This document shows, one piece after another, positions 1 through 64,000 of a stretch of 64,000 nucleotides of DNA. Each line of letters begins with the position of its first letter. Position 1 is the stretch's first letter. The DNA comes from Hwanghaeella grinnelliae. Lineage in GTDB: Bacteria; Pseudomonadota; Alphaproteobacteria; UBA8366; Aestuariispiraceae. The position numbers and the translations under genes were made by a program. Under the pieces are notes generated by a model, which saw only the letters and a list, made by a program, of their open reading frames with translations, had not been told where the DNA came from and searched no databases. The stretch covers positions 62,001 through 126,000 of the forward strand of contig NZ_SADE01000001.1 in the NCBI RefSeq assembly GCF_004005845.1, read 5' to 3'.

Positions 1-1
1 G

Positions 2-358
2 AACGCGGGATATACGCCTGAGAACAGCAGCCGATCCTTTCTTGACGGATATGCCTATGCGTCACTCTCAGGGCCGGATGGTCCGATCCTCTGCGAAGCG
101 CCCATGGCGGGCTATATGCTCCTGGGTCCGGATGTGCATTATCCTGACCACCGTCATGAACCGCGGGAAGTCTATCTGGTCCTGACGCCTGGCGCTCAAT
201 GGAGTCTCGATTCAGGCGATTGGTTCGATGTGGCCCCCGGGACCATGATCATTCATAACAGTTGGCAGAAACATGCTATCCGAACCGGCGATACACCCTT
301 CCTGGCGTTTGCCGCATGGTTGGAAGCGGGGCCCCGATCCGGAATTAGCTGGGCCTAG
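2..358 (+). CDS. DMSP lyase-like cupin protein, 3' part only
   Basis: The reading frame is open from the window edge and ends at the TAG at 356-358, so the N-terminus lies outside. The visible 118 residues form one cupin barrel. The motif YPDHRHEPREVYLVL gives the His-x-His and Glu/Tyr metal ligands, and HNSWQKHAI supplies the downstream His. This arrangement and spacing resemble the dimethylsulfoniopropionate (DMSP) lyase family DddL/DddQ/DddW, which cleaves DMSP to dimethyl sulfide and acrylate. The lyase assignment is family-level: relatives of unknown activity share the fold, and the truncated sequence prevents a check of all ligands. It converges on the XRE-cupin regulator gene. Confidence 0.6.
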   Translation, partial: NAGYTPENSSRSFLDGYAYASLSGPDGPILCEAPMAGYMLLGPDVHYPDHRHEPREVYLVLTPGAQWSLDSGDWFDVAPGTMIIHNSWQKHAIRTGDTPFLAFAAWLEAGPRSGISWA

Positions 359-361
359 TCG

Positions 362-383
362 GACGCCTCCGCGTGGAGGTGTC
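362..383. terminator. Hairpin between convergent genes
   Basis: A 9-bp stem (GACGCCTCC with GGAGGTGTC, one G-U pair) and a 4-nt loop fill the gap between two convergent stop codons. There is no clear T-tract, so it is at best a weak bidirectional terminator. Confidence 0.4.
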
Positions 384-1013
384 TCAAGGGGTAAGGGCGC
401 GTTGTTTGGCCCTTAGGCCCGCATCGCTGCAGACAACGAGGATTCGAGCATTCTCAGGTCCGGCCGAGGCATAGAGATGCCCGCGCCTGCTATCGAAATA
501 CAAGCTTTCGCCCGCTTGCAATTGTACTGGCGCCTTGCCGTCCAGATAGACCATGACGCTACCCTCCAAGACATAGAGGAACTCTTCGCCCGGATGATCC
601 ACGAAGCGTTCGAAATGCATTTGTTCGTACGGACGTAAGGTCCCGAACATGGGGGTCATCGTCTTGTTCCACAATTCGGGAAACAGCATTTCGTAGGTGT
701 AGTTTTCGGTTTCGTGAAGCAGGAATTCCCCTTTCCTGGCGACCGCGATACCGCCGCTTTGGAAGGGGTCGCCATGTTCCGAAAATAAGGCGGCTATATC
801 GATCTCCAAACCGTCCGCAAGTTGATTGAAGCGGTCGTAGGTCAATGCCATCAAGCCCCGTTCAACTTTTGAAACCGTGGATACGGCAAGGCCCGACCGT
901 GCGGCGACATCCGCCAAAGTCAGTCCCAATTGGGTGCGAATTTCCCGCAAGCGTTCCCCCATGCGGATACGCTGGTCCTGACGTGGTGAGGATAATTTGG
1001 CTTCGGTGGTCAT
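384..1013 (-). CDS. XRE-family transcriptional regulator with C-terminal cupin domain
   Basis: A 209-residue protein from the ATG at 1013 (MTTEAK). A longer in-frame start exists but would run through the operator region. Residues ~20-75 form a helix-turn-helix (ERLREIRTQLGLTLADVAA, then SGLAVSTVSKVERG). Residues ~125-205 form a cupin sensor barrel (EFLYVLEGSVMVYLDG, AGESLYFDSRRGH). Proteins of this SutR/PuuR-like type bind a small ligand in the cupin and usually repress neighbouring catabolic or transport genes. It is divergent from the TctCBA operon, and two palindromes lie just upstream of its start, so autoregulation and control of that operon are likely. The ligand is unknown. Confidence 0.88.
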   Translation of the reverse strand: MTTEAKLSSPRQDQRIRMGERLREIRTQLGLTLADVAARSGLAVSTVSKVERGLMALTYDRFNQLADGLEIDIAALFSEHGDPFQSGGIAVARKGEFLLHETENYTYEMLFPELWNKTMTPMFGTLRPYEQMHFERFVDHPGEEFLYVLEGSVMVYLDGKAPVQLQAGESLYFDSRRGHLYASAGPENARILVVCSDAGLRAKQRALTP

Positions 1014-1054
1014 TGTTGGGACGGTAGAGAAGGTCGCCCGTATCGTCCATCGAA

Positions 1055-1070
1055 TTTTCTGATAGGAAAA
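1055..1070. promoter_or_regulatory. Palindromic operator, copy 1 (putative XRE-cupin site)
   Basis: TTTTCTGATAGGAAAA, a palindrome with GGAAA/TTTYC arms, 42 bp upstream of the regulator start. A near-identical second copy begins exactly 20 bp further on, placing both on the same DNA face. Confidence 0.6.
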
Positions 1071-1074
1071 TCCA

Positions 1075-1090
1075 CTTTCCTTTAGGAAAT
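1075..1090. promoter_or_regulatory. Palindromic operator, copy 2 (putative XRE-cupin site)
   Basis: CTTTCCTTTAGGAAAT, sharing TTTC-N4-AGGAAA with copy 1. It lies in the divergent region between the regulator (minus) and tctC (plus). Assignment to the adjacent regulator is inference from position. Confidence 0.6.
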
Positions 1091-1304
1091 ATTGTGCTAG
1101 CGTTACCCCGGTAATGGGGACGAAGGCCGGGTTCGGGCAATTACGCGGACTGGTCGCGCGGGTGTGGCGACCTCGAAAAACTGCATCCGGCAAAAAACAA
1201 CGAGAAACAACCAGGTGAGTCCCGACCATTGAGGCATGCCGGTGTCCCGGTCGAACGTGGTTGGTAATTTTCGCTTGGTACAGGGCGTCATAAGGGAGTG
1301 CACG

Positions 1305-2243
1305 ATGAAATTCTTAGGCATTTTGTGTGGGGCCGCGGCCATACTGTTTGGCGTCAACGCTGTCGCGGCGGATTGGACCCCGTCCGGGCCCGTGACGTTG
1401 CAGATCGGTTTCGATGCGGGAGGTGAAACGGATACGCTTGGTCGCGTTATTGCCAAGCAAATGGAAAGCCAGACCGGCTGGGACATGGTGGTCGAGAACA
1501 AGCCTGGCGGCGGCGGTGTCGCAATGTTCACCGGTCTTTCCGTGGCCGAACCGGACGGATTGACATTGGGCATGGGTGTCAGCATGCCGGTGCTGGTTAA
1601 CTTGGTGCTGCGCGGCGACAAATTGCCGTTTAATCTGGACAGCTTCGACTATCTGGCGACCGTAGCGACCGCACAGGTCGCGATCATTGCCCGTAAGGAT
1701 GCGCCGTTCGATGACCTGGCCGGCCTGATTGCCTATTCCAAGCAGAATGACGGCGCGCTCGTGGCCTTCGACGCGAAGCCGCAAGAACTGCTGATGAAAT
1801 ACGTCGCGAAAGGGGCGGATGCGGACTTCCGCCTCGTCTCGACGAAGAGCAGCGCCGAAATGGTGCAGCAACTGCTCGGCGGGCATGTGATCGCCTCCTT
1901 CGCAGCGGGTGCGCATATCCCGTATCTGGAAAGCGGGGATGTAAAGATGATCGCCAGTGCGAATGCGACTCGCCACGGTTATTCGCCCGAAACGCCGACC
2001 GTGATGGAGCAGGGCCACGATATTTTTGTCGATCCGTATTTCTACATCGCCGCGCCCGCTGGATTGAGTGCCCCGGCCAAGGCTGAACTTGCCGTCGCGC
2101 TTGAAAACGCGATTGAGTCGGACCCGGTCAAGAAGGCGATCGTAAATGCCATGAAGACCGACCCCAGCAATCTTGGGCCGGATGGCACGCGGAAAATGCT
2201 GGACGATGGTCTGACGAATGTGGCGAAACTTTTCGGCAAGTAA
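1305..2243 (+). CDS. tctC: Tripartite tricarboxylate transporter substrate-binding protein (TctC/Bug family)
   Basis: A 312-residue periplasmic binding protein. The start is the ATG at 1305, preceded by AAGGGAG, and it opens with a signal peptide (MKFLGILCGAAAILFG...AVAA). A longer in-frame frame begins upstream without that signal. The mature part has Bug-family features: IGFDAGGETDTLGRVIAKQM near the N-terminus, then VVENKPGGGG, where the ligand loop lies. These proteins deliver carboxylates or amides to a TctAB permease, and both permease genes follow directly. The substrate cannot be read from the sequence; Bug proteins bind many different anions. Confidence 0.9.
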   Translation: MKFLGILCGAAAILFGVNAVAADWTPSGPVTLQIGFDAGGETDTLGRVIAKQMESQTGWDMVVENKPGGGGVAMFTGLSVAEPDGLTLGMGVSMPVLVNLVLRGDKLPFNLDSFDYLATVATAQVAIIARKDAPFDDLAGLIAYSKQNDGALVAFDAKPQELLMKYVAKGADADFRLVSTKSSAEMVQQLLGGHVIASFAAGAHIPYLESGDVKMIASANATRHGYSPETPTVMEQGHDIFVDPYFYIAAPAGLSAPAKAELAVALENAIESDPVKKAIVNAMKTDPSNLGPDGTRKMLDDGLTNVAKLFGK

Positions 2244-2296
2244 ATGACGGGCGGCCGTTGCCTGGCCCTGAATTTGGCGGAGTTAAGGGTGCCGAT

Positions 2297-2722
2297 TTGC
2301 TGAATATCCTCAACCGACTACAGGGCGCCGTCGTGGCGTTAGGGGGGGTAGTCCTGTACTTCTTTGTGATTCCCCATCATACGGAAGTGGTCGACTACGG
2401 GTGGGTGCGGCCGCAGACCTTACCGGCGATCTGCGCCGTGGCCTTGGTCCTGTTCGGCACGATCGATGCCTTGTTTCTAACTGGAGGTGTATCTCTACCG
2501 TCGTCAGAAGCAGCCAGGGCTGCTCTCTTTGTTGTCCTGACGGGTGGTGCGCTCTTCGCAATGGATCGGCTGGGATATTTGGCGGGCGCCTTTGCCTTGG
2601 CACTGCTGGTGATGCTGACGGTTGGAGAACGGCGGCCCGGTTGGATCGCTCTAGGCGCTTTGGCGGCTCCGGCCGTTGTCTGGTCGATAGCCGTCCCCCT
2701 GTTGGGCCGGACGCTTCCTTAA
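2297..2722 (+). CDS. tctB: Tripartite tricarboxylate transporter small membrane subunit (TctB)
   Basis: A small integral membrane protein with about four hydrophobic segments (GAVVALGGVVLYFFVI, TLPAICAVALVLFG, AALFVVLTGGALFAM and a C-terminal pair), the usual TctB topology. No ATG fits. The TTG at 2297 has AAGGG 7 bp upstream and gives 141 residues; an in-frame TTG at 2258 would give 154 residues but lacks a ribosome-binding site. The gene sits between tctC and tctA, where TctB belongs, and would act as the small permease subunit in the inner membrane. Confidence 0.8.
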   Translation: MLNILNRLQGAVVALGGVVLYFFVIPHHTEVVDYGWVRPQTLPAICAVALVLFGTIDALFLTGGVSLPSSEAARAALFVVLTGGALFAMDRLGYLAGAFALALLVMLTVGERRPGWIALGALAAPAVVWSIAVPLLGRTLP

Positions 2723-2731
2723 GCCCCCGCA

Positions 2732-4255
2732 ATGGATTTCGCCACAATCATTGCCGGGCTTGGAGATGCGTTGACGCCGTTAAACCTGCTTTTCGTGGTC
2801 GCCGGTGTGGCGGCCGGACAGTTGGTCGGCGCCCTTCCGGGCATCGGCCCCGTCATGGCCATCGCCATTGCCATTCCCTTCACCTTCGTTTTCGACCCCT
2901 TGCCTGCAATAGCCTTTCTGATCGGCGTGATGAAAGGGGGGCTATATGGCGGTGCCATTCCGGCCATCCTGGTGAACACGCCCGGCACGCCGGATGCGGC
3001 GGCGACCGCATTGGACGGGCATCCGCTCGCCGCAAAAGGCAAACCGCTGAAAGCCACGAAGATGGCGCTCTTTGCTTCCGTCACGGGGGACACGTTCAGC
3101 GATATCGTGCTGATCACCGTCTCAGCGCCGCTGGCTGTGCTCGCCCTGAAAATGGGGCCGGTTGAAACCTGCTCGCTTATCGTGCTCGCCTTTGCCGTGA
3201 TGTCCGGCCTTGTTGGTCAGTCGCTGACGAAAGGGTTAATCGCCGCTGTCTTCGGTCTGCTATGCGCCACCGTCGGCCTCGACCCCGAACATGGGACACC
3301 TAGGTTCTATTTCGGGCATTTCGAATTGTTCGACGGGCTACCGCTGGTTTCGGTCGCCATTGGGACCCTGGCGGTATCGGAAATATTCCGGCGCCTCGCG
3401 GGCATGACGATGGCAATCCGCGCGGCGATCGAGATCCCAGATACACAAGCGCCGGAAGACCGGCGTGTCAGTTGGGCTGAATATTGGGAATGTCGTTTCA
3501 CAATGGCGCGGGGCGCGCTGATTGGGACCGTTTTGGGGGCCATTCCGGGCATCGGCTCAACCGCGGCGGCCTTCATGAGCTACGCTGCCGCCCGCGAAGC
3601 GTCTAAAGACCCGGACAGTTTTGGCAAAGGCAATATCCAGGGTATTGCAGCGACGGAATCGGCCAACAGCGCGGTCATGGGCGCCAATCTCATCCCCTTG
3701 TTGGCGATCGGTATTCCCGGCAGTGTCTCTGCGGCGCTATTGATCTCGGCGTTCAAGACCCATGGTATTCAGCCGGGCCCCTTGATGTTCGAACAACAGG
3801 GGCGCCTTATCTACGGCTTGTTCGGTGCGATGATCATGGCCAATGCCTGCAATCTTGCCGTCGGGCAGTTCAGCCTGCGATTCTGGTCGCGCATCGTGTC
3901 CGCGCCGGAAAGCCTTATCTTCTCGGTTTCCCTGATCTTGTGTATCGCCGGTGTCTACATGGCGACCGGCGGGATGTTTGGGGTAGCGATCATGCTGATC
4001 TTCGGCGTCGTCGGTTATGTAATGACATCACTTGGCTATCCCGCGGTGGTCTTCCTCATCGCGTTCTTCCTGGGAGGACAATTCGAACAGTCCCTGTCAC
4101 AAACCCTCGTTATCTTGAATGGCGACGTCATGGCGTTGATCCATTTCCCCATTGCCCTGGCTCTGCTTGTGCTCAGCGCCGTCACGGCAGGGTGGTTGGT
4201 CCGCCGTCGGGACCGCAGGCGGGCCTCCTCCTCAACGGACGAGACAGTGTTTTAG
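2732..4255 (+). CDS. tctA: Tripartite tricarboxylate transporter large permease (TctA)
   Basis: A 507-residue polytopic membrane protein of normal TctA length. The family signatures are clear: GALPGIGPVMAIAIAIPFTF near residues 33-53, and a second inverted-repeat copy, GAIPGIGSTAAAFMSY, near the middle. The loop ILVNTPGTPDAAATALDGHP is also typical. TctA forms the translocation path driven by the proton or sodium gradient and works with the upstream TctC and TctB. It starts 9 bp after tctB stops, so the three are one transcriptional unit. Confidence 0.95.
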   Translation: MDFATIIAGLGDALTPLNLLFVVAGVAAGQLVGALPGIGPVMAIAIAIPFTFVFDPLPAIAFLIGVMKGGLYGGAIPAILVNTPGTPDAAATALDGHPLAAKGKPLKATKMALFASVTGDTFSDIVLITVSAPLAVLALKMGPVETCSLIVLAFAVMSGLVGQSLTKGLIAAVFGLLCATVGLDPEHGTPRFYFGHFELFDGLPLVSVAIGTLAVSEIFRRLAGMTMAIRAAIEIPDTQAPEDRRVSWAEYWECRFTMARGALIGTVLGAIPGIGSTAAAFMSYAAAREASKDPDSFGKGNIQGIAATESANSAVMGANLIPLLAIGIPGSVSAALLISAFKTHGIQPGPLMFEQQGRLIYGLFGAMIMANACNLAVGQFSLRFWSRIVSAPESLIFSVSLILCIAGVYMATGGMFGVAIMLIFGVVGYVMTSLGYPAVVFLIAFFLGGQFEQSLSQTLVILNGDVMALIHFPIALALLVLSAVTAGWLVRRRDRRRASSSTDETVF

Positions 4256-4366
4256 TCATCCGCTCTGGATTGCTAGGGAGGTCGAACCGAACGGTTCGCA
4301 GGAAATGTTGTCCGCAGACGGGGAGCATGCGTAGCATGGGCGTGTCAGGGAATCGTTCCGGAGAGT

Positions 4367-5263
4367 ATGGTGACCATTCAAAAGATAAAGGCCGGTGTTC
4401 TTGAGGTCGCGTTTCGCAGCGTGGGACCGCACGATGGCTGGCCCTGCATCTTGGGCCATGGATTTCCCTACGATGTACATGCCTATGATCAGGCGGCGGA
4501 TATTCTGGCGAAGAATGGCGCGCGAGTAATCGTGCCGTATCTACGCGGTTATGGTCCGACCAGGTTTTTGTCCCGTGACACGCCACGTTCGGGTGAACAG
4601 GCGGCTCTGGGTGCCGACCTTTTGGCCTTGATGGACGCGCTGAGGATAGAACGCGCGGTGCTGGGTGGATATGACTGGGGTGGCCGAGCGGCTTGCATCG
4701 TCTCAGCCTTGTGGCCGGATCGCGTCCAAGCCCTCGTGACCGGCAATTCATACAACATTCAAAACATTGCAAAATCCTGGGAGCCCGCGCCCGCAGCGGA
4801 GGAAGCGACCTTTTGGTACCAGTATTTCTTCCATTCGGAACGGGGGAGACGGGCGTTGCAGCGGGACCGGCGAGACATCAACCGCTTGCTTTGGAAGATG
4901 TGGTCGCCGACCTGGAATTTCGACGAGGAAACATTCGAGCGGTCGGCTGTTTCCTTCGACAACCCGGATTTCGTCGATGTGGTAATTCACTCCTATCGAC
5001 ACCGATACGGCCTGGTGCCGGGTGATCCGGCGGTCGCGCATATCGAAACACAACTGGTTGCGCAGCCGCCAATTTCCGTGCCGGCGATCTCAATCGACGG
5101 AGACGTGGATGGTGTTAATGCCGGAACGGCAGACCATGCAGGGAAGTTTACCGGAAAGCACGAGCATCGGGTTTTCAGGCAGGCCGGGCATAACCTGCCG
5201 CAGGAACGACCGGAAGACTGGGCAGTGGCGGTGCTGGACGCCAGAAACATGGCCCAAAGCTGA
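4367..5263 (+). CDS. Alpha/beta-hydrolase with Asp nucleophile (epoxide hydrolase/dehalogenase-like)
   Basis: A 298-residue alpha/beta-hydrolase. HGFP at residues 31-34 is the oxyanion motif. The nucleophile elbow is GYDWGG with Asp103 instead of Ser, as in epoxide hydrolases, haloalkane dehalogenases and fluoroacetate dehalogenases. The catalytic His is in AGHNLPQERPEDW near the C-terminus. The cap region is rich in Trp (FWYQYFF, LLWKMWSPTWNF). It lies between a carboxylate-type transporter and an amidase in the same orientation, so it probably acts on the imported compound. Substrate class is uncertain. Confidence 0.85.
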   Translation: MVTIQKIKAGVLEVAFRSVGPHDGWPCILGHGFPYDVHAYDQAADILAKNGARVIVPYLRGYGPTRFLSRDTPRSGEQAALGADLLALMDALRIERAVLGGYDWGGRAACIVSALWPDRVQALVTGNSYNIQNIAKSWEPAPAAEEATFWYQYFFHSERGRRALQRDRRDINRLLWKMWSPTWNFDEETFERSAVSFDNPDFVDVVIHSYRHRYGLVPGDPAVAHIETQLVAQPPISVPAISIDGDVDGVNAGTADHAGKFTGKHEHRVFRQAGHNLPQERPEDWAVAVLDARNMAQS

Positions 5264-5435
5264 CACTTTGCCAATATGCCGCGCTGCGGCGATCGATGTT
5301 CAAACATCTGCGACAGAGATTGCTGCGGTGCGAAAAAAGGTCTTTGGCCGCACCGTTACCGGCTTGCCAGATACGGGGTATTTGTGACCTCATGTTGGCC
5401 GTGCGTTCAAAAAAGCTGCAAAGAACAGGGGTCCA

Positions 5436-6902
5436 ATGAGCGCGTTTGCTCAATACGAGAGTTTTGATGCCACGGCTTTGGCCGGGTTGGTTGCCATGGG
5501 TGAGGTTTCGCCGGGCGAGCTTCTCGATGCCGCGCTGGAGCGCGCGGCTGCGCTCAATCCCAAACTCAATGCCGTGACAATGCTTCAGGCGGAATTGGCA
5601 CGTGAGAACATTGCGCGCGGCCTGCCGCATGGGCCATTACGCGGCGTACCGTTTCTGTTAAAGGATTTGGGGGCGGAGGCTGTCGGGTTTCCCGGGCACA
5701 ATGGCTCCATGCTGCTCAAGGACACGCAGTATTCCGGAAACTCATCCATCGTGGACAGGCTTCTCAAGGCGGGCGTGGTGCTGTTCGGCCGGACGACGGC
5801 GCCTGAAGGCGGTGTCGGCGCAGCGACGGAAGCTGCCGTTTATGGCGGTCCGACAAGAAATCCTTGGAACTTGGATCGGACCCCCGGCGGATCCTCAGGT
5901 GGATCGGGGGCGTCGGTGGCGGCCGGGATCGTGCCGGCAGCGCATGGATCGGATGGTGGCGGATCGGTTCGAATTCCAGCCTCATCTTGTGGCCTGTTCG
6001 GCTTCAAGCCGACGCGTGCACGCTTGCCTGATGGGCCTAATTCCGGCGAAGGCTGGGCGGGGATGGCGATCGACGGCTTTTTGACACGCTCGGTGCGCGA
6101 TACCGCCATATTGTTGGACGTTACGCGGGGATCGGACCTAGGGGCGCCCTATGTTGCGCCGCCAATGAAAGATAGTTTCTTTGCCGCCGCGAAGGCTACT
6201 TCCCGGCCTTTGCGAGTCGCTTTTTCGACGAAAACCCTGACCGGGGATCCGATTGATCCGGATTGCGAAAAGGCCGTCCTGGAGACGGTGAAACTTCTGG
6301 AAGCCATGGGCCACCATGTGGAAGAAGAACTGCCGAAGGCCGATACAATCGGTATGATGAAAGCTTGGACGGCCATCGTTGCTTGTGGAACCGCCCTATG
6401 GGTGCGTCAGGTTCTCGCCAAGAAGGGCAGAGATCTGCAGCAAGGGGATCTTGAGCCGGTTGCGCTCGACGCATGCCGGTATGCGAAGACCATTTCGGGT
6501 GATGCGTATCTTGAAGCGGTTGAGGCTGTTCATGCCTATGGCCGTGAAATGGCGGCTTTTTTTCTCAATTACGATATCCTGGTCACGGCGACCTTGGCGG
6601 AACCGCCGGCACAGATCGGGCGTTTCAACCACAGCCGTGAGAGTTATGTGGACTACCGATTGGGGGAGAACGGGATCTTCGCCTACTCACCCTATACGGC
6701 GGCCTTCAATGCCACGGGACAACCTGCCGCGTCGGTACCCTTGCATTGGACGGAAGACGGCTTGCCGGTGGGGGTCCATCTTGCCTCCCCATTCGGTGAG
6801 GATGAGATGCTAATGACAGTTTGCGCGGACCTGGAAAGGGCGCGGCCGTGGTTTGATCGCCGCCCGCCGGTCTGCTTCGCAAATATTATGGAAAAAGGAT
6901 AG
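5436..6902 (+). CDS. Amidase signature family hydrolase (GatA-like)
   Basis: A 488-residue amidase with the complete Ser-cisSer-Lys triad: Lys76 in RGVPFLLKDLG, Ser153 in GGSSGGSG, and the nucleophile Ser177 in GSDGGGSVRIPAS. The start ATG at 5436 follows AGGGG. Family members hydrolyse linear or cyclic amides to acid and ammonia. This is not the tRNA amidotransferase subunit, since no GatB/GatC accompanies it. It sits 12 bp upstream of the PotABCD-type importer genes and downstream of TctCBA, suggesting an imported amide-containing nitrogen source. Confidence 0.9.
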   Translation: MSAFAQYESFDATALAGLVAMGEVSPGELLDAALERAAALNPKLNAVTMLQAELARENIARGLPHGPLRGVPFLLKDLGAEAVGFPGHNGSMLLKDTQYSGNSSIVDRLLKAGVVLFGRTTAPEGGVGAATEAAVYGGPTRNPWNLDRTPGGSSGGSGASVAAGIVPAAHGSDGGGSVRIPASSCGLFGFKPTRARLPDGPNSGEGWAGMAIDGFLTRSVRDTAILLDVTRGSDLGAPYVAPPMKDSFFAAAKATSRPLRVAFSTKTLTGDPIDPDCEKAVLETVKLLEAMGHHVEEELPKADTIGMMKAWTAIVACGTALWVRQVLAKKGRDLQQGDLEPVALDACRYAKTISGDAYLEAVEAVHAYGREMAAFFLNYDILVTATLAEPPAQIGRFNHSRESYVDYRLGENGIFAYSPYTAAFNATGQPAASVPLHWTEDGLPVGVHLASPFGEDEMLMTVCADLERARPWFDRRPPVCFANIMEKG

Positions 6903-6914
6903 AAGGGGGTATCC

Positions 6915-8003
6915 GTGTCCGACGAAGTCGCTGTAAGGGCTGAAGGTGTTTCAAAGGTTTTCGGGTCTCCCGGAAACGAACTAAGGGCCCTAGACGATGT
7001 TACGGTCGATATTCGCCGGAACGAGTTCTTTACCTTGCTTGGCCCATCGGGATGCGGAAAGACGACGCTGTTGCGTCTGATTGCCGGTTTCGAAACGCCA
7101 TCTGCCGGCGCAATTATGCTGGACGGAAAGGACATCACCGTCGACCCGCCGTTTAAACGGCCGATCAACACGGTTTTCCAAAGCTACGCGCTTTTCCCGC
7201 ATCTGACCGTTGGCCAGAATGTCGGTTTCGGCTTGGAAATGATGGGCCGGTCGAACAGTGAGATCGACGACACGGTGGAAAAAATGCTGGCGCTCGTCCA
7301 GATGGAGGCAATGCGCAACCGTCTGCCGACGCAGCTTTCCGGTGGTCAGCAGCAACGCGTCGCCCTGGCGCGCGCTTTGGCACCGCAACCCTCGGTCCTG
7401 CTTCTGGATGAACCGCTGTCGGCCCTCGACCTGAAGCTCAGGAAGCAAATGCAGATCGAATTGAAGCGGATGCAGATGGAAACCGGCATCACCTTTATTT
7501 TCGTGACGCATGACCAGGAAGAAGCGCTTACCATGTCCGACCGGATCGGTGTGATGAGTGCTGGAAACATTCTGCAGATCGGCAGTCCCCGGGAAATTTA
7601 TAACAGTCCGCAGAACCGGTTTGTGGCGAGTTTTATCGGCGAGTCGAATTTCCTGGAGGGGACGGCTTCCGGCACAGGGGCAAAGCGGCGTGTGGCCCTG
7701 GCAGACGGACACTCTTTCGAAGCGCTGGTTGCCGATGAAAGCGTTTCCGACGGAAAAGTCACTGTCGCTGTGCGTCCTGAATTCGTTCAGGTCGTTGCCG
7801 CCGATACGGCGGATGCGCTGCCGGCGACCGTGACCAACATCGTCTATTTCGGCACAGATATGCATTGCTATATGTCACTCAACAGCGGAACCGAAGTCGT
7901 CGCGCGAGTCTCCGCCGACGCGGACCGCGGTGGCGCCCTGGAGACGGGTGCCAAGGTCGGCATCACTTTCGCGCCCGACGGTCCGCGCATCGTGGGGGAC
8001 TGA
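6915..8003 (+). CDS. potA: ABC transporter ATP-binding protein, polyamine-type (PotA family)
   Basis: A 362-residue ATPase starting at GTG 6915 behind AGAAGGGGG. Walker A is GPSGCGKTT, the signature is LSGGQQQR, Walker B is VLLLDEP, followed by the H-loop FVTHDQEEA. The C-terminal ~120 residues form the TOBE regulatory domain typical of PotA/CysA-type importers. It energises the two permeases encoded immediately downstream. PotA-like systems also carry putrescine, opines, choline analogues and other amines, so the polyamine label is a family name. Confidence 0.92.
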   Translation: MSDEVAVRAEGVSKVFGSPGNELRALDDVTVDIRRNEFFTLLGPSGCGKTTLLRLIAGFETPSAGAIMLDGKDITVDPPFKRPINTVFQSYALFPHLTVGQNVGFGLEMMGRSNSEIDDTVEKMLALVQMEAMRNRLPTQLSGGQQQRVALARALAPQPSVLLLDEPLSALDLKLRKQMQIELKRMQMETGITFIFVTHDQEEALTMSDRIGVMSAGNILQIGSPREIYNSPQNRFVASFIGESNFLEGTASGTGAKRRVALADGHSFEALVADESVSDGKVTVAVRPEFVQVVAADTADALPATVTNIVYFGTDMHCYMSLNSGTEVVARVSADADRGGALETGAKVGITFAPDGPRIVGD

Positions 8004-8006
8004 TCG

Positions 8007-8948
8007 ATGACCGACACCTCAACGACAAATGCCAGACAGTTGAGCGACCTTGAAGTCCGCGCTGAAAAAGAAAGGGTGAAGCGGAATTGGCTGTTATCCA
8101 TGCCGGCGATGATTTTGTTGCTGCTCGGCGCAAGCGGTCCACTGTTGATTGTCCTTGTTTACTCCTTCATGACGCCCGGCGATTATAGCGGCGTGATTTG
8201 GACGCCGACGGTCAAGGCGTGGTTCCAGATATTCTTCACGGTAGATATTTTCGACGATACCGTTCGGTTGGCCGATGCGCATTTGACGATCTTCGGGCGG
8301 TCGTTGCGCTTGTCGCTGCTGACCACGCTCTTGACGCTGATATTCGGTTTGCCCACCGCTTATTTCATCGCCACGCGACCCGGGCGGCAGCGGACACTCT
8401 GGCTCTTCCTGATCACCATTCCCTTCTGGACGAACTTGCTGATTAGAACTTTCGCGATCCTCGAGGTGATCCGGAACGAAGGGCTCATCAACAATTTCCT
8501 GCGTTGGCTGGGCGTTATCGATGAACCGATCCAGATCCTCTACACCGACACGGCGGTCCTGATTGGCATGGCTTATGTCTATTTGCCGTTGATGGTATTG
8601 CCCCTCTACGCGGCAATTGACCGGTTCGATTTTCGGTTGGTCGAAGCGGGATACGACCTTTACGCTAATCGTTGGCAGGTATTGCGCCGGGTTATTCTGC
8701 CGATTGTGAAACCGGGGATCATTGCGGGTTCGATCCTCGTCTTCGTGCCCTCCCTCGGCGCCTATGTGACGCCGCGCGTGCTGGGTGGGGGCAAGAACAT
8801 GATGATCGGGAATTTCATCGAATTGCAGTTTGGACAGGGGCGGAACTGGCCTTTAGGGTCTTCGCTATCCATTCTGCTCTTGTTGGTCGTGGCGGTGGCA
8901 CTCCTCTTCTATGTCAGGGCCGCGAACCGGGGAGGAAGCGATGAGTAA
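8007..8948 (+). CDS. potB: ABC transporter permease, polyamine-type (PotB family)
   Basis: A 313-residue inner-membrane permease with about six hydrophobic segments and a cytoplasmic N-terminal tail of ~30 residues. The EAA-type coupling loop is seen as VEAGYDLYANRWQVLRRVILP followed by KPGIIAGSILVF. It starts 3 bp after potA and its stop overlaps the start of potC by 8 bp, indicating translational coupling within the operon. Confidence 0.92.
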   Translation: MTDTSTTNARQLSDLEVRAEKERVKRNWLLSMPAMILLLLGASGPLLIVLVYSFMTPGDYSGVIWTPTVKAWFQIFFTVDIFDDTVRLADAHLTIFGRSLRLSLLTTLLTLIFGLPTAYFIATRPGRQRTLWLFLITIPFWTNLLIRTFAILEVIRNEGLINNFLRWLGVIDEPIQILYTDTAVLIGMAYVYLPLMVLPLYAAIDRFDFRLVEAGYDLYANRWQVLRRVILPIVKPGIIAGSILVFVPSLGAYVTPRVLGGGKNMMIGNFIELQFGQGRNWPLGSSLSILLLLVVAVALLFYVRAANRGGSDE

Positions 8949-9765
8949 CAAGCGAACCAAACCCTTCAGCATAAAATATCTGCCGGGGTTCACTCCCGTT
9001 GCGCTGGTCTGTTTTGTGCTGCTCTACGCGCCGATCGTCACCATGGTCGTCTATTCGTTCAACTCCGGTCAGTCGGTTGCCTTGTTCGAAGATTTTTCCG
9101 TCGCTTGGTATTTCGCCGCGGCGGAGAACGAGTTGGTGCAGGAAGCGGCGTTGCGCTCTCTGATTATCGCCGCCTTTGCCTCGGGCATTGCGACGGTATT
9201 GGCGACGATGGCGGCGCTCGGCACGACGCGGACGAAGAATTACCCCGGGCGTACCTTGATCTATTTGATGATCAACCAGCCCTTGATGGTGCCTGAGGTC
9301 GTCACCGCCGTCGCCTTGCTGATTTTCTTCGCGTCGATCAAGGTCGCCACGGGCTATTCCGGTTTGGCCTATCTAATCCTGGCGCATGCCGCCTTCTGTG
9401 TGCCCTTCGCGTATTTGCCGATCAGGGCCAGGATGGAAGGAATGGATAGAGCCTTGGAGATCGCGGCCGCCGATCTCTATGCCACACCGTGGAAAACGTT
9501 CAGGCGGGTAACCTTGCCTCTGGTGGCGCCCGGCATAGCCGCCGGCGCCATGTTGGCTTTCGTGATTTCGCTGGACGATGTGATCATCACCGAATTTGTC
9601 AAATCGGCGGGGCAGGATACGCTACCAACCTATATGCTGGGCCAATTGCGGCGCGCGGTCACGCCGGAGGTCAATGCGATCTCGTCGGCATTGTTGGCGG
9701 TTACGGTAATTCTGCTGACGGCCTTCTTCCTGCTATCGGGAAGAAATTCGCCGGTAGGCAAGTAA
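8941..9765 (+). CDS. potC: ABC transporter permease, polyamine-type (PotC family)
   Basis: A 274-residue permease from the ATG at 8941 (MSNKRTK), preceded by GGAGGAAGCG inside the end of potB. The EAA loop reads [21 protein letters not shown], followed by [20 protein letters not shown], the usual PotC sequence style. It pairs with PotB to form the membrane channel of the importer. Confidence 0.92.
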
Positions 9766-9797
9766 GTGCGTTCATTATAACCAAGGGAGACTACACC

Positions 9798-10829
9798 ATG
9801 CGTTCGAAACTACTCGCATTGTCGGCGGCGGCGCTGCTGACGGCGACGTCCACAGCCAATGCGGCGGGCGAGCTGAACATCTACAACTGGGGGAACTACA
9901 CCAGCCCCGAACTGATCGAGAAGTTCGAGAAGGCCTATGACGTAAAGGTCACCGTCACGGACTACGATTCAAACACCACCGCGCTGGCGAAAGTTGAAGC
10001 GGGCGGACATGGCTTCGACATCGTCGTTCCCACGAACAGCTACGTCCCCGTCTATATTGAGAAGGGCCTGTTGTTGGAAGCCCGTCCCGATCAGATGGAA
10101 AACTTCAAAAATGTGTCCGAGCAGTGGAAGAACGTGTCCTGGGACAAGGGCCGTCACTACACCGTTCCATGGCAGTGGGGCACGACCGGCATGGCGGTGA
10201 ATACGTCGGTCTATTCCGGCGATATCAACACCTCGGCCATCTTCATCGACCCGCCGGAAGAGCTGGTCGGCAAGGTGAACGTTGTTCCGGAAATGCAGGA
10301 TATCATCTCGCTGGCGATCTTCTATGCCGGTGGTGAAGCCTGCACCGAGGACAAGACCGTTCTGCGCAAGGTTCGCGACATGCTGGTCGAAGCCAAGCCG
10401 AAATGGTTGTCGATGGATTATGGCACCACTGACAAGCTTTCCAGCGGTGAATATGTCGCGACCGTCAACTGGAACGGCTCCACCTTCCGCGCGCGTTTGA
10501 ATAACCCGGATGTCGCGTATGGCTATCCGAAGGAAGGCTATCCGCTATGGATGGACTCGGTCGCGATTTTGAAGGACGCCAAGAACGTCGAGAACGCCAA
10601 GCTCTTCCAGAACTTCATTATGGATCCGGAGAACGCCGCCATGATCTCCGCCTTCGCCCGCTATGCGAACGGCATCGACGGTTCTGAGGCTTTCATGCCG
10701 GAAGACATGAAGACCGCACCGGAAATCGTTGCGCCGAAGGAATTGGTGTCGGCCGGTCAATTTATCCCGACCTGCCCGCCCTCGGCCCGCGATCTCTACA
10801 CCGCGATCTGGACCGAACTGCAGAAGTAA
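9798..10829 (+). CDS. potD: Spermidine/putrescine-type periplasmic binding protein (PotD family)
   Basis: A 343-residue binding protein from the ATG at 9798 (CCAAGGGAGA upstream), with a signal peptide ending around [13 protein letters not shown]. The mature N-terminus [20 protein letters not shown] is the hallmark of PotD/PotF proteins. [16 protein letters not shown] and [11 protein letters not shown] line the ligand cleft. The longer in-frame opening at 9489 lies within potC and is not a start. It is the last gene before a strong terminator. Whether it binds a polyamine or another amine is not settled. Confidence 0.92.
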
Positions 10830-10853
10830 TTCTCTACGAGGTTTGAGGGAAAG

Positions 10854-10880
10854 GGCGGCCTTCGGGCCGCCTTTTTCTTT
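10854..10880 (+). terminator. Rho-independent terminator after potD
   Basis: A perfect 7-bp GGCGGCC/GGCCGCC stem with a TTCG tetraloop, followed by TTTTTCTTT, 25 bp after the potD stop. Confidence 0.92.
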
Positions 10881-11089
10881 GCGGCCTCCGCCGATGTCTT
10901 TGAGAGGAGCGTGTTTCCTCTCTGTCACCGATGCGAGTTCCCCGGATTTCTGTCGGGTTCACCCCGGAAGATAATTGAACCCTAATGAAGCTACATAAAA
11001 GTTTATAAAACTCATTCTTTGCAACTTTGAAAAATTCCTTTACCCAAGGATAGGATGCGATCAACCCGTCTGGATGTGCGACAGCAACT

Positions 11090-11584
11090 ATGGCCGATGA
11101 CAATTCTCTTCTCCAACCGTCGCTTCGCGCAGGCCAACCCAAAGACGCTCCCTATTCGATAACAGCCGGCATTTGGATTTCCTTCTTTGGCGGCATTTGG
11201 GGAGCACTCGCCTATACGGGCTTGAACAGTATGCGGCTCCGTCGGCTGTCGCGTGACCTGCCTTATCTGGCGATCGCTGCTGGCATGTATATCGCGCTCC
11301 TTTTGGCCCTTGCCATGACGGAGCCGGGCCGGATCGCCCAAGCGGAACTGGCCGATCTGTTTGGAGAGCAACGGGGCCTTCGGTTTCTACTGCAGTTTGT
11401 CGGCGTGTTGTTCGTTGGCTTCGGCTATCTCCTGCACAAGTCCGACCATCGCGCCGCAGGCCTGACGGGGCGCGACCGGCCCAGTGCATGGCGTGTTGGC
11501 TTGATCATCGTTGTTATCAGCACGGTAATCCACCTAGTCACTTTGATACCACTTTTTGCCCCATTGTCGGGAGCTGCCGAATGA
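11090..11584 (+). CDS. Uncharacterised membrane protein, first gene of AAA/TPR unit
   Basis: A 164-residue protein of no recognised family. It has about four hydrophobic segments (ITAGIWISFFGGIWGALAY, YLAIAAGMYIALLLAL, LLQFVGVLFVGFGYLL, VGLIIVVISTVIHLVTLIPL) and a short polar N-terminus. The stop overlaps the next start (ATGA at 11581-11584), so it is translationally coupled to the TPR protein and presumably part of the same membrane assembly. An AT-rich stretch lies just upstream (10970-11040). Confidence 0.75.
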   Translation: MADDNSLLQPSLRAGQPKDAPYSITAGIWISFFGGIWGALAYTGLNSMRLRRLSRDLPYLAIAAGMYIALLLALAMTEPGRIAQAELADLFGEQRGLRFLLQFVGVLFVGFGYLLHKSDHRAAGLTGRDRPSAWRVGLIIVVISTVIHLVTLIPLFAPLSGAAE

Positions 11585-12447
11585 GTGCCGACACCGCGAT
11601 CAAAACGATTGCCGCCCTACTGGAACGTGACCGGATCGCCCAGGCAAAGGAACGCCTTGCGGAAGCGCTTCGGGAGTACCCGGATGACGTAACTCTGCAG
11701 TTGCAGGCGGCCTGGGCGGAATATTATGACGATAACGAACCTGCGGCGTGGGCGGCGCTGCAGCCTGTTTTGGCGGCTGAACCCGACAATCCTTCGGCTC
11801 GCAATCTGCTCTTTCAGCTGTACCTAGAGGAAGGCGATTTTGCCGAGGCGGAGACGGTCATAATCGACCTGTTGAATGACTACCCGGAAGAATCGGTCTT
11901 CTACGGCTTCTATGCGATTCTGATGCTCAAGACGATGAACATCGCGAAGGCACAGGCCCTGGCGGTGGAAGGCCTAAAGTACGATCCGGATGACAGGGGT
12001 TGCCTCTATTCGCTGTCGCTGACCGGCCTGATAGAAGGCAAATCAGACGTATCGAACACGGCATTGGAAGAGTTGGTGGCGAGCGATCCGGATGCGATTC
12101 AAACCTTGATTCTGATTTTCCAGAATTTGAATGATCGCGGTGAAAATCGGGCGGCATACCGTGTCGTGCAACAACTCGTCCGACTTCAACCGGATAACGA
12201 AGAGATTATCGAGATGGCGGCCAGTTTGAAAGCGAGCGCACATTGGACGATGTTGCCGCTTTGGCCGTTACAGAAATTCGGTTGGGTCGCGTCAATCACG
12301 CTTTGGGTGGCGGCGTTTGTCGGCCTCCGGGCCTTGTCGCAGGTGGACCGGCCTCTTGCCGGAATTCTCTCGATTTGTGTGCTGATTTATGTCGCCTATA
12401 GCTGGATTTGGCCGACTTTGCTGCGCCGAATAATCTTGCGGTCCTGA
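11581..12447 (+). CDS. TPR-repeat protein with two C-terminal membrane segments
   Basis: A 288-residue protein starting at the ATG of the ATGA overlap at 11581. The N-terminal ~210 residues are helical repeats of TPR character (for example LQLQAAWAEYYDDNEPAAWA, NLLFQLYLEEGDFAEAETV and AYRVVQQLVRLQPDNEEI). The C-terminus has two hydrophobic segments (FGWVASITLWVAAFVGL and LAGILSICVLIYVAYSWIW), so the repeats probably face the cytoplasm while the tail anchors the protein. It likely acts as adaptor or scaffold for the ATPase encoded next. Confidence 0.8.
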   Translation: MSADTAIKTIAALLERDRIAQAKERLAEALREYPDDVTLQLQAAWAEYYDDNEPAAWAALQPVLAAEPDNPSARNLLFQLYLEEGDFAEAETVIIDLLNDYPEESVFYGFYAILMLKTMNIAKAQALAVEGLKYDPDDRGCLYSLSLTGLIEGKSDVSNTALEELVASDPDAIQTLILIFQNLNDRGENRAAYRVVQQLVRLQPDNEEIIEMAASLKASAHWTMLPLWPLQKFGWVASITLWVAAFVGLRALSQVDRPLAGILSICVLIYVAYSWIWPTLLRRIILRS

Positions 12448-12479
12448 CGTTTTGGACCGGACAACGCGCGGATCACGCT

Positions 12480-13730
12480 ATGACAGATAACACGGATCGT
12501 CAGGGACTCGAACAACGGTTATTGGCCAATCCTTTCGATGCGGTCGCCAGGGATGACTATGCGGCTTTGCTGCTCAAGACTGATTGTGCCGCCGAAGCGC
12601 TCGCGCAGTACGAACTGCTTTGCCAGCAGCAGGCCGATCAGGCATCGCATTTGATAGGCGCCGCCTGCGCGCTTCTGGCCCTTGGTCGTCGGGAGGAGGC
12701 GCTGACTTCCTACCGGAAGTCCCGCGATCTTGACGGTTTCGAACCGGTTGAAAAGCTTGAAGCACTCGCCCCCAACGCCGTTCCGTCGACGGGTGTGACC
12801 CAGTTGCGCGTCGTTTCCGGCGACCGCACCGACGGTGTCGTTCAATTTTCAAGCGCGCGCGGAAATACGCAGAAAGTAAAGTTCGAGGACATTGTCGGTG
12901 CGGATGACATCAAGCGGACGATCCGGCTGCAAATCATTGAGCCGTTCGTGAATCCGGGCCTCTTCCAACGGTTTCGCAAACAGGCTGGCGGGGGCATCCT
13001 GCTCTACGGACCGCCGGGCTGCGGCAAGACAATGCTGGCGAAGGCCGTCGCTTCGGAATGCAATGCGGAGTTCATCTCGGTCGGGATCAGCGACGTTCTG
13101 AACATGTGGATAGGTGAGAGTGAACGCAACCTCGCCGCTATTTTCGAACGCGCGCGAGCGAATGTTCCAAGTGTATTGTTTTTCGATGAGATCGATGCGC
13201 TCGCCTATTCCCGCTCGAAGGCGAGCAGCGAACATACGCGGACCGTCGTTAATGAACTGTTGGCGCAACTGGATGGCATGGGATCGGATAATAGAAGCGT
13301 CCTGATGTTGGCTGCGACCAACATGCCTTGGGATGTGGACCCGGCCATGCGCAGGCCCGGCCGGTTTGCACGCCAAGTCTTTGTCCCGCCGCCGGATGCT
13401 GAAGGCCGCAAAGCCATGATCGTGGAAAAGCTGGCTGACGTACCGTGCGAACCGTTCGACGTCGCGGCAATTGCGCGTCGTTGCGAACATTTCTCGGGGG
13501 CGGACATCGACGGGCTGATTGAATTGGCGAAGGAACGCGCCCTGGCTTCGGCTATCATCGACAGGAACGAACGCCCCCTGTCGCAGGACGATTTCGAATC
13601 GGCGCTTTCGGAAATCGTGCCATCGACGATCGATTGGCTGCGGACGGCGCGCAATCTTGTGAAGTTCGGCGGGGCGGATAGGTCGTATAAGGAGGTTGAA
13701 ACCTATCTGAAACGCGTCAAGTTCAATTAG
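12480..13730 (+). CDS. TPR-AAA+ ATPase resembling Vps4/Msp1-type unfoldases
   Basis: A 416-residue protein from the ATG at 12480. Residues 1-95 are TPR-like. Residues ~135-375 are one classical AAA domain: FEDIVGADDIK, Walker A GPPGCGKT (177-184), pore loop MWIGESE (Trp210-Ile-Gly), Walker B VLFFDEID (232-239), sensor-1 Asn281 and arginine-finger region RRPGRF (291-296). The W-x-G-E-S-E pore loop is the style of Vps4, katanin and Msp1, which thread substrate proteins. No protease domain is attached, unlike FtsH. The preceding genes encode membrane proteins, which suggests a membrane-linked unfoldase or assembly factor. The function is unknown. Confidence 0.85.
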   Translation: MTDNTDRQGLEQRLLANPFDAVARDDYAALLLKTDCAAEALAQYELLCQQQADQASHLIGAACALLALGRREEALTSYRKSRDLDGFEPVEKLEALAPNAVPSTGVTQLRVVSGDRTDGVVQFSSARGNTQKVKFEDIVGADDIKRTIRLQIIEPFVNPGLFQRFRKQAGGGILLYGPPGCGKTMLAKAVASECNAEFISVGISDVLNMWIGESERNLAAIFERARANVPSVLFFDEIDALAYSRSKASSEHTRTVVNELLAQLDGMGSDNRSVLMLAATNMPWDVDPAMRRPGRFARQVFVPPPDAEGRKAMIVEKLADVPCEPFDVAAIARRCEHFSGADIDGLIELAKERALASAIIDRNERPLSQDDFESALSEIVPSTIDWLRTARNLVKFGGADRSYKEVETYLKRVKFN

Positions 13731-13852
13731 TCCTTCGAAAGCGCGTTGCCATCTGAACTATCGGCTCGACGGTAAGTGTACACGGGTTCGGTCGTTTTCG
13801 ATGGATCGAGCAAGCTCTTGACCGCTCTGCTGGGGCGAGGTTCTTTGCGGAC

Positions 13853-14353
13853 GTGAAACGGCATGCGATGAATGGCGATCAAGAAGATTTCGACAGGCCG
13901 GACCATGCCGGCGTGCGGGTGCCGCCACCGTTGATCTTTCTGGTCTTTCTGGGGGGCGGGATCTGGCTGGATTCCGCCTGGATTGCGGGCGCTTTCGCGC
14001 CTTTGCCTTGGATGATCGCGGGCGGTTGCCTGCTGGCGGCGGGGCTTGCGCTGATCGTCCTCGCTGGGGTCGGGCATTTTGCGGCCGGGACCCATGTGGA
14101 GCCCTGGAAGCCGACCTCCGCCATCGTCAGTTCCGGGCTCTACGCCCACAGCCGCAACCCGATGTATCTGGGCATGGCCTTGGGGCAAGTGGGCGTCGCC
14201 GCCGCGGCGGGCAGCCTGATCGGTGCGCTGTCGGTGGTGTTCAGCGTGGCCGTCGTCCAATGGTACGTCATCGGGCGGGAGGAACGGTATCTAGAAGCCA
14301 AGTTCGGGCAACCTTATCTGGACTACAAACGCCGCGTCAGGCGGTGGATCTGA
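13853..14353 (+). CDS. Isoprenylcysteine carboxyl methyltransferase-like membrane protein
   Basis: A 166-residue membrane protein with four hydrophobic segments. The C-terminal half has the ICMT/PEMT-like signature: GLYAHSRNPMYLGMAL, then REERYLEAKFGQPYLDYKRRV, which holds the S-adenosylmethionine-binding region of these small methyltransferases. The start is the GTG at 13853 or the ATG at 13868. Bacterial members are mostly uncharacterised, and the substrate is unknown. It lies about 120 bp after the AAA gene and may be transcribed separately. Confidence 0.8.
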   Translation: MKRHAMNGDQEDFDRPDHAGVRVPPPLIFLVFLGGGIWLDSAWIAGAFAPLPWMIAGGCLLAAGLALIVLAGVGHFAAGTHVEPWKPTSAIVSSGLYAHSRNPMYLGMALGQVGVAAAAGSLIGALSVVFSVAVVQWYVIGREERYLEAKFGQPYLDYKRRVRRWI

Positions 14354-14358
14354 CCCGC

Positions 14359-16419
14359 CTAAAGACGGCTGCAGAGGCGCAGGGCATCGAAAACCGCGGC
14401 GGCAACATTTCGACTGGCAGCGGCATCACCGATCCGAAACAGACTTATCCCGTCCTGATCCAGACTCGGCTGCGGTTTGCCGGCCACGAGAGCATCCAGG
14501 TCCAAAAAACCGTCATTTGCCGATGCGCTCCGCAGCTCTTGGTAGACATCGTCTACCGGTAAAGTGCCGTTTTCGACGATCACCGTATCGCATTCGATCT
14601 TCATGTCTTCACCGGTCAATTCGTGGGTGAAGACGGCGGCCAGGCTGTTTCCGTCGCGTGTTACGGCACGAAGCCCATATTCGGCATGGGTTGGTATGTG
14701 TTCCTGGGCAATGCGTTTTTTCCAGGAAGCCTGTTCCGAATAATCCAATTCCTTGCCTGGAACATCGTCCAGCAATACCAGGTCGGCCTTCTTGCCCTGG
14801 CGTGTCAGGAACTCAGCGACGGTTGGAGCAGTATGCCGACCCGTTCCATCGTAGACGACAGCGGTGTCGCCGGCCGAGGCCGAGCCTGTCAGGATATCCC
14901 AAGGGCTGGTGCAAAGCTCCGCGCCCTCCAATCCGTCAAGGTCCGGTATGCCGCCTGTCGCGATGATCACGACGTTTGGGCTTTCCGCCAAAATGTCTTG
15001 GGCCTCCGCATAGTGGCTCAGGCGAAGATCCACGCCCAAAGTTTCCAGTTCCGACGCGCGCCAATCGATGAGCCCGGCGACGTCTTTGCGCCAACTGGCC
15101 GCGGGCGCCATGCGCATCTGACCACCAAGCCTGTCGGCGGCTTCGAAAAGGACGACGTCATGGCCGCGCTCCGCACTAACCCGCGCGGCTTCAAGCCCGG
15201 CCGGGCCGCCGCCGACAATGACGATTTTTCTGACGGGACCGGCGGTTTCCTCTATGACCTGCGGCCAGAATCTTTCCCGCCCGGAAGCGGCGTTGTGCAA
15301 ACAGGTTGGGCGGTTCGCCCCCATACAATGGGTCGCGCCGACGCAAGGGCGGATGCGTTCTTCTTCCCCCCGGGCGAGTTTGTTGACGATTTGCGGATCC
15401 GCGATATGGGCGCGGGTCATCGCGACCATGTCGAGCAACCCCTCGCGGATCGCATGGCGGGCGGTCGATAGATCCGTGATCCGGGCGGCGTGAAAGACCG
15501 GCAGGCCGACCTCCCGCTTAAAGGTCCCTGCTTTTTCAAGCCAGGGTGCGATCGGCATCGACATGCCGGGCATGCATTGCTCGGCCATCTCCATCATCTT
15601 GTCGATGCGGCCGTAATTCGCATTGAAGAAATCGAGCAGGCCTGAGTGTTCCAGGATATGGGCGGCCTTCAGGCATTCTTCGAAATCCATTCCAGCTTGG
15701 GGGCCGCCCTGCATTGCCTCGTCGATGCCGTACCGCATGCCGACGATGAAATCGTCACCCACGCGGTTCCGGATTTCCTCATGCACCATCAGGGCGAAAC
15801 GGCAGCGGTTTTCGACCGATCCGCCAAAGTCATCCGTGCGCTTATTCGTGGCGGGTGACATGAATTGGCCGATCAAATGGCCCTGCATCATCGTCTCCAA
15901 CCCGTCCAGGCCGCCTTCGCGGCATCGATAGGCCGCGTCACCGAAGGCTTTTACGACCCGGTCGATGTCGTTCCTGTCCATTTCCCGCGGAATCGCCCGG
16001 TGAAGCGCTTCCCGGATCGGCGACGGTGCGATAGTCGGCAACCAGTTCTGGGTGTTCGTTTCACCGCGCCGGCCCAGATGGGTGATTTGAACCATGATTG
16101 CCGCGCCTTGGCGATGGACGCGGTCGGCGAAGGATTGAAGGAAGGGAATGACTTTATCTGTGCCCACATTCAATTGGCCGGACGCCCAAGTCGAATCCGG
16201 CCCGATGTAAGAAGACCCGCCAAACATGGTCAGCGCCAGTCCGCCTTTCGCCTTTTCCTCGTGATACCTTTGATAGGCCTCCCCTGGCATGCCGTCCGCA
16301 TCGCCGAGGCCACAGGCATGGCTGGTCGACATGACCCTGTTTCGCAGGGCCAAGTGCTTCAGTTGGAAAGGCTGCAGCAGTGGGTCGGTGGACTGTGTGG
16401 CGGGTGAATTTTGCGGCAT
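14359..16419 (-). CDS. Flavin-dependent demethylase, OYE/trimethylamine dehydrogenase type
   Basis: A 686-residue two-part enzyme. Residues ~15-350 are an FMN-binding Old Yellow Enzyme barrel (RNRVMSTSHACGLGD, TNKRTDDFGGSVENRCRF). A cysteine cluster follows: RPCVGATHCMGANRPTCLHNAASG, with the wide C-x5-C spacing seen in N-methylproline and dimethylglycine demethylases rather than the tighter spacing of dienoyl-CoA reductase. Residues ~390-686 form the NAD/FAD-binding half (VIVGGGPAGLEAARV). These enzymes remove N-methyl groups from betaine-derived amines or stachydrine. The exact substrate is open. Confidence 0.8.
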   Translation of the reverse strand: MPQNSPATQSTDPLLQPFQLKHLALRNRVMSTSHACGLGDADGMPGEAYQRYHEEKAKGGLALTMFGGSSYIGPDSTWASGQLNVGTDKVIPFLQSFADRVHRQGAAIMVQITHLGRRGETNTQNWLPTIAPSPIREALHRAIPREMDRNDIDRVVKAFGDAAYRCREGGLDGLETMMQGHLIGQFMSPATNKRTDDFGGSVENRCRFALMVHEEIRNRVGDDFIVGMRYGIDEAMQGGPQAGMDFEECLKAAHILEHSGLLDFFNANYGRIDKMMEMAEQCMPGMSMPIAPWLEKAGTFKREVGLPVFHAARITDLSTARHAIREGLLDMVAMTRAHIADPQIVNKLARGEEERIRPCVGATHCMGANRPTCLHNAASGRERFWPQVIEETAGPVRKIVIVGGGPAGLEAARVSAERGHDVVLFEAADRLGGQMRMAPAASWRKDVAGLIDWRASELETLGVDLRLSHYAEAQDILAESPNVVIIATGGIPDLDGLEGAELCTSPWDILTGSASAGDTAVVYDGTGRHTAPTVAEFLTRQGKKADLVLLDDVPGKELDYSEQASWKKRIAQEHIPTHAEYGLRAVTRDGNSLAAVFTHELTGEDMKIECDTVIVENGTLPVDDVYQELRSASANDGFLDLDALVAGKPQPSLDQDGISLFRIGDAAASRNVAAAVFDALRLCSRL

Positions 16420-16633
16420 GGGAAGTCCAGGGTGAAGGTTTCATGGCGGTTCGATCTACAACCGTATCAAATCCACTTCTCCGGGGAAGGCGAAAATCCT
16501 GGATAGACGCTATTCAGCTTTGAAGCGGTGCCTGTCATGCTTGCCCTAACGCCATGCCTCGGTCGATAATGATTCGAGAAAACCAACAAGATTAGCCGGT
16601 TTGAATGGACTGCCCTGCGGGAGGGAAACGGAA

Positions 16634-17536
16634 ATGACAGCCACATTGGATGAACGTGCCGCCGCATGCGGCCTTAGCCTCACACCGATAGCGCCCAAAG
16701 TCGGGTGCCGGATCGATGGGATCGACTTGGCCGCACCGACCGAGGAGCAGGTCGCTGTTCTGTTGGACGCTTTCGGACAGTTCGGCGGTCTCTTGATGCG
16801 CGGCCAGACGCTGGAGGTCGAAGATCTTGTTGGTTTTTCGCGCCGGTTGGGCACCTTGGACCATGCACCGCTGACACAAGTCGGTCGAACGGCAATCGAA
16901 GGGTTTCCTGAGATCTATTTGATCACCAACCTGGTGGACAAGGAAGGAAAGCCGATGGGCGCGCTGGGGAATGGGGAGGCGGTATGGCATACCGACATGT
17001 CCTATCTGCCCTCGCCGCCCGATGCGTCGCTGCTATATGCCAGGGAGGTTCCGCCCACGGGAGGCAATACTTTCCTCTGCTCCATGATGGCAGCCTATGA
17101 CTCTTTGCCCGACGACCTGAAGTCCTTGGCGCATTCGCTGCAGATCAAACATGATGCGACGTACAATTCGGGCGGCTATGTGCGCCAGGGGATGGAGGAG
17201 CATTCCGACCCGCGCAAGACGACGGGTACTTTCCATCCCGCTGTTATACGCCACCCGGAAACGGGCAGGCCGGCACTTTATCTGGGGCGCCGTCGGCAAT
17301 CCTATATCGAAGGATATGAACTGGCCGAATCAGAAGCCTTGCTCGATAAGCTATGGGAATATGCGACCCTGCCGGAAAACACTTATGAACATGTCTGGCA
17401 GGTGAACGACGTGCTGCTTTGGGATAATCGCATTACCATGCACCGGCGGGACAGTTTCGACCCGACGCATACGCGGCTGATGTGGCGCACGCAGATTCAA
17501 GGCTCGGGTGCACCGAAGGCATTCGCGCAGGCTTAA
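16634..17536 (+). CDS. TauD/TfdA-family Fe(II)/2-oxoglutarate dioxygenase
   Basis: A 300-residue dioxygenase from the ATG at 16634, behind a GGGAGGG site. The facial triad is visible: VWHTDMSY (His and Asp) and the distal His in MHRRDSFDPTHTRLMWRTQI, which also carries the 2-oxoglutarate-binding Arg. Family members hydroxylate a carbon next to a leaving group, releasing sulfite from taurine or other sulfonates, or cleaving aryloxy acids. Its position just upstream of the sulfite dehydrogenase genes favours a sulfite-releasing reaction, but the sequence cannot prove the substrate. A terminator follows the gene. Confidence 0.85.
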   Translation: MTATLDERAAACGLSLTPIAPKVGCRIDGIDLAAPTEEQVAVLLDAFGQFGGLLMRGQTLEVEDLVGFSRRLGTLDHAPLTQVGRTAIEGFPEIYLITNLVDKEGKPMGALGNGEAVWHTDMSYLPSPPDASLLYAREVPPTGGNTFLCSMMAAYDSLPDDLKSLAHSLQIKHDATYNSGGYVRQGMEEHSDPRKTTGTFHPAVIRHPETGRPALYLGRRRQSYIEGYELAESEALLDKLWEYATLPENTYEHVWQVNDVLLWDNRITMHRRDSFDPTHTRLMWRTQIQGSGAPKAFAQA

Positions 17537-17591
17537 CTGGCGGCAGGGCTGGACAATCACCAGCGCCCGCATCAGGTTGGTCGCCTGTTTC

Positions 17592-17618
17592 CGCCTCCTG
17601 GTCAGGGGCGCATTTTTT
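17592..17618 (+). terminator. Rho-independent terminator after the TauD-family gene
   Basis: Stem GCC(T)CCT/AGGGGC with one bulged T and a GGTC loop, then GCATTTTTTT. It separates the dioxygenase from soeA. Confidence 0.7.
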
Positions 17619-17667
17619 TAAAACCGGCATCCAGAGTCGGTGAACAGTTTCAGGGTGGAGTTGGGTC

Positions 17668-20664
17668 ATGAATCCGTTCGAATGGAAGCGCGAGCAGGTA
17701 ATGCTGTCGCCCAAGGAAGCGGATGAGATCAAGACGACCACCTGTTACATGTGCGCATGCCGTTGCGGCATTCGGGTTTACCTCAAGGACGGCGGTGTCC
17801 GTTATATTGAAGGTAATCCAGACCATCCCGTGAACAAAGGCGTGCTCTGCGCCAAAGGGTCCGCTGGCATCATGAATCATAATTCGCCGGCGCGGCTGAC
17901 CAAGCCGCTGTTGCGGGTTGGAGAACGCGGTGCCGGCGAGTTCAAGGAAATCGAATGGGATGAGGCGCTCTCGCTCGCCCAGGATTGGCTGGGTGAGGTT
18001 CGCCGCACAGATCCCAAGAAACTCGCATTTTTCACCGGGCGCGATCAAAGCCAGTCATTGACCGGTTGGTGGGCTGCCCAGTTCGGTACGCCTAATTTTG
18101 CCGCCCATGGCGGTTTCTGCTCCGTCAATATGGCGGCGGCCGGGCTCTACACGCTCGGCGGTGCGTTCTGGGAATTCGGTGAACCCGATTGGGACCATAC
18201 CAAGTATTTCATGATGTGGGGTGTCGCGGAAGATCACGACTCCAATCCAATCAAGATGGGCCTTGGCAAGCTGAAGACGCGCGGAGACGCCAAATTCGTC
18301 GCCGTCAATCCGGTGCGAAGCGGATATGGCGCCATCGCAGACGAATGGATCGGCATCCGGCCGGGTACGGACGGTTTGTTCGCCCTGTCACTGGTTCATG
18401 AATTGCTGCGGTCGGAAAATGTCGATCTGGACTTCCTGTCCCGTTATACCAATGCGCCGTGGCTGGTCATCGAAAATCCGGGCGGCGCGGATGATGGGCT
18501 GATCGCCCGGGACGCGGATGGCAATCCGTTGTGCTGGGACGGTGAAAAGAACCAAGCCGTCAACGCCCTCTCAGCGGAGGCAAAGCCTGTCCTGGCGGGC
18601 CGCCGTACCTTGGAGGATGGGCGCATCTGCGTGCCGTCCTTCGATTTGTTGGCGCGCCGTTATCTGGACCCCCAATATGCCCCGGACGCCGTGGCGGAAC
18701 GAACCGGCGTGTCGGCGGAAACGATCAAACGGATTGCGGCGGAACTTGCCCACACCGCTTTTTCGGAAGAGGTGGTGATTGAACAGCCATGGACCGACTG
18801 GGCCGGGCGCAAACATGAGCGGATGATCGGCCGGCCGATTTCTATGCATGGTATGCGCGGTATTTCCGCCCATTCGAATGGCTTCCATACCTGCCGCTCG
18901 ATCCATCTTCTGCAAGTGTTGCTTGGGTCGATCGATTGTCCCGGTGGCTGGCGTTACAAGGCGCCGTTTCCCCGGCCGATCCCGCCGGGCCCGAAGCCGG
19001 CAGGCAAGGAATGGAGTCCCAATACGCCCCTGGGTGGTATGCCGCTCGGCAACCCGACAGGCCCGGAAGATCTTTTGGTCGACGAAGACGGAACGCCTAA
19101 ACGTATCGACAAGGCCTATAGCTGGGAACACCCACTGTCGGCCCATGGCCTGATGCATATGGTGATCCACAATGCGTGGAAAAAAGACCCGTATGGCGTC
19201 GATGTGCTGTTCATGTATATGGCGAATATGGCTTGGAATTCGTCGATGAACGTGCCCGGCACGCTGCATTACCTGACCGACAAAGATAAAAACACCGGCG
19301 AATACAAGATTCCGAAAATCATTTATTCGGACGCTTACTATTCGGAAATGGTCCCCTATGCCGACTTGATCCTGCCGGACACGACCTATCTTGAACGCTG
19401 GGATTGTATCTCCCTGCTGGACCGGCCGATTTCTTCGGCGCATGGACCGGGTGATGCAATCCGTCAGCCGGTTGTGAAACCTGACCGCGACGTTCGGCCG
19501 TTCCAGGATGTCCTGATCGATCTGGGCGCGCGGCTTGGGCTGCCGGGGTTTGTCGATCTGGAAGGCGACGCAAAATATCCGGGCGGCTATTCCGACTACA
19601 TCGTCAATCACGAACGCCTTCCGGGCATTGGACCGTTGGCAGGTTGGCGGGGTGAAGACGGGGAAGCCCATGGCCGCGGAGCGGTCAACAAGGACCAGCT
19701 TGATCGTTACATCGAGAACGGCTGTTTCTGGAGTGAGGAAATACCGCTCGAACACCAATATTTCAAACATGCCAATTTGGGTTACCTGGACTATGCGGCC
19801 GGTATGGGATGGATCCCGAAAGCGGAACAGATCGTTCTGCAACTCTATTCCGAACCTTTGCAGAAATTCCGTCTTGCCGCGCAGGGACATGGTGCCTTGC
19901 AGCCGCCGGAAGAGCATCGCGAACGGGTCGAAACCTATTTCGATCCGCTTCCCATCTGGTACATGCCCTTCGAGGAAGCGGTCATCGATACGGATTCCTA
20001 TCCGATGCATGCGCTGACCCAACGACCGATGCAGATGTACCATTCCTGGGGGTCCCAGAATGCCTGGTTGCGGCAGATCACGGCGCGAAACCGGCTTTTC
20101 ATCAATGAAGAGACCGCGGCGGCGATGGGGGTCGAGGATGAGGATTGGGTCTGGGTCATCAGCCATGCGGGCAGGGTAAAGGGCCAGGTCAAGCTGATGA
20201 GCGGCGTGAATGCCGACACGGTCTGGACCTGGAATGCGATCGGCAAGCGAAAGGGCGCTTGGCGTCTTAGCGTGGATGCGCCGGAATCGACACGGGGTTT
20301 CCTTCTGAATCATATCATCTCGGAACTGCTTCCGGCCCAAGGCGACGGACTGCGCTATTCCAATTCGGACCCCGTAACGGGGCAGGCGGCTTGGTTCGAT
20401 TTGCGCGTTCGGGTGGAAAAATGCCTGCCTGAAGAGGCGGGGCTGACGGAACCCACATTCGACGCCCAGCCGCCGCCACCTGGAAGTTCCGCGCCTGTGG
20501 ACGAGTTGACCTATGGGACGCAGTTCAAGAAAGAAGGGCGTGACGCCGGGTTGCCCATGACGGAATGGATCGGCAACCGCCGGGAAGCGTCGAAGAATAT
20601 TTCTGGCATTGCCGACGGACATGGTAACAAAACGGGCCATGGGCCGAAGGGCGGTCACAAATGA
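17668..20664 (+). CDS. soeA: Molybdopterin catalytic subunit, SoeA-type sulfite dehydrogenase
   Basis: A 998-residue DMSO-reductase-family enzyme. The N-terminal [4Fe-4S] motif uses Cys26, Cys29, Cys33 and Cys61 (TCYMCACRCG ... KGVLCAKG). A Cys-containing stretch GGFCSVNMAAAG near residue 150 is a candidate Mo ligand. There is no Tat signal, so it should be cytoplasmic, as known SoeA proteins are. SoeABC oxidises sulfite to sulfate and passes electrons to the quinone pool. The four-cluster SoeB and the DmsC-like membrane anchor follow in the expected order, which is the main support. Related enzymes of other specificity cannot be fully excluded. Confidence 0.85.
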   Translation: MNPFEWKREQVMLSPKEADEIKTTTCYMCACRCGIRVYLKDGGVRYIEGNPDHPVNKGVLCAKGSAGIMNHNSPARLTKPLLRVGERGAGEFKEIEWDEALSLAQDWLGEVRRTDPKKLAFFTGRDQSQSLTGWWAAQFGTPNFAAHGGFCSVNMAAAGLYTLGGAFWEFGEPDWDHTKYFMMWGVAEDHDSNPIKMGLGKLKTRGDAKFVAVNPVRSGYGAIADEWIGIRPGTDGLFALSLVHELLRSENVDLDFLSRYTNAPWLVIENPGGADDGLIARDADGNPLCWDGEKNQAVNALSAEAKPVLAGRRTLEDGRICVPSFDLLARRYLDPQYAPDAVAERTGVSAETIKRIAAELAHTAFSEEVVIEQPWTDWAGRKHERMIGRPISMHGMRGISAHSNGFHTCRSIHLLQVLLGSIDCPGGWRYKAPFPRPIPPGPKPAGKEWSPNTPLGGMPLGNPTGPEDLLVDEDGTPKRIDKAYSWEHPLSAHGLMHMVIHNAWKKDPYGVDVLFMYMANMAWNSSMNVPGTLHYLTDKDKNTGEYKIPKIIYSDAYYSEMVPYADLILPDTTYLERWDCISLLDRPISSAHGPGDAIRQPVVKPDRDVRPFQDVLIDLGARLGLPGFVDLEGDAKYPGGYSDYIVNHERLPGIGPLAGWRGEDGEAHGRGAVNKDQLDRYIENGCFWSEEIPLEHQYFKHANLGYLDYAAGMGWIPKAEQIVLQLYSEPLQKFRLAAQGHGALQPPEEHRERVETYFDPLPIWYMPFEEAVIDTDSYPMHALTQRPMQMYHSWGSQNAWLRQITARNRLFINEETAAAMGVEDEDWVWVISHAGRVKGQVKLMSGVNADTVWTWNAIGKRKGAWRLSVDAPESTRGFLLNHIISELLPAQGDGLRYSNSDPVTGQAAWFDLRVRVEKCLPEEAGLTEPTFDAQPPPPGSSAPVDELTYGTQFKKEGRDAGLPMTEWIGNRREASKNISGIADGHGNKTGHGPKGGHK

Positions 20665-21413
20665 CCAGTCTTCCGACGACCACAGAAAAGAAGCTCGGCC
20701 TCGTCATCGATCTGGATATCTGCGTCGGGTGCCATGCTTGCGCGGTCAACTGCAAGGAATGGAATACATCGGGCCACAGTGCGCCCCTGACCGACAAAGA
20801 CCCCTATGGCGGTGATCCCGCCGGGGTCTGGTTCAACCGGATTCATACATTCGAGGTCAGGGAAGAGAATAGCAACGGACGGACGGTGCATTTTCCGAAG
20901 TCCTGCCTGCATTGCGAGGCGGCGCCCTGCGTCACCGTCTGCCCGACAGGGGCCAGCTATAAGCGGGAAGAAGACGGCATCGTCCTGGTCAATGCGGATA
21001 CCTGCATCGGCTGCAAGCTGTGTTCCTGGGCCTGCCCGTATGGGGCACGGGAATATGACGATTCCGCCGGTGTCATGAAGAAATGCACCTTGTGCATCGA
21101 CAAAATCTATAACGAGACCCTGCGGCCGGAAAGCCGCGTGCCGGCCTGTGTGTCGACCTGTCCCGCAGGCGCGCGTCATTTCGGCGATTTGGGCGATCCG
21201 GACAGCGAAGTGTCGAAACTGTCCGCGGCGCGCGGCGGCTATGCCTTGATGCCTGAGCAGGATTGCAAACCCGTGAACCGTTATCTGCCGCCTCGGCCTC
21301 GAAAAAAGGAAGCGGCGGATATTGGGGCTTCCGCGGAAGTCCGTGCGAAAGACGGCAACTTGGAAGGGGCCGGTCTTTTGGCCCGCCTCGTAGACCGCGT
21401 CTTGAGCCGATAG
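20661..21413 (+). CDS. soeB: Iron-sulfur electron-transfer subunit, SoeB type
   Basis: A 250-residue ferredoxin-like subunit with four Cys groups: CVGCHACAVNC, CLHCEAAPCVTVCPTG, CIGCKLCSWACPYG and CTLCID ... VPACVSTCPAG. These bind four [4Fe-4S] clusters, as in DmsB/PsrB/SoeB. The start overlaps the soeA stop by 4 bp (ATGA). It carries electrons from the molybdenum centre to the membrane subunit. Confidence 0.92.
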   Translation: MTSLPTTTEKKLGLVIDLDICVGCHACAVNCKEWNTSGHSAPLTDKDPYGGDPAGVWFNRIHTFEVREENSNGRTVHFPKSCLHCEAAPCVTVCPTGASYKREEDGIVLVNADTCIGCKLCSWACPYGAREYDDSAGVMKKCTLCIDKIYNETLRPESRVPACVSTCPAGARHFGDLGDPDSEVSKLSAARGGYALMPEQDCKPVNRYLPPRPRKKEAADIGASAEVRAKDGNLEGAGLLARLVDRVLSR

Positions 21414-21471
21414 GGCGTTGGGGTGAGCCGGATGTATCGTAAGAATTTGAATGTCAGCCATAGGGAACGCC

Positions 21472-22422
21472 ATGCATCCCGCTAAGTCCGTGATATTTTT
21501 TACAACCGCTTCCGGCGCAGGCTATGGCTTGTTGATTTGGTTCGCTCTCTTTGGCCTGTTGAACAGGATGCCGCTGGATCGCGACTTCGCGCTGGTGGTC
21601 TTGGGCGTGGCTTTCACACTGGTGACCGCGGGGCTTCTTTCGTCGACCGCCCATCTGGGGCATCCGGAACGCGCGTGGCGGGCGTTAAGTCAGTGGAAAA
21701 CATCCTGGCTGTCCCGCGAAGGTGTGGCGGCGATCCTGGCTTACCTACCCATGTTTGCCTACGGCTACATATGGTTCATGGGCATTCAGGACCGAAACCT
21801 GGTTGCCGTCGTAGCGGGGGCATCCATCGTTCTGTCCTTGGTCACCGTTTACTGCACGGCGATGATCTATGCGTCCTTGAAGACCATCCGGGCGTGGCAC
21901 AATGGCTATACCGTAGGCGGCTATCTTATTTTCTCCCTGATGACCGGCGCTGTGCTGCTGACCTTTTTCGCGCATCTTCGCCAGTACGACATGCGCGATG
22001 AGGTTTCTGCCGCAGCCCTCCTGACTTTGGGGGTTGGGCTGTTCCTCAAGCAGTTCTATTGGCGGTTCCTCCAGACGGCCTCTTCGCCAAGCGATATCGG
22101 GACGGCGACCGGTCTGGGCGGTCCGGGGAAGACGACCTTGCTGGAAGGGCCGCATACCGAATCGAACTACCTGATGGACGAAATGGGCTTCCGGATCGCG
22201 CGAAAACATGCCGACAAACTTCGCGTTTATGCATCGATGCTGGGATTCGTCCTGCCGATTGTGCTGATCGTCATGGCAGTATTTCTGGGTGGTTGGGTCG
22301 AAATACTCTGCACTTTGTTCGCCGTCGCCTTTTGTGCCGTTGGCATACTGCTGGAACGGTGGTTGTTCTTCGCGGAAGCGCGGCACGTCGTTACGCTGTA
22401 CTATGGTGCTGCGCGGGCGTGA
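21472..22422 (+). CDS. soeC: Membrane anchor subunit, SoeC/DmsC type
   Basis: A 316-residue membrane protein with about eight hydrophobic segments. It begins MHPAKSVIFFTTASGAGYGL, the usual N-terminus of DmsC/SoeC anchors; an in-frame ATG at 21451 would add seven residues but lacks a good ribosome-binding site. It contains STAHLGHPERAWRALSQWKTSWLSREG in two adjoining motifs typical of the family. It would bind quinone and anchor SoeAB to the inner face of the membrane. Confidence 0.9.
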   Translation: MHPAKSVIFFTTASGAGYGLLIWFALFGLLNRMPLDRDFALVVLGVAFTLVTAGLLSSTAHLGHPERAWRALSQWKTSWLSREGVAAILAYLPMFAYGYIWFMGIQDRNLVAVVAGASIVLSLVTVYCTAMIYASLKTIRAWHNGYTVGGYLIFSLMTGAVLLTFFAHLRQYDMRDEVSAAALLTLGVGLFLKQFYWRFLQTASSPSDIGTATGLGGPGKTTLLEGPHTESNYLMDEMGFRIARKHADKLRVYASMLGFVLPIVLIVMAVFLGGWVEILCTLFAVAFCAVGILLERWLFFAEARHVVTLYYGAARA

Positions 22423-22478
22423 GCTTCCGGCGCTGGAGCGACGGCCGTTAACCTCCTCACATTCGGGCACAAAAGGCC

Positions 22479-22508
22479 TTGACGGAAGCGTTTGCTGTGA
22501 AATGCTAG
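22479..22508 (+). promoter_or_regulatory. Possible sigma-70 promoter for the TRAP operon
   Basis: TTGACG, an 18-bp spacer, then TGCTAG. It lies about 160 bp upstream of dctQ, leaving a long leader that contains a hairpin at 22558-22587. Confidence 0.4.
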
Positions 22509-22557
22509 CGCCTTCTAAACGCAAGGGGTGCCGGAGTGCAGTCGGAGAGCGGCGAGG

Positions 22558-22590
22558 AAGGCGCGCGAAGGAAACGGGACGCGCCTTGTT
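22558..22590 (+). terminator. Hairpin in soeC-dctQ gap, terminator or attenuator
   Basis: An 8-bp perfect stem AAGGCGCG/CGCGCCTT with a 14-nt loop, followed by GTTTCATTT. The T-tract is imperfect. It could end soeABC transcription or attenuate the TRAP transcript. Confidence 0.45.
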
Positions 22591-22667
22591 TCATTTCTGT
22601 TGCCATATGCGGAAGGGCTGAAGGCCTCTCTACTCCGCAAGACTCTACCTCTCTCTGGTAATTGCCC

Positions 22668-23237
22668 ATGCCCAGCTGGACCAAATCCTATATCCGATTT
22701 GTCGATGGTCTGAACCGCCGGATTGGCCGGTTCGCCATGTACGGTATCTTCGCGCTGGTCGGCGTCTTGTTGTGGTCGTCGATCTCAAAAACGTTCTTCG
22801 ACCCGTCGCTATGGACGCTGGAAATCGCCCAATTCCTGATGGTCGCCTATTACATCATTGGCGGTCCCTATTCGATCCAACTGGGATCGAATGTCCGGAT
22901 GGATCTTTTCTACGGCAATTGGTCCGACCGTAAGAAGGCATGTTATGACGCGGTCACAGTCTTGATGCTGATATTTTTTCTCGGCGTGCTTCTCTATGGC
23001 GGTCTCAGCTCAATGGCTTATTCATTCGGGTATTTTGGCAAGGAACCGATTGGGTTTCTTTTCGGCCTGGTCATCGGGACGGAAGAACTCGGCCATCTTG
23101 AGCGCAGCCCGACGGCGTGGCGCCCGTATCTGTGGCCGATCAAATTGGTCATGTGTATCGGGTTCTTCATGATGCTGTTGCAAGTGTCTTCGGAGTTGAT
23201 CAAGGACATTGCCAAGATCCGTGGGGAAGAGATCTGA
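22668..23237 (+). CDS. dctQ: TRAP transporter small permease (DctQ family)
   Basis: A 189-residue membrane protein with four hydrophobic segments and the DctQ-like stretch IAQFLMVAYYIIGGPYSIQLG followed by VRMDLFY. A large polar loop between segments three and four (about residues 115-150) is longer than in the shortest DctQ proteins. The start is the ATG at 22668; an in-frame TTG is 6 bp upstream. Its stop overlaps the dctM start (TGATG). It links the binding protein to the large permease. Confidence 0.88.
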   Translation: MPSWTKSYIRFVDGLNRRIGRFAMYGIFALVGVLLWSSISKTFFDPSLWTLEIAQFLMVAYYIIGGPYSIQLGSNVRMDLFYGNWSDRKKACYDAVTVLMLIFFLGVLLYGGLSSMAYSFGYFGKEPIGFLFGLVIGTEELGHLERSPTAWRPYLWPIKLVMCIGFFMMLLQVSSELIKDIAKIRGEEI

Positions 23238-24559
23238 TGTCCTATGAGTTGATCGCAATCCTCATGTTCTCCTCGATGATGTTGATGCTGATGACCGGTC
23301 AGCGCGTTTTCGGCGCGATCGGCGGCGTCGCCGTGATTGCCGCCTTGGCGCTCTGGGGGACGGGCGGGTCGGATATACCCTTCTCCTCGGCCATGAAGTT
23401 GATGAAATGGTATCCGCTTCTGACGCTGCCGATGTTTATCTTCATGGGCTATGTCCTGTCGGAATCCAAGATCGCCGACGATCTCTACAAGATGTTTCAT
23501 GTTTGGATGGGACCGGTTCCGGGCGGATTGGCAATCGGGACCATCGGCTTGATGGTGTTGATCTCAGCCATGAACGGGTTGTCGGTTGCCGGCATGGCGA
23601 TCGGTGCGACCATTGCTCTGCCGGAACTGCTCAAGCGCGGGTATGACAAGAAGATGGTGACGGGGGTAATCCAGGCGGGGTCGTCGCTGGGAATCCTTGT
23701 CCCGCCATCCGTCGTGTTGGTCCTCTATGCGATGATTGCGCGCCAGCCTGTCGGCCAATTGTGGTTGGCCGGGGTTGTTCCGGGCTTGATGATGGCGGCG
23801 ATGTTCGTTGCCTATATCGCGGTGCGCTGCCGCTTCAATCCAAAGCTGGGGCCGGTTTTGCCGGTCGAAGAACGGACGGTTCCGTTGGCTGAAAAGCTTC
23901 GCCTGTTACAGGCGGGAATCCTGCCGATCGTGATTTTCGCTTCCATGATGGTTCCGTTCATTAACGGATGGACAAGTCTTGTCGAAAGTTCGGCCATTGG
24001 TGCGATGGCTGCGTTTCTGGCTGCTGTCCTGAAACGGCGTATGACCCGGGACGTGTTCGAGGTCTCTGTACGGCAAACCTTGGCAATCTCATGCATGTTC
24101 ATGTGGATCATTCTTGCGGCTTTGGGTTTCGGTGCCGTGTTCGATGGGCTGGGTGCGGTGCGGGCGATTGAGAATTTGTTCACCGAACAGCTCGGTCTTG
24201 ATCCTTGGATGATCCTGATTCTGATGCAGCTTTCGTTCTTGGTGATGGGGACCTTCCTGGACGATACGGCGATGCTGGTGATCGTGGCTCCGCTTTATGT
24301 TCCGCTGGTAGGGGCACTGGGCTTCGATTTGATATGGTATGGTGTGCTCTACACGATCACGACGCAGATCGCCTATATGACGCCGCCCTTCGGGTATAAT
24401 TTGTTCTTGATGCGTGCGATGGCTCCACCTGAGATCACTTTGCGCGACATCTATGGGTCAATTCTTCCCTTTGTGTGTGTAATGGTGCTGGCGCTGGGTT
24501 TGATTATGGCTTTTCCCAATATCGCCTTGTGGCTGCCACATTACGTGTACGGTCTTTAA
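23237..24559 (+). CDS. dctM: TRAP transporter large permease (DctM family)
   Basis: A 440-residue permease with about 12 hydrophobic segments, beginning MSYELIAILMFSSMMLML at the ATG inside TGATG. Family motifs include MNGLSVAGMAIGATIALPEL, QAGSSLGILVPPSVVLVLYA and GTFLDDTAMLVIVAP. It forms the sodium-driven path of the TRAP transporter together with DctQ and the DctP encoded after it. Confidence 0.95.
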   Translation: MSYELIAILMFSSMMLMLMTGQRVFGAIGGVAVIAALALWGTGGSDIPFSSAMKLMKWYPLLTLPMFIFMGYVLSESKIADDLYKMFHVWMGPVPGGLAIGTIGLMVLISAMNGLSVAGMAIGATIALPELLKRGYDKKMVTGVIQAGSSLGILVPPSVVLVLYAMIARQPVGQLWLAGVVPGLMMAAMFVAYIAVRCRFNPKLGPVLPVEERTVPLAEKLRLLQAGILPIVIFASMMVPFINGWTSLVESSAIGAMAAFLAAVLKRRMTRDVFEVSVRQTLAISCMFMWIILAALGFGAVFDGLGAVRAIENLFTEQLGLDPWMILILMQLSFLVMGTFLDDTAMLVIVAPLYVPLVGALGFDLIWYGVLYTITTQIAYMTPPFGYNLFLMRAMAPPEITLRDIYGSILPFVCVMVLALGLIMAFPNIALWLPHYVYGL

Positions 24560-24563
24560 CAGA

Positions 24564-24607
24564 GCTCCGATAAGGAGCCTAATAGCGGTATAAAACCGCG
24601 TGGTTTT
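24564..24607 (+). promoter_or_regulatory. Tandem and mutually exclusive hairpins between dctM and dctP
   Basis: GCTCC/GGAGC, then GCGGT/ACCGC (24585-24599), which shares bases with AAAACC-GCGT-GGTTTT (24592-24607). Such hairpins commonly protect or trim the mRNA so that the binding protein is made in excess. Confidence 0.5.
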
Positions 24608-24633
24608 AACAACCTAAGAACAAGGAGTAAGCA

Positions 24634-25668
24634 ATGACTACGAGACGTAAATTCCTCGCCGGTGCCGGTGTTGCCGGCGCGGCGGCTCTGGCCGCTCCGG
24701 CCGTTCACGCCCAATCCAAGATCAAATGGCGCTTGCAGACCTATGCGGGCCCGGCGCTGGCCGAGCATGTGATCAAGCCGGCCATTGACAGTTTCAACAA
24801 GATCGCCGGCGATCAGATGGAGATCGAACTGTTTTTCGCCGATCAGCTGGTGCCAACCGGTGAGTTGTTCCGCGCCATGCAGAGCGGCACGATCGATGCG
24901 GTTCAGTCCGATGACGATTCCATGGCCTCGCCAACGGAAGTCACGGTCTTCGGCGGGTATTTCCCGTTCGCCAGCCGTTATTCGCTGGATGTGCCGGTAC
25001 TGTTCAACCAGTACGGCCTGAATGAAATATGGGATGCCGAATACTCAAAGGTCGGGGTCAAACACATCTCTGCCGGTTCATGGGATCCGTGCCATTTCGC
25101 TACCAAAGATCCGATCCGCAGCCTTGAGGATATGAAGGGCAAACGTGTCTTCACCTTCCCGACCGCGGGCCGCTTCCTGGCGCAGTTCGGCGTCGTGCCG
25201 GTTACGCTGCCGTGGGAAGACATCGAAGTCGCGGTGCAGACCGGTGAACTCGACGGTATCGCCTGGTCCGGTATTACGGAAGACTACACCGTCGGCTGGG
25301 CCGATGTGACCAACTACTTCCTCACCAACAACATTTCCGGCGCCTGGGCGGGGTCGTTCTTCGCCAATATGGACCGTTGGAACGAACTGCCTGATAACCT
25401 GAAGGAACTGGTGAGGGTCACTTTCGACAGCTCGCATTATTACCGGCAGTGGTGGTACTGGGGCGGCGAAGCTTCGCTTCGCGTCAACGGCACGAAGATG
25501 GAACTGACCTCTATTCCGGACAAGGAATGGGATACCGTCGAACAGGCTGCCGTGAAGTTCTGGGACGAAATCGCTGCGGAATCGGAAACCAAGGCGAAAG
25601 TCGTGGAAATCTTTAAGAAGTACAACTCGGACATGGTTAAGGCTGGACGTCCCTATCGCTACGGCTGA
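24634..25668 (+). CDS. dctP: TRAP transporter substrate-binding protein (DctP family), Tat-exported
   Basis: A 344-residue periplasmic protein. The N-terminus MTTRRKFLAGAGVAGAAALA carries a twin-arginine signal (RRKFL), with likely cleavage after VHA. The mature part is a DctP-family protein, with LFFADQLVPTGELFRAMQSG near the start and KGKRVFTFPTAGRFLAQFG in the middle, which includes the conserved carboxylate-binding region. A strong AAGGAG precedes the start. Tat export of a TRAP binding protein is known for a subset that fold before export. The ligand is unknown. Confidence 0.92.
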   Translation: MTTRRKFLAGAGVAGAAALAAPAVHAQSKIKWRLQTYAGPALAEHVIKPAIDSFNKIAGDQMEIELFFADQLVPTGELFRAMQSGTIDAVQSDDDSMASPTEVTVFGGYFPFASRYSLDVPVLFNQYGLNEIWDAEYSKVGVKHISAGSWDPCHFATKDPIRSLEDMKGKRVFTFPTAGRFLAQFGVVPVTLPWEDIEVAVQTGELDGIAWSGITEDYTVGWADVTNYFLTNNISGAWAGSFFANMDRWNELPDNLKELVRVTFDSSHYYRQWWYWGGEASLRVNGTKMELTSIPDKEWDTVEQAAVKFWDEIAAESETKAKVVEIFKKYNSDMVKAGRPYRYG

Positions 25669-25691
25669 TAAGAGGCGTTCAAACGGTTCTG

Positions 25692-25721
25692 TGGGGCGCT
25701 GTTCCGGCGCCCCACATTTCC
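25692..25721 (+). terminator. Hairpin after dctP
   Basis: An 8-bp stem TGGGGCGC/GCGCCCCA with a 7-nt loop, followed by CATTTCC. The T-run is short, so read-through into the glutamine-synthetase-like gene is likely. Confidence 0.55.
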
Positions 25722-25749
25722 TTCAAGACATCAAACAGTGGAAGCAGTC

Positions 25750-27117
25750 ATGCCAGGCAATCTAAGCTTTGAAGAACTCAAAACCGCCGTTGAGAAGGGC
25801 GAAATCGATACCGTCCTGATGGCTCTTGTCGATATGCAGGGCCGCCTGATGGGGAAACGCTGCCAGGCGGAGTTCTTTGTCGAAAGCGCTTATGAGGAAA
25901 CGCATAGCTGCAACTACCTCCTCGCCACCGATCTAGAGATGGAAACGGTCCAGGGTTACAAGGCGACCAGTTGGTCTGCCGGGTATGGCGACTATACGAT
26001 GAAGCCGGATATGACGACCTTGCGGCGCTTACCGTGGCTGGAAGGAACAGCCATGGTCCTGTGCGACGTGTTGGACCATAAAACCCATGAAGAAGTGCCT
26101 CACTCGCCCCGCGCTATCCTGAAAAAGCAAGTCGCACGGCTGGAGGCGATGGGCCTGAAACCCTTCATGGCGTCCGAGCTCGAATTCTTCATGTTCCGGG
26201 AGTCCTTCGAGGAGGCCGGTGACAGCGGTTATCGCGGTTTGAAGACTTATAGTGCCTATAACGAGGACTACCACATCTTCCAGACCACCAAGGAAGAGGG
26301 CGTCATGCGGGCGATCCGCACGGGCCTTCAAGGGGCAGGCATTCCGGTCGAAAACACCAAGGGCGAGGCCGATGCCGGCCAAGGCGAAGTCAATGTCCGC
26401 TACAGCGAAGCGGTCGACATGGCCGACAACCACGTCACCATCAAGAACGCCTGCAAGGAAATCGCTTGGCAGAAGGGGCACGCATTGACCTTCCTGGCAA
26501 AGTGGAACGCCGATATGGCGGGCAGCTCCTGCCATGTGCATCAGTCCCTATGGACCCTGGATGGCAAACCTGCCTTCCTGGACAAGGATGGGACCTATGG
26601 CATGTCGGCGTTGATGAAACACTACATGGCCGGCCTGCTTGCCCATGCGGGAGAGTTCACCTATTTCCTGGCGCCCTATGTGAACAGTTACAAACGGTTC
26701 AAGGAAGGCACCTTCGCACCCACCAAAGCGATCTGGTCGTTGGATAACCGTACGGCGGGCTATCGGCTCGTCGGTGAGGGAACCAAGGGGATCCGTGTCG
26801 AATGCCGTGTCGGCGGGTCCGACTTGAATCCGTATCTTGCCTACGCGGCAATGCTGGCGGCCGGAATCGACGGGATAGAGAACAAGTTGGAGCTGGAGCC
26901 GGAATTCGCAGGCGATGCCTATAAGGCCGCGCGCGCCCGCAGTATCCCCGGGACGCTGCGGGAAGCGACGGTAGCGTTGAAGAAGTCGAAAATGCTGCGT
27001 GCCGCGCTGGGCGATGATGTGGTCGACCACTATGTCCACGCAGGGACGTGGGAACAGAAAGCGTTTGATGATGCGGTCACCGATTGGGAAGTGGCTCGCG
27101 GTTTTGAAAGGGCGTAA
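25750..27117 (+). CDS. Glutamine synthetase-like gamma-glutamyl amide ligase
   Basis: A 455-residue protein of the type I glutamine synthetase fold (an in-frame GTG at 25738 adds four residues). It has the beta-grasp N-terminus (VLMALVDMQGRLMGK), the metal/Glu region ASELEFFMF and GQGEVNVRYS, the loop AGSSCHVHQSLW, and VNSYKRF ... WSLDNRTAGYR. It belongs with PuuA/IpuC/GlnA4-type ligases that join glutamate to amines such as putrescine, isopropylamine or ethanolamine, not with the housekeeping GlnA, which has the longer adenylylation region. It starts after a TRAP operon and is 2 bp from the next gene. Confidence 0.82.
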   Translation: MPGNLSFEELKTAVEKGEIDTVLMALVDMQGRLMGKRCQAEFFVESAYEETHSCNYLLATDLEMETVQGYKATSWSAGYGDYTMKPDMTTLRRLPWLEGTAMVLCDVLDHKTHEEVPHSPRAILKKQVARLEAMGLKPFMASELEFFMFRESFEEAGDSGYRGLKTYSAYNEDYHIFQTTKEEGVMRAIRTGLQGAGIPVENTKGEADAGQGEVNVRYSEAVDMADNHVTIKNACKEIAWQKGHALTFLAKWNADMAGSSCHVHQSLWTLDGKPAFLDKDGTYGMSALMKHYMAGLLAHAGEFTYFLAPYVNSYKRFKEGTFAPTKAIWSLDNRTAGYRLVGEGTKGIRVECRVGGSDLNPYLAYAAMLAAGIDGIENKLELEPEFAGDAYKAARARSIPGTLREATVALKKSKMLRAALGDDVVDHYVHAGTWEQKAFDDAVTDWEVARGFERA

Positions 27118-27119
27118 AG

Positions 27120-28271
27120 ATGCAGGCGAATTGGTCCTATCCCACAACGATTTGGTTTGGCGCTGGGCGCATTGAAGGCTTGCCGGAGGCTTGTCGTAGC
27201 GCAGGCATGGAACGTCCGCTTTTGGTGACCGATGCCGGGCTCGCCGACCTGCCGATCACGACGCAAACCCTAGACATTCTGGATAAGGCAGGAATGGGCC
27301 GCGGAATGTTCTCCGGTGTCGATTCCAACCCGACGGACAAGAACCTCGCTGCCGGAATCGAAGTCTTCAAGGCGGGTGGCCATGATGGTGTTATCGCCTT
27401 TGGCGGCGGCTCGGCGCTTGATGTGGGCAAACTAATCGCCTTCCAGGCGGATCAAGTGCGTCCGGTTTGGGATTTTGAAGATATCGGCGACTGGTGGACC
27501 CGCGCGAACGCGGAAGTGATCTGGCCGATCATCGCGGTGCCGACGACTTCGGGCACCGGATCGGAAGTGGGCCGTGCCGGGGTCGTGACGAATACGGAAG
27601 CGGAAGTGAAGAAGGTCATCTTCCATCCCAAAATGCTGCCCGCTATCGTCATCAGCGATCCTGAGCTGACGGTTGGCCTGCCGCCGCATATCACGGCCGG
27701 CACCGGGATGGACGCTTTCGTCCATAACCTGGAAGCGTATTGCGCGCCGACCTACCATCCGATGTCGGAAGGGATTGCGGTCGAAGGCATGCGGTTGGTG
27801 AAGGAATATCTTCCGCGCGCCTATGCCAAAGGCGACGATATTGAAGCCCGTGGACATATGATGTCTGCCGCCGCCATGGGTGCGGTTGCATTTCAGAAGG
27901 GGCTGGGCGGTGTTCATTCGCTCTCCCACCCGGCCGGTGTGCTCTATCACACCCATCACGGGCTGACGAATGCTGTCTACCTGCCCTATGTGTTGGCCTT
28001 TAATCGCCCGGCCATCGAGGGAAAGATCGAGCGTCTCTCTGCTTGGCTAGGCATAGACGGCGGGTTCGACGGTTTCATGAAATATGTCCTGGACCTTCGG
28101 TCCGACCTTGGGATCGCGCATACGTCCAAGGAAATAGGTATCGACGATACCCAGACCGAGAGAATGGCGGCAATGGCGGTCGTGGATCCTACGGCAGGTG
28201 GCAACCCGATCCCCCTTACCGAAGAAATCTGCTGCGACCTTTATCGGCGGGCCTTGGCCGGAAACGTTTAG
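27120..28271 (+). CDS. Iron-containing alcohol dehydrogenase
   Basis: A 383-residue group III dehydrogenase. The nucleotide-binding half has FGGGSALDVGKLIAF; the metal site is in GTGMDAFVHNLEAY (Asp, His) plus HSLSHPAGVLYHTHHGLTNA (two further His). The start is 2 bp after the ligase gene, so the two are almost certainly co-translated and act on the same substrate. It would oxidise an alcohol or reduce an aldehyde, perhaps on the gamma-glutamylated intermediate. The exact direction is not known. Confidence 0.92.
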   Translation: MQANWSYPTTIWFGAGRIEGLPEACRSAGMERPLLVTDAGLADLPITTQTLDILDKAGMGRGMFSGVDSNPTDKNLAAGIEVFKAGGHDGVIAFGGGSALDVGKLIAFQADQVRPVWDFEDIGDWWTRANAEVIWPIIAVPTTSGTGSEVGRAGVVTNTEAEVKKVIFHPKMLPAIVISDPELTVGLPPHITAGTGMDAFVHNLEAYCAPTYHPMSEGIAVEGMRLVKEYLPRAYAKGDDIEARGHMMSAAAMGAVAFQKGLGGVHSLSHPAGVLYHTHHGLTNAVYLPYVLAFNRPAIEGKIERLSAWLGIDGGFDGFMKYVLDLRSDLGIAHTSKEIGIDDTQTERMAAMAVVDPTAGGNPIPLTEEICCDLYRRALAGNV

Positions 28272-28326
28272 CGCAAATGGGCGTTATGTCCCTTTCCGTG
28301 GGTTTTGTTTTGTTTTTGGAGGCGTC

Positions 28327-29040
28327 GTGGAAGGGTTTCTCGCTCTTGGATTTCTGATCGGCATGCAGCATGCCCTGGAAGCCGACCATATAGCCGCGGT
28401 CAGCACCATGGCTGTTGACGGTGGTGCGTCGAAACGGGGGCTGGCCCTTCGTGGCGCTGTATGGGGCGTGGGACATACGTTGACGCTGTTCGCGATTTGC
28501 GCGGCGGTCATTCTTCTTGGATTGACCATGACGGATCGGACCGCAGCCGTGCTGGAATTCGCCGTTGGGTGTATGTTGGTGCTTCTGGGTGCCGACGTTT
28601 TCCGGAAGATGCGGAAAAAGAAAATTCACTTCCATGTGCACGACCATGGCGATGGCAAGGTTCACCTCCATGCCCACAGCCATCAGGGCGCTCCAACTCA
28701 GCATTTCAAGGACCAGCATCACCACCGGCATCCGACAGGTTTTCCGATGAGGGCTTTGCTGGTTGGTCTGGTGCATGGTGCAGCCGGCTCGGCGGGGTTG
28801 CTTGCGCTGGCGATCGCGGCGACGAAAGACGCTTGGACGGCGGTCGCTTATGTACTGGTTTTCGGGATTGGTTCGATCTTCGGCATGGCCGCGCTGACGG
28901 CCATCGCTGCCTGGCCGCTGCGGGCCGCTGAAAAGCACGCTGTACGGATGCATGGTCTGTTGAGTGCGATTGCAGGCCTGCTTGCCGTGGCGATCGGTGT
29001 CGACGTCATGGTCGAGACCTGGGCGACCGCTTTCACGTAG
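28327..29040 (+). CDS. Nickel/cobalt transporter-like membrane protein with His-rich loop
   Basis: A 237-residue membrane protein beginning at GTG 28327, which has GGAGG 5 bp upstream. It contains the HX4DH signature HALEADH (residues 15-21), typical of NiCoT and related nickel/cobalt permeases, plus a second conserved region GHTLTLF and about six hydrophobic segments. Residues 101-135 form a loop with 13 histidines, predicted to face the cytoplasm and bind metal. It follows the Fe-ADH gene by 55 bp. Import, export or metal delivery are all possible. Confidence 0.8.
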   Translation: MEGFLALGFLIGMQHALEADHIAAVSTMAVDGGASKRGLALRGAVWGVGHTLTLFAICAAVILLGLTMTDRTAAVLEFAVGCMLVLLGADVFRKMRKKKIHFHVHDHGDGKVHLHAHSHQGAPTQHFKDQHHHRHPTGFPMRALLVGLVHGAAGSAGLLALAIAATKDAWTAVAYVLVFGIGSIFGMAALTAIAAWPLRAAEKHAVRMHGLLSAIAGLLAVAIGVDVMVETWATAFT

Positions 29041-29243
29041 ATTCTGCGTTGATCTGGATTCTGTTTTTATTGACCGGAACTCGCCATTTTGGCGTCCCGA
29101 GGTGCTTCTTGCCTTGGGCGGTATTCTGTTAAACTGGAGCGATTCTTGCGTGTGATATTCCAGCCGGTATTCCCAAGGAAGGCCGGTTGGCGCATACTGG
29201 ACCGTCGGTAGAAGCCGCGCGGCCAACCAGAAGGAGGGCCTGT

Positions 29244-30296
29244 TTGAACGTTTTGATTCTAAGCGCCAGCAGCAAATCCTTGCTGGTAAAGGCATTTCAG
29301 GACGCGGTTCGCCCCTTTGGTGGGGCCGTAACGGCTGCCGATGTGGCGGCCGACAGTGCGGCATTGCAAGTTGCCGACAAGGCCGTTCTCACGCCGCGCA
29401 GCAACGATTCCCGGTTTTCGGATGCCCTGGAAGCAATCTGCTCCGCCCATGATATTTCCCTTGTTGTTCCAACACGCGATGGCGAATTGCAGCGCTTGGC
29501 CGAAATAGCCGGGCGACTTCGCGCAAAGGGGATTGCCGTCCTGGTGCCCTCGGGCGAAGCGATAGCCATTTGCAGCAATTCGTGGCGTTTCAGCGCCTTC
29601 TGCAGGGAAAATGGATTTCCGACACCGAAGAATTTTCCGACCGCGGAGGCTGTGGATCGTTTTCCTGTGTTTTGCCGTGCGGCGAACCGCACGGTCCCAC
29701 ACCATGCCATGCGGATATCCAACAAAGAGGAACTGTCCGCCTACGAAGTCCTGCACGGCCGCGTCGACGGCGGGCTGATCATTCAGGAATTCGTCGATTG
29801 GCCGGAATACAGCATCGACGTGCTGATGGATTTGCAGGGTAATCCATTACAAGCGGTCGCCCGGCGTCGTATTTCGACGCGGGCAGGGGAGTCTTGGAAG
29901 ACGAGGGTAGAAAAGCTCCCCGAGTTGACGGAGTCCGCGCTGGCCCTCTCGGAACTGCTCGGTCTGGTCGGGCATAACAATCTTCAGGCATTTTACGATC
30001 CGGTCGCAGGTGCGCAGTTCATCGAAGTGAATGCGCGATTTGGCGGGGCCTCGAATCTCAGTATTCGCTCCGGCCTCGCATCACCTGAGCGGCTGGTACA
30101 AATGGTTGCCGGGAACGAAGCGGCAGCCGCCGCACCGCGCCCGTTGAACTACGGCGGAATGTTGTTGCGGCATGCGGAAGACATCATCGTGGACCACGAC
30201 CCTGCGAGAGATTGCGTTTCATGGCAGGATCTGCCTTCGGAACTTGAGCTTGGGGGGCGGTCATTGGGTGCAAAGCGGGCGGGTGTAGAACGATAG
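29244..30296 (+). CDS. ATP-grasp enzyme (carbamoyl-phosphate-synthase-like ligase)
   Basis: A 350-residue protein starting at the TTG at 29244, with AAGGAGGG about 6 bp upstream. The N-terminal ~115 residues form a pre-ATP-grasp domain (MNVLILSASSKSLLVKAF). The ATP-grasp core follows, with LIIQEFVDWPEYSIDVLMD and FIEVNARFGGASNLSIRSG, which holds the Glu and Asn that bind Mg-ATP. This class joins carboxylates to amines or thiols in small-molecule synthesis. No partner biosynthetic gene is adjacent, so the product is unknown. Confidence 0.85.
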   Translation: MNVLILSASSKSLLVKAFQDAVRPFGGAVTAADVAADSAALQVADKAVLTPRSNDSRFSDALEAICSAHDISLVVPTRDGELQRLAEIAGRLRAKGIAVLVPSGEAIAICSNSWRFSAFCRENGFPTPKNFPTAEAVDRFPVFCRAANRTVPHHAMRISNKEELSAYEVLHGRVDGGLIIQEFVDWPEYSIDVLMDLQGNPLQAVARRRISTRAGESWKTRVEKLPELTESALALSELLGLVGHNNLQAFYDPVAGAQFIEVNARFGGASNLSIRSGLASPERLVQMVAGNEAAAAAPRPLNYGGMLLRHAEDIIVDHDPARDCVSWQDLPSELELGGRSLGAKRAGVER

Positions 30297-30455
30297 CCTC
30301 CGGGGCATAAAGGCTTCATCAAGACCGTTCCGAGGCTTAGGAAGCTCGCGATTTCTTGATTTAGAGGGATGTGTGGGTGGTTCTCAAAGTTGGCGCGAAG
30401 CCCCATATGTACCGCAAGAACGAGTTTCAGCGCATCGCAACAAGAGAGACGGGCC

Positions 30456-30914
30456 ATGATGAAAAAACTTGGTGTTCTTGCGTTTCTTGCACTTCTTTCC
30501 GCATGCGCCGGGCATGGCGACCAGAATACCGCAAGAGGCCAAAAGGCGGATGAAGTGCCGCTTACCGTTTCCTGGGGCCAGGACGGATATGGCGACGGTT
30601 TCATCGTCAAACCTGTGCCCGGCGCCGTCGGGCAGTTCCGTATTCGTGTTTATTACCGGGATCCGTTATCAACCAGTTCCACTGGCGTGGTGAACCGCTG
30701 CTTCGGACATTGGGATACACAATCCATGGATGGTGATACCGGCAAATCCGAACTGGACGGTTACTGGCGAATCAACTGCGCCAGCGGCTTAAGGGCGGAG
30801 GGTGCCTTCTTAGCGGATGATGCGGGAAACGGCGTGGGAGAAGGTCTGGATGCGCAAGGTCATCCGGTTCGCGTCTATTTTGGGCAGAACGCTTCCCAAC
30901 CTACGCAGGATTGA
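30456..30914 (+). CDS. Small lipoprotein of unknown function
   Basis: A 152-residue protein starting at ATG 30456 (or 30459). The N-terminus MMKKLGVLAFLALLSACAG is a lipoprotein signal with the acceptor Cys17 in LSAC. The remainder is soluble, with two Cys (NRCFGHW and INCASG) that could form a disulfide. No family is recognised. Its 3' end overlaps the convergent metallo-beta-lactamase-fold gene by 14 bp. Confidence 0.75.
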   Translation: MMKKLGVLAFLALLSACAGHGDQNTARGQKADEVPLTVSWGQDGYGDGFIVKPVPGAVGQFRIRVYYRDPLSTSSTGVVNRCFGHWDTQSMDGDTGKSELDGYWRINCASGLRAEGAFLADDAGNGVGEGLDAQGHPVRVYFGQNASQPTQD

Positions 30915-31806
30915 TCTCAAAACGGCTGGTGACCGCCGGCGGTGTTTCGTCTGTGGCGACCAGACCTTCCGTAACGAGTTTCAATAAATGCGCCAGAACC
31001 GACCTCGCGGCGGCGGGGTAGAGTTCGGTCGGAATGCCCGCATACATGCGGGGCACCATCCGGTCGATAGTTGTCAGTCCATCGGTCAAGCAGGCCAAGA
31101 CCTGCCGCTCTCGGTCCAGCCGGTGTTCGTACAAATGATCGATGAAACTGTGAGCCCCGTGAATAGCGGGGCCATGGGTTGGCCAATAGGTCTCTTCCGG
31201 CCGGTCCCTCAGTTTTTCCAGAGACGCCATATAGTCCGCCATGTTCCCGTCAGGGGGTGAAACCACGGTCGTCGACCAGCCCATGACATGATCGCCGCTA
31301 AGCAGGGCGTTTAGTTCCTGGAATGCGTAACACATGTGGTTTGACGTATGACCAGGCGTGTGGACGGCGTGAAGCGTCCAATTTTTTCCGCCGATTGCCT
31401 CGCCGTCTTCTAAGCGGTGGTCGGGATCGAACGAATGGTCCGCACCTTCCTCGACCGTATCTCTGTCGACCATTCCGCCGCCGTGTGGGCCGAACCCAAA
31501 TGTCGGCGCACCTGTTAACTCCTGCAACTCGGCCGCCGCGGGTGAATGATCTAAATGCGTATGAGTAACTAAGATCGAGGAAACGGTCTCGCCCTTCAGG
31601 GCAGCCAACAACGTTTGGATCGTACTGCGCGATTTCGGTCCTGGATCCACTACGGCGACCTCTCCGGTGCCGACAACATAGATGCCCGTGCCGTGAAACG
31701 TGAAGCGGCTGGGATTCTCGACGACCAGACGGCGCAGTCCCGGAGCGACCTCAGCCAGATGCCCGTATGTGAAGGACATGTCCTGGACGAATGGGATGTT
31801 TGCCAT
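30901..31806 (-). CDS. Metallo-beta-lactamase-fold hydrolase (LACTB2/glyoxalase II-like)
   Basis: A 301-residue protein from the ATG at 31806 (MANIPFVQDM); a longer in-frame frame extends 20 codons but the shorter start matches the fold. The metal motif is THTHLDHS (His82, His84, Asp86, His87), followed by VHTPGHTSNH, LLSGDHVMGW and a C-terminal winged-helix-like tail (RSVLAHLLKLVTEGLV). LACTB2-like proteins act as thioesterases or ribonucleases. The substrate is unknown. Confidence 0.88.
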   Translation of the reverse strand: MANIPFVQDMSFTYGHLAEVAPGLRRLVVENPSRFTFHGTGIYVVGTGEVAVVDPGPKSRSTIQTLLAALKGETVSSILVTHTHLDHSPAAAELQELTGAPTFGFGPHGGGMVDRDTVEEGADHSFDPDHRLEDGEAIGGKNWTLHAVHTPGHTSNHMCYAFQELNALLSGDHVMGWSTTVVSPPDGNMADYMASLEKLRDRPEETYWPTHGPAIHGAHSFIDHLYEHRLDRERQVLACLTDGLTTIDRMVPRMYAGIPTELYPAAARSVLAHLLKLVTEGLVATDETPPAVTSRFEINPA

Positions 31807-31889
31807 CGCAGAGAAAGCCCCGACTGCTGTTTGGAGGTGGGAAATCGACAACCCGGCGGATAGCAATTTGTCACATCAAGAATGTCGCG

Positions 31890-31931
31890 AAAAGAAATTC
31901 CCCCCACGGGGCTATCCGCAGGGGGAATTTT
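31890..31931 (-). terminator. Terminator after the XRE regulator gene
   Basis: A 10-bp perfect stem (AAATTCCCCC with GGGGGAATTT) and a 16-nt loop, followed on the minus strand by CTTTTC. The other strand also has a T-run, so it may work in both directions. Confidence 0.75.
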
Positions 31932-31948
31932 CAAAAAACAGGTAAAAC

Positions 31949-32437
31949 TTACTTGTCGGTGTCGACTTTGGCCTGGGCCTTAACAAGGTCGAAGACGCGT
32001 TTGCGAACCATCGGGTCCTTGATTTTGTAGTACGCCCGGGCGAGTTCCAGGGTTTCGCGCTTGGCCATGGGGTCCGGTTCAAAGTCAACTTCCGGAACCG
32101 GCTCTTCAGAAAGGCCGGCGCGAAGGCGTGGACTATTCCCAGCAACATCGGTCGGCATGTCTTCATAGAAAAATGTAATTGGCACATCCAAAACGTTGGA
32201 AAGGTCCCACAGGCGGGACGCTCCAACACGATTTGTGCCGCGTTCGTACTTTTGCACCTGTTGGAACGTCAGGCCGAGTGCTTCGCCAAGTTTCTGTTGG
32301 CTCATTCCCAGCATAATGCGGCGCATCCGCATTCTGGAACCGACATGAATATCGATCGGGTTGGGGACCCCCGGTCGTCCAGCCGGAATCGGTCCATCCG
32401 GTGCGTCATAAACAACTGGCTTGCTTCTTCTAGGCAT
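31949..32437 (-). CDS. XRE-family helix-turn-helix regulator
   Basis: A 162-residue protein. Residues ~33-90 form a lambda-repressor-like HTH (RMRRIMLGMSQQKLGEALG, then FQQVQKYERGTNRVGASRL). The C-terminal tail is acidic and then helical (RETLELARAYYKIKDPMVRKR) and lacks a cupin. This architecture is common in alphaproteobacteria, where such proteins regulate growth, symbiosis or stress genes. The target is not indicated by neighbours. Confidence 0.9.
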   Translation of the reverse strand: MPRRSKPVVYDAPDGPIPAGRPGVPNPIDIHVGSRMRMRRIMLGMSQQKLGEALGLTFQQVQKYERGTNRVGASRLWDLSNVLDVPITFFYEDMPTDVAGNSPRLRAGLSEEPVPEVDFEPDPMAKRETLELARAYYKIKDPMVRKRVFDLVKAQAKVDTDK

Positions 32438-32756
32438 TGATCAACAACTCCATCTGGAGGCAGGTAGGTTAGCTACTGTGTCATTCAAGAATGATACAAT
32501 TCATAGAGAGCGCCGCAGGATAATAACATTGCTGACGCTCCCGGCATTGTCATTGCTAATCAGGCTTATATCAAGAGTCGTCGGTTTCGAACAGAAGCAA
32601 AAACCATTATACTAAAAGGCAAAAATATAGGTCGTAACAGTGATTTATCATCACGATTAGTATGGTAATACCCTGTGTTTCATTCGATAGTTCAATTTTC
32701 GAGTGTTGTCGCGGTGTTCCAATCCCGCATAAGAAAAAGTCAATTTCCAGCGAAAA
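32438..32756. other. Intergenic region, 319 bp, no gene seen
   Basis: An AT-rich divergent region between the XRE regulator (minus) and the conserved hypothetical (plus). It probably holds both promoters, but I cannot assign convincing -35/-10 elements or a palindrome. Confidence 0.5.
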
Positions 32757-33452
32757 ATGGAAAATACTAAGCAAAACAGGATGAACCCAAAAGGTGAACT
32801 CGTAGCGGACCCATCCTACGGTACCTTCATGGGTAACAGGGGAATACTGCACGATGCCACTGGCGCTATCGGACACCGCCGATGGCGGCACAAAGCTTGG
32901 ATCATTTGCCTGACAGAATTCAAGGGACGGAAACGGTCTGTCATGGCGCCAAATCGCTACACTGAGTTGTTTTTCATGGATGAAGCGACGGCGCTGGCCG
33001 CAGGGCACAGGCCCTGTGCGGAATGCCGGTACAGCGACTATGTCGAGTATCGCCGGGCGGTTGAACGCGCCGGCGGTTTGTTGGCATCGGAACGCGCGGC
33101 GACCCTCGACACTGAATTGCACGGTCAGAGGGTGTGGCCGCGCCAGTTCCGACTACGCACGTGGCAGTCTGCCCTGTCGGATTTGCCTGCCGGAACAATG
33201 ATTGAACATGCGGGTCTGTGCATGCTTGTGGCTGGCCGATGGATTTTGGAATGGTCGTTCACCGGATACCGGATAGCGGCCGAGAAAAATACTTTCGGAC
33301 CGAGCACGGTTACCGTCCTAACGCCCCAGACGACCGTGACGGCCCTGATTGGTGGCTACGAGCCGGCGGTGCATTGGTCCGCCGTCCTTGATGAGGCTGG
33401 GTTGAGAAGCGATCGAGCGGTCTTCTCCAAGCTTGTCGGACAAAAATATTAG
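32757..33452 (+). CDS. Conserved hypothetical protein with CxxC motif
   Basis: A 231-residue soluble protein without an assigned function. The N-terminal half contains MGNRGILHDATG, RRWRHKAWIICLTEFKGRKR and TELFFMDEATALAAGHRPCAEC, an arrangement of basic residues and a CxxC pair that I recall from uncharacterised alphaproteobacterial proteins. The CAEC pair with nearby His could bind Zn or heme. An internal ATG at 32781 is an alternative start. No operon partner is evident; the MscS gene starts 84 bp later. Confidence 0.7.
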   Translation: MENTKQNRMNPKGELVADPSYGTFMGNRGILHDATGAIGHRRWRHKAWIICLTEFKGRKRSVMAPNRYTELFFMDEATALAAGHRPCAECRYSDYVEYRRAVERAGGLLASERAATLDTELHGQRVWPRQFRLRTWQSALSDLPAGTMIEHAGLCMLVAGRWILEWSFTGYRIAAEKNTFGPSTVTVLTPQTTVTALIGGYEPAVHWSAVLDEAGLRSDRAVFSKLVGQKY

Positions 33453-33536
33453 TAATATTGAGCATAATCGGGTAAGAGCGCGCGGAGGCCGAAACTTGGG
33501 CCTTGTGCGGATAGCGAGAAGGGAGAGGTAAGGGCC

Positions 33537-34376
33537 ATGGATCAGGAACAAATTACAGAAACCATAAATCACGTAATGGAACTGGCGACCGCCTATGGCC
33601 TGCAAGTGGTCGGTGCCATCATCATTTTGATCCTCGGCTGGATTGCCGCAGGGTGGGCCCGAAACGCCGCGGATAAAGGGCTCAGCAAAGTCCGGGGTAT
33701 GGACGAAACGCTTCGGTATTTCCTTTCCACGCTCGTGCGTTATCTGGTTCTGGCCGTCACCATCGTCATGGTTTTGGAACGTTTCGGTGTCCAGACCGCC
33801 AGCCTGATCGCCGTCCTGGGTGCTGCGGGCCTCGCGATCGGCCTCGCCCTGCAGGGGACGCTCAGCAATCTCGCGGCCGGGGTCATGTTGCTGTTTTTCC
33901 GGCCCTTCAAGATCGGTGACTTCGTCGACGCCGCGGGTATTTCGGGGACGGTGAAGTTGATAAGCCTGTTCACGACGGAAATGGCGACGCCGGATAACGT
34001 CAAGATCATCGTGCCGAACAAGCAATTGTGGGACACTTCAATCAAGAACTTCAGCGCCAATGCGACGCGCCGAGTCGATTTCCTGTTGGGTATTGGCTAT
34101 GGCGATGACATCGACAAGGCGTTTAAAGTGATCAAAGAAATCATCGAAAATGACGAGCGCTGCCATAAGGAGCCGGAATCGCAGATCGTTGTCGGTAATC
34201 TTGGCGATAGCTCGGTCGATATCATCGTGCGCGTCTGGTGTAAGGCCGACGATTATTGGGGGTTGAAGTTCGACCTGACCAAAGCGTTCAAACAGACCTT
34301 TGACAAGGAAGGGATCGAGATCCCTTTCCCGCAACGGGTCGTTCATATGGTTAAGGAAGGCGCCAACGACGCCTAA
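33537..34376 (+). CDS. mscS: Small-conductance mechanosensitive channel (MscS family)
   Basis: A 279-residue channel of minimal MscS length with three N-terminal membrane helices. The pore helix TM3 is seen in AVLGAAGLAIGLALQGTLSN, with the Gly/Ala pattern that lines the pore. The beta domain follows (FRPFKIGDFVDAAGISGTV, TPDNVKIIVPNKQLWDTSIKN). It releases osmolytes when the membrane is stretched. AGGTAAGGGCC precedes the start. Confidence 0.95.
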   Translation: MDQEQITETINHVMELATAYGLQVVGAIIILILGWIAAGWARNAADKGLSKVRGMDETLRYFLSTLVRYLVLAVTIVMVLERFGVQTASLIAVLGAAGLAIGLALQGTLSNLAAGVMLLFFRPFKIGDFVDAAGISGTVKLISLFTTEMATPDNVKIIVPNKQLWDTSIKNFSANATRRVDFLLGIGYGDDIDKAFKVIKEIIENDERCHKEPESQIVVGNLGDSSVDIIVRVWCKADDYWGLKFDLTKAFKQTFDKEGIEIPFPQRVVHMVKEGANDA

Positions 34377-34506
34377 ATTTCCCGCCTGACTGTTTTGCTT
34401 GGCCCCGGCCCCAGCGGTCGGGGCGCTTGCATCCCCACAGCGCCGGTCCCTAATTATAGGGTAACCGTTTGTTCCAAAACCGGCGTCGGAGTGGAGGACA
34501 ACAACC

Positions 34507-35220
34507 ATGGAAAGCTTGCAGATTCTTGCTTTGGCGCTTGGGGCGGCCTGGGCCAGCGGCATCAACCTTTATGCCACAGTAACCTTGCTGGGCGTGTTGA
34601 ACATGGTCGGTGTCGTCCCCTTGCCGGACGAAATGCAAATCCTGTCCAACCCGCTTGTTCTGGCGGCCGCAGCGACCCTTTTTTTCGTGGAGTTCCTGGC
34701 TGATAAAATTCCTGCTGTGGATTCGCTTTGGGATGCGATTCATACCTTCATCCGTATTCCCGCCGGCGCATTGATGGCAGTCGGTGCCGCAGACGGGTTC
34801 GGCGGTGAGGTTATGGGTGAAGATCTGGAAACCATAGCCGCATTGGTAATGGGCGGGACCTTGGCCGCAAGCAGCCATCTTACCAAGGCGACAAGCAGAG
34901 CGGTGATCAACACCTCCCCAGAGCCGTTCAGTAATTGGTTCGCGTCGTTTTTTGAGGACTTCCTGGCGATCGGCGGCGTCTTGCTGGCCGTTTTCAACCC
35001 CTTGGTTTTCTTGGGGTTATTGGCCCTGTTTGTTTTGCTGGCCATCTGGCTCGTGCCGAAGTTGTGGCGCGTTTTGCGTTTCCTTCTTTCAAAACTGGGT
35101 ATCGGTTCCCCGCCCAAAGAGGACATCGGGGCGGCGATTGCGCCGAACGGTCTTGTGATACGAGGAAGGCCCGCCATGGGGTCTAACGGCGGGCCTCCTG
35201 CAAAACTGGATGATCAATAA
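34507..35220 (+). CDS. DUF4126 family membrane protein
   Basis: A 237-residue membrane protein. The N-terminus (ALALGAAWASGINLYATVTLLG) and the segment FVEFLADKIPAVDSLWDAIHTFIRIPAG match the DUF4126 family, and the later GTLAASSHLTKATSRAVINTSPEP is also typical. About five hydrophobic segments. The final ~40 residues are polar and low-complexity. The function of the family is unknown. Confidence 0.85.
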   Translation: MESLQILALALGAAWASGINLYATVTLLGVLNMVGVVPLPDEMQILSNPLVLAAAATLFFVEFLADKIPAVDSLWDAIHTFIRIPAGALMAVGAADGFGGEVMGEDLETIAALVMGGTLAASSHLTKATSRAVINTSPEPFSNWFASFFEDFLAIGGVLLAVFNPLVFLGLLALFVLLAIWLVPKLWRVLRFLLSKLGIGSPPKEDIGAAIAPNGLVIRGRPAMGSNGGPPAKLDDQ

Positions 35221-35230
35221 GACCGCCGAA

Positions 35231-35986
35231 TTAGTATGTTGCGCGGCCCCCGCTTATATCGAACACGCCCGCGGTGGTGAATGAATTTTCAGCACTCGAA
35301 AGCCATGCCGCCATCGCCGCGATTTCCTCGACCAGGACGAAACGTTCACGCGGAATCTTGGACAGCATGAAATCGATATGTTGCTGGGTGATTTGGTCGA
35401 AGATTGCGGTCCGGGCTGCGGCCGGGGTGATGCAATTGACAGCGATATCGTGCTTCGCCAGTTCCTTGCCCAAGGACTTGGTGAAGCCGATGACGCCGGC
35501 CTTGGCAGCACTGTAACCCGACGCGTTCGGGTTTCCTTCCTTACCCGCGATGGAAGCGATGTTCACGATGCGCCCGTAATTCTGCTCGACCATCAATGGC
35601 GCGACTGCCTTGCAGCAATAGAAAACGGCGTTGAGGTCCAGATTGATGACCTTGTTCCATTCATCGACCGGATAGTCGAGAACCGGAACAGCCGGTCCCG
35701 CGATCCCGGCATTGCAGACGAGAATATCGATCCCGCCCATGCTGTCCCTGGTTTGGGTCACGGCGTCCATGACGGCGTCGGGGGTGGTGACATCTACCGC
35801 GCATCCGAAGGCCTTACCGTTCGCGGAAAGTTTGGAAACTGAAGCATCCATCAATGTCTCATCCCGGTCCCATAGCGTGACCGAGGCACCTGATGCGATG
35901 AACCGTTCGGCAATCGCATAGCCGATTCCCTGTGCGCCGCCCGTGATTACCGCAAGCTTGCCGTCTAAATCGATCTTGTTTCCCAT
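35231..35986 (-). CDS. Short-chain dehydrogenase/reductase (FabG-like)
   Basis: A 251-residue SDR. The NAD(P) motif is TGGAQGIGYAIAERF, NAGIAG follows, and the catalytic residues are Ser (NIASIAGKEG) and Tyr-x3-Lys (YSAAKAG). An Asp after the second strand (LWDRD) favours NAD over NADP. The C-terminus GVFDISGGRATY is the usual SDR ending. It is the last gene of the minus-strand amidase/MFS/molybdopterin-enzyme series. Confidence 0.9.
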   Translation of the reverse strand: MGNKIDLDGKLAVITGGAQGIGYAIAERFIASGASVTLWDRDETLMDASVSKLSANGKAFGCAVDVTTPDAVMDAVTQTRDSMGGIDILVCNAGIAGPAVPVLDYPVDEWNKVINLDLNAVFYCCKAVAPLMVEQNYGRIVNIASIAGKEGNPNASGYSAAKAGVIGFTKSLGKELAKHDIAVNCITPAAARTAIFDQITQQHIDFMLSKIPRERFVLVEEIAAMAAWLSSAENSFTTAGVFDISGGRATY

Positions 35987-36032
35987 TTCACTCCCTCAAT
36001 GTTTTTGCGTTGAACCCGATCTATACGCTGTG

Positions 36033-38132
36033 TCAGGCCGGGCGTATCCAAATCCGATTGTCGTGATAGGCACAACCACCGTGTGGACCTGCAGGGTCCG
36101 AACCGGTCAGGAAGTTGATACCTTTGCCGTCCTCGAATGCTTGGTTCGGCCAAATGCTTTCGACGATGACGACGCCGTGTTGAACGCCGTCGAAAAGGTC
36201 CGCGTGAATGCGGACTTCCCCCCGATCATTGCCCAGTACGACTTTGTCGCCTTGCGCGATGCCCAAACGATTGGCGTCTTCCGGATGAATGAAAAGCTTC
36301 GGCTGTCCTTCTTTCTTCCGGGAGGTGTCGGTCTCCGTAAACGACGAGTTCAGATAGTTCCGCGCAGGCGCCGTGACCAACCGAAACGGCATTGCCTCAG
36401 TCGCTTCTTCGATGCTTTCCAAATGGTCCGGGAAGTCCGGCATGTTCGAGATGTCGCCACCAGGCGCAAAACGGTTATGCAAGGCGTGTGTCCAATCGGG
36501 ATGGAATCGGAACTTTTTGTCCGGCGTCTTGAACCCATCGACATAATGGCTTTCGTCAAAAGCGGGTTGCACGTCAATCCATCGCTCGCGTTCCAAGGTT
36601 TGCAAATCTGGCCAGCCGCTGTTGATCATCGTCCAATCGATGATTTCCCGCGGTGTCATGTCGAAGCCGCGATGCTCCGCGCCGACCCGTTTGGCCAATC
36701 CGTTGATGACGTCGTGATTGCTTCGGCATTGGCCGGGCGGATCGATTAGTTTCGGACCGAACATGATATGCTGATGCCCGCCGCCCTGATAAAAATCGTC
36801 ATGTTCCAGAAACATGGTGGCGGGCAGGACGATGTCCGCCATCTTGGCTGTTTGGGTCATGAATTGCTCATGTACGCACACGAACAGATCGTCGCGGGAA
36901 AATCCTTTGTGAACCTTCGTGGAATCCGCGGACACCATCATCGGATTTGTGTTCTGGGTCAGGATTGCAGTGACCGGCGGGCCGCCGAACAGCGCTTCCT
37001 TATCGCCCGTCAAAACTTCGCCGATGCGGGACATGTCCAGAACCCGGACACTTGGATCCAAGACGTCTGTGCCCTCGATCAGTGTCTTGTTCCAATGATA
37101 AATGCCACCGTTGTTGTGAAAGGCGCCGCCGCCCTTTAACGGCCATGCCCCAAGGACCGTCGCAATGGAGCACGCGGCGTGCATGTTCACGGAACCGTTC
37201 CGCTGGCGGGTAAAGCCATAACCTAACCGCAGGAATGATCGTTTGTTGTCGCCCAGCAGCTTAGCGAAGGATTCAATCTGTTCTACGGACAAGCCTGTGA
37301 TTTCGCTTGCCCATTCCGGCGTGCGCGATTGCAGATGCGCTTCCAATCCTTTCGGGTCGTCGGCATAGCGGTTCATATAGTCCCAATCCGCTTTCCCGTC
37401 CCGGAACAGGATATGCATCACCGCACAGGCCAGTGCGCCGTCCGTCCCCGGGCGCAGAACGATCCCCATATCCGCCTGTTTGATCGTCGGTGTTTCGTAG
37501 ACATCAATCACGACGATCTTCGCACCCCGTTCACGCCGGGCCTTCATGGCGTGGGTCATGACGTTGACTTGGGTGTGCACCGGGTTGGTGCCCCAGATCA
37601 CTACGACATCGGCCTCGGCCATTTCGCGCGGGTCGGGTCCGGCCAGAAGGCCGGTTCCGGCGACGATGCCCGGCCATGCCAGGACGGTGCATATGGATCC
37701 GTACATGCCTGAATACTTCTTCGCGTGCCGCAGGCGGTTGATGCCGTCCCGCATCAGCAATCCCATTGTTCCGGCGAAGTAATAGGGCCAGACAGCTTCC
37801 GGGCCGTGTTCCTTTTCGGCGGCCAGGAAAGCGTCCGCCGTGCGGTCCAGCGCCTCGTCCCAGGAAATCGGCACGAATTGGTCCGACCCTTTTGGGCCGG
37901 TCCGGCGCATGGGCTGGGTTAGGCGGTCCGGATGGTGAATACGCTCGGCATAGCGGGCGACTTTGGCGCAGATGACGCCGTCTGTATAACTGTTGTCCTT
38001 GGCGCCATAGAGCCGGCCGATACGGTCAGCAGAAAGTACCTCAACCTTTAACGCGCAGGTGCTGGGACAATCATGCGGGCAGGCGCTGTATCCGAACCGG
38101 ATGCCGTCCGAAGTTCCAACCTGTCCATCCAT
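36033..38132 (-). CDS. Molybdopterin oxidoreductase of unknown substrate
   Basis: A 699-residue DMSO-reductase-family enzyme with an N-terminal [4Fe-4S] motif: Cys18, Cys22, Cys26 (SACPHDCPSTC) and Cys55 (DGVICAK). Domains follow the family order to the C-terminal dinucleotide-binding domain (FIHPEDANRLGIAQGDKVVLGNDRGEV). There is no Tat signal and no Fe-S or membrane subunit gene nearby, so it is probably a single-chain cytoplasmic enzyme. It could be an oxidoreductase, hydroxylase or hydratase of the same superfamily. The neighbouring amidase and SDR suggest a catabolic pathway. Confidence 0.85.
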   Translation of the reverse strand: MDGQVGTSDGIRFGYSACPHDCPSTCALKVEVLSADRIGRLYGAKDNSYTDGVICAKVARYAERIHHPDRLTQPMRRTGPKGSDQFVPISWDEALDRTADAFLAAEKEHGPEAVWPYYFAGTMGLLMRDGINRLRHAKKYSGMYGSICTVLAWPGIVAGTGLLAGPDPREMAEADVVVIWGTNPVHTQVNVMTHAMKARRERGAKIVVIDVYETPTIKQADMGIVLRPGTDGALACAVMHILFRDGKADWDYMNRYADDPKGLEAHLQSRTPEWASEITGLSVEQIESFAKLLGDNKRSFLRLGYGFTRQRNGSVNMHAACSIATVLGAWPLKGGGAFHNNGGIYHWNKTLIEGTDVLDPSVRVLDMSRIGEVLTGDKEALFGGPPVTAILTQNTNPMMVSADSTKVHKGFSRDDLFVCVHEQFMTQTAKMADIVLPATMFLEHDDFYQGGGHQHIMFGPKLIDPPGQCRSNHDVINGLAKRVGAEHRGFDMTPREIIDWTMINSGWPDLQTLERERWIDVQPAFDESHYVDGFKTPDKKFRFHPDWTHALHNRFAPGGDISNMPDFPDHLESIEEATEAMPFRLVTAPARNYLNSSFTETDTSRKKEGQPKLFIHPEDANRLGIAQGDKVVLGNDRGEVRIHADLFDGVQHGVVIVESIWPNQAFEDGKGINFLTGSDPAGPHGGCAYHDNRIWIRPA

Positions 38133-38194
38133 CTCCTATCTCCCGGTTCCGACATTTTCTTTGCGTCGGGCTATTTCTTTATCAAACATGTTGC

Positions 38195-39721
38195 CTATCG
38201 GCTTGCCCGCTTCATCCGAACCAAGAAGACGAAGGGGATAACGCAAACACACGCCAAGCTAAACAGATAGAACGCGTTTACATAACCGACCATCACCGCT
38301 TGCCTGCCAACTTCCCCGCTTATTGCCGCCAATCCCTCGGTTGAGTCGAAGGACCATCGCCCGGCAACAAAGGGCATGCCCAGGCGTTCATTAAAAGGCG
38401 ATATTTGCTCGACCATTTCCGAATAATTCGTCTTACCCGTCCGTATGACGACCGCGAAACTGATCGAAATGAACACGCTGGAACCGAAGTTCCGCAGAAG
38501 ATGGAAGATCGCCATGCCTTCGGGCAGCAGTTTTGGGTCCATCGTGGAGAATGTGATCAATGTGACGGGCACCCAAATAAGCCCGACCCCAAATCCCTGC
38601 AGGCAGCTAGTCCAAGCAACGTCGAAGGTTGTGACATTGACATCAAAGTTGGCCATGGCAAACCCAGCCAAGCCCTGGATTAGAAAGCCGGTAATCAGGA
38701 TCGGGCGGGGATCCAGTTTGCTCAGATAGACCATCATGGCGAAGGCGACCAATGTGCCGATGCCGCGGGCGCCGAGAAGCCATCCAATGATTGAATCCGG
38801 ATAGTCCTGGACCGTCTGCAACAGGGGCGGCAACAAGGTCATCGGGGTGAAATTCAGCATGCCGAAGACAAAGACGATCAACAGGCCCAGAACGTAGTTT
38901 CGATCCTTCAGTATCGCTATATTCAGAAAAGCTGTTCCCGGCTTCGCAGTGAGCGTGTGGGCGACGAAAAAGTACAAGGCCAGGCAGGAAAGACCTGCGA
39001 TCGCGATAATCTCGGTGGAATTGAACCAATCGTTCCGTTCACCTCGGTCCAGCATCAGCTGCGCGGCGGCAACGGCAATAGAAAGGCTGATGAACCCGGT
39101 CCAATCCAGTTTGGTCGAAGGCCGGTCGCTGCGCGATTTAATCAAGGTGATGACGCCGGTAAAGGCGATGACCCCAAAGGGGATGATCATGAAAAAGACC
39201 CAGCGCCAGCTTAGCAGTTCGCTCAAATAGCCGCCGAGTGTCGGGGCTATGACCGGTCCCAGCACGACGCCGGTACCGTATATGGACGTCGCGAAACCGT
39301 GGTCTTTCTTTGGATAGGTTTCCAGAAGGATCGCTTGGCTCAACGGAACCAGCGGCGCGCCGAACGCTCCCTGTGCCGCGCGAAATAAAATAAGCGTTTC
39401 CAGATTCGGGGCGGCGCCGCACAGGAAGGAGGCGATTGTGAACCCACCGACGCCCCAGATCATTGTATTCCGGCGTCCGAACCGGCCGGTCAGCCACCCT
39501 GTCATGGGGGTAACGATAGCAGTGGCGACAATGTTGAAGGTCACCACCAGCGCAATCTGATCGGTCGTGGCGCTCAACGCCCCCTGCATTTGCGGCAAGG
39601 ACACGTTGGCGATGGTGACCGTCATCGCATAAAGCATGGTTACGAAGGTCAATGTCACGAGGACAAGGGCGCGGTTAGGCGCGGCTTCTTCCTGTGGCAT
39701 TGTTGAATCCGTTGCGGCCAT
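38195..39721 (-). CDS. DHA2-family MFS transporter (EmrB/QacA type)
   Basis: A 508-residue transporter with about 14 hydrophobic segments. Family features include the motif GWLTGRFGRRNTMIWG after TM2 and GTGVVLGPVIAPTLGGYLSE in TM5. It begins MAATDSTMPQ after a short spacer behind the amidase gene. EmrB-type proteins export drugs or small acids with protons. No EmrA-like partner is visible. Confidence 0.92.
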   Translation of the reverse strand: MAATDSTMPQEEAAPNRALVLVTLTFVTMLYAMTVTIANVSLPQMQGALSATTDQIALVVTFNIVATAIVTPMTGWLTGRFGRRNTMIWGVGGFTIASFLCGAAPNLETLILFRAAQGAFGAPLVPLSQAILLETYPKKDHGFATSIYGTGVVLGPVIAPTLGGYLSELLSWRWVFFMIIPFGVIAFTGVITLIKSRSDRPSTKLDWTGFISLSIAVAAAQLMLDRGERNDWFNSTEIIAIAGLSCLALYFFVAHTLTAKPGTAFLNIAILKDRNYVLGLLIVFVFGMLNFTPMTLLPPLLQTVQDYPDSIIGWLLGARGIGTLVAFAMMVYLSKLDPRPILITGFLIQGLAGFAMANFDVNVTTFDVAWTSCLQGFGVGLIWVPVTLITFSTMDPKLLPEGMAIFHLLRNFGSSVFISISFAVVIRTGKTNYSEMVEQISPFNERLGMPFVAGRWSFDSTEGLAAISGEVGRQAVMVGYVNAFYLFSLACVCVIPFVFLVRMKRASR

Positions 39722-39737
39722 GCTTGTACCCTTCGGC

Positions 39738-41081
39738 CTAACGTCCCTGCGCGAGTAAAGTTTCTACCGTTTTCGCGACGCGGAACAGTTTGGCGTCCCC
39801 GCCACGTTCCCCGGTCAGCATCAGACCGACCGGTGCATCGCCCGCCCTGTGGCACGGCAGGGAGATCGAACACCGATCCAGGAAATTCCAGAACGATGGG
39901 TTCCGCAGGCAGAGCAGGTTGAGTGGCCCATAGGCTTCATCATCATCCACCGCCGTGATTGCTGGCGGGACAATAGGGACTGTCGGGGTAATCACGGCGT
40001 CGAAAGGCACGGTGACCTTGTTCGCCGCTTGGATCAGCCGTTTGCGCTCCATCATTGTATCGATGTAGTCGGCGGCACCCTGTTCCGCCCCCTTAACGAT
40101 CCGACCGCCGACCCTGGGGTCGTAATCCGCCCCTTTGGCCGCCAGCAATTCCTTGTGCCAGGCATAGGCCTCCGCCGCGGCGAACCCGCCCTTGGCGTTT
40201 GCCGCCGGTATGTCGCCCAGTTCGACGAACGGGATTTCGACGACAGTCACGCCGGCATCGCGCAATTGCGCTACGGTGAGTTCGAACGCACGCGCCACCG
40301 TATCGTCCAACCCATCCAGAACAAGGGTCTGCGGGATGGCGAAGGTCAAGGATTTCGAATCGATCGCATCGGGTGTCGCCGCGCCGTTGCCGGAAAGAAT
40401 GCCGTCGACGATGCTGCAGCAATCGACCGACTGTCCCAGCGGGCCGGCGGAATCGAGGGAAAAGGAAAGTGGGAGGATGCCGTCCAATGGCACGCGATGG
40501 GCGGACGGTTTATAGCCTGTAATGCCGCAGAAGGCAGCGGGAATGCGGCACGATCCACCTGTATCCGTACCGAGTGTCACCGCGGCCATGCCGTCGGCGA
40601 CCGACACCGCTGATCCGGAAGACGACCCACCGGGTATGCGGCCGGTTTCGCGGTCCCATGGACTGCGCGGTGTCCCGTAATGCGGATTGAGGCCAAGGCC
40701 GGAATAGGCGAACTCCGTCATGTTCGTCCGACCCATGAACACAAAACCGGCTTGTCTGCAGCGGGCAATCGTCGGGCAATCCTCTGCCTCTGGCGCGGCA
40801 TCGCGCAGGACCTTCGATCCTGCCGCCGTCGTTTCGCCGCGCACGCCGTAAAGGTCCTTCACCGACATCGGAATGCCTGCATAGGCGGACACGGTGGTCC
40901 CTGCCTTACGCATGGCGTCGACCGCATCCGCCGTTGTTCGGGCGCTTTCGGTATGGACTGCAATGAATGCCCTGTTTCCTTCCGGGCTGGCTTCAATCGC
41001 GGCTAAGCACTCTTCAACCAGGGCGCGGCTTGTCGTCTTGCCGGTTGCCAGTTCCCTGGCCAAGTCCTGAAGCGGTTTCAT
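39738..41081 (-). CDS. Amidase signature family hydrolase, second copy
   Basis: A 447-residue amidase from the ATG at 41081 (GAGGATCG upstream); a longer in-frame opening to 41318 lacks support. The triad is intact: Lys75 in GIPMSVKDLYG, Ser153 in GGSSSGSA, Ser177 in GTDTGGSCRIPAA. It is shorter than and different from the amidase at 5436. It heads the minus-strand series and is followed 16 bp later by the exporter gene. Confidence 0.9.
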   Translation of the reverse strand: MKPLQDLARELATGKTTSRALVEECLAAIEASPEGNRAFIAVHTESARTTADAVDAMRKAGTTVSAYAGIPMSVKDLYGVRGETTAAGSKVLRDAAPEAEDCPTIARCRQAGFVFMGRTNMTEFAYSGLGLNPHYGTPRSPWDRETGRIPGGSSSGSAVSVADGMAAVTLGTDTGGSCRIPAAFCGITGYKPSAHRVPLDGILPLSFSLDSAGPLGQSVDCCSIVDGILSGNGAATPDAIDSKSLTFAIPQTLVLDGLDDTVARAFELTVAQLRDAGVTVVEIPFVELGDIPAANAKGGFAAAEAYAWHKELLAAKGADYDPRVGGRIVKGAEQGAADYIDTMMERKRLIQAANKVTVPFDAVITPTVPIVPPAITAVDDDEAYGPLNLLCLRNPSFWNFLDRCSISLPCHRAGDAPVGLMLTGERGGDAKLFRVAKTVETLLAQGR

Positions 41082-41675
41082 CGACGATCCTCGGCTATTG
41101 CTGCGGTTGATCGGTATTATGCGGATGCCCTTCCGTGCGGAAAGGAGAAACCGGTACGGATTTGCCCTTTGTGACTTGGGGGGCGCTGTTATCAGGGCGG
41201 CGCAGCCCGCATTTCCGTGCCGTATTGGGGATTGTGCTCCCTTGCGGAAAAAACGATGTGACGGCTGTTCCGACCGAATGCGCGTTGTCTTGGGCGGCGT
41301 GTCCGGCACGGGCTTCACCAGTGAGGGCCGGATAGGTGTGCCTGTATCGAACCAAGTGTGGTGGATATGGACAGTGCCTTAGAGCCGCAAAACGCGACGT
41401 CAACAGACGTGGACAAAGTCGGGTTGGCTGCCAAGTTGAGCGTTTAAGGAAAAAAAGCGTTATTAAAATCAGCGGGATGGCGGAAGTTTGTACGAGGCTC
41501 TCGCGTTCAATGCGATGCGCCAGGATGTTGTATGTCAACGCCAGATATTGAATTGTGACCGGCCGGTCACTTTTCCTGTCTTCGATTGAACTAATGCGAC
41601 TTGCGCGCGTATTGAGCGGTCATTACCGTCCCTTTTGAAGGAAACGCTTTTTCAATAATAAATAGGAGCGGCGAT
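41082..41675. other. Intergenic region, 594 bp, with one regulatory palindrome
   Basis: A divergent region between the amidase series (minus) and a small secreted protein (plus). Short open frames on both strands have no ribosome-binding sites or recognisable protein character. The only clear element is the 16-bp palindrome at 41555-41570. Confidence 0.5.
41555..41570. promoter_or_regulatory. Perfect 16-bp palindrome, TetR-type operator
   Basis: GTGACCGGCCGGTCAC, a perfect inverted repeat. TGACCGGCCGGTCA is a typical TetR-family site. It lies 105 bp upstream of the small secreted protein. No TetR gene is in the window. Confidence 0.6.
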
Positions 41676-41987
41676 ATGCGCGCCGTCATTCTTTGTATCG
41701 CGGGTTTGTTCTTCACCTTGCCAGCAAATGCCGGATCACTTGTGCCGGATAACACAGGCTATACTCAAAAAAATGAGGCGAAAGACCTCCAACTGCCTAC
41801 GTTTTCAGACGGGTCGCAGGCCGATGCTTTGAGTTTTAACTCGATTGGGCAGGCCGGATCGGTGGAAATCTTCGATCTAGGTGGTAAATCCGCTAAGACG
41901 TCCGGTGGGGACTTGTTCCAAGGCTTGGAACAAAAGTTTGGTGGGGAAACGTCGATCCTTGGCGGCAAGACAAGCCAAACCGAGTAG
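41676..41987 (+). CDS. Small secreted hypothetical protein
   Basis: A 103-residue protein with a strong AGGAG before its ATG and a signal peptide (MRAVILCIAGLFFTLPANA). The mature ~84 residues are polar, Gly/Ser-rich and without Cys, with repeating LGGK/FGG-like elements near the end (FDLGGKSAKTSGGDLF, LGGKTSQTE). No family is recognised. A TetR-type palindrome lies upstream. Confidence 0.65.
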   Translation: MRAVILCIAGLFFTLPANAGSLVPDNTGYTQKNEAKDLQLPTFSDGSQADALSFNSIGQAGSVEIFDLGGKSAKTSGGDLFQGLEQKFGGETSILGGKTSQTE

Positions 41988-42077
41988 CACCGTAAAGGCG
42001 TAGAGAGTTGTTGGATGACATCCGGCATGTAGGCCGGACGTCACCCTTTTCAGACGCGCTGCTTTTATTGCAGGTCT

Positions 42078-43607
42078 TCACATCACAGCGCCGATTTGCC
42101 AGGGGATGAATTCGTCGTCGCCGAAGCCGAGCGACTCGGATTTGGTCTGACTGCCGGAAGCCACTTCCAGGATACGGTTGAATATCTGCTCCCCCATCTC
42201 CGCGATGGTCGCGTCGCCATCCGTCACCTGACCGCAGTTGATGTCCATATCTTCGTCCATCCGTCGATACATGGCCGTATTGGTGGCAAGTTTCAGGCTG
42301 GGAGACGGTTTGCAGCCATAGACGGATCCGCGGCCGGTCGTGAAGCAGACGACATTCGCGCCGGAAGCGACCTGACCGGTGATGGAGCAGGGGTCGTAAC
42401 CCGGACTGTCCATGAAGACGAAACCCTTTTCCCGAACAGGCTCTGCATATTTGTAGACGTCGGTCAGATTGGTTGTGCCGCCTTTTGCCGCTGCGCCCAG
42501 GGATTTTTCCAGAATGGTGGTCAGGCCGCCTTTTTTGTTGCCCGGGGATGGATTGTTGTCCATCGATCCACTGTTGATCCGGGTGTATTCCTCCCACCAC
42601 TCGATACGGTCGACCAGCTTCTGTCCCACAGCTTCATTGACGGCGCGCCGAGTTAGCAGGTGCTCAGCACCGTAAATTTCCGGCGTTTCACTCAAGATGG
42701 CGGTGCCGCCATGCCGGACCAAAAGGTCCGCTGCTGCGCCGAGCGACGGATTGGCGGTGATCCCGGAATATGCATCGGACCCACCGCATTGCAGAGCAAG
42801 CGTCAGGTGACTTGCCGAGACGGTCTGTCGCGAATAAGCATTCGCGGCCGGCAGCATTTCCCGGATCATATCCACACCGCGGGCGACGGTTTTCCGGGTG
42901 CCGCCCGTATCCTGAATGGTCATGGTCTGGAACGTCGGGCCCGGCGTGATGTTGTAAGCGTCCAGAAGGAAGTCGATTTGATTGACCTCGCAGCCGAGTC
43001 CCACCATCAGAATACCGGCGAAGTTCGGATGCTGGGCGAAGCCCCATAGGACCCGCTGCAGGTTGGCATATCCCTCGCCGGAATTTGCCATGCCGCAACC
43101 CGTCGAATGGACGAAGGACACGACACCATCGATGTTCGGGTAGTTCGCCAATTCGTCCTTTGGAAAGGACTCGGCGATATAACGGGCAACCGTTGCGGAG
43201 CAATTCACGCTGGTAAGAATGCCGATATAGTTTCGCGTGCCGACCGAACCGTTCGGCCGCACGAATCCCTGGAAATTCGCAACAGCGTCACCGGTGAAAT
43301 ATTGCGTGGGGCGCATGTCTTCGCAAAAAGCGTAGTCGCGCGCGAAGCTACGGAATTCTGCGTTGTCGGTGTGCACATGCTCGCCGGCCGCAATGTCGCG
43401 CGTCGCGAAGGCGATGATTTGGTTGTATTTGCGGATCGCCTCGTCTTTCGCGATGGGCCGGGTGGCTACTTTATGACCGGCCGGGATATGTGCCGCGGTT
43501 GTCACGGCTTCGTTCGATATCTCGGTTTCTGGAAGGATATCCGCGCGCGCGACGACGACGTTGTCGACCTCGCTGAGGCGAATGGTCAATTGTTCCTTTC
43601 CGGCCAT
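42078..43607 (-). CDS. UxaA-family (altronate/galactarate-type) dehydratase
   Basis: A 509-residue enzyme with the N-terminal SAF domain (residues ~10-100) fused to the large UxaA/GarD catalytic part. Signatures include GYVRPNGSVGTRNY-like FQGFVRPNGSVGTRNYIGIL, HSTGCGM, GLGCEVNQ, LQCGGSDAYSGITANP and DSPGYDPCSITGQVASGA. Members dehydrate sugar acids such as altronate or galactarate to 2-keto-3-deoxy acids using iron. It is transcribed away from an SDR-FAH-hydrolase operon, from a shared divergent promoter. Confidence 0.9.
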   Translation of the reverse strand: MAGKEQLTIRLSEVDNVVVARADILPETEISNEAVTTAAHIPAGHKVATRPIAKDEAIRKYNQIIAFATRDIAAGEHVHTDNAEFRSFARDYAFCEDMRPTQYFTGDAVANFQGFVRPNGSVGTRNYIGILTSVNCSATVARYIAESFPKDELANYPNIDGVVSFVHSTGCGMANSGEGYANLQRVLWGFAQHPNFAGILMVGLGCEVNQIDFLLDAYNITPGPTFQTMTIQDTGGTRKTVARGVDMIREMLPAANAYSRQTVSASHLTLALQCGGSDAYSGITANPSLGAAADLLVRHGGTAILSETPEIYGAEHLLTRRAVNEAVGQKLVDRIEWWEEYTRINSGSMDNNPSPGNKKGGLTTILEKSLGAAAKGGTTNLTDVYKYAEPVREKGFVFMDSPGYDPCSITGQVASGANVVCFTTGRGSVYGCKPSPSLKLATNTAMYRRMDEDMDINCGQVTDGDATIAEMGEQIFNRILEVASGSQTKSESLGFGDDEFIPWQIGAVM

Positions 43608-43638
43608 AATCTTTCTCCCTGAGAAGGCGTGAGCGTGC

Positions 43639-43667
43639 TTGGCGCACAGTTGTCTGACAACTATAGT
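43639..43667 (+). promoter_or_regulatory. Sigma-70-like promoter for the SDR-FAH-mvaA operon
   Basis: TTGGCG, a 17-bp spacer, TATAGT. The spacer contains the palindrome at 43648-43662, so a bound repressor would block it. Confidence 0.65.
43648..43662. promoter_or_regulatory. Palindromic operator AGTTGTC-T-GACAACT (GntR-like)
   Basis: A perfect 15-bp inverted repeat with 7-bp arms. TTGTCTGACAA is a common core of GntR-family sites at sugar-acid genes. It lies between divergent promoters. No GntR gene is in the window. Confidence 0.65.
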
Positions 43668-43691
43668 AGCCCCCGCTCACCCCTCGAACAA
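43663..43691 (-). promoter_or_regulatory. Sigma-70-like promoter for the UxaA-family gene
   Basis: Minus-strand TTGTTC (43686-43691), 17-bp spacer, TACTAT (43663-43668). Its -10 overlaps the -10 of the opposite promoter, and the operator lies at the start of its transcript. Confidence 0.55.
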
Positions 43692-43732
43692 TCACATCCA
43701 AAGGAGGGGGACTTGTGACATAGGGGAGGAAT

Positions 43733-44470
43733 ATGGCCGGACGTCTTGCTGGAAAAAAATGCCTTATCACGGCGGCGGCGAATGGCATTGGCCGCGCCTC
43801 CGCGGAACTTTTCGCGGCGGAAGGTGGTCAGGTTATCGCCACTGACCTGAATGAACAGTCGCTCGCGGCACTGGCGGGTACGCCGAATATCGAAACCCGG
43901 GTTCTGGACGTTCTGAACGCAGATGCCATTTCGGCAATTGCGGAGGATCTGGGCGCAGTCGATGTGCTGTTCAATTGCGCAGGGTATGTCCATATGGGCG
44001 GAATTTTCGACTGCGACGACAAGGACTGGGATTTTTCCTTCGACCTGAATGTCAAAGCCATGTTCCACATGTGTAAAGCCTTCCTGCCGAAAATGGTCGA
44101 AGCGGGCGGTGGCAGCATCGTCAATATGTGCTCGGTCGCGGGTGCGGTGACAGGTGCGCCGAACCGTTTGGCGTACGGCGCCAGCAAGGGCGCCGTGCTG
44201 GGTTTGACCCGATCGCTCGCCGCGGATTTTGTGACGCAGGGCATTCGCGTTAACGCGATTTGTCCCGGCACGGTGGAAACGCCCAGTCTGCATGACCGGA
44301 TCGAGCAATCGGGTGGTGAAACGGCGCGCCAAGCCTTCATCGCGCGTCAGCCCATGGGCCGGCTCGGTACAGCCGAAGAAATTGCGAACCTGGCGCTGTA
44401 TCTGGCGTCGGACGAGTCGTCTTACACGACGGGTCAGCCATACATCGTCGACGGTGGTTGGTGCATCTAA
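43733..44470 (+). CDS. SDR, resembling 2-keto-3-deoxy-L-fuconate dehydrogenase
   Basis: A 245-residue SDR. The coenzyme site is TAAANGIGRASAELFAAEGG with an Asp (ATDLNE), favouring NAD. Catalytic residues are Ser in NMCSVAGAV and YGASKG. It resembles the BDH2/2-keto-3-deoxy-L-fuconate dehydrogenase branch (DVLFNCAGYVHMGGI, IRVNAICPGTVETPSL). In the known L-fucose acid pathway this step precedes an FAH-family hydrolase, and such a gene follows 43 bp downstream. Confidence 0.85.
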   Translation: MAGRLAGKKCLITAAANGIGRASAELFAAEGGQVIATDLNEQSLAALAGTPNIETRVLDVLNADAISAIAEDLGAVDVLFNCAGYVHMGGIFDCDDKDWDFSFDLNVKAMFHMCKAFLPKMVEAGGGSIVNMCSVAGAVTGAPNRLAYGASKGAVLGLTRSLAADFVTQGIRVNAICPGTVETPSLHDRIEQSGGETARQAFIARQPMGRLGTAEEIANLALYLASDESSYTTGQPYIVDGGWCI

Positions 44471-44513
44471 GCACCGGGCACTCGAACATCACGTGCAAAT
44501 TTAGGAGAAGAAA

Positions 44514-45362
44514 ATGAAGCTGTTGCGCTTTGGGGAGGCCGGTTCCGAGAAGCCGGGCATGTTGGATGCGGATGGCAATATCCGTGATTTGTCGGGCGTA
44601 GTCGCCGATATCGACGGGGCGCTGTTCTCCGGCCCCGACATGGACAAGCTTCGGGCGATGGATCCCACCAGCCTGCCGCTTGTTGAGGGTAATCCGCGCA
44701 TCGGGCCTTGTGTCGCGAATGTGCCGAAGTTCATTTGCGTCGGCCTCAATTATACCGACCATGCCGCGGAAACCGGGCAGCCGATGCCCTCGCACCCGCT
44801 TATTTTCGCCAAGGCGACCAGCGCGATCGTCGGTCCGGACGATGATGTCGTCATTCCGCGCGGTTCCGAAAAATCCGATTGGGAAGTTGAATTGGCCATC
44901 GTGATCGGCAAGAAAGCGTCCTATGTGTCGGAAGAGGAGGCGCTGGATTGCATTGCCGGGTATTGCATTGCGAACGACGTTTCCGAGCGGAGTTATCAAT
45001 TCGACTATGCCGGCCAATGGACCAAAGGGAAGAGCTGCGACACCTTCGGGCCGATCGGGCCGTGGCTGGTGACGCCGGATGAAGTGGCCGACCCGCACGA
45101 CCTGAAAATGTATTGCGCGATCAACGGTCACCGCTATCAGGACGGCAGCACGAACACGATGTTCTTCAAGGTTGCCCATCAGATCAGCCATATCAGTGAA
45201 TTCATGACGCTTATGCCGGGTGACATCATCTCCACCGGCACACCCCCGGGCGTGGGCGCCGGACAAAACCCGCAGGTGTTCCTAAAGCCGGGTGACGTCA
45301 TGGAATTGGGCATCGAAGGTCTCGGCACGCAGCGTCAAACCTGCGTCGCCTGGTCTCGTTAA
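44514..45362 (+). CDS. Fumarylacetoacetate hydrolase-family protein (acylpyruvate/diketo acid hydrolase)
   Basis: A 282-residue FAH-family enzyme preceded by AGGAGAAGAAA. The metal site is seen as the ExE in DWEVELAIVIGK; FICVGLNYTDHAAE holds a conserved Asp-His pair, and GDIISTGTPPGVG is the usual C-terminal motif. The close relative group includes 2,4-diketo-3-deoxy-L-fuconate hydrolase and ureidoglycolate lyase. With the SDR upstream the first is the better fit: it would cleave a diketo acid to pyruvate plus a second acid. Confidence 0.85.
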   Translation: MKLLRFGEAGSEKPGMLDADGNIRDLSGVVADIDGALFSGPDMDKLRAMDPTSLPLVEGNPRIGPCVANVPKFICVGLNYTDHAAETGQPMPSHPLIFAKATSAIVGPDDDVVIPRGSEKSDWEVELAIVIGKKASYVSEEEALDCIAGYCIANDVSERSYQFDYAGQWTKGKSCDTFGPIGPWLVTPDEVADPHDLKMYCAINGHRYQDGSTNTMFFKVAHQISHISEFMTLMPGDIISTGTPPGVGAGQNPQVFLKPGDVMELGIEGLGTQRQTCVAWSR

Positions 45363-45377
45363 AGGCCGGGGGAAATC

Positions 45378-46658
45378 GTGTCGGAAACCGGTTCCAGGAT
45401 TGCAGGATTCCATTCCCTTTCGCCGCAAGAGCGGCTGGACGCCGTTACCCACCGCAGCGGTTTGGGTAACGAAGGGAAATCGCATTTGATCGAAGCGGGC
45501 GGGGCCTTGGTCGAGCTCGCCGATCATCTTTCGGAAAACGTCATCGGGACCATGAATGTCCCTTTGGGGGTTGCCACGAACCTCATTGTCGATGGGGAAG
45601 AAGTGTTGGTGCCGATGGCGACCGAGGAATCTTCGGTCATTGCCGCCGTCTGCAATGCGGCCAAGCAATGCCGAGATACCGGCGGGGTTACCGCAACTTG
45701 GACCGGTCCGCAGATGATTGCCCAAGTTCAGATTCTGAATTCCCCTGATCCGGAAGCGGCGAAACAGGCGTTGCTGGATCGGCGGGACGAGATCAAAGCG
45801 TCCTGCGACGCCTGCGACCCGATGCTGCTGAAACTGGGTGGCGGATTCCGGGACATTGAAGTTCGGGTATTGGACACTCGCATTGGTCCGATGGTGATCC
45901 TGCACCTGATCGTCGATACGCGTGACGCGATGGGGGCCAATGCCGTCAACACGATGGCGGAAAAGTTGGCACCGCATGTGGAGACTTGGACCGGCGGTAA
46001 GGTGAAGCTCCGCATCCTCTCAAATCTGGCGGATCGTCGTGTGGTCACCGTTCGCGGTGTCTGGCGGACGGAGACAATCGGCGGCGAGGATGTTCGGGAC
46101 GGCATGATAGCCGCGTCGGCCTTTGCCGATGCAGATCCCTATCGTGCCGCGACCCATAATAAAGGCATCATGAACGGCATCAGCGCCGTCGTGTTGGCAA
46201 CGGGCAACGACACGCGCGCAATCGAAGCCGGCGCGCATGCCTTTGCTTCCCGGTCGGGGCGTTATACGGCGCTCAGCACTTGGGACAAGACGCCGGAAGG
46301 CGACTTGGAAGGCGTCATGGAAATACCCATGGCGGTCGGCATCGTCGGCGGGGCCACCAAAGTTCACCCGACTGCGCAGGCCTGCCTCAAGATCATGGGC
46401 GTGTCCAATGCGGAACGCTTGGCTAAGGTCGCGGCCGCCGTAGGCTTGGTTCAGAATTTTTCCGCGCTGAAAGCGTTGGCCACAACGGGTATCCAGGCCG
46501 GGCATATGAGGCTTCATGCGCAGAACCTTGCCATCACTGTTGGCGCAACCGGCGACGAAATCGAAGCTGTTGCGGCCATAATCGTCGCCCGCGGCGAAAT
46601 TCGTGAAGACGCCGCGCAGGCGGCTCTGGAACAGATCCGTTCCGGCCCCGGCAGCTAA
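45378..46658 (+). CDS. mvaA: Class II (degradative-type) HMG-CoA reductase
   Basis: A 426-residue protein starting at GTG 45378 behind GGGGGA. All four catalytic residues match the Pseudomonas mevalonii enzyme at almost identical positions: Glu83 (ATEESS), Lys262 (NKGIMNG), Asp278 (GNDTRA) and His376 (GHMRLH). Other signatures are ENVIGTMNVPLGVA and MAVGIVGGATKVHP. Class II enzymes interconvert HMG-CoA and mevalonate, usually with NAD. It sits 15 bp after the FAH gene, so it is co-transcribed with sugar-acid-type genes. No HMG-CoA lyase or mevalonate kinase is in the window, so the role is unclear. Confidence 0.93.
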   Translation: MSETGSRIAGFHSLSPQERLDAVTHRSGLGNEGKSHLIEAGGALVELADHLSENVIGTMNVPLGVATNLIVDGEEVLVPMATEESSVIAAVCNAAKQCRDTGGVTATWTGPQMIAQVQILNSPDPEAAKQALLDRRDEIKASCDACDPMLLKLGGGFRDIEVRVLDTRIGPMVILHLIVDTRDAMGANAVNTMAEKLAPHVETWTGGKVKLRILSNLADRRVVTVRGVWRTETIGGEDVRDGMIAASAFADADPYRAATHNKGIMNGISAVVLATGNDTRAIEAGAHAFASRSGRYTALSTWDKTPEGDLEGVMEIPMAVGIVGGATKVHPTAQACLKIMGVSNAERLAKVAAAVGLVQNFSALKALATTGIQAGHMRLHAQNLAITVGATGDEIEAVAAIIVARGEIREDAAQAALEQIRSGPGS

Positions 46659-46671
46659 TCGTCGTTTATTT

Positions 46672-47595
46672 GTGACCGCGATTTCCAACGACACCTCGAC
46701 GCAAACGCAGCATCCACTCCGTGCAGCCGGTTGGATGTTCGGCGCGTTGTTATCTTTCAGTACGTTGGCGGTTGCGGCCCGTAATGTTTCGGAGGAACTG
46801 GACACGTTCCAGCTTATGTTCTTCCGCAGTGTGATCATGCTGGCGATGGTCGTGTCCATTGGGATGCTGTCGCCCGGTGGACTGGGCCAATTCAGGACCA
46901 AGAATCTCAAAGGCCACCTGGCCAGGAATTGTGCCCACTTCGTCGGGCAGTTCGGCTGGTTCTTCGGTGTCGCGGCGATCCCGCTGGCCCAGGTTGTTGC
47001 CATCGAGTTCACAACACCCCTTTGGATTGGCGTTTTCGCACCATTCCTGTTGGGCGAGCGCATGACCCTGGTTCGCGGCTTGGTTCTTGTGGTGGGGTTC
47101 AGCGGGGTGTTGGTCGTGGTGCGCCCGTGGGAAGCGGAAATTCAGGCAGGCTCCGTCGCTGTCATGGTTGCCGCGGTTGGGTTCGCACTCTCTATGATCA
47201 CAACCAAGCGGCTCACACGGTCCGACAGTGTTCTTTGCATTTTGTTTTATATGGGGTTGATGCAGGCCCCAATGGGCCTGTTGCCTGCGCTGTGGTCATG
47301 GGTTATGCCGGGGCCGGAGGTTTGGGCCTGGATGGTTCTGATCTCCACTTGCGGGATGTCGGCACATTTCTGCCTCGCCAAGGCCTTGTCCTCCGCCGAT
47401 GCGCTGGTTGTCGCCCCTATGGATTATCTGCGCCTGCCGGTTTTCGCCTTGGTTGGTTATGTTTTCTTCGCCGAAACTGTGGGTATTGAGGTCGTCCTGG
47501 GGGGATTGGTGATCTTGATTAGCAATTGGCTGAACACGTGGTTGGAGGCGCGCCGGACCCGGCGGGCGAGAGCGGCTGCGGCGATTTCCTCTTAA
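46672..47595 (+). CDS. EamA/DMT-family transporter
   Basis: A 307-residue membrane protein with ten hydrophobic segments in two EamA repeats (GALLSFSTLAVAARNVSE ... IEFTTPLWIGVFAPFLLGER; CLAKALSSADALVVAPMDYLRLP). The start is probably the GTG at 46672, only 13 bp after mvaA; no clear ribosome-binding site is visible. It is the last gene of the operon and likely exports or imports a metabolite. Confidence 0.85.
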   Translation: MTAISNDTSTQTQHPLRAAGWMFGALLSFSTLAVAARNVSEELDTFQLMFFRSVIMLAMVVSIGMLSPGGLGQFRTKNLKGHLARNCAHFVGQFGWFFGVAAIPLAQVVAIEFTTPLWIGVFAPFLLGERMTLVRGLVLVVGFSGVLVVVRPWEAEIQAGSVAVMVAAVGFALSMITTKRLTRSDSVLCILFYMGLMQAPMGLLPALWSWVMPGPEVWAWMVLISTCGMSAHFCLAKALSSADALVVAPMDYLRLPVFALVGYVFFAETVGIEVVLGGLVILISNWLNTWLEARRTRRARAAAAISS

Positions 47596-47638
47596 GGCGG
47601 GTTTGGTGGGGGATGGTAAAATCAGTGCCCGAAATGCG

Positions 47639-47663
47639 TAGGGCCGCCCAAAGGGCGGCCCTA
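47639..47663. terminator. Perfect inverted repeat between convergent genes
   Basis: An 11-bp perfect stem (TAGGGCCGCCC with GGGCGGCCCTA) and an AAA loop, between the EamA stop and the cold-shock gene stop. No T-tract follows on either side, but position suggests a shared terminator. Confidence 0.6.
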
Positions 47664-47686
47664 GCAAAAACTGTCAGAACGCAGAA

Positions 47687-47890
47687 TTACAGCGCCTTCA
47701 AGTCAACCGCCTTCGGGCCGCGCGGTTCAGCTTTGATTTCAAAGCTGACCTTCTGACCTTCGTTCAGCGAGCTCATGCCGGCCTGTTCGACGGCGGAGAT
47801 GTGGACGAAAACGTCTTTCGAACCGTCTTCGGGCTGAATGAAGCCGAAGCCTTTGGTCGTGTTGAAGAATTTTACCGTACCGGTAGCCAT
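47687..47890 (-). CDS. cspA: Cold-shock protein, CspA family
   Basis: A 67-residue single cold-shock domain. RNP1 is KGFGFI (residues 13-18) and RNP2 is VFVHI (27-31). It binds single-stranded RNA and DNA as an RNA chaperone. A ~340-bp gene-free region lies upstream, room for the long 5' leader many csp genes have. Confidence 0.96.
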
Positions 47891-48234
47891 TGTTAGTACC
47901 CTTCACTGGTCTTTCATCGTAGTCACCCGCCGGACGGCTCGTCGCCCGGACGGGGTGCAACGCTTGGCATTCTGTGTGGGGAGTTGGTATCGCGCTGCGG
48001 CGCAACTACTCGTCCTGCGTCCTGCGGCAGCGATGTCACGTAAGCAGGTATGCGCCAGTCAGAAAAAAGACGCAAGAGAATTTGCTGAGAAGTTTTTGTT
48101 TCGTGGCAACCGGTTGAGCTCGCATGGCCGCTGAAAAACCGCAATTAGACTGTGATTTGATCAAGCAAAAGGGCGGTGCCTGGGTAGGTGTCGCCCTATT
48201 TTTTGTTGCCGGTGTGACTATTCTGAAACTTGCC
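47891..48234. other. Intergenic region, 344 bp, upstream of the cold-shock gene
   Basis: It holds the presumed leader and promoter of the cold-shock gene and the terminator of the VPLPA-CTERM gene. No protein gene is evident. Confidence 0.5.
48167..48196 (-). terminator. Terminator after the VPLPA-CTERM gene
   Basis: Stem GGGCG/CGCCC with inner CC/GG pairs, followed on the minus strand by TTTTG; the other strand has TATTTTTTG, so it may be bidirectional. Confidence 0.5.
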
Positions 48235-48918
48235 CTAGGCAGATTGACGGTTCTTTCGCCAGCCCATGATGCCCAATAGACCGAAGCCGGCAGCCGCCAA
48301 GGGGAATGCCGCGGGAACCGGTATCGCCGTAACACCATAAACGATCAGGTTGCTCAACCCGGCATTGGCCTTGTTGCTGAGATTTGCGTATTCCTCATCC
48401 GACAACAACATGTCTGCGTAGTAGTCGAAGTCGTTGAAGCGCACTTCGTCTCCGGCTGCGAGGCCCGGCTCGATGAAGCTGAAGAAGACGGAATAGGTGC
48501 CAGCCTTGAAACTGAAGCCGACAACGCTCGAAGGATCCAAAAGCGTGTCGGATATGAACCAACGGTTCACGCCGTCTGTGGTGTTACCCGGGGCTACGCC
48601 GGTTTCGACCGTAACACGGCCATTGCTGGTAAGACCGCTATCCTGCTCAAAACGATCCCATTCAACGACCGAAACGCCGAAAAGATCTTCATAGGTGCTG
48701 GTGACCGTGTCTTCCCCGCTGTTGCCGATCAGGACGGCGGAAGCGATGCATTTGCTCTTCTTGCCTTTGCTCTGACAAGCGATCTCAACCTGATTGAAAT
48801 CCAATACACCCGGGCCGATTGTCGCGGCGTGAACCGGCGCGCTCAAAGTGGCCGCAAAGACCACAGCAGTCGCAACAGAGACACCCGACACAAAATTTCG
48901 AACAGCAGACAAAACCAT
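48235..48918 (-). CDS. VPLPA/PEP-CTERM sorting-domain surface protein
   Basis: A 227-residue exported protein with an N-terminal signal (AVVFAATLSAPVHA). The C-terminus is a sorting signal: a proline-rich VPVPAAFPLA, a hydrophobic helix (AGFGLLGIMG) and a basic end (WRKNR), the pattern of VPLPA-CTERM proteins processed by an exosortase. The body has one Cys pair (ACQSKGKKSKC) and no recognised domain. No exosortase gene is in this window. A palindrome lies 150 bp upstream. Confidence 0.85.
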   Translation of the reverse strand: MVLSAVRNFVSGVSVATAVVFAATLSAPVHAATIGPGVLDFNQVEIACQSKGKKSKCIASAVLIGNSGEDTVTSTYEDLFGVSVVEWDRFEQDSGLTSNGRVTVETGVAPGNTTDGVNRWFISDTLLDPSSVVGFSFKAGTYSVFFSFIEPGLAAGDEVRFNDFDYYADMLLSDEEYANLSNKANAGLSNLIVYGVTAIPVPAAFPLAAAGFGLLGIMGWRKNRQSA

Positions 48919-49234
48919 TAAAACTGAATCCTCAGGCGTAAAGGGCGGTTAAAATGCGAGCCACGAGCCAGCCATATTCCAGTCCTTACCGAAATTAGGT
49001 TTCGGTGAACTTAACTTTGCGCATATGAGGGGGGTCGCATGTGGTCGTCAACCAGGCTGCTGGCCAATCGTGTGAACTGACGTTCACAAAGACAATGGGT
49101 GGCGTTCAAATGTTAACCAGACCGATATCCGTTGTAAAAAACACGCTAATGTTGGCGGTGATTTAATCGTGCACGCCGCAGTGATATTGGCCAAGTCAGC
49201 GCTGGAAATATTTATTAGAAACAGTGCCTTGTAA
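48919..49234. other. Intergenic region, 316 bp, containing an 18-bp palindrome
   Basis: Gene-free DNA upstream of the VPLPA-CTERM gene (minus) and beyond the terminator of the TPP-enzyme gene. The only clear element is at 49071-49088. Confidence 0.5.
49071..49088. promoter_or_regulatory. 18-bp palindrome TGTGAAC-TGAC-GTTCACA
   Basis: Perfect 7-bp arms around a 4-bp centre, 150 bp upstream of the VPLPA-CTERM start. A dimeric regulator probably binds; the family is not clear. Confidence 0.55.
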
Positions 49235-49266
49235 GAAAAAGCCGACCCGCGCGAAGCGGGCCGGCT
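49235..49266 (-). terminator. Rho-independent terminator after the TPP-enzyme gene
   Basis: An 11-bp GC-rich stem with one mismatch (AGCCGGCCCGC with GCGGGTCGGCT) and a 5-nt loop, followed on the minus strand by TTTTTC, 47 bp beyond the stop. Confidence 0.88.
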
Positions 49267-49312
49267 GGGATTGCAGTCTATTCTCCGTGCCGTACTTACG
49301 GCACGGCGTGAA

Positions 49313-50977
49313 TCAGATTTGGACTTGGACGTTGCCGAGTCGCTCGGTCAGTTTCATGTTTTCGGCATAGTCGACCGGAACGGCGATCAAGGCAGGGCCA
49401 TCCTGTTTGAAGGCCTCTTCCAACGCCGGCAAGACACCGTCGGCTGACGTAACCTGCGTTCCCCACATGCCAAAACTCTTCGCCAGCATGGCGAAATCCG
49501 GATTGGTGAATTCAAGGTCGGAATGGCGACCGTTGAAACCGTTCTGCTGTTTCCACTTGATCAAGCCGTATTCGCCATCGCACCAAACCATGGCAACGAT
49601 ATTCAGCTTCTTGCGCACAGCGGTTTCCAGATCCTGCACGTTCATCATAAAGCCGGCATCGCCGCTAATGGACAACACCTTGCGGTCCGGGAAGGCCATC
49701 TTGGCGCCGATCGACCCCGGCATGGCGAAGCCCATCGTGCAGAAACCATTGGAGATCAGACAGGTATTGGGAACTTCGCACTGATAGTAGCGTGAAATCC
49801 ACATCTTATGGGCGCCGACGTCACTCAACAGAATGTCGTCCGGCCCCATGAATTCACGCACGTCGTGAAGGATCTTCTGCGGTTTCACGGGGAAGCCCGT
49901 ATCGTCCTTTTCCGCCTGGAAGTCGTTCCACATCGTGTCGCGCAACTCCTTGCGCATGCCGATATCGAACAGCGGCAGCTTACCGGCGAAACGGTCGTTT
50001 ACCGCCTCGTTCAGTTGCCACAAGGAGTCGGCCAGGTCGCCAACAACTTCCACGTCTGCCGGATAGTCGCGATCCACTTCGGCCGGCCAGAAGTCGATAT
50101 GGATGATTTTTTTGTTTTCTTTTTGGGTCCGGTTCCAGGCGCTCGGTCCGTATTCGACCAAATCGTAGCCGCAGGAAATAACCAGATCGGCGTCGTCGAA
50201 GGCGAGGTTGTTATAATCGCCGCTGCCGAGGCCCATGGTGAACAGGCAATGCTCGTCATGCATCGGAACTGCACCCTTGCCCATGAAGGTATTCACCACG
50301 CCAATGCCCAGCTTTTGCGCCAAGCGTTGCAACTGCTGCGCCGCTCTTTTCCGGATGGCGCCGTTGCCGGCCAAGATGATCGGCTTTTTCGCTTCCGCGA
50401 TCATATCGACCGCGGCGGAAACCGCCTTGTGATCTGCGGCCGGGCGGCGGACTTTCGTCGCCGGCATCGGCTTGTGATCAACCTCTTCCTTGGCGACATC
50501 TTCCGGAAGTTCGATGACGCAGACGCCGGGTTTTTCCTGCTCGGCGATCTTGAAGGCTTTGCGAACCACTTCCGTGATGTTTTTGCCGTCGACAATGGAC
50601 TGGGCCCATTTACTGATCGGCCGACACATGGCGATCGAGTCCATGTTCTGGTGGCTTTCCTTGTGCAGCCGCTTGGTCGATCCCTGACCGATGATCGCCA
50701 CGACCGGCGCGCGGTCCATATTGGCATCGGCAAGGCCGGTCACAAGGTTGGTTACGCCCGGGCCCAATGTTGCAAGGCAAACGCCGGCTTTGCCGGTCAA
50801 GCGGCCATACGCGTCGGCCATGAAGGCCGCGGCCTGCTCATGGCGGCACAGAACGAATTCGATCTTGCTGTCGAGCAGCGAGATCATCATATCGGCGTTT
50901 TCTTCACCGGGAACGCCGTAGATGCGCTCTACCCCTTCGGCTTCCAGACATTTTACGAATAGATCAGATGCTTTCAT
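49313..50977 (-). CDS. Thiamine-diphosphate enzyme, acetolactate synthase-like
   Basis: A 554-residue TPP enzyme from the ATG at 50977 behind GGGGGAAACC. The three domains are visible: N-terminal with the catalytic Glu in CRHEQAAAFMADAYGR and GPGVTN; central (PIILAGNGAIRKRA); C-terminal TPP/Mg site (SISGDAGFMMNVQDLETAV ... EYGLIKWKQ). It lacks an adjacent small regulatory subunit, so it is a catabolic-type acetolactate synthase or a related 2-oxoacid decarboxylase/ligase. The aldehyde dehydrogenase gene lies 97 bp upstream on the same strand, suggesting linked aldehyde chemistry. Confidence 0.88.
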   Translation of the reverse strand: MKASDLFVKCLEAEGVERIYGVPGEENADMMISLLDSKIEFVLCRHEQAAAFMADAYGRLTGKAGVCLATLGPGVTNLVTGLADANMDRAPVVAIIGQGSTKRLHKESHQNMDSIAMCRPISKWAQSIVDGKNITEVVRKAFKIAEQEKPGVCVIELPEDVAKEEVDHKPMPATKVRRPAADHKAVSAAVDMIAEAKKPIILAGNGAIRKRAAQQLQRLAQKLGIGVVNTFMGKGAVPMHDEHCLFTMGLGSGDYNNLAFDDADLVISCGYDLVEYGPSAWNRTQKENKKIIHIDFWPAEVDRDYPADVEVVGDLADSLWQLNEAVNDRFAGKLPLFDIGMRKELRDTMWNDFQAEKDDTGFPVKPQKILHDVREFMGPDDILLSDVGAHKMWISRYYQCEVPNTCLISNGFCTMGFAMPGSIGAKMAFPDRKVLSISGDAGFMMNVQDLETAVRKKLNIVAMVWCDGEYGLIKWKQQNGFNGRHSDLEFTNPDFAMLAKSFGMWGTQVTSADGVLPALEEAFKQDGPALIAVPVDYAENMKLTERLGNVQVQI

Positions 50978-51074
50978 GGTTTCCCCCATGGCTGGTATTG
51001 CTGTTTGGCGTTTTTTGTTGGCGGTTTTGCCGACTAGCGCGCCGCCGGTTATCGGTAATTCAACTGGCCACCGA

Positions 51075-52469
51075 TCAGATCGCACTCGACCGCATGACCA
51101 TCATTTTCTCCGTCTGCATTTCATGGATGGTGAAGGGAATGCCTCCAACGCCATGACCCGATTGGCGGGCACCGGCAAATGGCATCCAATCAACCCGGAA
51201 GGCGGTGTGGTCGTTGACCATGATCGCCGTGCCATCCAGATGCTTGTAGGCATATAGGGCAGTATCCAGGTTCTGGGTAAAGACCGCCGCCTGGAAGGCG
51301 ACGGGCAGGGAGTTCGCTTGGGCCAATGCGTCATCCATATTGTCGTATGAATAGACGCAAATTACCGGTCCGAAGATCTCCATTTGTGAGACCCGGACAT
51401 CCGGTGGCGGATTCAGAAGGATCGTTGGCTGGATCAGGCTGTCGGAAAGGCGTTCGCCCCCGCAAACAAGTTTAGCGCCGCCGTCCACGGCTTCCTTGAT
51501 CCATTCTTCTATCCGGTCCGCTTCGGATTTCTTGATGATTGGACCCACTTCCGTGTCGGGCAGAGTCGGATCGCCGACCTTCATTTTCAGCGCCAACTCG
51601 GCCAATCCATCGGCCAAGTCACCTGCCACGGTGGCATCTGCGAAGACCCGTTGAACGGATACACAGACTTGGCCGGCATGGTATAGGCCACCTTTGGCGA
51701 GAAGCGGTAGTGAAGCTGCCATGTCGGCATCCTTGGCGTAAATCACCGGTGCGGCGCCGCCGTGTTCAAGCGCGCAACGGGCGCCGGGCGCCAGTTGGGA
51801 GCGCAGGCTCCAACCCACTTTCCCTGACCCGATGAAGCTGAAAAACGCCACCCGGGCATCTGTCACCAACGACGTCGAAATCTCCCGGTTCTCCGGCACG
51901 ACGACCTGGCACCATTCTTCGGGCAAGCCTGCTTCGCGTAGGATGTCCACGAAATTGAAGCACGAAATCGGCGTGGCCTCGGCCGGTTTCACGATGACCG
52001 GGCAGCCGGTTGCCACGGCGGGCGCCACTTGGTGAACAATCAAGTTGAAAGGGTGGTTGAAGGCACTGACCGCGACGACAACGCCGATCGGCTCAAATTG
52101 CGTAAAGGCCATGCGCCCAACCGATGCAGCGTTCACACCCATCGGGATGACGTTGCCGCCTTCCGCGCGGATCACTTCGATGCAATTCTCGACACCGTCT
52201 GCGGCACGGTCGATCTCAACCAGCGAATCCGGCAGGGGTTTGCCGCCTTCGCGGGCCGCCTGTAGCGCTAGATCTTCGCGCCGTTCTTTGATGATTTCGG
52301 CCGTCTTGCGAAGAATTTCGAGACGTTTGTGCTTAGGAATCCAACTCGACCGGTCGCGGTAGAGGCCGTAGGCGGTCGCCAGCGCCTTTTCCACCGTGTT
52401 TGCGTCCGCCGCTGGAACATTCTGGATGAATGCGCCATCGAACGGCGCGGTTACTGCCTTTTCGGCCAT
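51075..52469 (-). CDS. Aldehyde dehydrogenase (NAD(P)-dependent)
   Basis: A 464-residue ALDH from the ATG at 52469 (GGGGAGAAACTC upstream). The catalytic Cys is in HAGQVCVSVQRV and the general base Glu in ALEHGGAAPVIYA; the usual ELGG is EHGG here. The fold motif AFNHPFNLIVHQVAPAVATG with PAEATP is intact. The EHGG variant is seen in lactaldehyde- and succinate-semialdehyde-like groups, so the substrate is uncertain. Probably works with the TPP enzyme downstream. Confidence 0.92.
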   Translation of the reverse strand: MAEKAVTAPFDGAFIQNVPAADANTVEKALATAYGLYRDRSSWIPKHKRLEILRKTAEIIKERREDLALQAAREGGKPLPDSLVEIDRAADGVENCIEVIRAEGGNVIPMGVNAASVGRMAFTQFEPIGVVVAVSAFNHPFNLIVHQVAPAVATGCPVIVKPAEATPISCFNFVDILREAGLPEEWCQVVVPENREISTSLVTDARVAFFSFIGSGKVGWSLRSQLAPGARCALEHGGAAPVIYAKDADMAASLPLLAKGGLYHAGQVCVSVQRVFADATVAGDLADGLAELALKMKVGDPTLPDTEVGPIIKKSEADRIEEWIKEAVDGGAKLVCGGERLSDSLIQPTILLNPPPDVRVSQMEIFGPVICVYSYDNMDDALAQANSLPVAFQAAVFTQNLDTALYAYKHLDGTAIMVNDHTAFRVDWMPFAGARQSGHGVGGIPFTIHEMQTEKMMVMRSSAI

Positions 52470-52916
52470 GAGTTTCTCCCCTTCACGGTGCCGATAACAC
52501 GCCCGCCATCGCGGAAACGGGCGGAATTCAACGGTTCCCGGCTTATTAGACGTTGCCGGTGGTACCATCCTACAGTATTTGACGGAACTGTGTAGCCCTT
52601 GGCGGCCACTCCGATCCTTTGACCAGACGAATTCTCATTGGATCGGCAATGGGTTGTCTGTGCGAAGGCTCACAACTGGTGCAGATTCCAACGCGCCCGT
52701 TCACTTCCTTTCCGATCGCGTTGAAGCTCAGTCCAGAAGAAGCTGGCGTCGGACAATTCCTTTGAAGTGACGATTGAGATGCGGGGCAGATGCCTGGGTC
52801 TTCACTTTCAGCGAACGGCACCGATCTGCCGGAAAAGGCATGATGAGCTGGATCGCCTGCTTGCAGCCAGTACGCCGGTAGTCATACGCCAAAGGCTGAT
52901 GGAGCTGACTTGGGTT
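52470..52916. other. Intergenic region, 447 bp, no gene seen
   Basis: Short frames on both strands look non-coding. One minus-strand frame (52570-52821) has a CTSC motif but no ribosome-binding site or recognised homology. The promoter of the aldehyde dehydrogenase gene must lie here. Confidence 0.45.
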
Positions 52917-53684
52917 CTAAGTCGCAACGAGAAAGGCAGCAATTTCGTTCGCGATGATTTCAGGGTTTTCAAACAGACCCTTGCGGCCATTCTCCCGCCA
53001 GACACGTTCCGTTGCGTTGGGCAGATGCGCGGCAAGCCATTCCACAGCGATCTGGTCGCGTGGATGGGATGCCTCGCCGGTCATTAACAAGGCATCGATT
53101 TCAAGTGCGGATAGTGTCGCAACGTTGATCGCGGGCGGCGCGGGCAGCACGGGTTCTGGGATGCGTATCGGAAGCGATTTCTTTGTATCTGCGGGGTCGC
53201 GAAAAAAATCGGCCTCGATGCTGCTGCCTTCTGCAATGTGGTTCAAAATCTCGCTGATGCGGGGATCGAATAGCGTGAGGGACCGGAACAGGTTCGGAGC
53301 TTGAAGGACAGCGCGCAAGGCAATGTCGCCACCCTCTAACCAACCCAGCACGTGGATAGGGGAGCCGGATTCACGAGTTAGGGCTTGGGCCAATGCGATA
53401 AAATCGGCGGCAGGTGTTTTTCTTGGGCATCGGTGTTTGAGAACGCGTTGGCGGTCTTCGGCGTCGAGCCACAGGGAATGGGCGTCGAAACGGTGATTTG
53501 TGACTAAGAGTCGCCAAATCGGGTCCCATGCAAGTCGATCTTCCGGGGTGCCGCATATGGCAAGGATGGGCCTTTCCCGGTCGGTGGCGCTGCTTTGCAG
53601 GGCACGCTCAGTTGCGGTCAAAGACTCGGTCTTGTGAACACGCGGTCTGCCAAAAGCCATTTTCGCAGCGATATCTGCAAACAT
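52917..53684 (-). CDS. Degenerate alpha/beta-hydrolase-fold protein
   Basis: A 255-residue protein from the ATG at 53684 with a strong GGGAGGATCG site. The fold is alpha/beta-hydrolase (ILAICGTPEDRLAWDPIWRLL, IHVLGWLEGGDIALRAVL, SLTLFDPR, ALLMTGEASHPRD). The nucleophile elbow, normally G-x-S-x-G-G, is G114-W-L-E-G-G, with Leu116 where Ser should be. At the C-terminus the expected GH is G-R (Arg234) before a conserved E-N-P-E. So both Ser and His are missing, and the protein is probably not a normal hydrolase; it may bind a ligand or partner. Confidence 0.75.
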   Translation of the reverse strand: MFADIAAKMAFGRPRVHKTESLTATERALQSSATDRERPILAICGTPEDRLAWDPIWRLLVTNHRFDAHSLWLDAEDRQRVLKHRCPRKTPAADFIALAQALTRESGSPIHVLGWLEGGDIALRAVLQAPNLFRSLTLFDPRISEILNHIAEGSSIEADFFRDPADTKKSLPIRIPEPVLPAPPAINVATLSALEIDALLMTGEASHPRDQIAVEWLAAHLPNATERVWRENGRKGLFENPEIIANEIAAFLVAT

Positions 53685-53812
53685 TTCGATCCTCCCAGGA
53701 TGGACATGCCAAACGCTCCTGATCCCATGGAGCGGGGATGCAAGAGGCGGCATGAACCTTAAGGCAGCCTGAAGAGTGATCGTGCCTATACAGGCAATCT
53801 GATGACCCGTTG

Positions 53813-55405
53813 TCAGCCGAGAACGGCGCGTGTCACCTCGATGATGGTCGGTCCGTCGGCATCAAGTGCTCCGGCGCAAGCGCGTTCCAGCGATTGTATA
53901 TCGTCCGGCCGGGCATAGCCGCAGCCATAGGATTGCGCGAGCAGGCCGAAATCTGGATTGATCTGTTCCACCGCGACCGGTGTGAATTCCGCGTCGATCA
54001 TGCCCTGGCGGATTTCACCCAACGCGTTGTTGTTCCAAATGATGATCGGCAGCGGCAGTTTGTTTTCGACCGCGGTCGCCAATTCGTTATGCGTGAATTG
54101 GAATCCGTAATCGCCGGATAGCACCGCGACCGGCTTGCCGGGGCGGCCGAAACAGGCGCCGATTCCCGCCGGCAGGGCGTAGCCCAAGGTGCCGAACCCG
54201 ACCGGATGCAGCCAAAGTCCCGGCTCGCTTAGCGGAAAGACCTCGTTGCCGCTATAGGCGATGCGGGTCATGTCCGTGGCGATGGCCGTATCCTCCGGCA
54301 GCGCCCGGCGGATGGCATCCAGAACAGTACGGTGCCGGGCGCGGGCCTCGGTGTCGCGGCTACGAACTGCCTTGCGCAGGGCGACCAGATCGTGTTGCGG
54401 CGCTTTGCGGTTCCCGTCCATCAACAGGGAGGGCAGCGCTTCGTTGATCGCCGCGATGGTCTTGCGGGCGTCGGCACGGATCGGCAGGCCGGCGCCGTAG
54501 TCGTCGGCCAGTTCCGCCGGGTCCAGGTCGACGCGGATGATGAAGCCGGGCAGATCGATTTCGCCATCCCAGAAATCGGGCGAAGCGAATTCGGTGCCGA
54601 CGGCCAGCACCACATCCGCTTGGGCGGTGAGCGCGCGGACATCCGGGTCCGCGATCATCGAGCCGGCGAATAGGGGGTGGCCGTTGGAGACGACGCCCTT
54701 GCCGGCAATGGTGGTGATGACCGGGGCGCCGAGTGCTTCGGCAAGCGCCGTCACTTCCGCAGCGGCTCCGACCGCACCGCCGCCGACGATGACGACAGGC
54801 GATTTCGCCGTTGCCAAACGCTGCGCCGCGTCATCGACGGCATCCGGGTCAGGGGCGGCAGAGGCGGGCGCCGGTTTGGCGGTCCAGGTGCCGGGGACTT
54901 GTTCGCCGAAAACGTCGATTGGAATTTCAATATGGATCGGCCGGGGCCGAGCGGTCGCAAAATCGGCAAAGGCCTTGGCGACCAGGCCGGGTATGGCGTC
55001 CTGACCCGGGGCGGTCGCGCTCCAAGCGGTCACGGTTGCGGTGGCGGCGCGTTGATCCTTCATCTCGTGGAGGCGGCCGCGGGCCATGTTGATATCGTCC
55101 CGCGCCAAGACGCCGGAGAAAACCAGCATGGGCACGGAATCGGAATAGGCCTGCCCCATCGGGGTCATGGCGTTCATCACGCCGGGGCCGGTGATCAGGA
55201 AACAGACACCGGGCTTGCCGCTGACCCGGGCATAGCCGTCCGCCATGAAGGCCGCGCCTTGTTCGTGCCTGACCAGAACATGGCGCACTGGCGTTTGTGT
55301 CAAACCCCGATAGAGCTCGATCGTGTGGACACCCGGAATGCCGAAAATGGTATCGACGCCGTATTGTTCCAGCAGACGCACCAAGGCCTGGCCGACATTC
55401 TGCAT
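53813..55405 (-). CDS. Thiamine-diphosphate decarboxylase, AruI-like
   Basis: A 530-residue TPP enzyme from the ATG at 55405 (GGGGGTAAGGG upstream). Signatures include GVDTIFGIPGVHTIELYRGL and RHEQGAAFMADGYARVSG (with the catalytic Glu), then SGDYGFQFTHNELATAVENK at the Mg-TPP site. The N-terminal pattern matches 5-guanidino-2-oxopentanoate decarboxylase (AruI) of the arginine transaminase pathway. No arginine:pyruvate transaminase or guanidinobutyraldehyde genes are adjacent, so AruI function is only a hypothesis. It is 41 bp from the upstream methyltransferase gene. Confidence 0.78.
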   Translation of the reverse strand: MQNVGQALVRLLEQYGVDTIFGIPGVHTIELYRGLTQTPVRHVLVRHEQGAAFMADGYARVSGKPGVCFLITGPGVMNAMTPMGQAYSDSVPMLVFSGVLARDDINMARGRLHEMKDQRAATATVTAWSATAPGQDAIPGLVAKAFADFATARPRPIHIEIPIDVFGEQVPGTWTAKPAPASAAPDPDAVDDAAQRLATAKSPVVIVGGGAVGAAAEVTALAEALGAPVITTIAGKGVVSNGHPLFAGSMIADPDVRALTAQADVVLAVGTEFASPDFWDGEIDLPGFIIRVDLDPAELADDYGAGLPIRADARKTIAAINEALPSLLMDGNRKAPQHDLVALRKAVRSRDTEARARHRTVLDAIRRALPEDTAIATDMTRIAYSGNEVFPLSEPGLWLHPVGFGTLGYALPAGIGACFGRPGKPVAVLSGDYGFQFTHNELATAVENKLPLPIIIWNNNALGEIRQGMIDAEFTPVAVEQINPDFGLLAQSYGCGYARPDDIQSLERACAGALDADGPTIIEVTRAVLG

Positions 55406-55446
55406 ACCCTTACCCCCAATCAAAAATCACCGAAAAACGGTGTGAA

Positions 55447-56487
55447 TCAGTCTTCGGAACCGCCGCGCCGTCGGCGGCGTTCGCGGCGCTTCGGGCCGTC
55501 ACCGGCGTCACGCTTCGCGATTTCTTCCTCGTTCAAATAGGTCGAGGGACCCAGATGACGGACGACCTCCAGCGGGGTGGGAATGGCCTTTGGTTCATAG
55601 CCTTTCAGCGACTCGACGATGGCCGCCATCACTTCGCCGTCGGACCCGCAACAGCCCCCGATGATCCTTGCACCCGCGTCGCGGGCCAGTCTGGCATAGT
55701 CGGCCATCAGTTCCGGTGTCCCGGTATACTGAAACTCGCCGTTTTTGAATTCCGGCACGCCGCAATTCGCCTTGGCGACGATGATGGTTTCGGGGTCGGC
55801 GATCTTGCCGATCGCGGCGACGGAGACGACATTTTCCGTCGCGCCAAGGCCGCAATTGGCACCGATGGCGAGCGGATGGTTCGGTCGTGAGTGAATATGG
55901 GCATAAGCCTCTTCCGGCGTGACCCCCATCATGGTGCGACCGGCCGTGTCGAAGGTCATGGTCGCGACGACCTGCAGGCCCGATGTCTGCGCCCCTTCAA
56001 TCGCGGCATCGACTTCCTCGCGCGATGACATGGTCTCGACCCACAGGAAGTCCGCCCCGCCATCGGCCAGGCCGCGCGCCTGTTCTGCAAAGGCCGCGAC
56101 CGCTTCATCATGCGTCAGCGGGCCGTTCGGCACCAACAGTTCACCGGTGGGGCCCATCGATCCGCCGACGAAGACCGGCCGGTCCGCCTTGTCCGCGACC
56201 AAGCGGGCGATTTCGGCGGCGGCCTTGGCCAGTTCATAGGCGCGGTCCTGCGCATCGTGCAGCTTCAGGCGGTAGGCATTGCCGCCGAAGCTGTTCGTGA
56301 GGACGATGTCGCAGCCGGCATCGGCGAACTCCTGATGCACGCTGGCGACCCGTTCCGGATGCTCCACGTTCCAAAGTTCGGGCGGGTAACCGGTCTCCAG
56401 ACCCCGCTTGAACAGGCTGGTGCCCATCGCGCCGTCGGCAACCAGATAGCCGCGCTCGCCCAACAATTTCAGGAATGCGTCCGACAT
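55447..56487 (-). CDS. Homocysteine S-methyltransferase family (betaine/methylmethionine type)
   Basis: A 346-residue methyltransferase. The N-terminus (VADGAMGTSLFKRGLETGY) and Zn-binding Cys in GANCGLG and GGCCGSDGE define the homocysteine methyltransferase (Pfam S-methyl_trans) barrel. It transfers a methyl group from betaine, S-methylmethionine or a similar donor to homocysteine. The C-terminal ~20 residues are an unusual basic tail (KRRERRRRRGG), possibly an RNA- or anionic-surface-binding extension. It sits 43 bp from the metY gene in the same orientation, consistent with methionine synthesis. Confidence 0.88.
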   Translation of the reverse strand: MSDAFLKLLGERGYLVADGAMGTSLFKRGLETGYPPELWNVEHPERVASVHQEFADAGCDIVLTNSFGGNAYRLKLHDAQDRAYELAKAAAEIARLVADKADRPVFVGGSMGPTGELLVPNGPLTHDEAVAAFAEQARGLADGGADFLWVETMSSREEVDAAIEGAQTSGLQVVATMTFDTAGRTMMGVTPEEAYAHIHSRPNHPLAIGANCGLGATENVVSVAAIGKIADPETIIVAKANCGVPEFKNGEFQYTGTPELMADYARLARDAGARIIGGCCGSDGEVMAAIVESLKGYEPKAIPTPLEVVRHLGPSTYLNEEEIAKRDAGDGPKRRERRRRRGGSED

Positions 56488-56530
56488 CGATGCGATCCTT
56501 CTTCCACAGAGTGCTATAATACAGTTCGGT

Positions 56531-57817
56531 TCAGCCTGCTTTGGCGAGGGCCTGTTCCAGGTCCGCCAGGATATCCTCCGCCGTTTCCAAGCCGATGGAA
56601 AGGCGGATCACTTCCGGTCCCGCGCCGGCGGCGTCCAACTGTTCCGGGGACAGTTGGTTATGGGTGGTGGAAGCCGGGTGGATGATCAGCGATTTCGCGT
56701 CGCCGATATTGGCGAGGTGGCTGAACAACTCCACCGAATCCACCAAATTCACGCCCGCGCCGAAACCGCCCTTCAAGCCGAAGGTGAAGACCGCGCCGGC
56801 CCCTTTCGGCAGGTATTTCTGGGCAAGGGAATAGTACTTGCTCGATTTAAGGCCCGCATAACTGACCCAATCGACAGCGGGATGCGCTTCCAGAAATTCG
56901 GCCACTTTCAGTGCATTCTCGCTATGGCGCTCCATGCGCAGCGGCAGAGTCTCGATCCCCAACAGGGTAACCCAGGCGTTGAAGGGTTGCTGCGTGCTGC
57001 CCAGGTCGCGCAAGGCGACCGCATGGCCAAACATGGTATAGGCGAGGTTACCGAAGGTCTCATAGAAGGTCAGGCCGTGATATTCCGGCGCCGGTTGCGA
57101 CAGACTGGGAAACTTGTCATTGGCCGTCCAATCGAAGGTTCCTTTGTCGACCACCATGCCGCCGACCGAGGTGCCGTTGCCGGACAGGAACTTGGTCGTC
57201 GAATGCACGACGATATCCGCACCCCATTCGAAAGGCCGCAGAAGGAAGGGGGAGGCCAAGGTGTTGTCCACCACCAGCGGAATGCCCGCGTCATGCGCTA
57301 TGGTGGCGACGGCCTCAATATCCACCACGACGCCGCCCGGATTGGCCAGCCCTTCGCAGAAGATCGCCTTGGTCCGGGGCATCAGCGCGCGTTTGAAATT
57401 TTCCGGATCGTCCGGATCGACGAAGGTGGTCGACCAGTCGAACCGCTTGAAGGTGTGGGCCATCTGGTTGATTGACCCGCCATAGAGCTTGTTGGAGGCG
57501 ATGATGTGGTCGCCCGGCCCCATCAGCGGATAGAGCGCCAGGATCTGCGCCGCGTGTCCGGACGAAGTCGCCGTCCCGCCGATCCCGCCTTCCAGGGCTG
57601 CAATGCGCTCTTCCAGCACAGCCACGGTCGGATTGGTCAGGCGGGAATAGATGAAGCCCGGTTCCTGCAGATTGAACAGGGATGCCGCATGTTCCGCGTC
57701 GTCAAAAACATAGGAGGATGTCTGATAAATCGGTGTCGCCCGCGCGCCGGTCGCGGAATCCGGCGCCGCGCCAGCATGCAGCGCCAATGTGTCGAAACCC
57801 GGTTTCCGTTCCGTCAT
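56531..57817 (-). CDS. metY: O-acetylhomoserine sulfhydrylase (MetY)
   Basis: A 428-residue Cys/Met metabolism PLP enzyme from the ATG at 57817 (AGGGGACGACAGTC upstream). The PLP Lys is in [44 protein letters not shown] and [17 protein letters not shown] are typical of O-acetylhomoserine sulfhydrylase, which makes homocysteine from O-acetylhomoserine and sulfide. It heads the metY-methyltransferase series. The long in-frame extension to 58063 is not a credible start. Confidence 0.95.
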
Positions 57818-57867
57818 GACTGTCGTCCCCTCCCCATTCGTGTTCGGTTTCTGCCGGAATAGATGAA

Positions 57868-57892
57868 ATCCGGCGGTCCGTAACGCCCGGAT
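57868..57892. promoter_or_regulatory. Inverted repeat upstream of metY
   Basis: ATCCGG and CCGGAT with a 13-bp centre, 51-75 bp upstream of metY on the minus strand. Possibly an operator or leader hairpin; it does not match a known SAM riboswitch. Confidence 0.35.
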
Positions 57893-58050
57893 GTAGCGGA
57901 TTTGGGGGGCATGTGCCAAGTGAAGTCGGTCGCAATCGTGGAAGGTCAGGTGACCCGGCGTCCGGTTGTACCCGGTGCGCGCGGCCTTATATAGGAAGGG
58001 GACAGGGTTGGACCTTTGGTGAACGGAACCGAAAAGCCGGGAAATCGACA

Positions 58051-58521
58051 ATGGTGGACGCACTTTATAACGACCGCATTCTGGACTTGGCCGCTGGGTT
58101 GGTGAAACAGGACCGGCTGGATGATCCCGATGCCAGCGTCACCGTCACCAGCGCGCTCTGCGGCAGCCGGGTGAAGGTCGATCTCAAAATGAAGGACGGC
58201 GTCATCACCGATTTTGGACAAGACGTCCGTGCCTGTGCGCTCGGCCAATCCTCCGCTGCGTTGATGAAGCAAATCGTTGTCGGCCAGACGCCGGACCGGG
58301 TCGCCCAGGCCGCCCGCGAAATGCGCGCGATGCTGAAGGAAGAAGGCGATCCGCCCTCGGGGCCCTGGTCCGTCTACGAAGTTCTCATCCCCGCGCGCGA
58401 CCACCGCTCCCGCCATGCTTCCATCCTGCTGCCCTTCGACGGGGTAGAAAAAGCCATCGCGGAAATCCGCAAGGCTGACGCGGCAAAAGCAGGTGAGGGC
58501 GCCAACGCGCAATCGGCGTAA
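58051..58521 (+). CDS. NifU/IscU-like iron-sulfur scaffold protein
   Basis: A 156-residue protein from ATG 58051 behind GGGAAATCG. The NifU N-terminal fold is recognisable, with Cys in [13 protein letters not shown] and [19 protein letters not shown], two of the three scaffold cysteines. The third, near residue 105 in IscU, is not evident, so its cluster chemistry may differ. It is co-transcribed with yidD, whose start overlaps its stop (TAATG). Confidence 0.85.
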
Positions 58522-58772
58522 TGGCCGCCCCGAAGGAGAGGTCCAGCGCAGCGCGTCTTGCGATCTGGCTCGTCCTTCTCCCCATTAAATTCTACCGTTA
58601 CGTCATCTCGCCCCTGCTTGGTCCCAGATGCCGTTTTTTGCCGACCTGTTCCGAATACGCGGTTGAAGCAATTACCAAGCATGGGCCGATAAAGGGCGGG
58701 GCCTTGGCGGTGCGGCGGATAATAAGGTGTCACCCTTGGGGCGGCAGCGGTCACGACCCGGTGCCGGACTAG
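58521..58772 (+). CDS. yidD: Membrane protein insertion efficiency factor YidD
   Basis: An 83-residue YidD protein: an N-terminal hydrophobic helix, then [21 protein letters not shown] and [18 protein letters not shown], all family-defining. It assists YidC in inserting inner-membrane proteins. Translation is coupled to the preceding gene by TAATG. Confidence 0.95.
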
Positions 58773-58815
58773 AGAGATACATGTAACCTTAGTTGCTAAG
58801 TGGGGAAGGCGATTT

Positions 58816-59673
58816 TTAGATTAGGGCTTTGAGATCGTACGCAATGCTTCCAAGAACGGACACTATGATTGTCCACCAAAACCCTCGATGAAATACGATA
58901 TTTGAGTTGTTTTTCTCCAATTCAAGAGTGGGAAAAATCCACCTCGCATATTCAAACATCACTCTGTGGATCCAAAGTGTCAAAAGCATCAAATAGAAAT
59001 ACGCTGCAGAGGTTAGAAAAACGCTCGATTCTGCAAAGAGTTTCTCTATGAGCGGCGACGAGTGCCTACAAAAATAAAATCCTAGGGGAAACCCGATTAC
59101 AGCTAAACCTATGTCGTAAGCTGCGCCAATATGGATCAAACGGCGTCTAGTTCTACGGAGGTCGACTATATCCATGACTGCCGAATGTATAGTTGCTACC
59201 CAAGAATCCCTATCGCCGGTGATACGGAGCCCGCTAACATTCCCTGTTGGGCTAGATATTGAGTTTCTAAAATCAAGAAGTGGTGGTTTTGAGAAATCTA
59301 AGGTCAGTTCAAATCCATTGTTAGGGTCTATTCGTGCCACGCCGTTGTAAGCCGTTTTGTTGGTCATGTAGACCATTGAGATTTCATCGGGGAGACTTTC
59401 AGAGTAGAACAGTGCTTCATTATCACCAAAGAAACTGGAGCCGTCGGATCCGTTAATTGTTACCGTCACACGAAACGCTGATTCTTTGATTTTCTGCTTT
59501 CGCTCCTCAAATTCAGCACTCGGTTCATTTTCTTGCGGAAGCAGTTCGCTAATTTCCAAGTCACCTTGTTCCAACACAGACTTTTCAAGACGGCGAAAAA
59601 TCTTCGCAACGTCCTCTATGGAGAGCTTTGCACAAGAAATCGGGGTCGTCTTTGAAGGAAAAACGCGTGCCAT
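58816..59673 (-). CDS. Orphan membrane protein, AT-rich
   Basis: A 285-residue protein of no recognised family. The N-terminal ~150 residues are polar and soluble (ESAFRVTVTINGSDGSSFFG). The C-terminal half has about three hydrophobic segments (IGAAYDIGLAVIGFPLGFYF, SVFLTSAAYFYLMLLTLWIH, WWTIIVSVLGSIAYDL). Base composition is visibly more AT-rich than the neighbours, suggesting recent acquisition. No partner gene is present. Confidence 0.65.
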   Translation of the reverse strand: MARVFPSKTTPISCAKLSIEDVAKIFRRLEKSVLEQGDLEISELLPQENEPSAEFEERKQKIKESAFRVTVTINGSDGSSFFGDNEALFYSESLPDEISMVYMTNKTAYNGVARIDPNNGFELTLDFSKPPLLDFRNSISSPTGNVSGLRITGDRDSWVATIHSAVMDIVDLRRTRRRLIHIGAAYDIGLAVIGFPLGFYFCRHSSPLIEKLFAESSVFLTSAAYFYLMLLTLWIHRVMFEYARWIFPTLELEKNNSNIVFHRGFWWTIIVSVLGSIAYDLKALI

Positions 59674-59834
59674 AAGCCTGAACTTTGAAGATGGACTTTA
59701 ACGAAATATCCCATGATTCTATTTAACCGACTACTCTTCTGATCAACTGTACTTTGAAGTTAATGGAGTTGGCAGAACACATTTTTTGGTTCTTGGGATC
59801 TAACAGCCCATGCGTTGCGAACGTTTTTTTGCGC

Positions 59835-60060
59835 TTATCCCCTATTCAAATCCTAATCATACGCATACTCAAAATCCTCGACCTGTTCGATGGCGATTTC
59901 CAGGGCCGGGTCGGCGTAGAGCATGAGGTGGGTGCGGATGCCGCTTTTGCTGCCGCCGAAATCTCCGCGAACCAATCGTAGATTTTTGAGATCGTTGCCG
60001 TCTTGCTCGTGATGGTCACGCCGCGTGGGGGGGTGATATGGGCCGTGCCCTCGGAGAAAA
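59835..60060 (-). pseudogene. Broken 3' fragment of a DUF547 gene
   Basis: This segment aligns with the 3' end of the intact DUF547 gene (61651-61880), including the stop codon position (TAA here, TAG there). It carries a 1-bp deletion near 59963, and a premature TAG replaces the Trp codon near the C-terminus. No start or upstream part remains. It lies in direct orientation to the intact copy, with the TRAP binding-protein gene between them. Confidence 0.85.
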
Positions 60061-60077
60061 GCATATTTAATTGAAGG

Positions 60078-60389
60078 TTACGAATTGGATAATAAGGAAT
60101 GGATTATTTTCGGGTGTAACCGGGTCTTCGTGATCTCGTCCAATGCCGCAGTATCGAAGGCTCTTGGCTGCGGCAAGCCCACTGACAAAAAGACCGCCAC
60201 ACCCGGCTTAACCGGAAGCCGGCTCAGACCGCAATAGCGCATCCGTCGGACCGGGCGATCGTTGAATGCCTTGCATCGGGCCTGGCGGACTGTGAGGGTT
60301 TCGTAAGGTGCAGTCGCAAGACTCCACCAAAAGGGACAGCGTTCCCCACTCAATATCGCCATGGCAAAGAGCACCGCCGTGGCACTCAT
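60078..60389 (-). CDS. Doubtful small hypothetical protein
   Basis: A 103-residue frame with a hydrophobic N-terminus (MSATAVLFAMAILSG) and scattered Cys and Arg. It has no recognised family. It sits in a rearranged stretch divergent from the TRAP binding-protein gene, so it may be non-coding or a remnant. Confidence 0.25.
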   Translation of the reverse strand: MSATAVLFAMAILSGERCPFWWSLATAPYETLTVRQARCKAFNDRPVRRMRYCGLSRLPVKPGVAVFLSVGLPQPRAFDTAALDEITKTRLHPKIIHSLLSNS

Positions 60390-60444
60390 TAAAAATTACC
60401 GGTTTCCGCAATAGCGGGGCCGGCCCGGAAAGGGGAGGTTACGG

Positions 60445-61497
60445 ATGAAACTATCCAATCTTGTGAAAACGGCGGCCATGGCCGGGATCGTCGGCGCGGT
60501 GACGCTGACGACGGCGGCCGATCCGGTCGAGGCCAAGACCCGATGGAAAATGCATGCGGCCTACGCGTCGACGGTTGCCGTCATCGGTCAGCCGTCGCGG
60601 CGTGTCGCTGCGGCTGTCGACGCCATGTCCGACGGCGACTTCGCGATCAAGGTTGAAGAGCCGGGCGCGCTTGTCGGCGGCTTTGCCTATTTCGACCCAG
60701 TATCGCAGGGCGCCTTCCAAGCGGCCTGGGGCACCTCCGGCGCGAACCAGGGTAAGAATTCCGCTTTCTCATTCCTCTCGTCCTGGCCCTTCGGCCCGGC
60801 CGCGCCAGAATTCGTGGCGTGGTTCAAGTATGGCGGCGGCCTGCAATTGGCCGAGGAGCTCTACGCCCGCGACAATATCAAGTTCGTGCTCTGCGGCATG
60901 ATTCCTCCGGAAACTTCCGGCTGGTTCCGTGAAGAGATCACCAGTCTCGATCAATTGAAGGGCCTGAAAATGCGCTTCTTCGGCGTCGGCGCCAAGGTCA
61001 TGCAGAGGTTCGGCGTTTCCACGCAGCAACTCGCGGCGGCGGATATCTATCCGGCGCTGGAACGCGGTACGATCGACGCGACCGAGTTCTCCATGCCGGC
61101 GATCGACATTACGCTGGGTCTGAACCAGATCGCCAAGCATAACTACTATCCGGGTTGGCACCAGCAATCGACGTCGAACGAATTGCTGGTCAACATGGAC
61201 GCTTGGAACGATTTGACGGACGCACAACGGGCGATGCTGAACACGTCCTGCGATGCGCAGATTGCTGAGATGATCGCCGAAGGCGAAGCGGTGCAGTTCC
61301 AGGCGATGAAGGACAACGTCGCAGCTGGCGTGACCCTTCACCGTTGGCCACAGGAAGTCTTGGATCAATTCAAAGCGGCCTGGGAAGACGTCCTGGCCGA
61401 GGAACTGGCGGCGAACCCCGACTCAAAGAAGATCTGGGAATCGATCTCCACGTTCCGCGAGAACTTTAAGATTTGGAAGGACATGGGCTACCTCTAA
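60445..61497 (+). CDS. Orphan TRAP transporter substrate-binding protein (DctP family)
   Basis: A 350-residue binding protein with a signal peptide (KTAAMAGIVGAVTLTTAADP) and a strong GGGGAGG site. DctP-family features include KGLKMRFFGVGAKVMQRFGV and ERGTIDATEFSMPAIDITLG, in the ligand region. It is not closely similar to the DctP at 24634. No dctQ/dctM genes are adjacent, so it must use permeases encoded elsewhere or be a remnant of a lost operon. Confidence 0.9.
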   Translation: MKLSNLVKTAAMAGIVGAVTLTTAADPVEAKTRWKMHAAYASTVAVIGQPSRRVAAAVDAMSDGDFAIKVEEPGALVGGFAYFDPVSQGAFQAAWGTSGANQGKNSAFSFLSSWPFGPAAPEFVAWFKYGGGLQLAEELYARDNIKFVLCGMIPPETSGWFREEITSLDQLKGLKMRFFGVGAKVMQRFGVSTQQLAAADIYPALERGTIDATEFSMPAIDITLGLNQIAKHNYYPGWHQQSTSNELLVNMDAWNDLTDAQRAMLNTSCDAQIAEMIAEGEAVQFQAMKDNVAAGVTLHRWPQEVLDQFKAAWEDVLAEELAANPDSKKIWESISTFRENFKIWKDMGYL

Positions 61498-61650
61498 GTG
61501 AGGCATGGCGCGGCGGCGAAGCGGAGTCTGTTTTGCCGCCGTGTGCCCTTACTTGCCGTTGAACCGGCATCGTGTGCGCATGGGTGCCTGACGGACGGCG
61601 CTCGGAAGCGGCCCCGATATCCCGTTTCATTCCGTACGATCGGAAAATGC

Positions 61651-62511
61651 CTACTTCCCGTTCAGGGACCAATCATAGGCGTAGTCGAAATCCTCGACTT
61701 GGGCGATGGCCTTGGCCAGGGCCGGGTCGGCGTAGAGCATGAGGTGGGTGCGGATGCCGCTTTCGCTGCCGCCGAAGTCTTCTGAGAACCAATCGTAGAT
61801 TTTTGAGATTGTCGCGGTCTTGCCCGTGATGGTCACGCCGCGCGGATGGTTGACATAGGCGCGGGCGGCTTCGGTTTTGATCTCGTCCAGCGTGTCGGCT
61901 GTGACCGCGACCGGCAGCAGGTTGGGGCAACCGATGGAGGCGCAGTTGACCACGTAATGGGTGCGCGGGTCCTGCCAGATCGGGCGCAGGATACGGTGTT
62001 CGATATCGTCCAGCGACACACCGTGGTCTTCTATTTCCACCAGATCTTTGCCCCAGGGGCCGTTCGAAAACAGGCCGGAAATATCGATATCGCGGATGCT
62101 TTTGACCGGGTAATGGTCCAGCACCACATCCAGGGTCAGCGCGTTGTACAGGTTGACCCAATAGGCTTCCTGCTCGGCCCTCGGATAGGCGGTGATCCGA
62201 AGCCCCGCCAACCGCGCGATATAGGCTTTCAGGATCGCGCGGTCCTGTTCCGTGACCTTGTCATAGGCGACGCGGTTGACGCCGCTCTGATCGGGATAAA
62301 CATATTTGCCGAGGAATTGGTCCCAGGCGCCATGCTCTATCCTGGCTGTGGCGGCCTCGTCATGCGCTAACCAGATGTCCCACAGATCGGCGCTTTTCGC
62401 AGCGGCGGGATTTAGGCCGGGGAGCAGGAGAGGAAGGGCGAGCGCAAGCGCGGCGATGGTCTGTCGCCGTGTTCGCCCCGTATTCCATATCGATCCAACC
62501 ACCGCACCCAT
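61651..62511 (-). CDS. DUF547 domain protein, exported
   Basis: A 286-residue protein with a twin-Arg-like signal peptide (RTRRQTIAALALALPLLL). The DUF547 domain includes EQEAYWVNLYNALTLDVVLDHYP, HYVVNCASIGCPNL with two Cys, and RAYVNHPRGVTITG. The domain is papain-like in fold but of unknown function. A dead copy of its 3' end lies 1.8 kb away at 59835-60060. Confidence 0.9.
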   Translation of the reverse strand: MGAVVGSIWNTGRTRRQTIAALALALPLLLPGLNPAAAKSADLWDIWLAHDEAATARIEHGAWDQFLGKYVYPDQSGVNRVAYDKVTEQDRAILKAYIARLAGLRITAYPRAEQEAYWVNLYNALTLDVVLDHYPVKSIRDIDISGLFSNGPWGKDLVEIEDHGVSLDDIEHRILRPIWQDPRTHYVVNCASIGCPNLLPVAVTADTLDEIKTEAARAYVNHPRGVTITGKTATISKIYDWFSEDFGGSESGIRTHLMLYADPALAKAIAQVEDFDYAYDWSLNGK

Positions 62512-62671
62512 CCTTCACGCGTTTCCATACAGGATATGGGCAGGATATACGAGCACTGGCGGGTTTTCCCCATAGTGTCCTCGGACACAATGCGATCATG
62601 ATTGCGTGACCGCTGGGGCGAATGCCCGCACCCCCCTTGCGGAACCACTTAAAACTGCATAGTCCGGGGGT

Positions 62672-63397
62672 ATGCTTCGTCCCGTCGCCACCGGGGAACC
62701 GGCCCTGCGCCTGCAGGTCGTGATCCCGACCTTGAATGCCGCGACGACTTTGTCGGCGGCGGTGGCGGCCCTGCGGGCGGGCAAGACGGGGATGACGGTC
62801 GATATCCTGATATGCGATGGCGGGTCAGTCGATGCCACGACGAAGGCTGCAGAGGCATTGGGTCTGCGCGTTGTTCGGTCGGAAAAGGGGCGCGGCCGAC
62901 AACTCCGGGCGGGGGCCAAAGCGGCTTTGCTGGATGGTGATCCTGATTTGCTTCTGTTTCTTCATGCGGACAGCACGTTGCAGCCGGGGTGGGAGGAAGC
63001 GGTGGTGGGATTTGCCGCCCGCGCGGATCGGGACGAAAAGGCGTGCTATTTTCAATTCGCGCTCGACGATGCGGCGCCGGCGGCACGGCGCTTGGAGCGT
63101 CTCGTGGCTTGGCGTTGCCGCACCTTCGGTTTGCCCTATGGGGATCAGGGGCTGCTGCTGACACCGGCCCTTTACCGCAAGCTGGGCGGTTTCAATTCTC
63201 TGCCGCTGATGGAAGATGTCGAGATCGTCCAACGCATCGGTAGGGACAATATGTTTCCCTTGACGGCTTCGCTCGAAACCTCAGCCCAGCGTTACAGGCA
63301 GTCCGGCTATCTGCGGCGGTCGCTACGGAACCTAATTTGCCTGTCGCTGTATTTCCTGGGCGTCCCGCCGCATGTTCTGGCACGGCTGTATGGGTAA
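62672..63397 (+). CDS. Family 2 glycosyltransferase, rSAM/selenodomain-associated type (TIGR04283)
   Basis: A 241-residue GT-A fold transferase. Key motifs are QVVIPTLNAATTL, ICDGGSVDAT and LLFLHADSTLQPGW (the DxD-like HAD), then GLPYGDQGLLL and LMEDVEIVQRI. This pattern matches the TIGR04283 transferases. The next gene encodes the TIGR04282 type partner and overlaps by 8 bp. Such pairs occur next to radical SAM or arsenosugar genes; none is visible before the window ends. Confidence 0.85.
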   Translation: MLRPVATGEPALRLQVVIPTLNAATTLSAAVAALRAGKTGMTVDILICDGGSVDATTKAAEALGLRVVRSEKGRGRQLRAGAKAALLDGDPDLLLFLHADSTLQPGWEEAVVGFAARADRDEKACYFQFALDDAAPAARRLERLVAWRCRTFGLPYGDQGLLLTPALYRKLGGFNSLPLMEDVEIVQRIGRDNMFPLTASLETSAQRYRQSGYLRRSLRNLICLSLYFLGVPPHVLARLYG

Positions 63398-64000
63398 CGG
63401 CATGCGGCGGAAACCGACTTTGCTGATCTTCGCGAAGGAACCGCGCCTGGGCCGGGTGAAAAGCCGCTTGGCACGGGATATCGGTGCGACGGCTGCCCTT
63501 CATTTTTATCGCGGAAACCTGACCCGACTGCATAGGCAACTATCTGTGCATAGCCGGTGGCGGGTGATCTGGTGCCTCGCGCCGGACCGCGCAGTCCATG
63601 CGCGCCGGGCCTGGCCGAGGGGCGTGAAACGGCAAGCCCAGGGGCGCGGCGATTTGGGGCAGCGTATGGCCCGCGCGCTCAACGACGCGCCGCCGGGCCC
63701 GGTATTGCTGATCGGATCGGACATTCCTGCTATCGACGCGGCCTCGATGCAGCAGGCGATCTCACTGTTGGGGCGGAAGGATGCCGTCTTCGGCCCGGCG
63801 GAGGATGGCGGCTACTGGCTGGTCGGCTTCAGGCGAATACGCCCAGTGCCTTATGGATTGTTTCGTGGCGTGCGGTGGTCGGGACCTTTCGCGCTGGGGG
63901 ATACGATTGCAACTCTGCCGGCTGGGGCGCGTGTCGGCTTTGCCGCTGTTTTGCCCGATGTGGATGATGGACCGTCCTACGGGGATTGGAAGGAAAGTCG
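63390..64000 (+). CDS. DUF2064/TIGR04282-type transferase, 5' part
   Basis: The frame is open from ATG 63390 (alternative 63402) to the window end, so the C-terminus is outside. The visible ~203 residues form a nucleotidyl/glycosyl transferase-A fold: LLIFAKEPRLGRVKSRLARD, GDLGQRMARAL, VLLIGSDIPAID and GPAEDGGYWLVGF. These match the rSAM/selenodomain-associated transferase 1 family (DUF2064). The start overlaps the preceding gene, indicating coupling. Confidence 0.85.
   Translation, partial: MGNGMRRKPTLLIFAKEPRLGRVKSRLARDIGATAALHFYRGNLTRLHRQLSVHSRWRVIWCLAPDRAVHARRAWPRGVKRQAQGRGDLGQRMARALNDAPPGPVLLIGSDIPAIDAASMQQAISLLGRKDAVFGPAEDGGYWLVGFRRIRPVPYGLFRGVRWSGPFALGDTIATLPAGARVGFAAVLPDVDDGPSYGDWKES

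Follow-up and report, generated by a model that had tools for sequence, protein, structure and literature searches.

The window analysed here, a 64,000-nucleotide stretch of the Hwanghaeella grinnelliae genome, contains at positions 45378–46658 (+) an intact open reading frame with a GTG start that encodes a class II, degradative-type HMG-CoA reductase (HMGR; mvaA-like) of 426 amino acids. The gene lies third in a plus-strand run with the order SDR-FAH-HMGR-EamA, in which successive genes are separated by only 43, 15 and 13 nt. The run begins with an SDR of the L-KDF/D-KDP 4-dehydrogenase type (FucF-like; 43733–44470, +), continues with a FAH-family 2,4-diketo-3-deoxy acid hydrolase (FucG/LRA6-like; 44514–45362, +) and ends behind HMGR with an EamA-family transporter (PF00892; 46672–47595, +), the start of which is better placed at the GTG at 46672. 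A UxaA/GarD-family sugar-acid dehydratase gene (42078–43607, -) is divergent from the SDR gene across 125 nt. An earlier interpretation made from the DNA letters and their open reading frames (the sequence-only reading) had listed all four of these genes as HMGR partners in one operon. This holds for SDR, FAH and EamA, which share the HMGR strand, whereas the UxaA-family gene is on the opposite strand and is therefore a divergent partner outside the predicted SDR-FAH-HMGR-EamA transcript. Scans for promoters and terminators gave counts close to background, with 3 promoters where 1.5 were expected and 6 terminators where 5.5 were. The operon contains neither an HMG-CoA lyase nor a mevalonate kinase gene, as had been noted from the letters, and no MocR, TRAP/TctA/LivK or other uptake system was found in the gene run of HMGR itself.

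Comparison of the partner proteins with characterized enzymes pointed to acid-sugar catabolism. In the Route III pathway for D-arabinose and L-fucose of Herbaspirillum huttiense, a UxaA/GarD dehydratase acts together with a 4-dehydrogenase and a 2,4-dioxo acid hydrolase (PMC6336799, PMC11199699), and by family the window encodes this complete D-arabinonate/L-fuconate set. The best solved relative of the SDR was 8y11, with 8y46 and 8y4b also among the closest (320 bits); 8Y11 and 8Y4B both show L-KDFDH, the L-2-keto-3-deoxyfuconate 4-dehydrogenase of H. huttiense, in which the substrate is held by Arg148, Arg192 and Arg214 (PMC11199699). Residues R145, R189 and R205 of the window SDR appear to be the counterparts of this arginine triad, at a constant offset of four. 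The best match of the FAH protein was 8gsr, an L-2,4-diketo-3-deoxyrhamnonate hydrolase (336 bits), and its 421.6 bits under the curated model for that hydrolase (NF053535) fell short of the required 500; it belongs to the same family, though not necessarily with the same substrate. H83 and E86, the catalytic residues named for the H. huttiense hydrolase (PMC6336799), are both present. The UxaA-family protein (PF20629, PF04295 and SAF) was most similar to galactarate dehydratase 6u7l (325 bits), yet its score of 393.6 is far below the galactarate dehydratase cut-off of 730.85. The window thus has three protein families in common with H. huttiense Route III, including the SDR arginine triad and the H83/E86 pair of FAH, and differs from it in the HMGR and EamA genes appended to the set. 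Substrate would pass from the UxaA-type dehydratase to the SDR 4-dehydrogenase and then to the FAH hydrolase, which would release pyruvate together with glycolate or lactate. The sequence-only reading had proposed a link to the degradation of branched acids; this found no support, as the SDR and FAH proteins carry the signatures of a 2-keto-3-deoxy-pentonate/fuconate route.

The HMGR is the sole match in its own genome (5.32 Mb, 97.85% complete) to TIGR00532, 'hydroxymethylglutaryl-CoA reductase, degradative', where its 445.3 bits lie well above the cut-off of 259.95; its PF00368 score was 358.6 bits. The nearest solved structures were 9v7y, 6dio and 1qax (427–431 bits), and the protein shares 53% identity with an enzyme of solved structure, with 215 of 406 paired residues identical to Pseudomonas mevalonii MvaA (1qax). 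In this alignment the equivalents of E83, S85, R261, T264, K267, N271, D283, A368, L372, I377, H381 and H385 are all unchanged. Among these we take E83, K267, D283 and H381 to be the catalytic positions and S85, R261 and N271 to bind HMG; all seven are invariant across the 32-row clade of the HMGR tree that includes the window protein (see below). The class II assignment and the conservation of catalytic residues put forward in the sequence-only reading were therefore borne out by the TIGR00532 score and the 1qax alignment.

Cofactor-selecting positions were likewise compared with P. mevalonii MvaA, in which NADH use is determined by D146, L148 and L152 (PMC10070635), and the corresponding helix motif has been published as Dx(V/L)xxxL (PMC13370337). 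In the window HMGR two of the three determinants, D146 and L152, are kept and L148 is replaced by Met, such that its helix D-P-M-L-L-K-L fits the first and last motif positions and has Met at the third. Across the 32-row clade the Asp is present in 32/32 sequences, the last Leu in 24/32 and Val or Leu at the third position in 14/32. An alphaproteobacterial HMGR, that of Ruegeria pomeroyi, was demonstrated to oxidise mevalonate with NAD (PMC12292504), and the same direction and substrate would be expected of the window enzyme. Differences from P. mevalonii MvaA comprise P84S, W284T, L148M, E375T, R387Q and R379A. The residue of the window protein is common within the clade at most of these positions (S84 in 32/32, T284 in 31/32, Q387 in 21/32, T375 in 16/32 and M148 in 9/32), and A379, a change close to the catalytic His, is found in 2/32, namely the window and its congener G001. 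P. mevalonii carries an mvaAB pair encoding HMGR and lyase; unlike that arrangement, the window HMGR has no adjoining mvaB lyase gene.

The gene neighbours of HMGR relatives were surveyed, as the sequence-only reading had suggested, at 80 genome_contigs HMGR loci, the best 80 of at least 590 relatives with archaea and Chloroflexota included. Neighbours were labelled by tblastn (E 1e-15), and matches below half of the query length were excluded. Among these best 80 of at least 590 loci, MocR was found near HMGR in 23, TRAP DctM and TRAP binding proteins in 13 each, HMG-CoA lyase in 10, TctA in 9, LivK-type proteins in 7 and SDR-family proteins in 5, while FAH and UxaA were found in 0/80; these counts are lower bounds, as just 49 of the 80 loci reach 15 kb. 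In an HMGR tree of 93 rows (L088 was omitted as a weak match, and L173 and L174 as members of the same genus as L087), the window HMGR paired with that of G001 (support 100/99). Four alphaproteobacterial MAG copies, three of them labelled Rhodobacteraceae, joined next (99/97), and this six-row subclade was nested in the 32-row clade (100/100). At least one of MocR, TRAP, TctA, LivK-type or HMG-CoA lyase was nearby in 23 of the 32 clade rows, 21 by labels and two, G327 and G235, from larger stretches. No such neighbour was seen in nine rows: the six of the subclade (window, G001 and MAGs), L084 despite 18 kb of sequence, and the short contigs L007 and L010. MocR, TRAP, TctA, LivK and lyase genes are absent from the examined flanks of the six-row subclade, where the upstream flank of L019 spans about 1 kb, and the window HMGR is therefore tied to mevalonate uptake by wider kinship only.

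That wider kinship includes clusters in which MocR and a TRAP, TctA or LivK system accompany HMGR, as in L011 (Thalassospira), L015 (Vreelandella) and L006 (Methylobacterium), all in the same 100/100 clade as the window. In the window, unlike these, HMGR follows FAH and lacks MocR, TRAP/TctA/LivK and lyase neighbours. We read such clusters of Proteobacteria as putative mevalonate operons, and their neighbour contexts would fit import of mevalonate followed by breakdown to acetoacetate and acetyl-CoA by way of HMG-CoA. In G093 a 3-oxoacid CoA-transferase-type pair lies within 9 kb of HMGR. In another proteobacterial clade the rows inspected, which include G010, have the same EEPS motif as P. 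mevalonii, and in G010 and G379 MocR and HMGR genes occur with ABC transporter genes, with a lyase also present in G379. MocR-HMGR clusters with ABC genes are seen at L184 (6–10597) and L186 (5630–15455); both include BPD_transp_2, Peripla_BP_4 is found in L186, and L184 also holds an HMG-CoA lyase-like gene. The ABC systems of L184 and L186 may be considered candidate mevalonate importers.

The acid-sugar genes were then compared among relatives with and without HMGR. G001 was the only other genome of the genus returned by the search, and the genus is known here from two genomes. In G001 the FAH gene (93% identity, cut by the contig end) adjoins HMGR (79%), and the right flank matches the window in its cold-shock, AlsS and ALDH genes. 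The left flank, on a second contig, matches in its UxaA, amidase, MFS and molybdopterin enzyme genes, and the UxaA-SDR-FAH link is not visible because the gap between the two contigs takes in SDR together with the beginning of FAH. The association of HMGR with acid-sugar catabolism through FAH is thus real as gene order in two genomes. In G007, which belongs to the same family and another genus, the gene order is conserved, a MOPT-Amidase-UxaA group being divergent from SDR-FAH, with identities of 80% (UxaA), 71% (SDR) and 80% (FAH). Neither HMGR nor EamA directly follows FAH there, and no HMGR match was found in the G007 genome. At the order level, UxaA, SDR and FAH share a single contig with an aldehyde dehydrogenase in each of G023 and G029; HMGR does not accompany them, and no HMGR match was found in either genome (78% and 88% complete, respectively); the G029 contig adds a PfkB kinase, an SMP-30 lactonase and an ABC permease. 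G016 was considered as a further example of the module and set aside, as it carries UxaA but the search found no FAH in it. Family searches with a 395-aa protein encoded beside UxaA in G023 gave no match.

HMGR itself was sparsely distributed: counting its own genome, it was found in 7 of 98 genomes, among them the weak match of G097 (24% identity), and in 13 of 385 sampled from the class. The module without HMGR in G007, together with UxaA, SDR and FAH without HMGR in G023 and G029, led us to reject an ancient, integral role of HMGR in the module. With the HMGR-less module in G007 and the FAH-HMGR pair in G001, the most simple interpretation would be that HMGR joined a pre-existing divergent acid-sugar operon, behind FAH, in the ancestor of the genus. 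The placement of EamA is a rearrangement within the family: a homologue with 53% identity lies about 6.8 kb downstream of FAH in G007, and EamA is missing behind HMGR in G001.

The sequence-only reading had offered a new acyl-CoA substrate as one outcome, and HMGR could in principle act in the acid-sugar pathway itself, on a different (hydroxy)acyl-CoA formed from the lactate, glycolate or branched analogue that FAH releases. The tight spacing of FAH and HMGR in both the window and G001 would be consistent with such a role, as would the lack of a mevalonate transporter or regulator beside HMGR and of the usual neighbours in the examined flanks of the six-row subclade. However, every HMG-contacting residue checked is kept, the related genomes described above have the acid-sugar genes without HMGR, and Route III as set out in the H. 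huttiense reports ends in free acids without calling for a CoA step (PMC6336799, PMC11199699). We consider this role quite improbable, and the proposal of a new substrate is unsupported because the HMG-binding residues are unchanged and the clade, often found beside uptake genes, MocR and HMG-CoA lyase, has neighbours that fit mevalonate.

Alternatively, HMGR may be a bystander that hitchhiked into place behind FAH and confers weak or no current benefit. The absence of mevalonate-type neighbours in its subclade and the presence of EamA behind HMGR in the window but not in G001 would agree with this, but the frame is intact, the catalytic residues are kept and dN/dS between the window and G001 copies is about 0.10, a rough value because dS is saturated (eight neighbours gave 0.04–0.17). 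This value indicates that HMGR has been kept under constraint since the split, and a bystander role is very improbable.

The genome provides a plausible downstream route away from the window. An HMG-CoA lyase gene is located at G000:C4:762856 (NF004283, 466 bits), where it adjoins a methylcrotonyl-CoA carboxylase alpha-type gene (PF21139), and 3-oxoacid CoA-transferase A and B subunits are encoded elsewhere (TIGR02428 and TIGR02429, both over cut-off). The lack of lyase and kinase in the operon is thus a local feature with regard to the lyase, and a mevalonate-type kinase was not found in the genome, the sole GHMP kinases being IspE and an HddA-like sugar kinase.

Class II HMGRs make mevalonate for isoprenoids in Gram-positive bacteria and archaea, and the sequence-only reading had named a standard mevalonate pathway that depends on this gene for isoprenoids alone as the finding that would refute it. 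No such pathway emerged: the genome instead has the MEP pathway genes IspG and IspE, through which its isoprenoids are made, and the HMGR scores as the degradative NAD type. With mevalonate kinase not found in the 97.85% complete genome, the anabolic pathway was rejected, and we regard it as scarcely credible.

A perfect palindrome, AGTTGTC-T-GACAACT, occupies positions 43648–43662 in the divergent UxaA/SDR promoter region and is a candidate operator. We take its core, TTGTCNGACAA, to resemble GntR-family operators. Two copies of this core are present in the window, where shuffles would give 0.03, in a count for which the motif was picked after the site was noticed. The second TTGTCNGACAA site, at 33433–33443, precedes a gene at 33537 by about 90 bp, and the two positions may be candidate sites of one GntR-type regulator. 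The palindrome suggests that HMGR expression has come under acid-sugar control. The corresponding intergenic region of G007 lacks it, and the G001 contig ends 80 bp from UxaA.

This raises the alternative that mevalonate and a fuconate- or arabinonate-type acid arrive together, from one glycoconjugate or exudate, with a single regulator controlling the use of both. The candidate operator at the operon head and the FAH-HMGR adjacency in both genomes of the genus are in agreement with joint arrival, as is a gene arrangement in another genus (G327 and G235), where an HMGR-TRAP operon faces split-UxaA and RraA-like genes in convergent orientation. This is a second, looser meeting of HMGR with UxaA-family genes, but the UxaA there is distant (33%) and on the other strand from HMGR, neither UxaA nor FAH was near HMGR at any of the best 80 of at least 590 loci, and no known compound of the kind was identified. 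We therefore consider joint arrival unlikely. A slim but real chance may be given to a broader form of the idea for this genus. Either one unrecognised natural source, for example a deoxysugar conjugate carrying mevalonyl or HMG groups, would tie mevalonate use into a fuconate/arabinonate-type regulon, or HMGR would have moved to a related branched acyl-CoA derived from that source. The G327 and G235 loci (L181, 2–8655; L182, 2–9034) also include an MFS gene in the convergent group, the product of which is 43–44% identical to the window MFS.

Taken together, we favour, at a probability of roughly three in four, ordinary mevalonate oxidation by an HMGR whose gene was recruited into a sugar-acid operon. 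Points that weigh against this reading are the incomplete fit to the NADH motif, the lack of mevalonate-type neighbours in the examined flanks of the six-row subclade, and the failure to find a dedicated mevalonate regulator or a close L011-type TRAP binding protein in the genome. The degradative HMGR itself looks ordinary and its location alone unusual. The enzyme would convert mevalonate, CoA and NAD+ to HMG-CoA, which the lyase encoded beside the methylcrotonyl-CoA carboxylase subunit may split, and the acetoacetate formed could be activated by the 3-oxoacid CoA-transferase. HMGR would now be co-transcribed with SDR and FAH. The link between mevalonate catabolism and acid degradation drawn in the sequence-only reading therefore stands as gene order, with FAH and HMGR adjacent in the window and G001, whereas a shared metabolite found no support and a related genus has the sugar-acid core but not HMGR.

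The enzyme alone adds little to what is known of degradative HMGRs, and the value of the locus lies in the placement of a mevalonate-degrading gene in a sugar-acid operon. A literature search of titles and the opening parts of abstracts, with most subscription journals outside its scope, returned neither an HMGR within a UxaA/SDR/FAH operon nor a natural bacterial mevalonate importer. Our survey may provide candidates for the latter in the TRAP, TctA, LivK-type and Peripla_BP_4-containing ABC systems found beside degradative-type HMGRs, and the recurring MocR regulator near these genes is a candidate mevalonate sensor.

Counterparts of these systems were sought in the rest of the H. grinnelliae genome. 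No convincing MocR match was found there (best 27% over residues 144–434), nor was a close orthologue of the TRAP binding protein (DctP) of the Thalassospira HMGR operon (L011; at most 33% identity). Two TRAP binding proteins of the genome are 48–50% identical to that of the G327/G235 HMGR-TRAP operon; binding proteins of the HMGR operons compared (L011, L181/L182 and L183) share 27–41% between types, and orthology is therefore not claimed for these matches. One of the two, encoded in the window at 60445–61497, is 48% identical to the G327/G235 one, with no DctQ or DctM called up to the window end, and may serve only as a lead. In two rhodobacteral MAGs (L019, 473–2266; L022, 7491–9254) the HMGR gene follows genes for small secreted repeat proteins that are curlin-like by eye.
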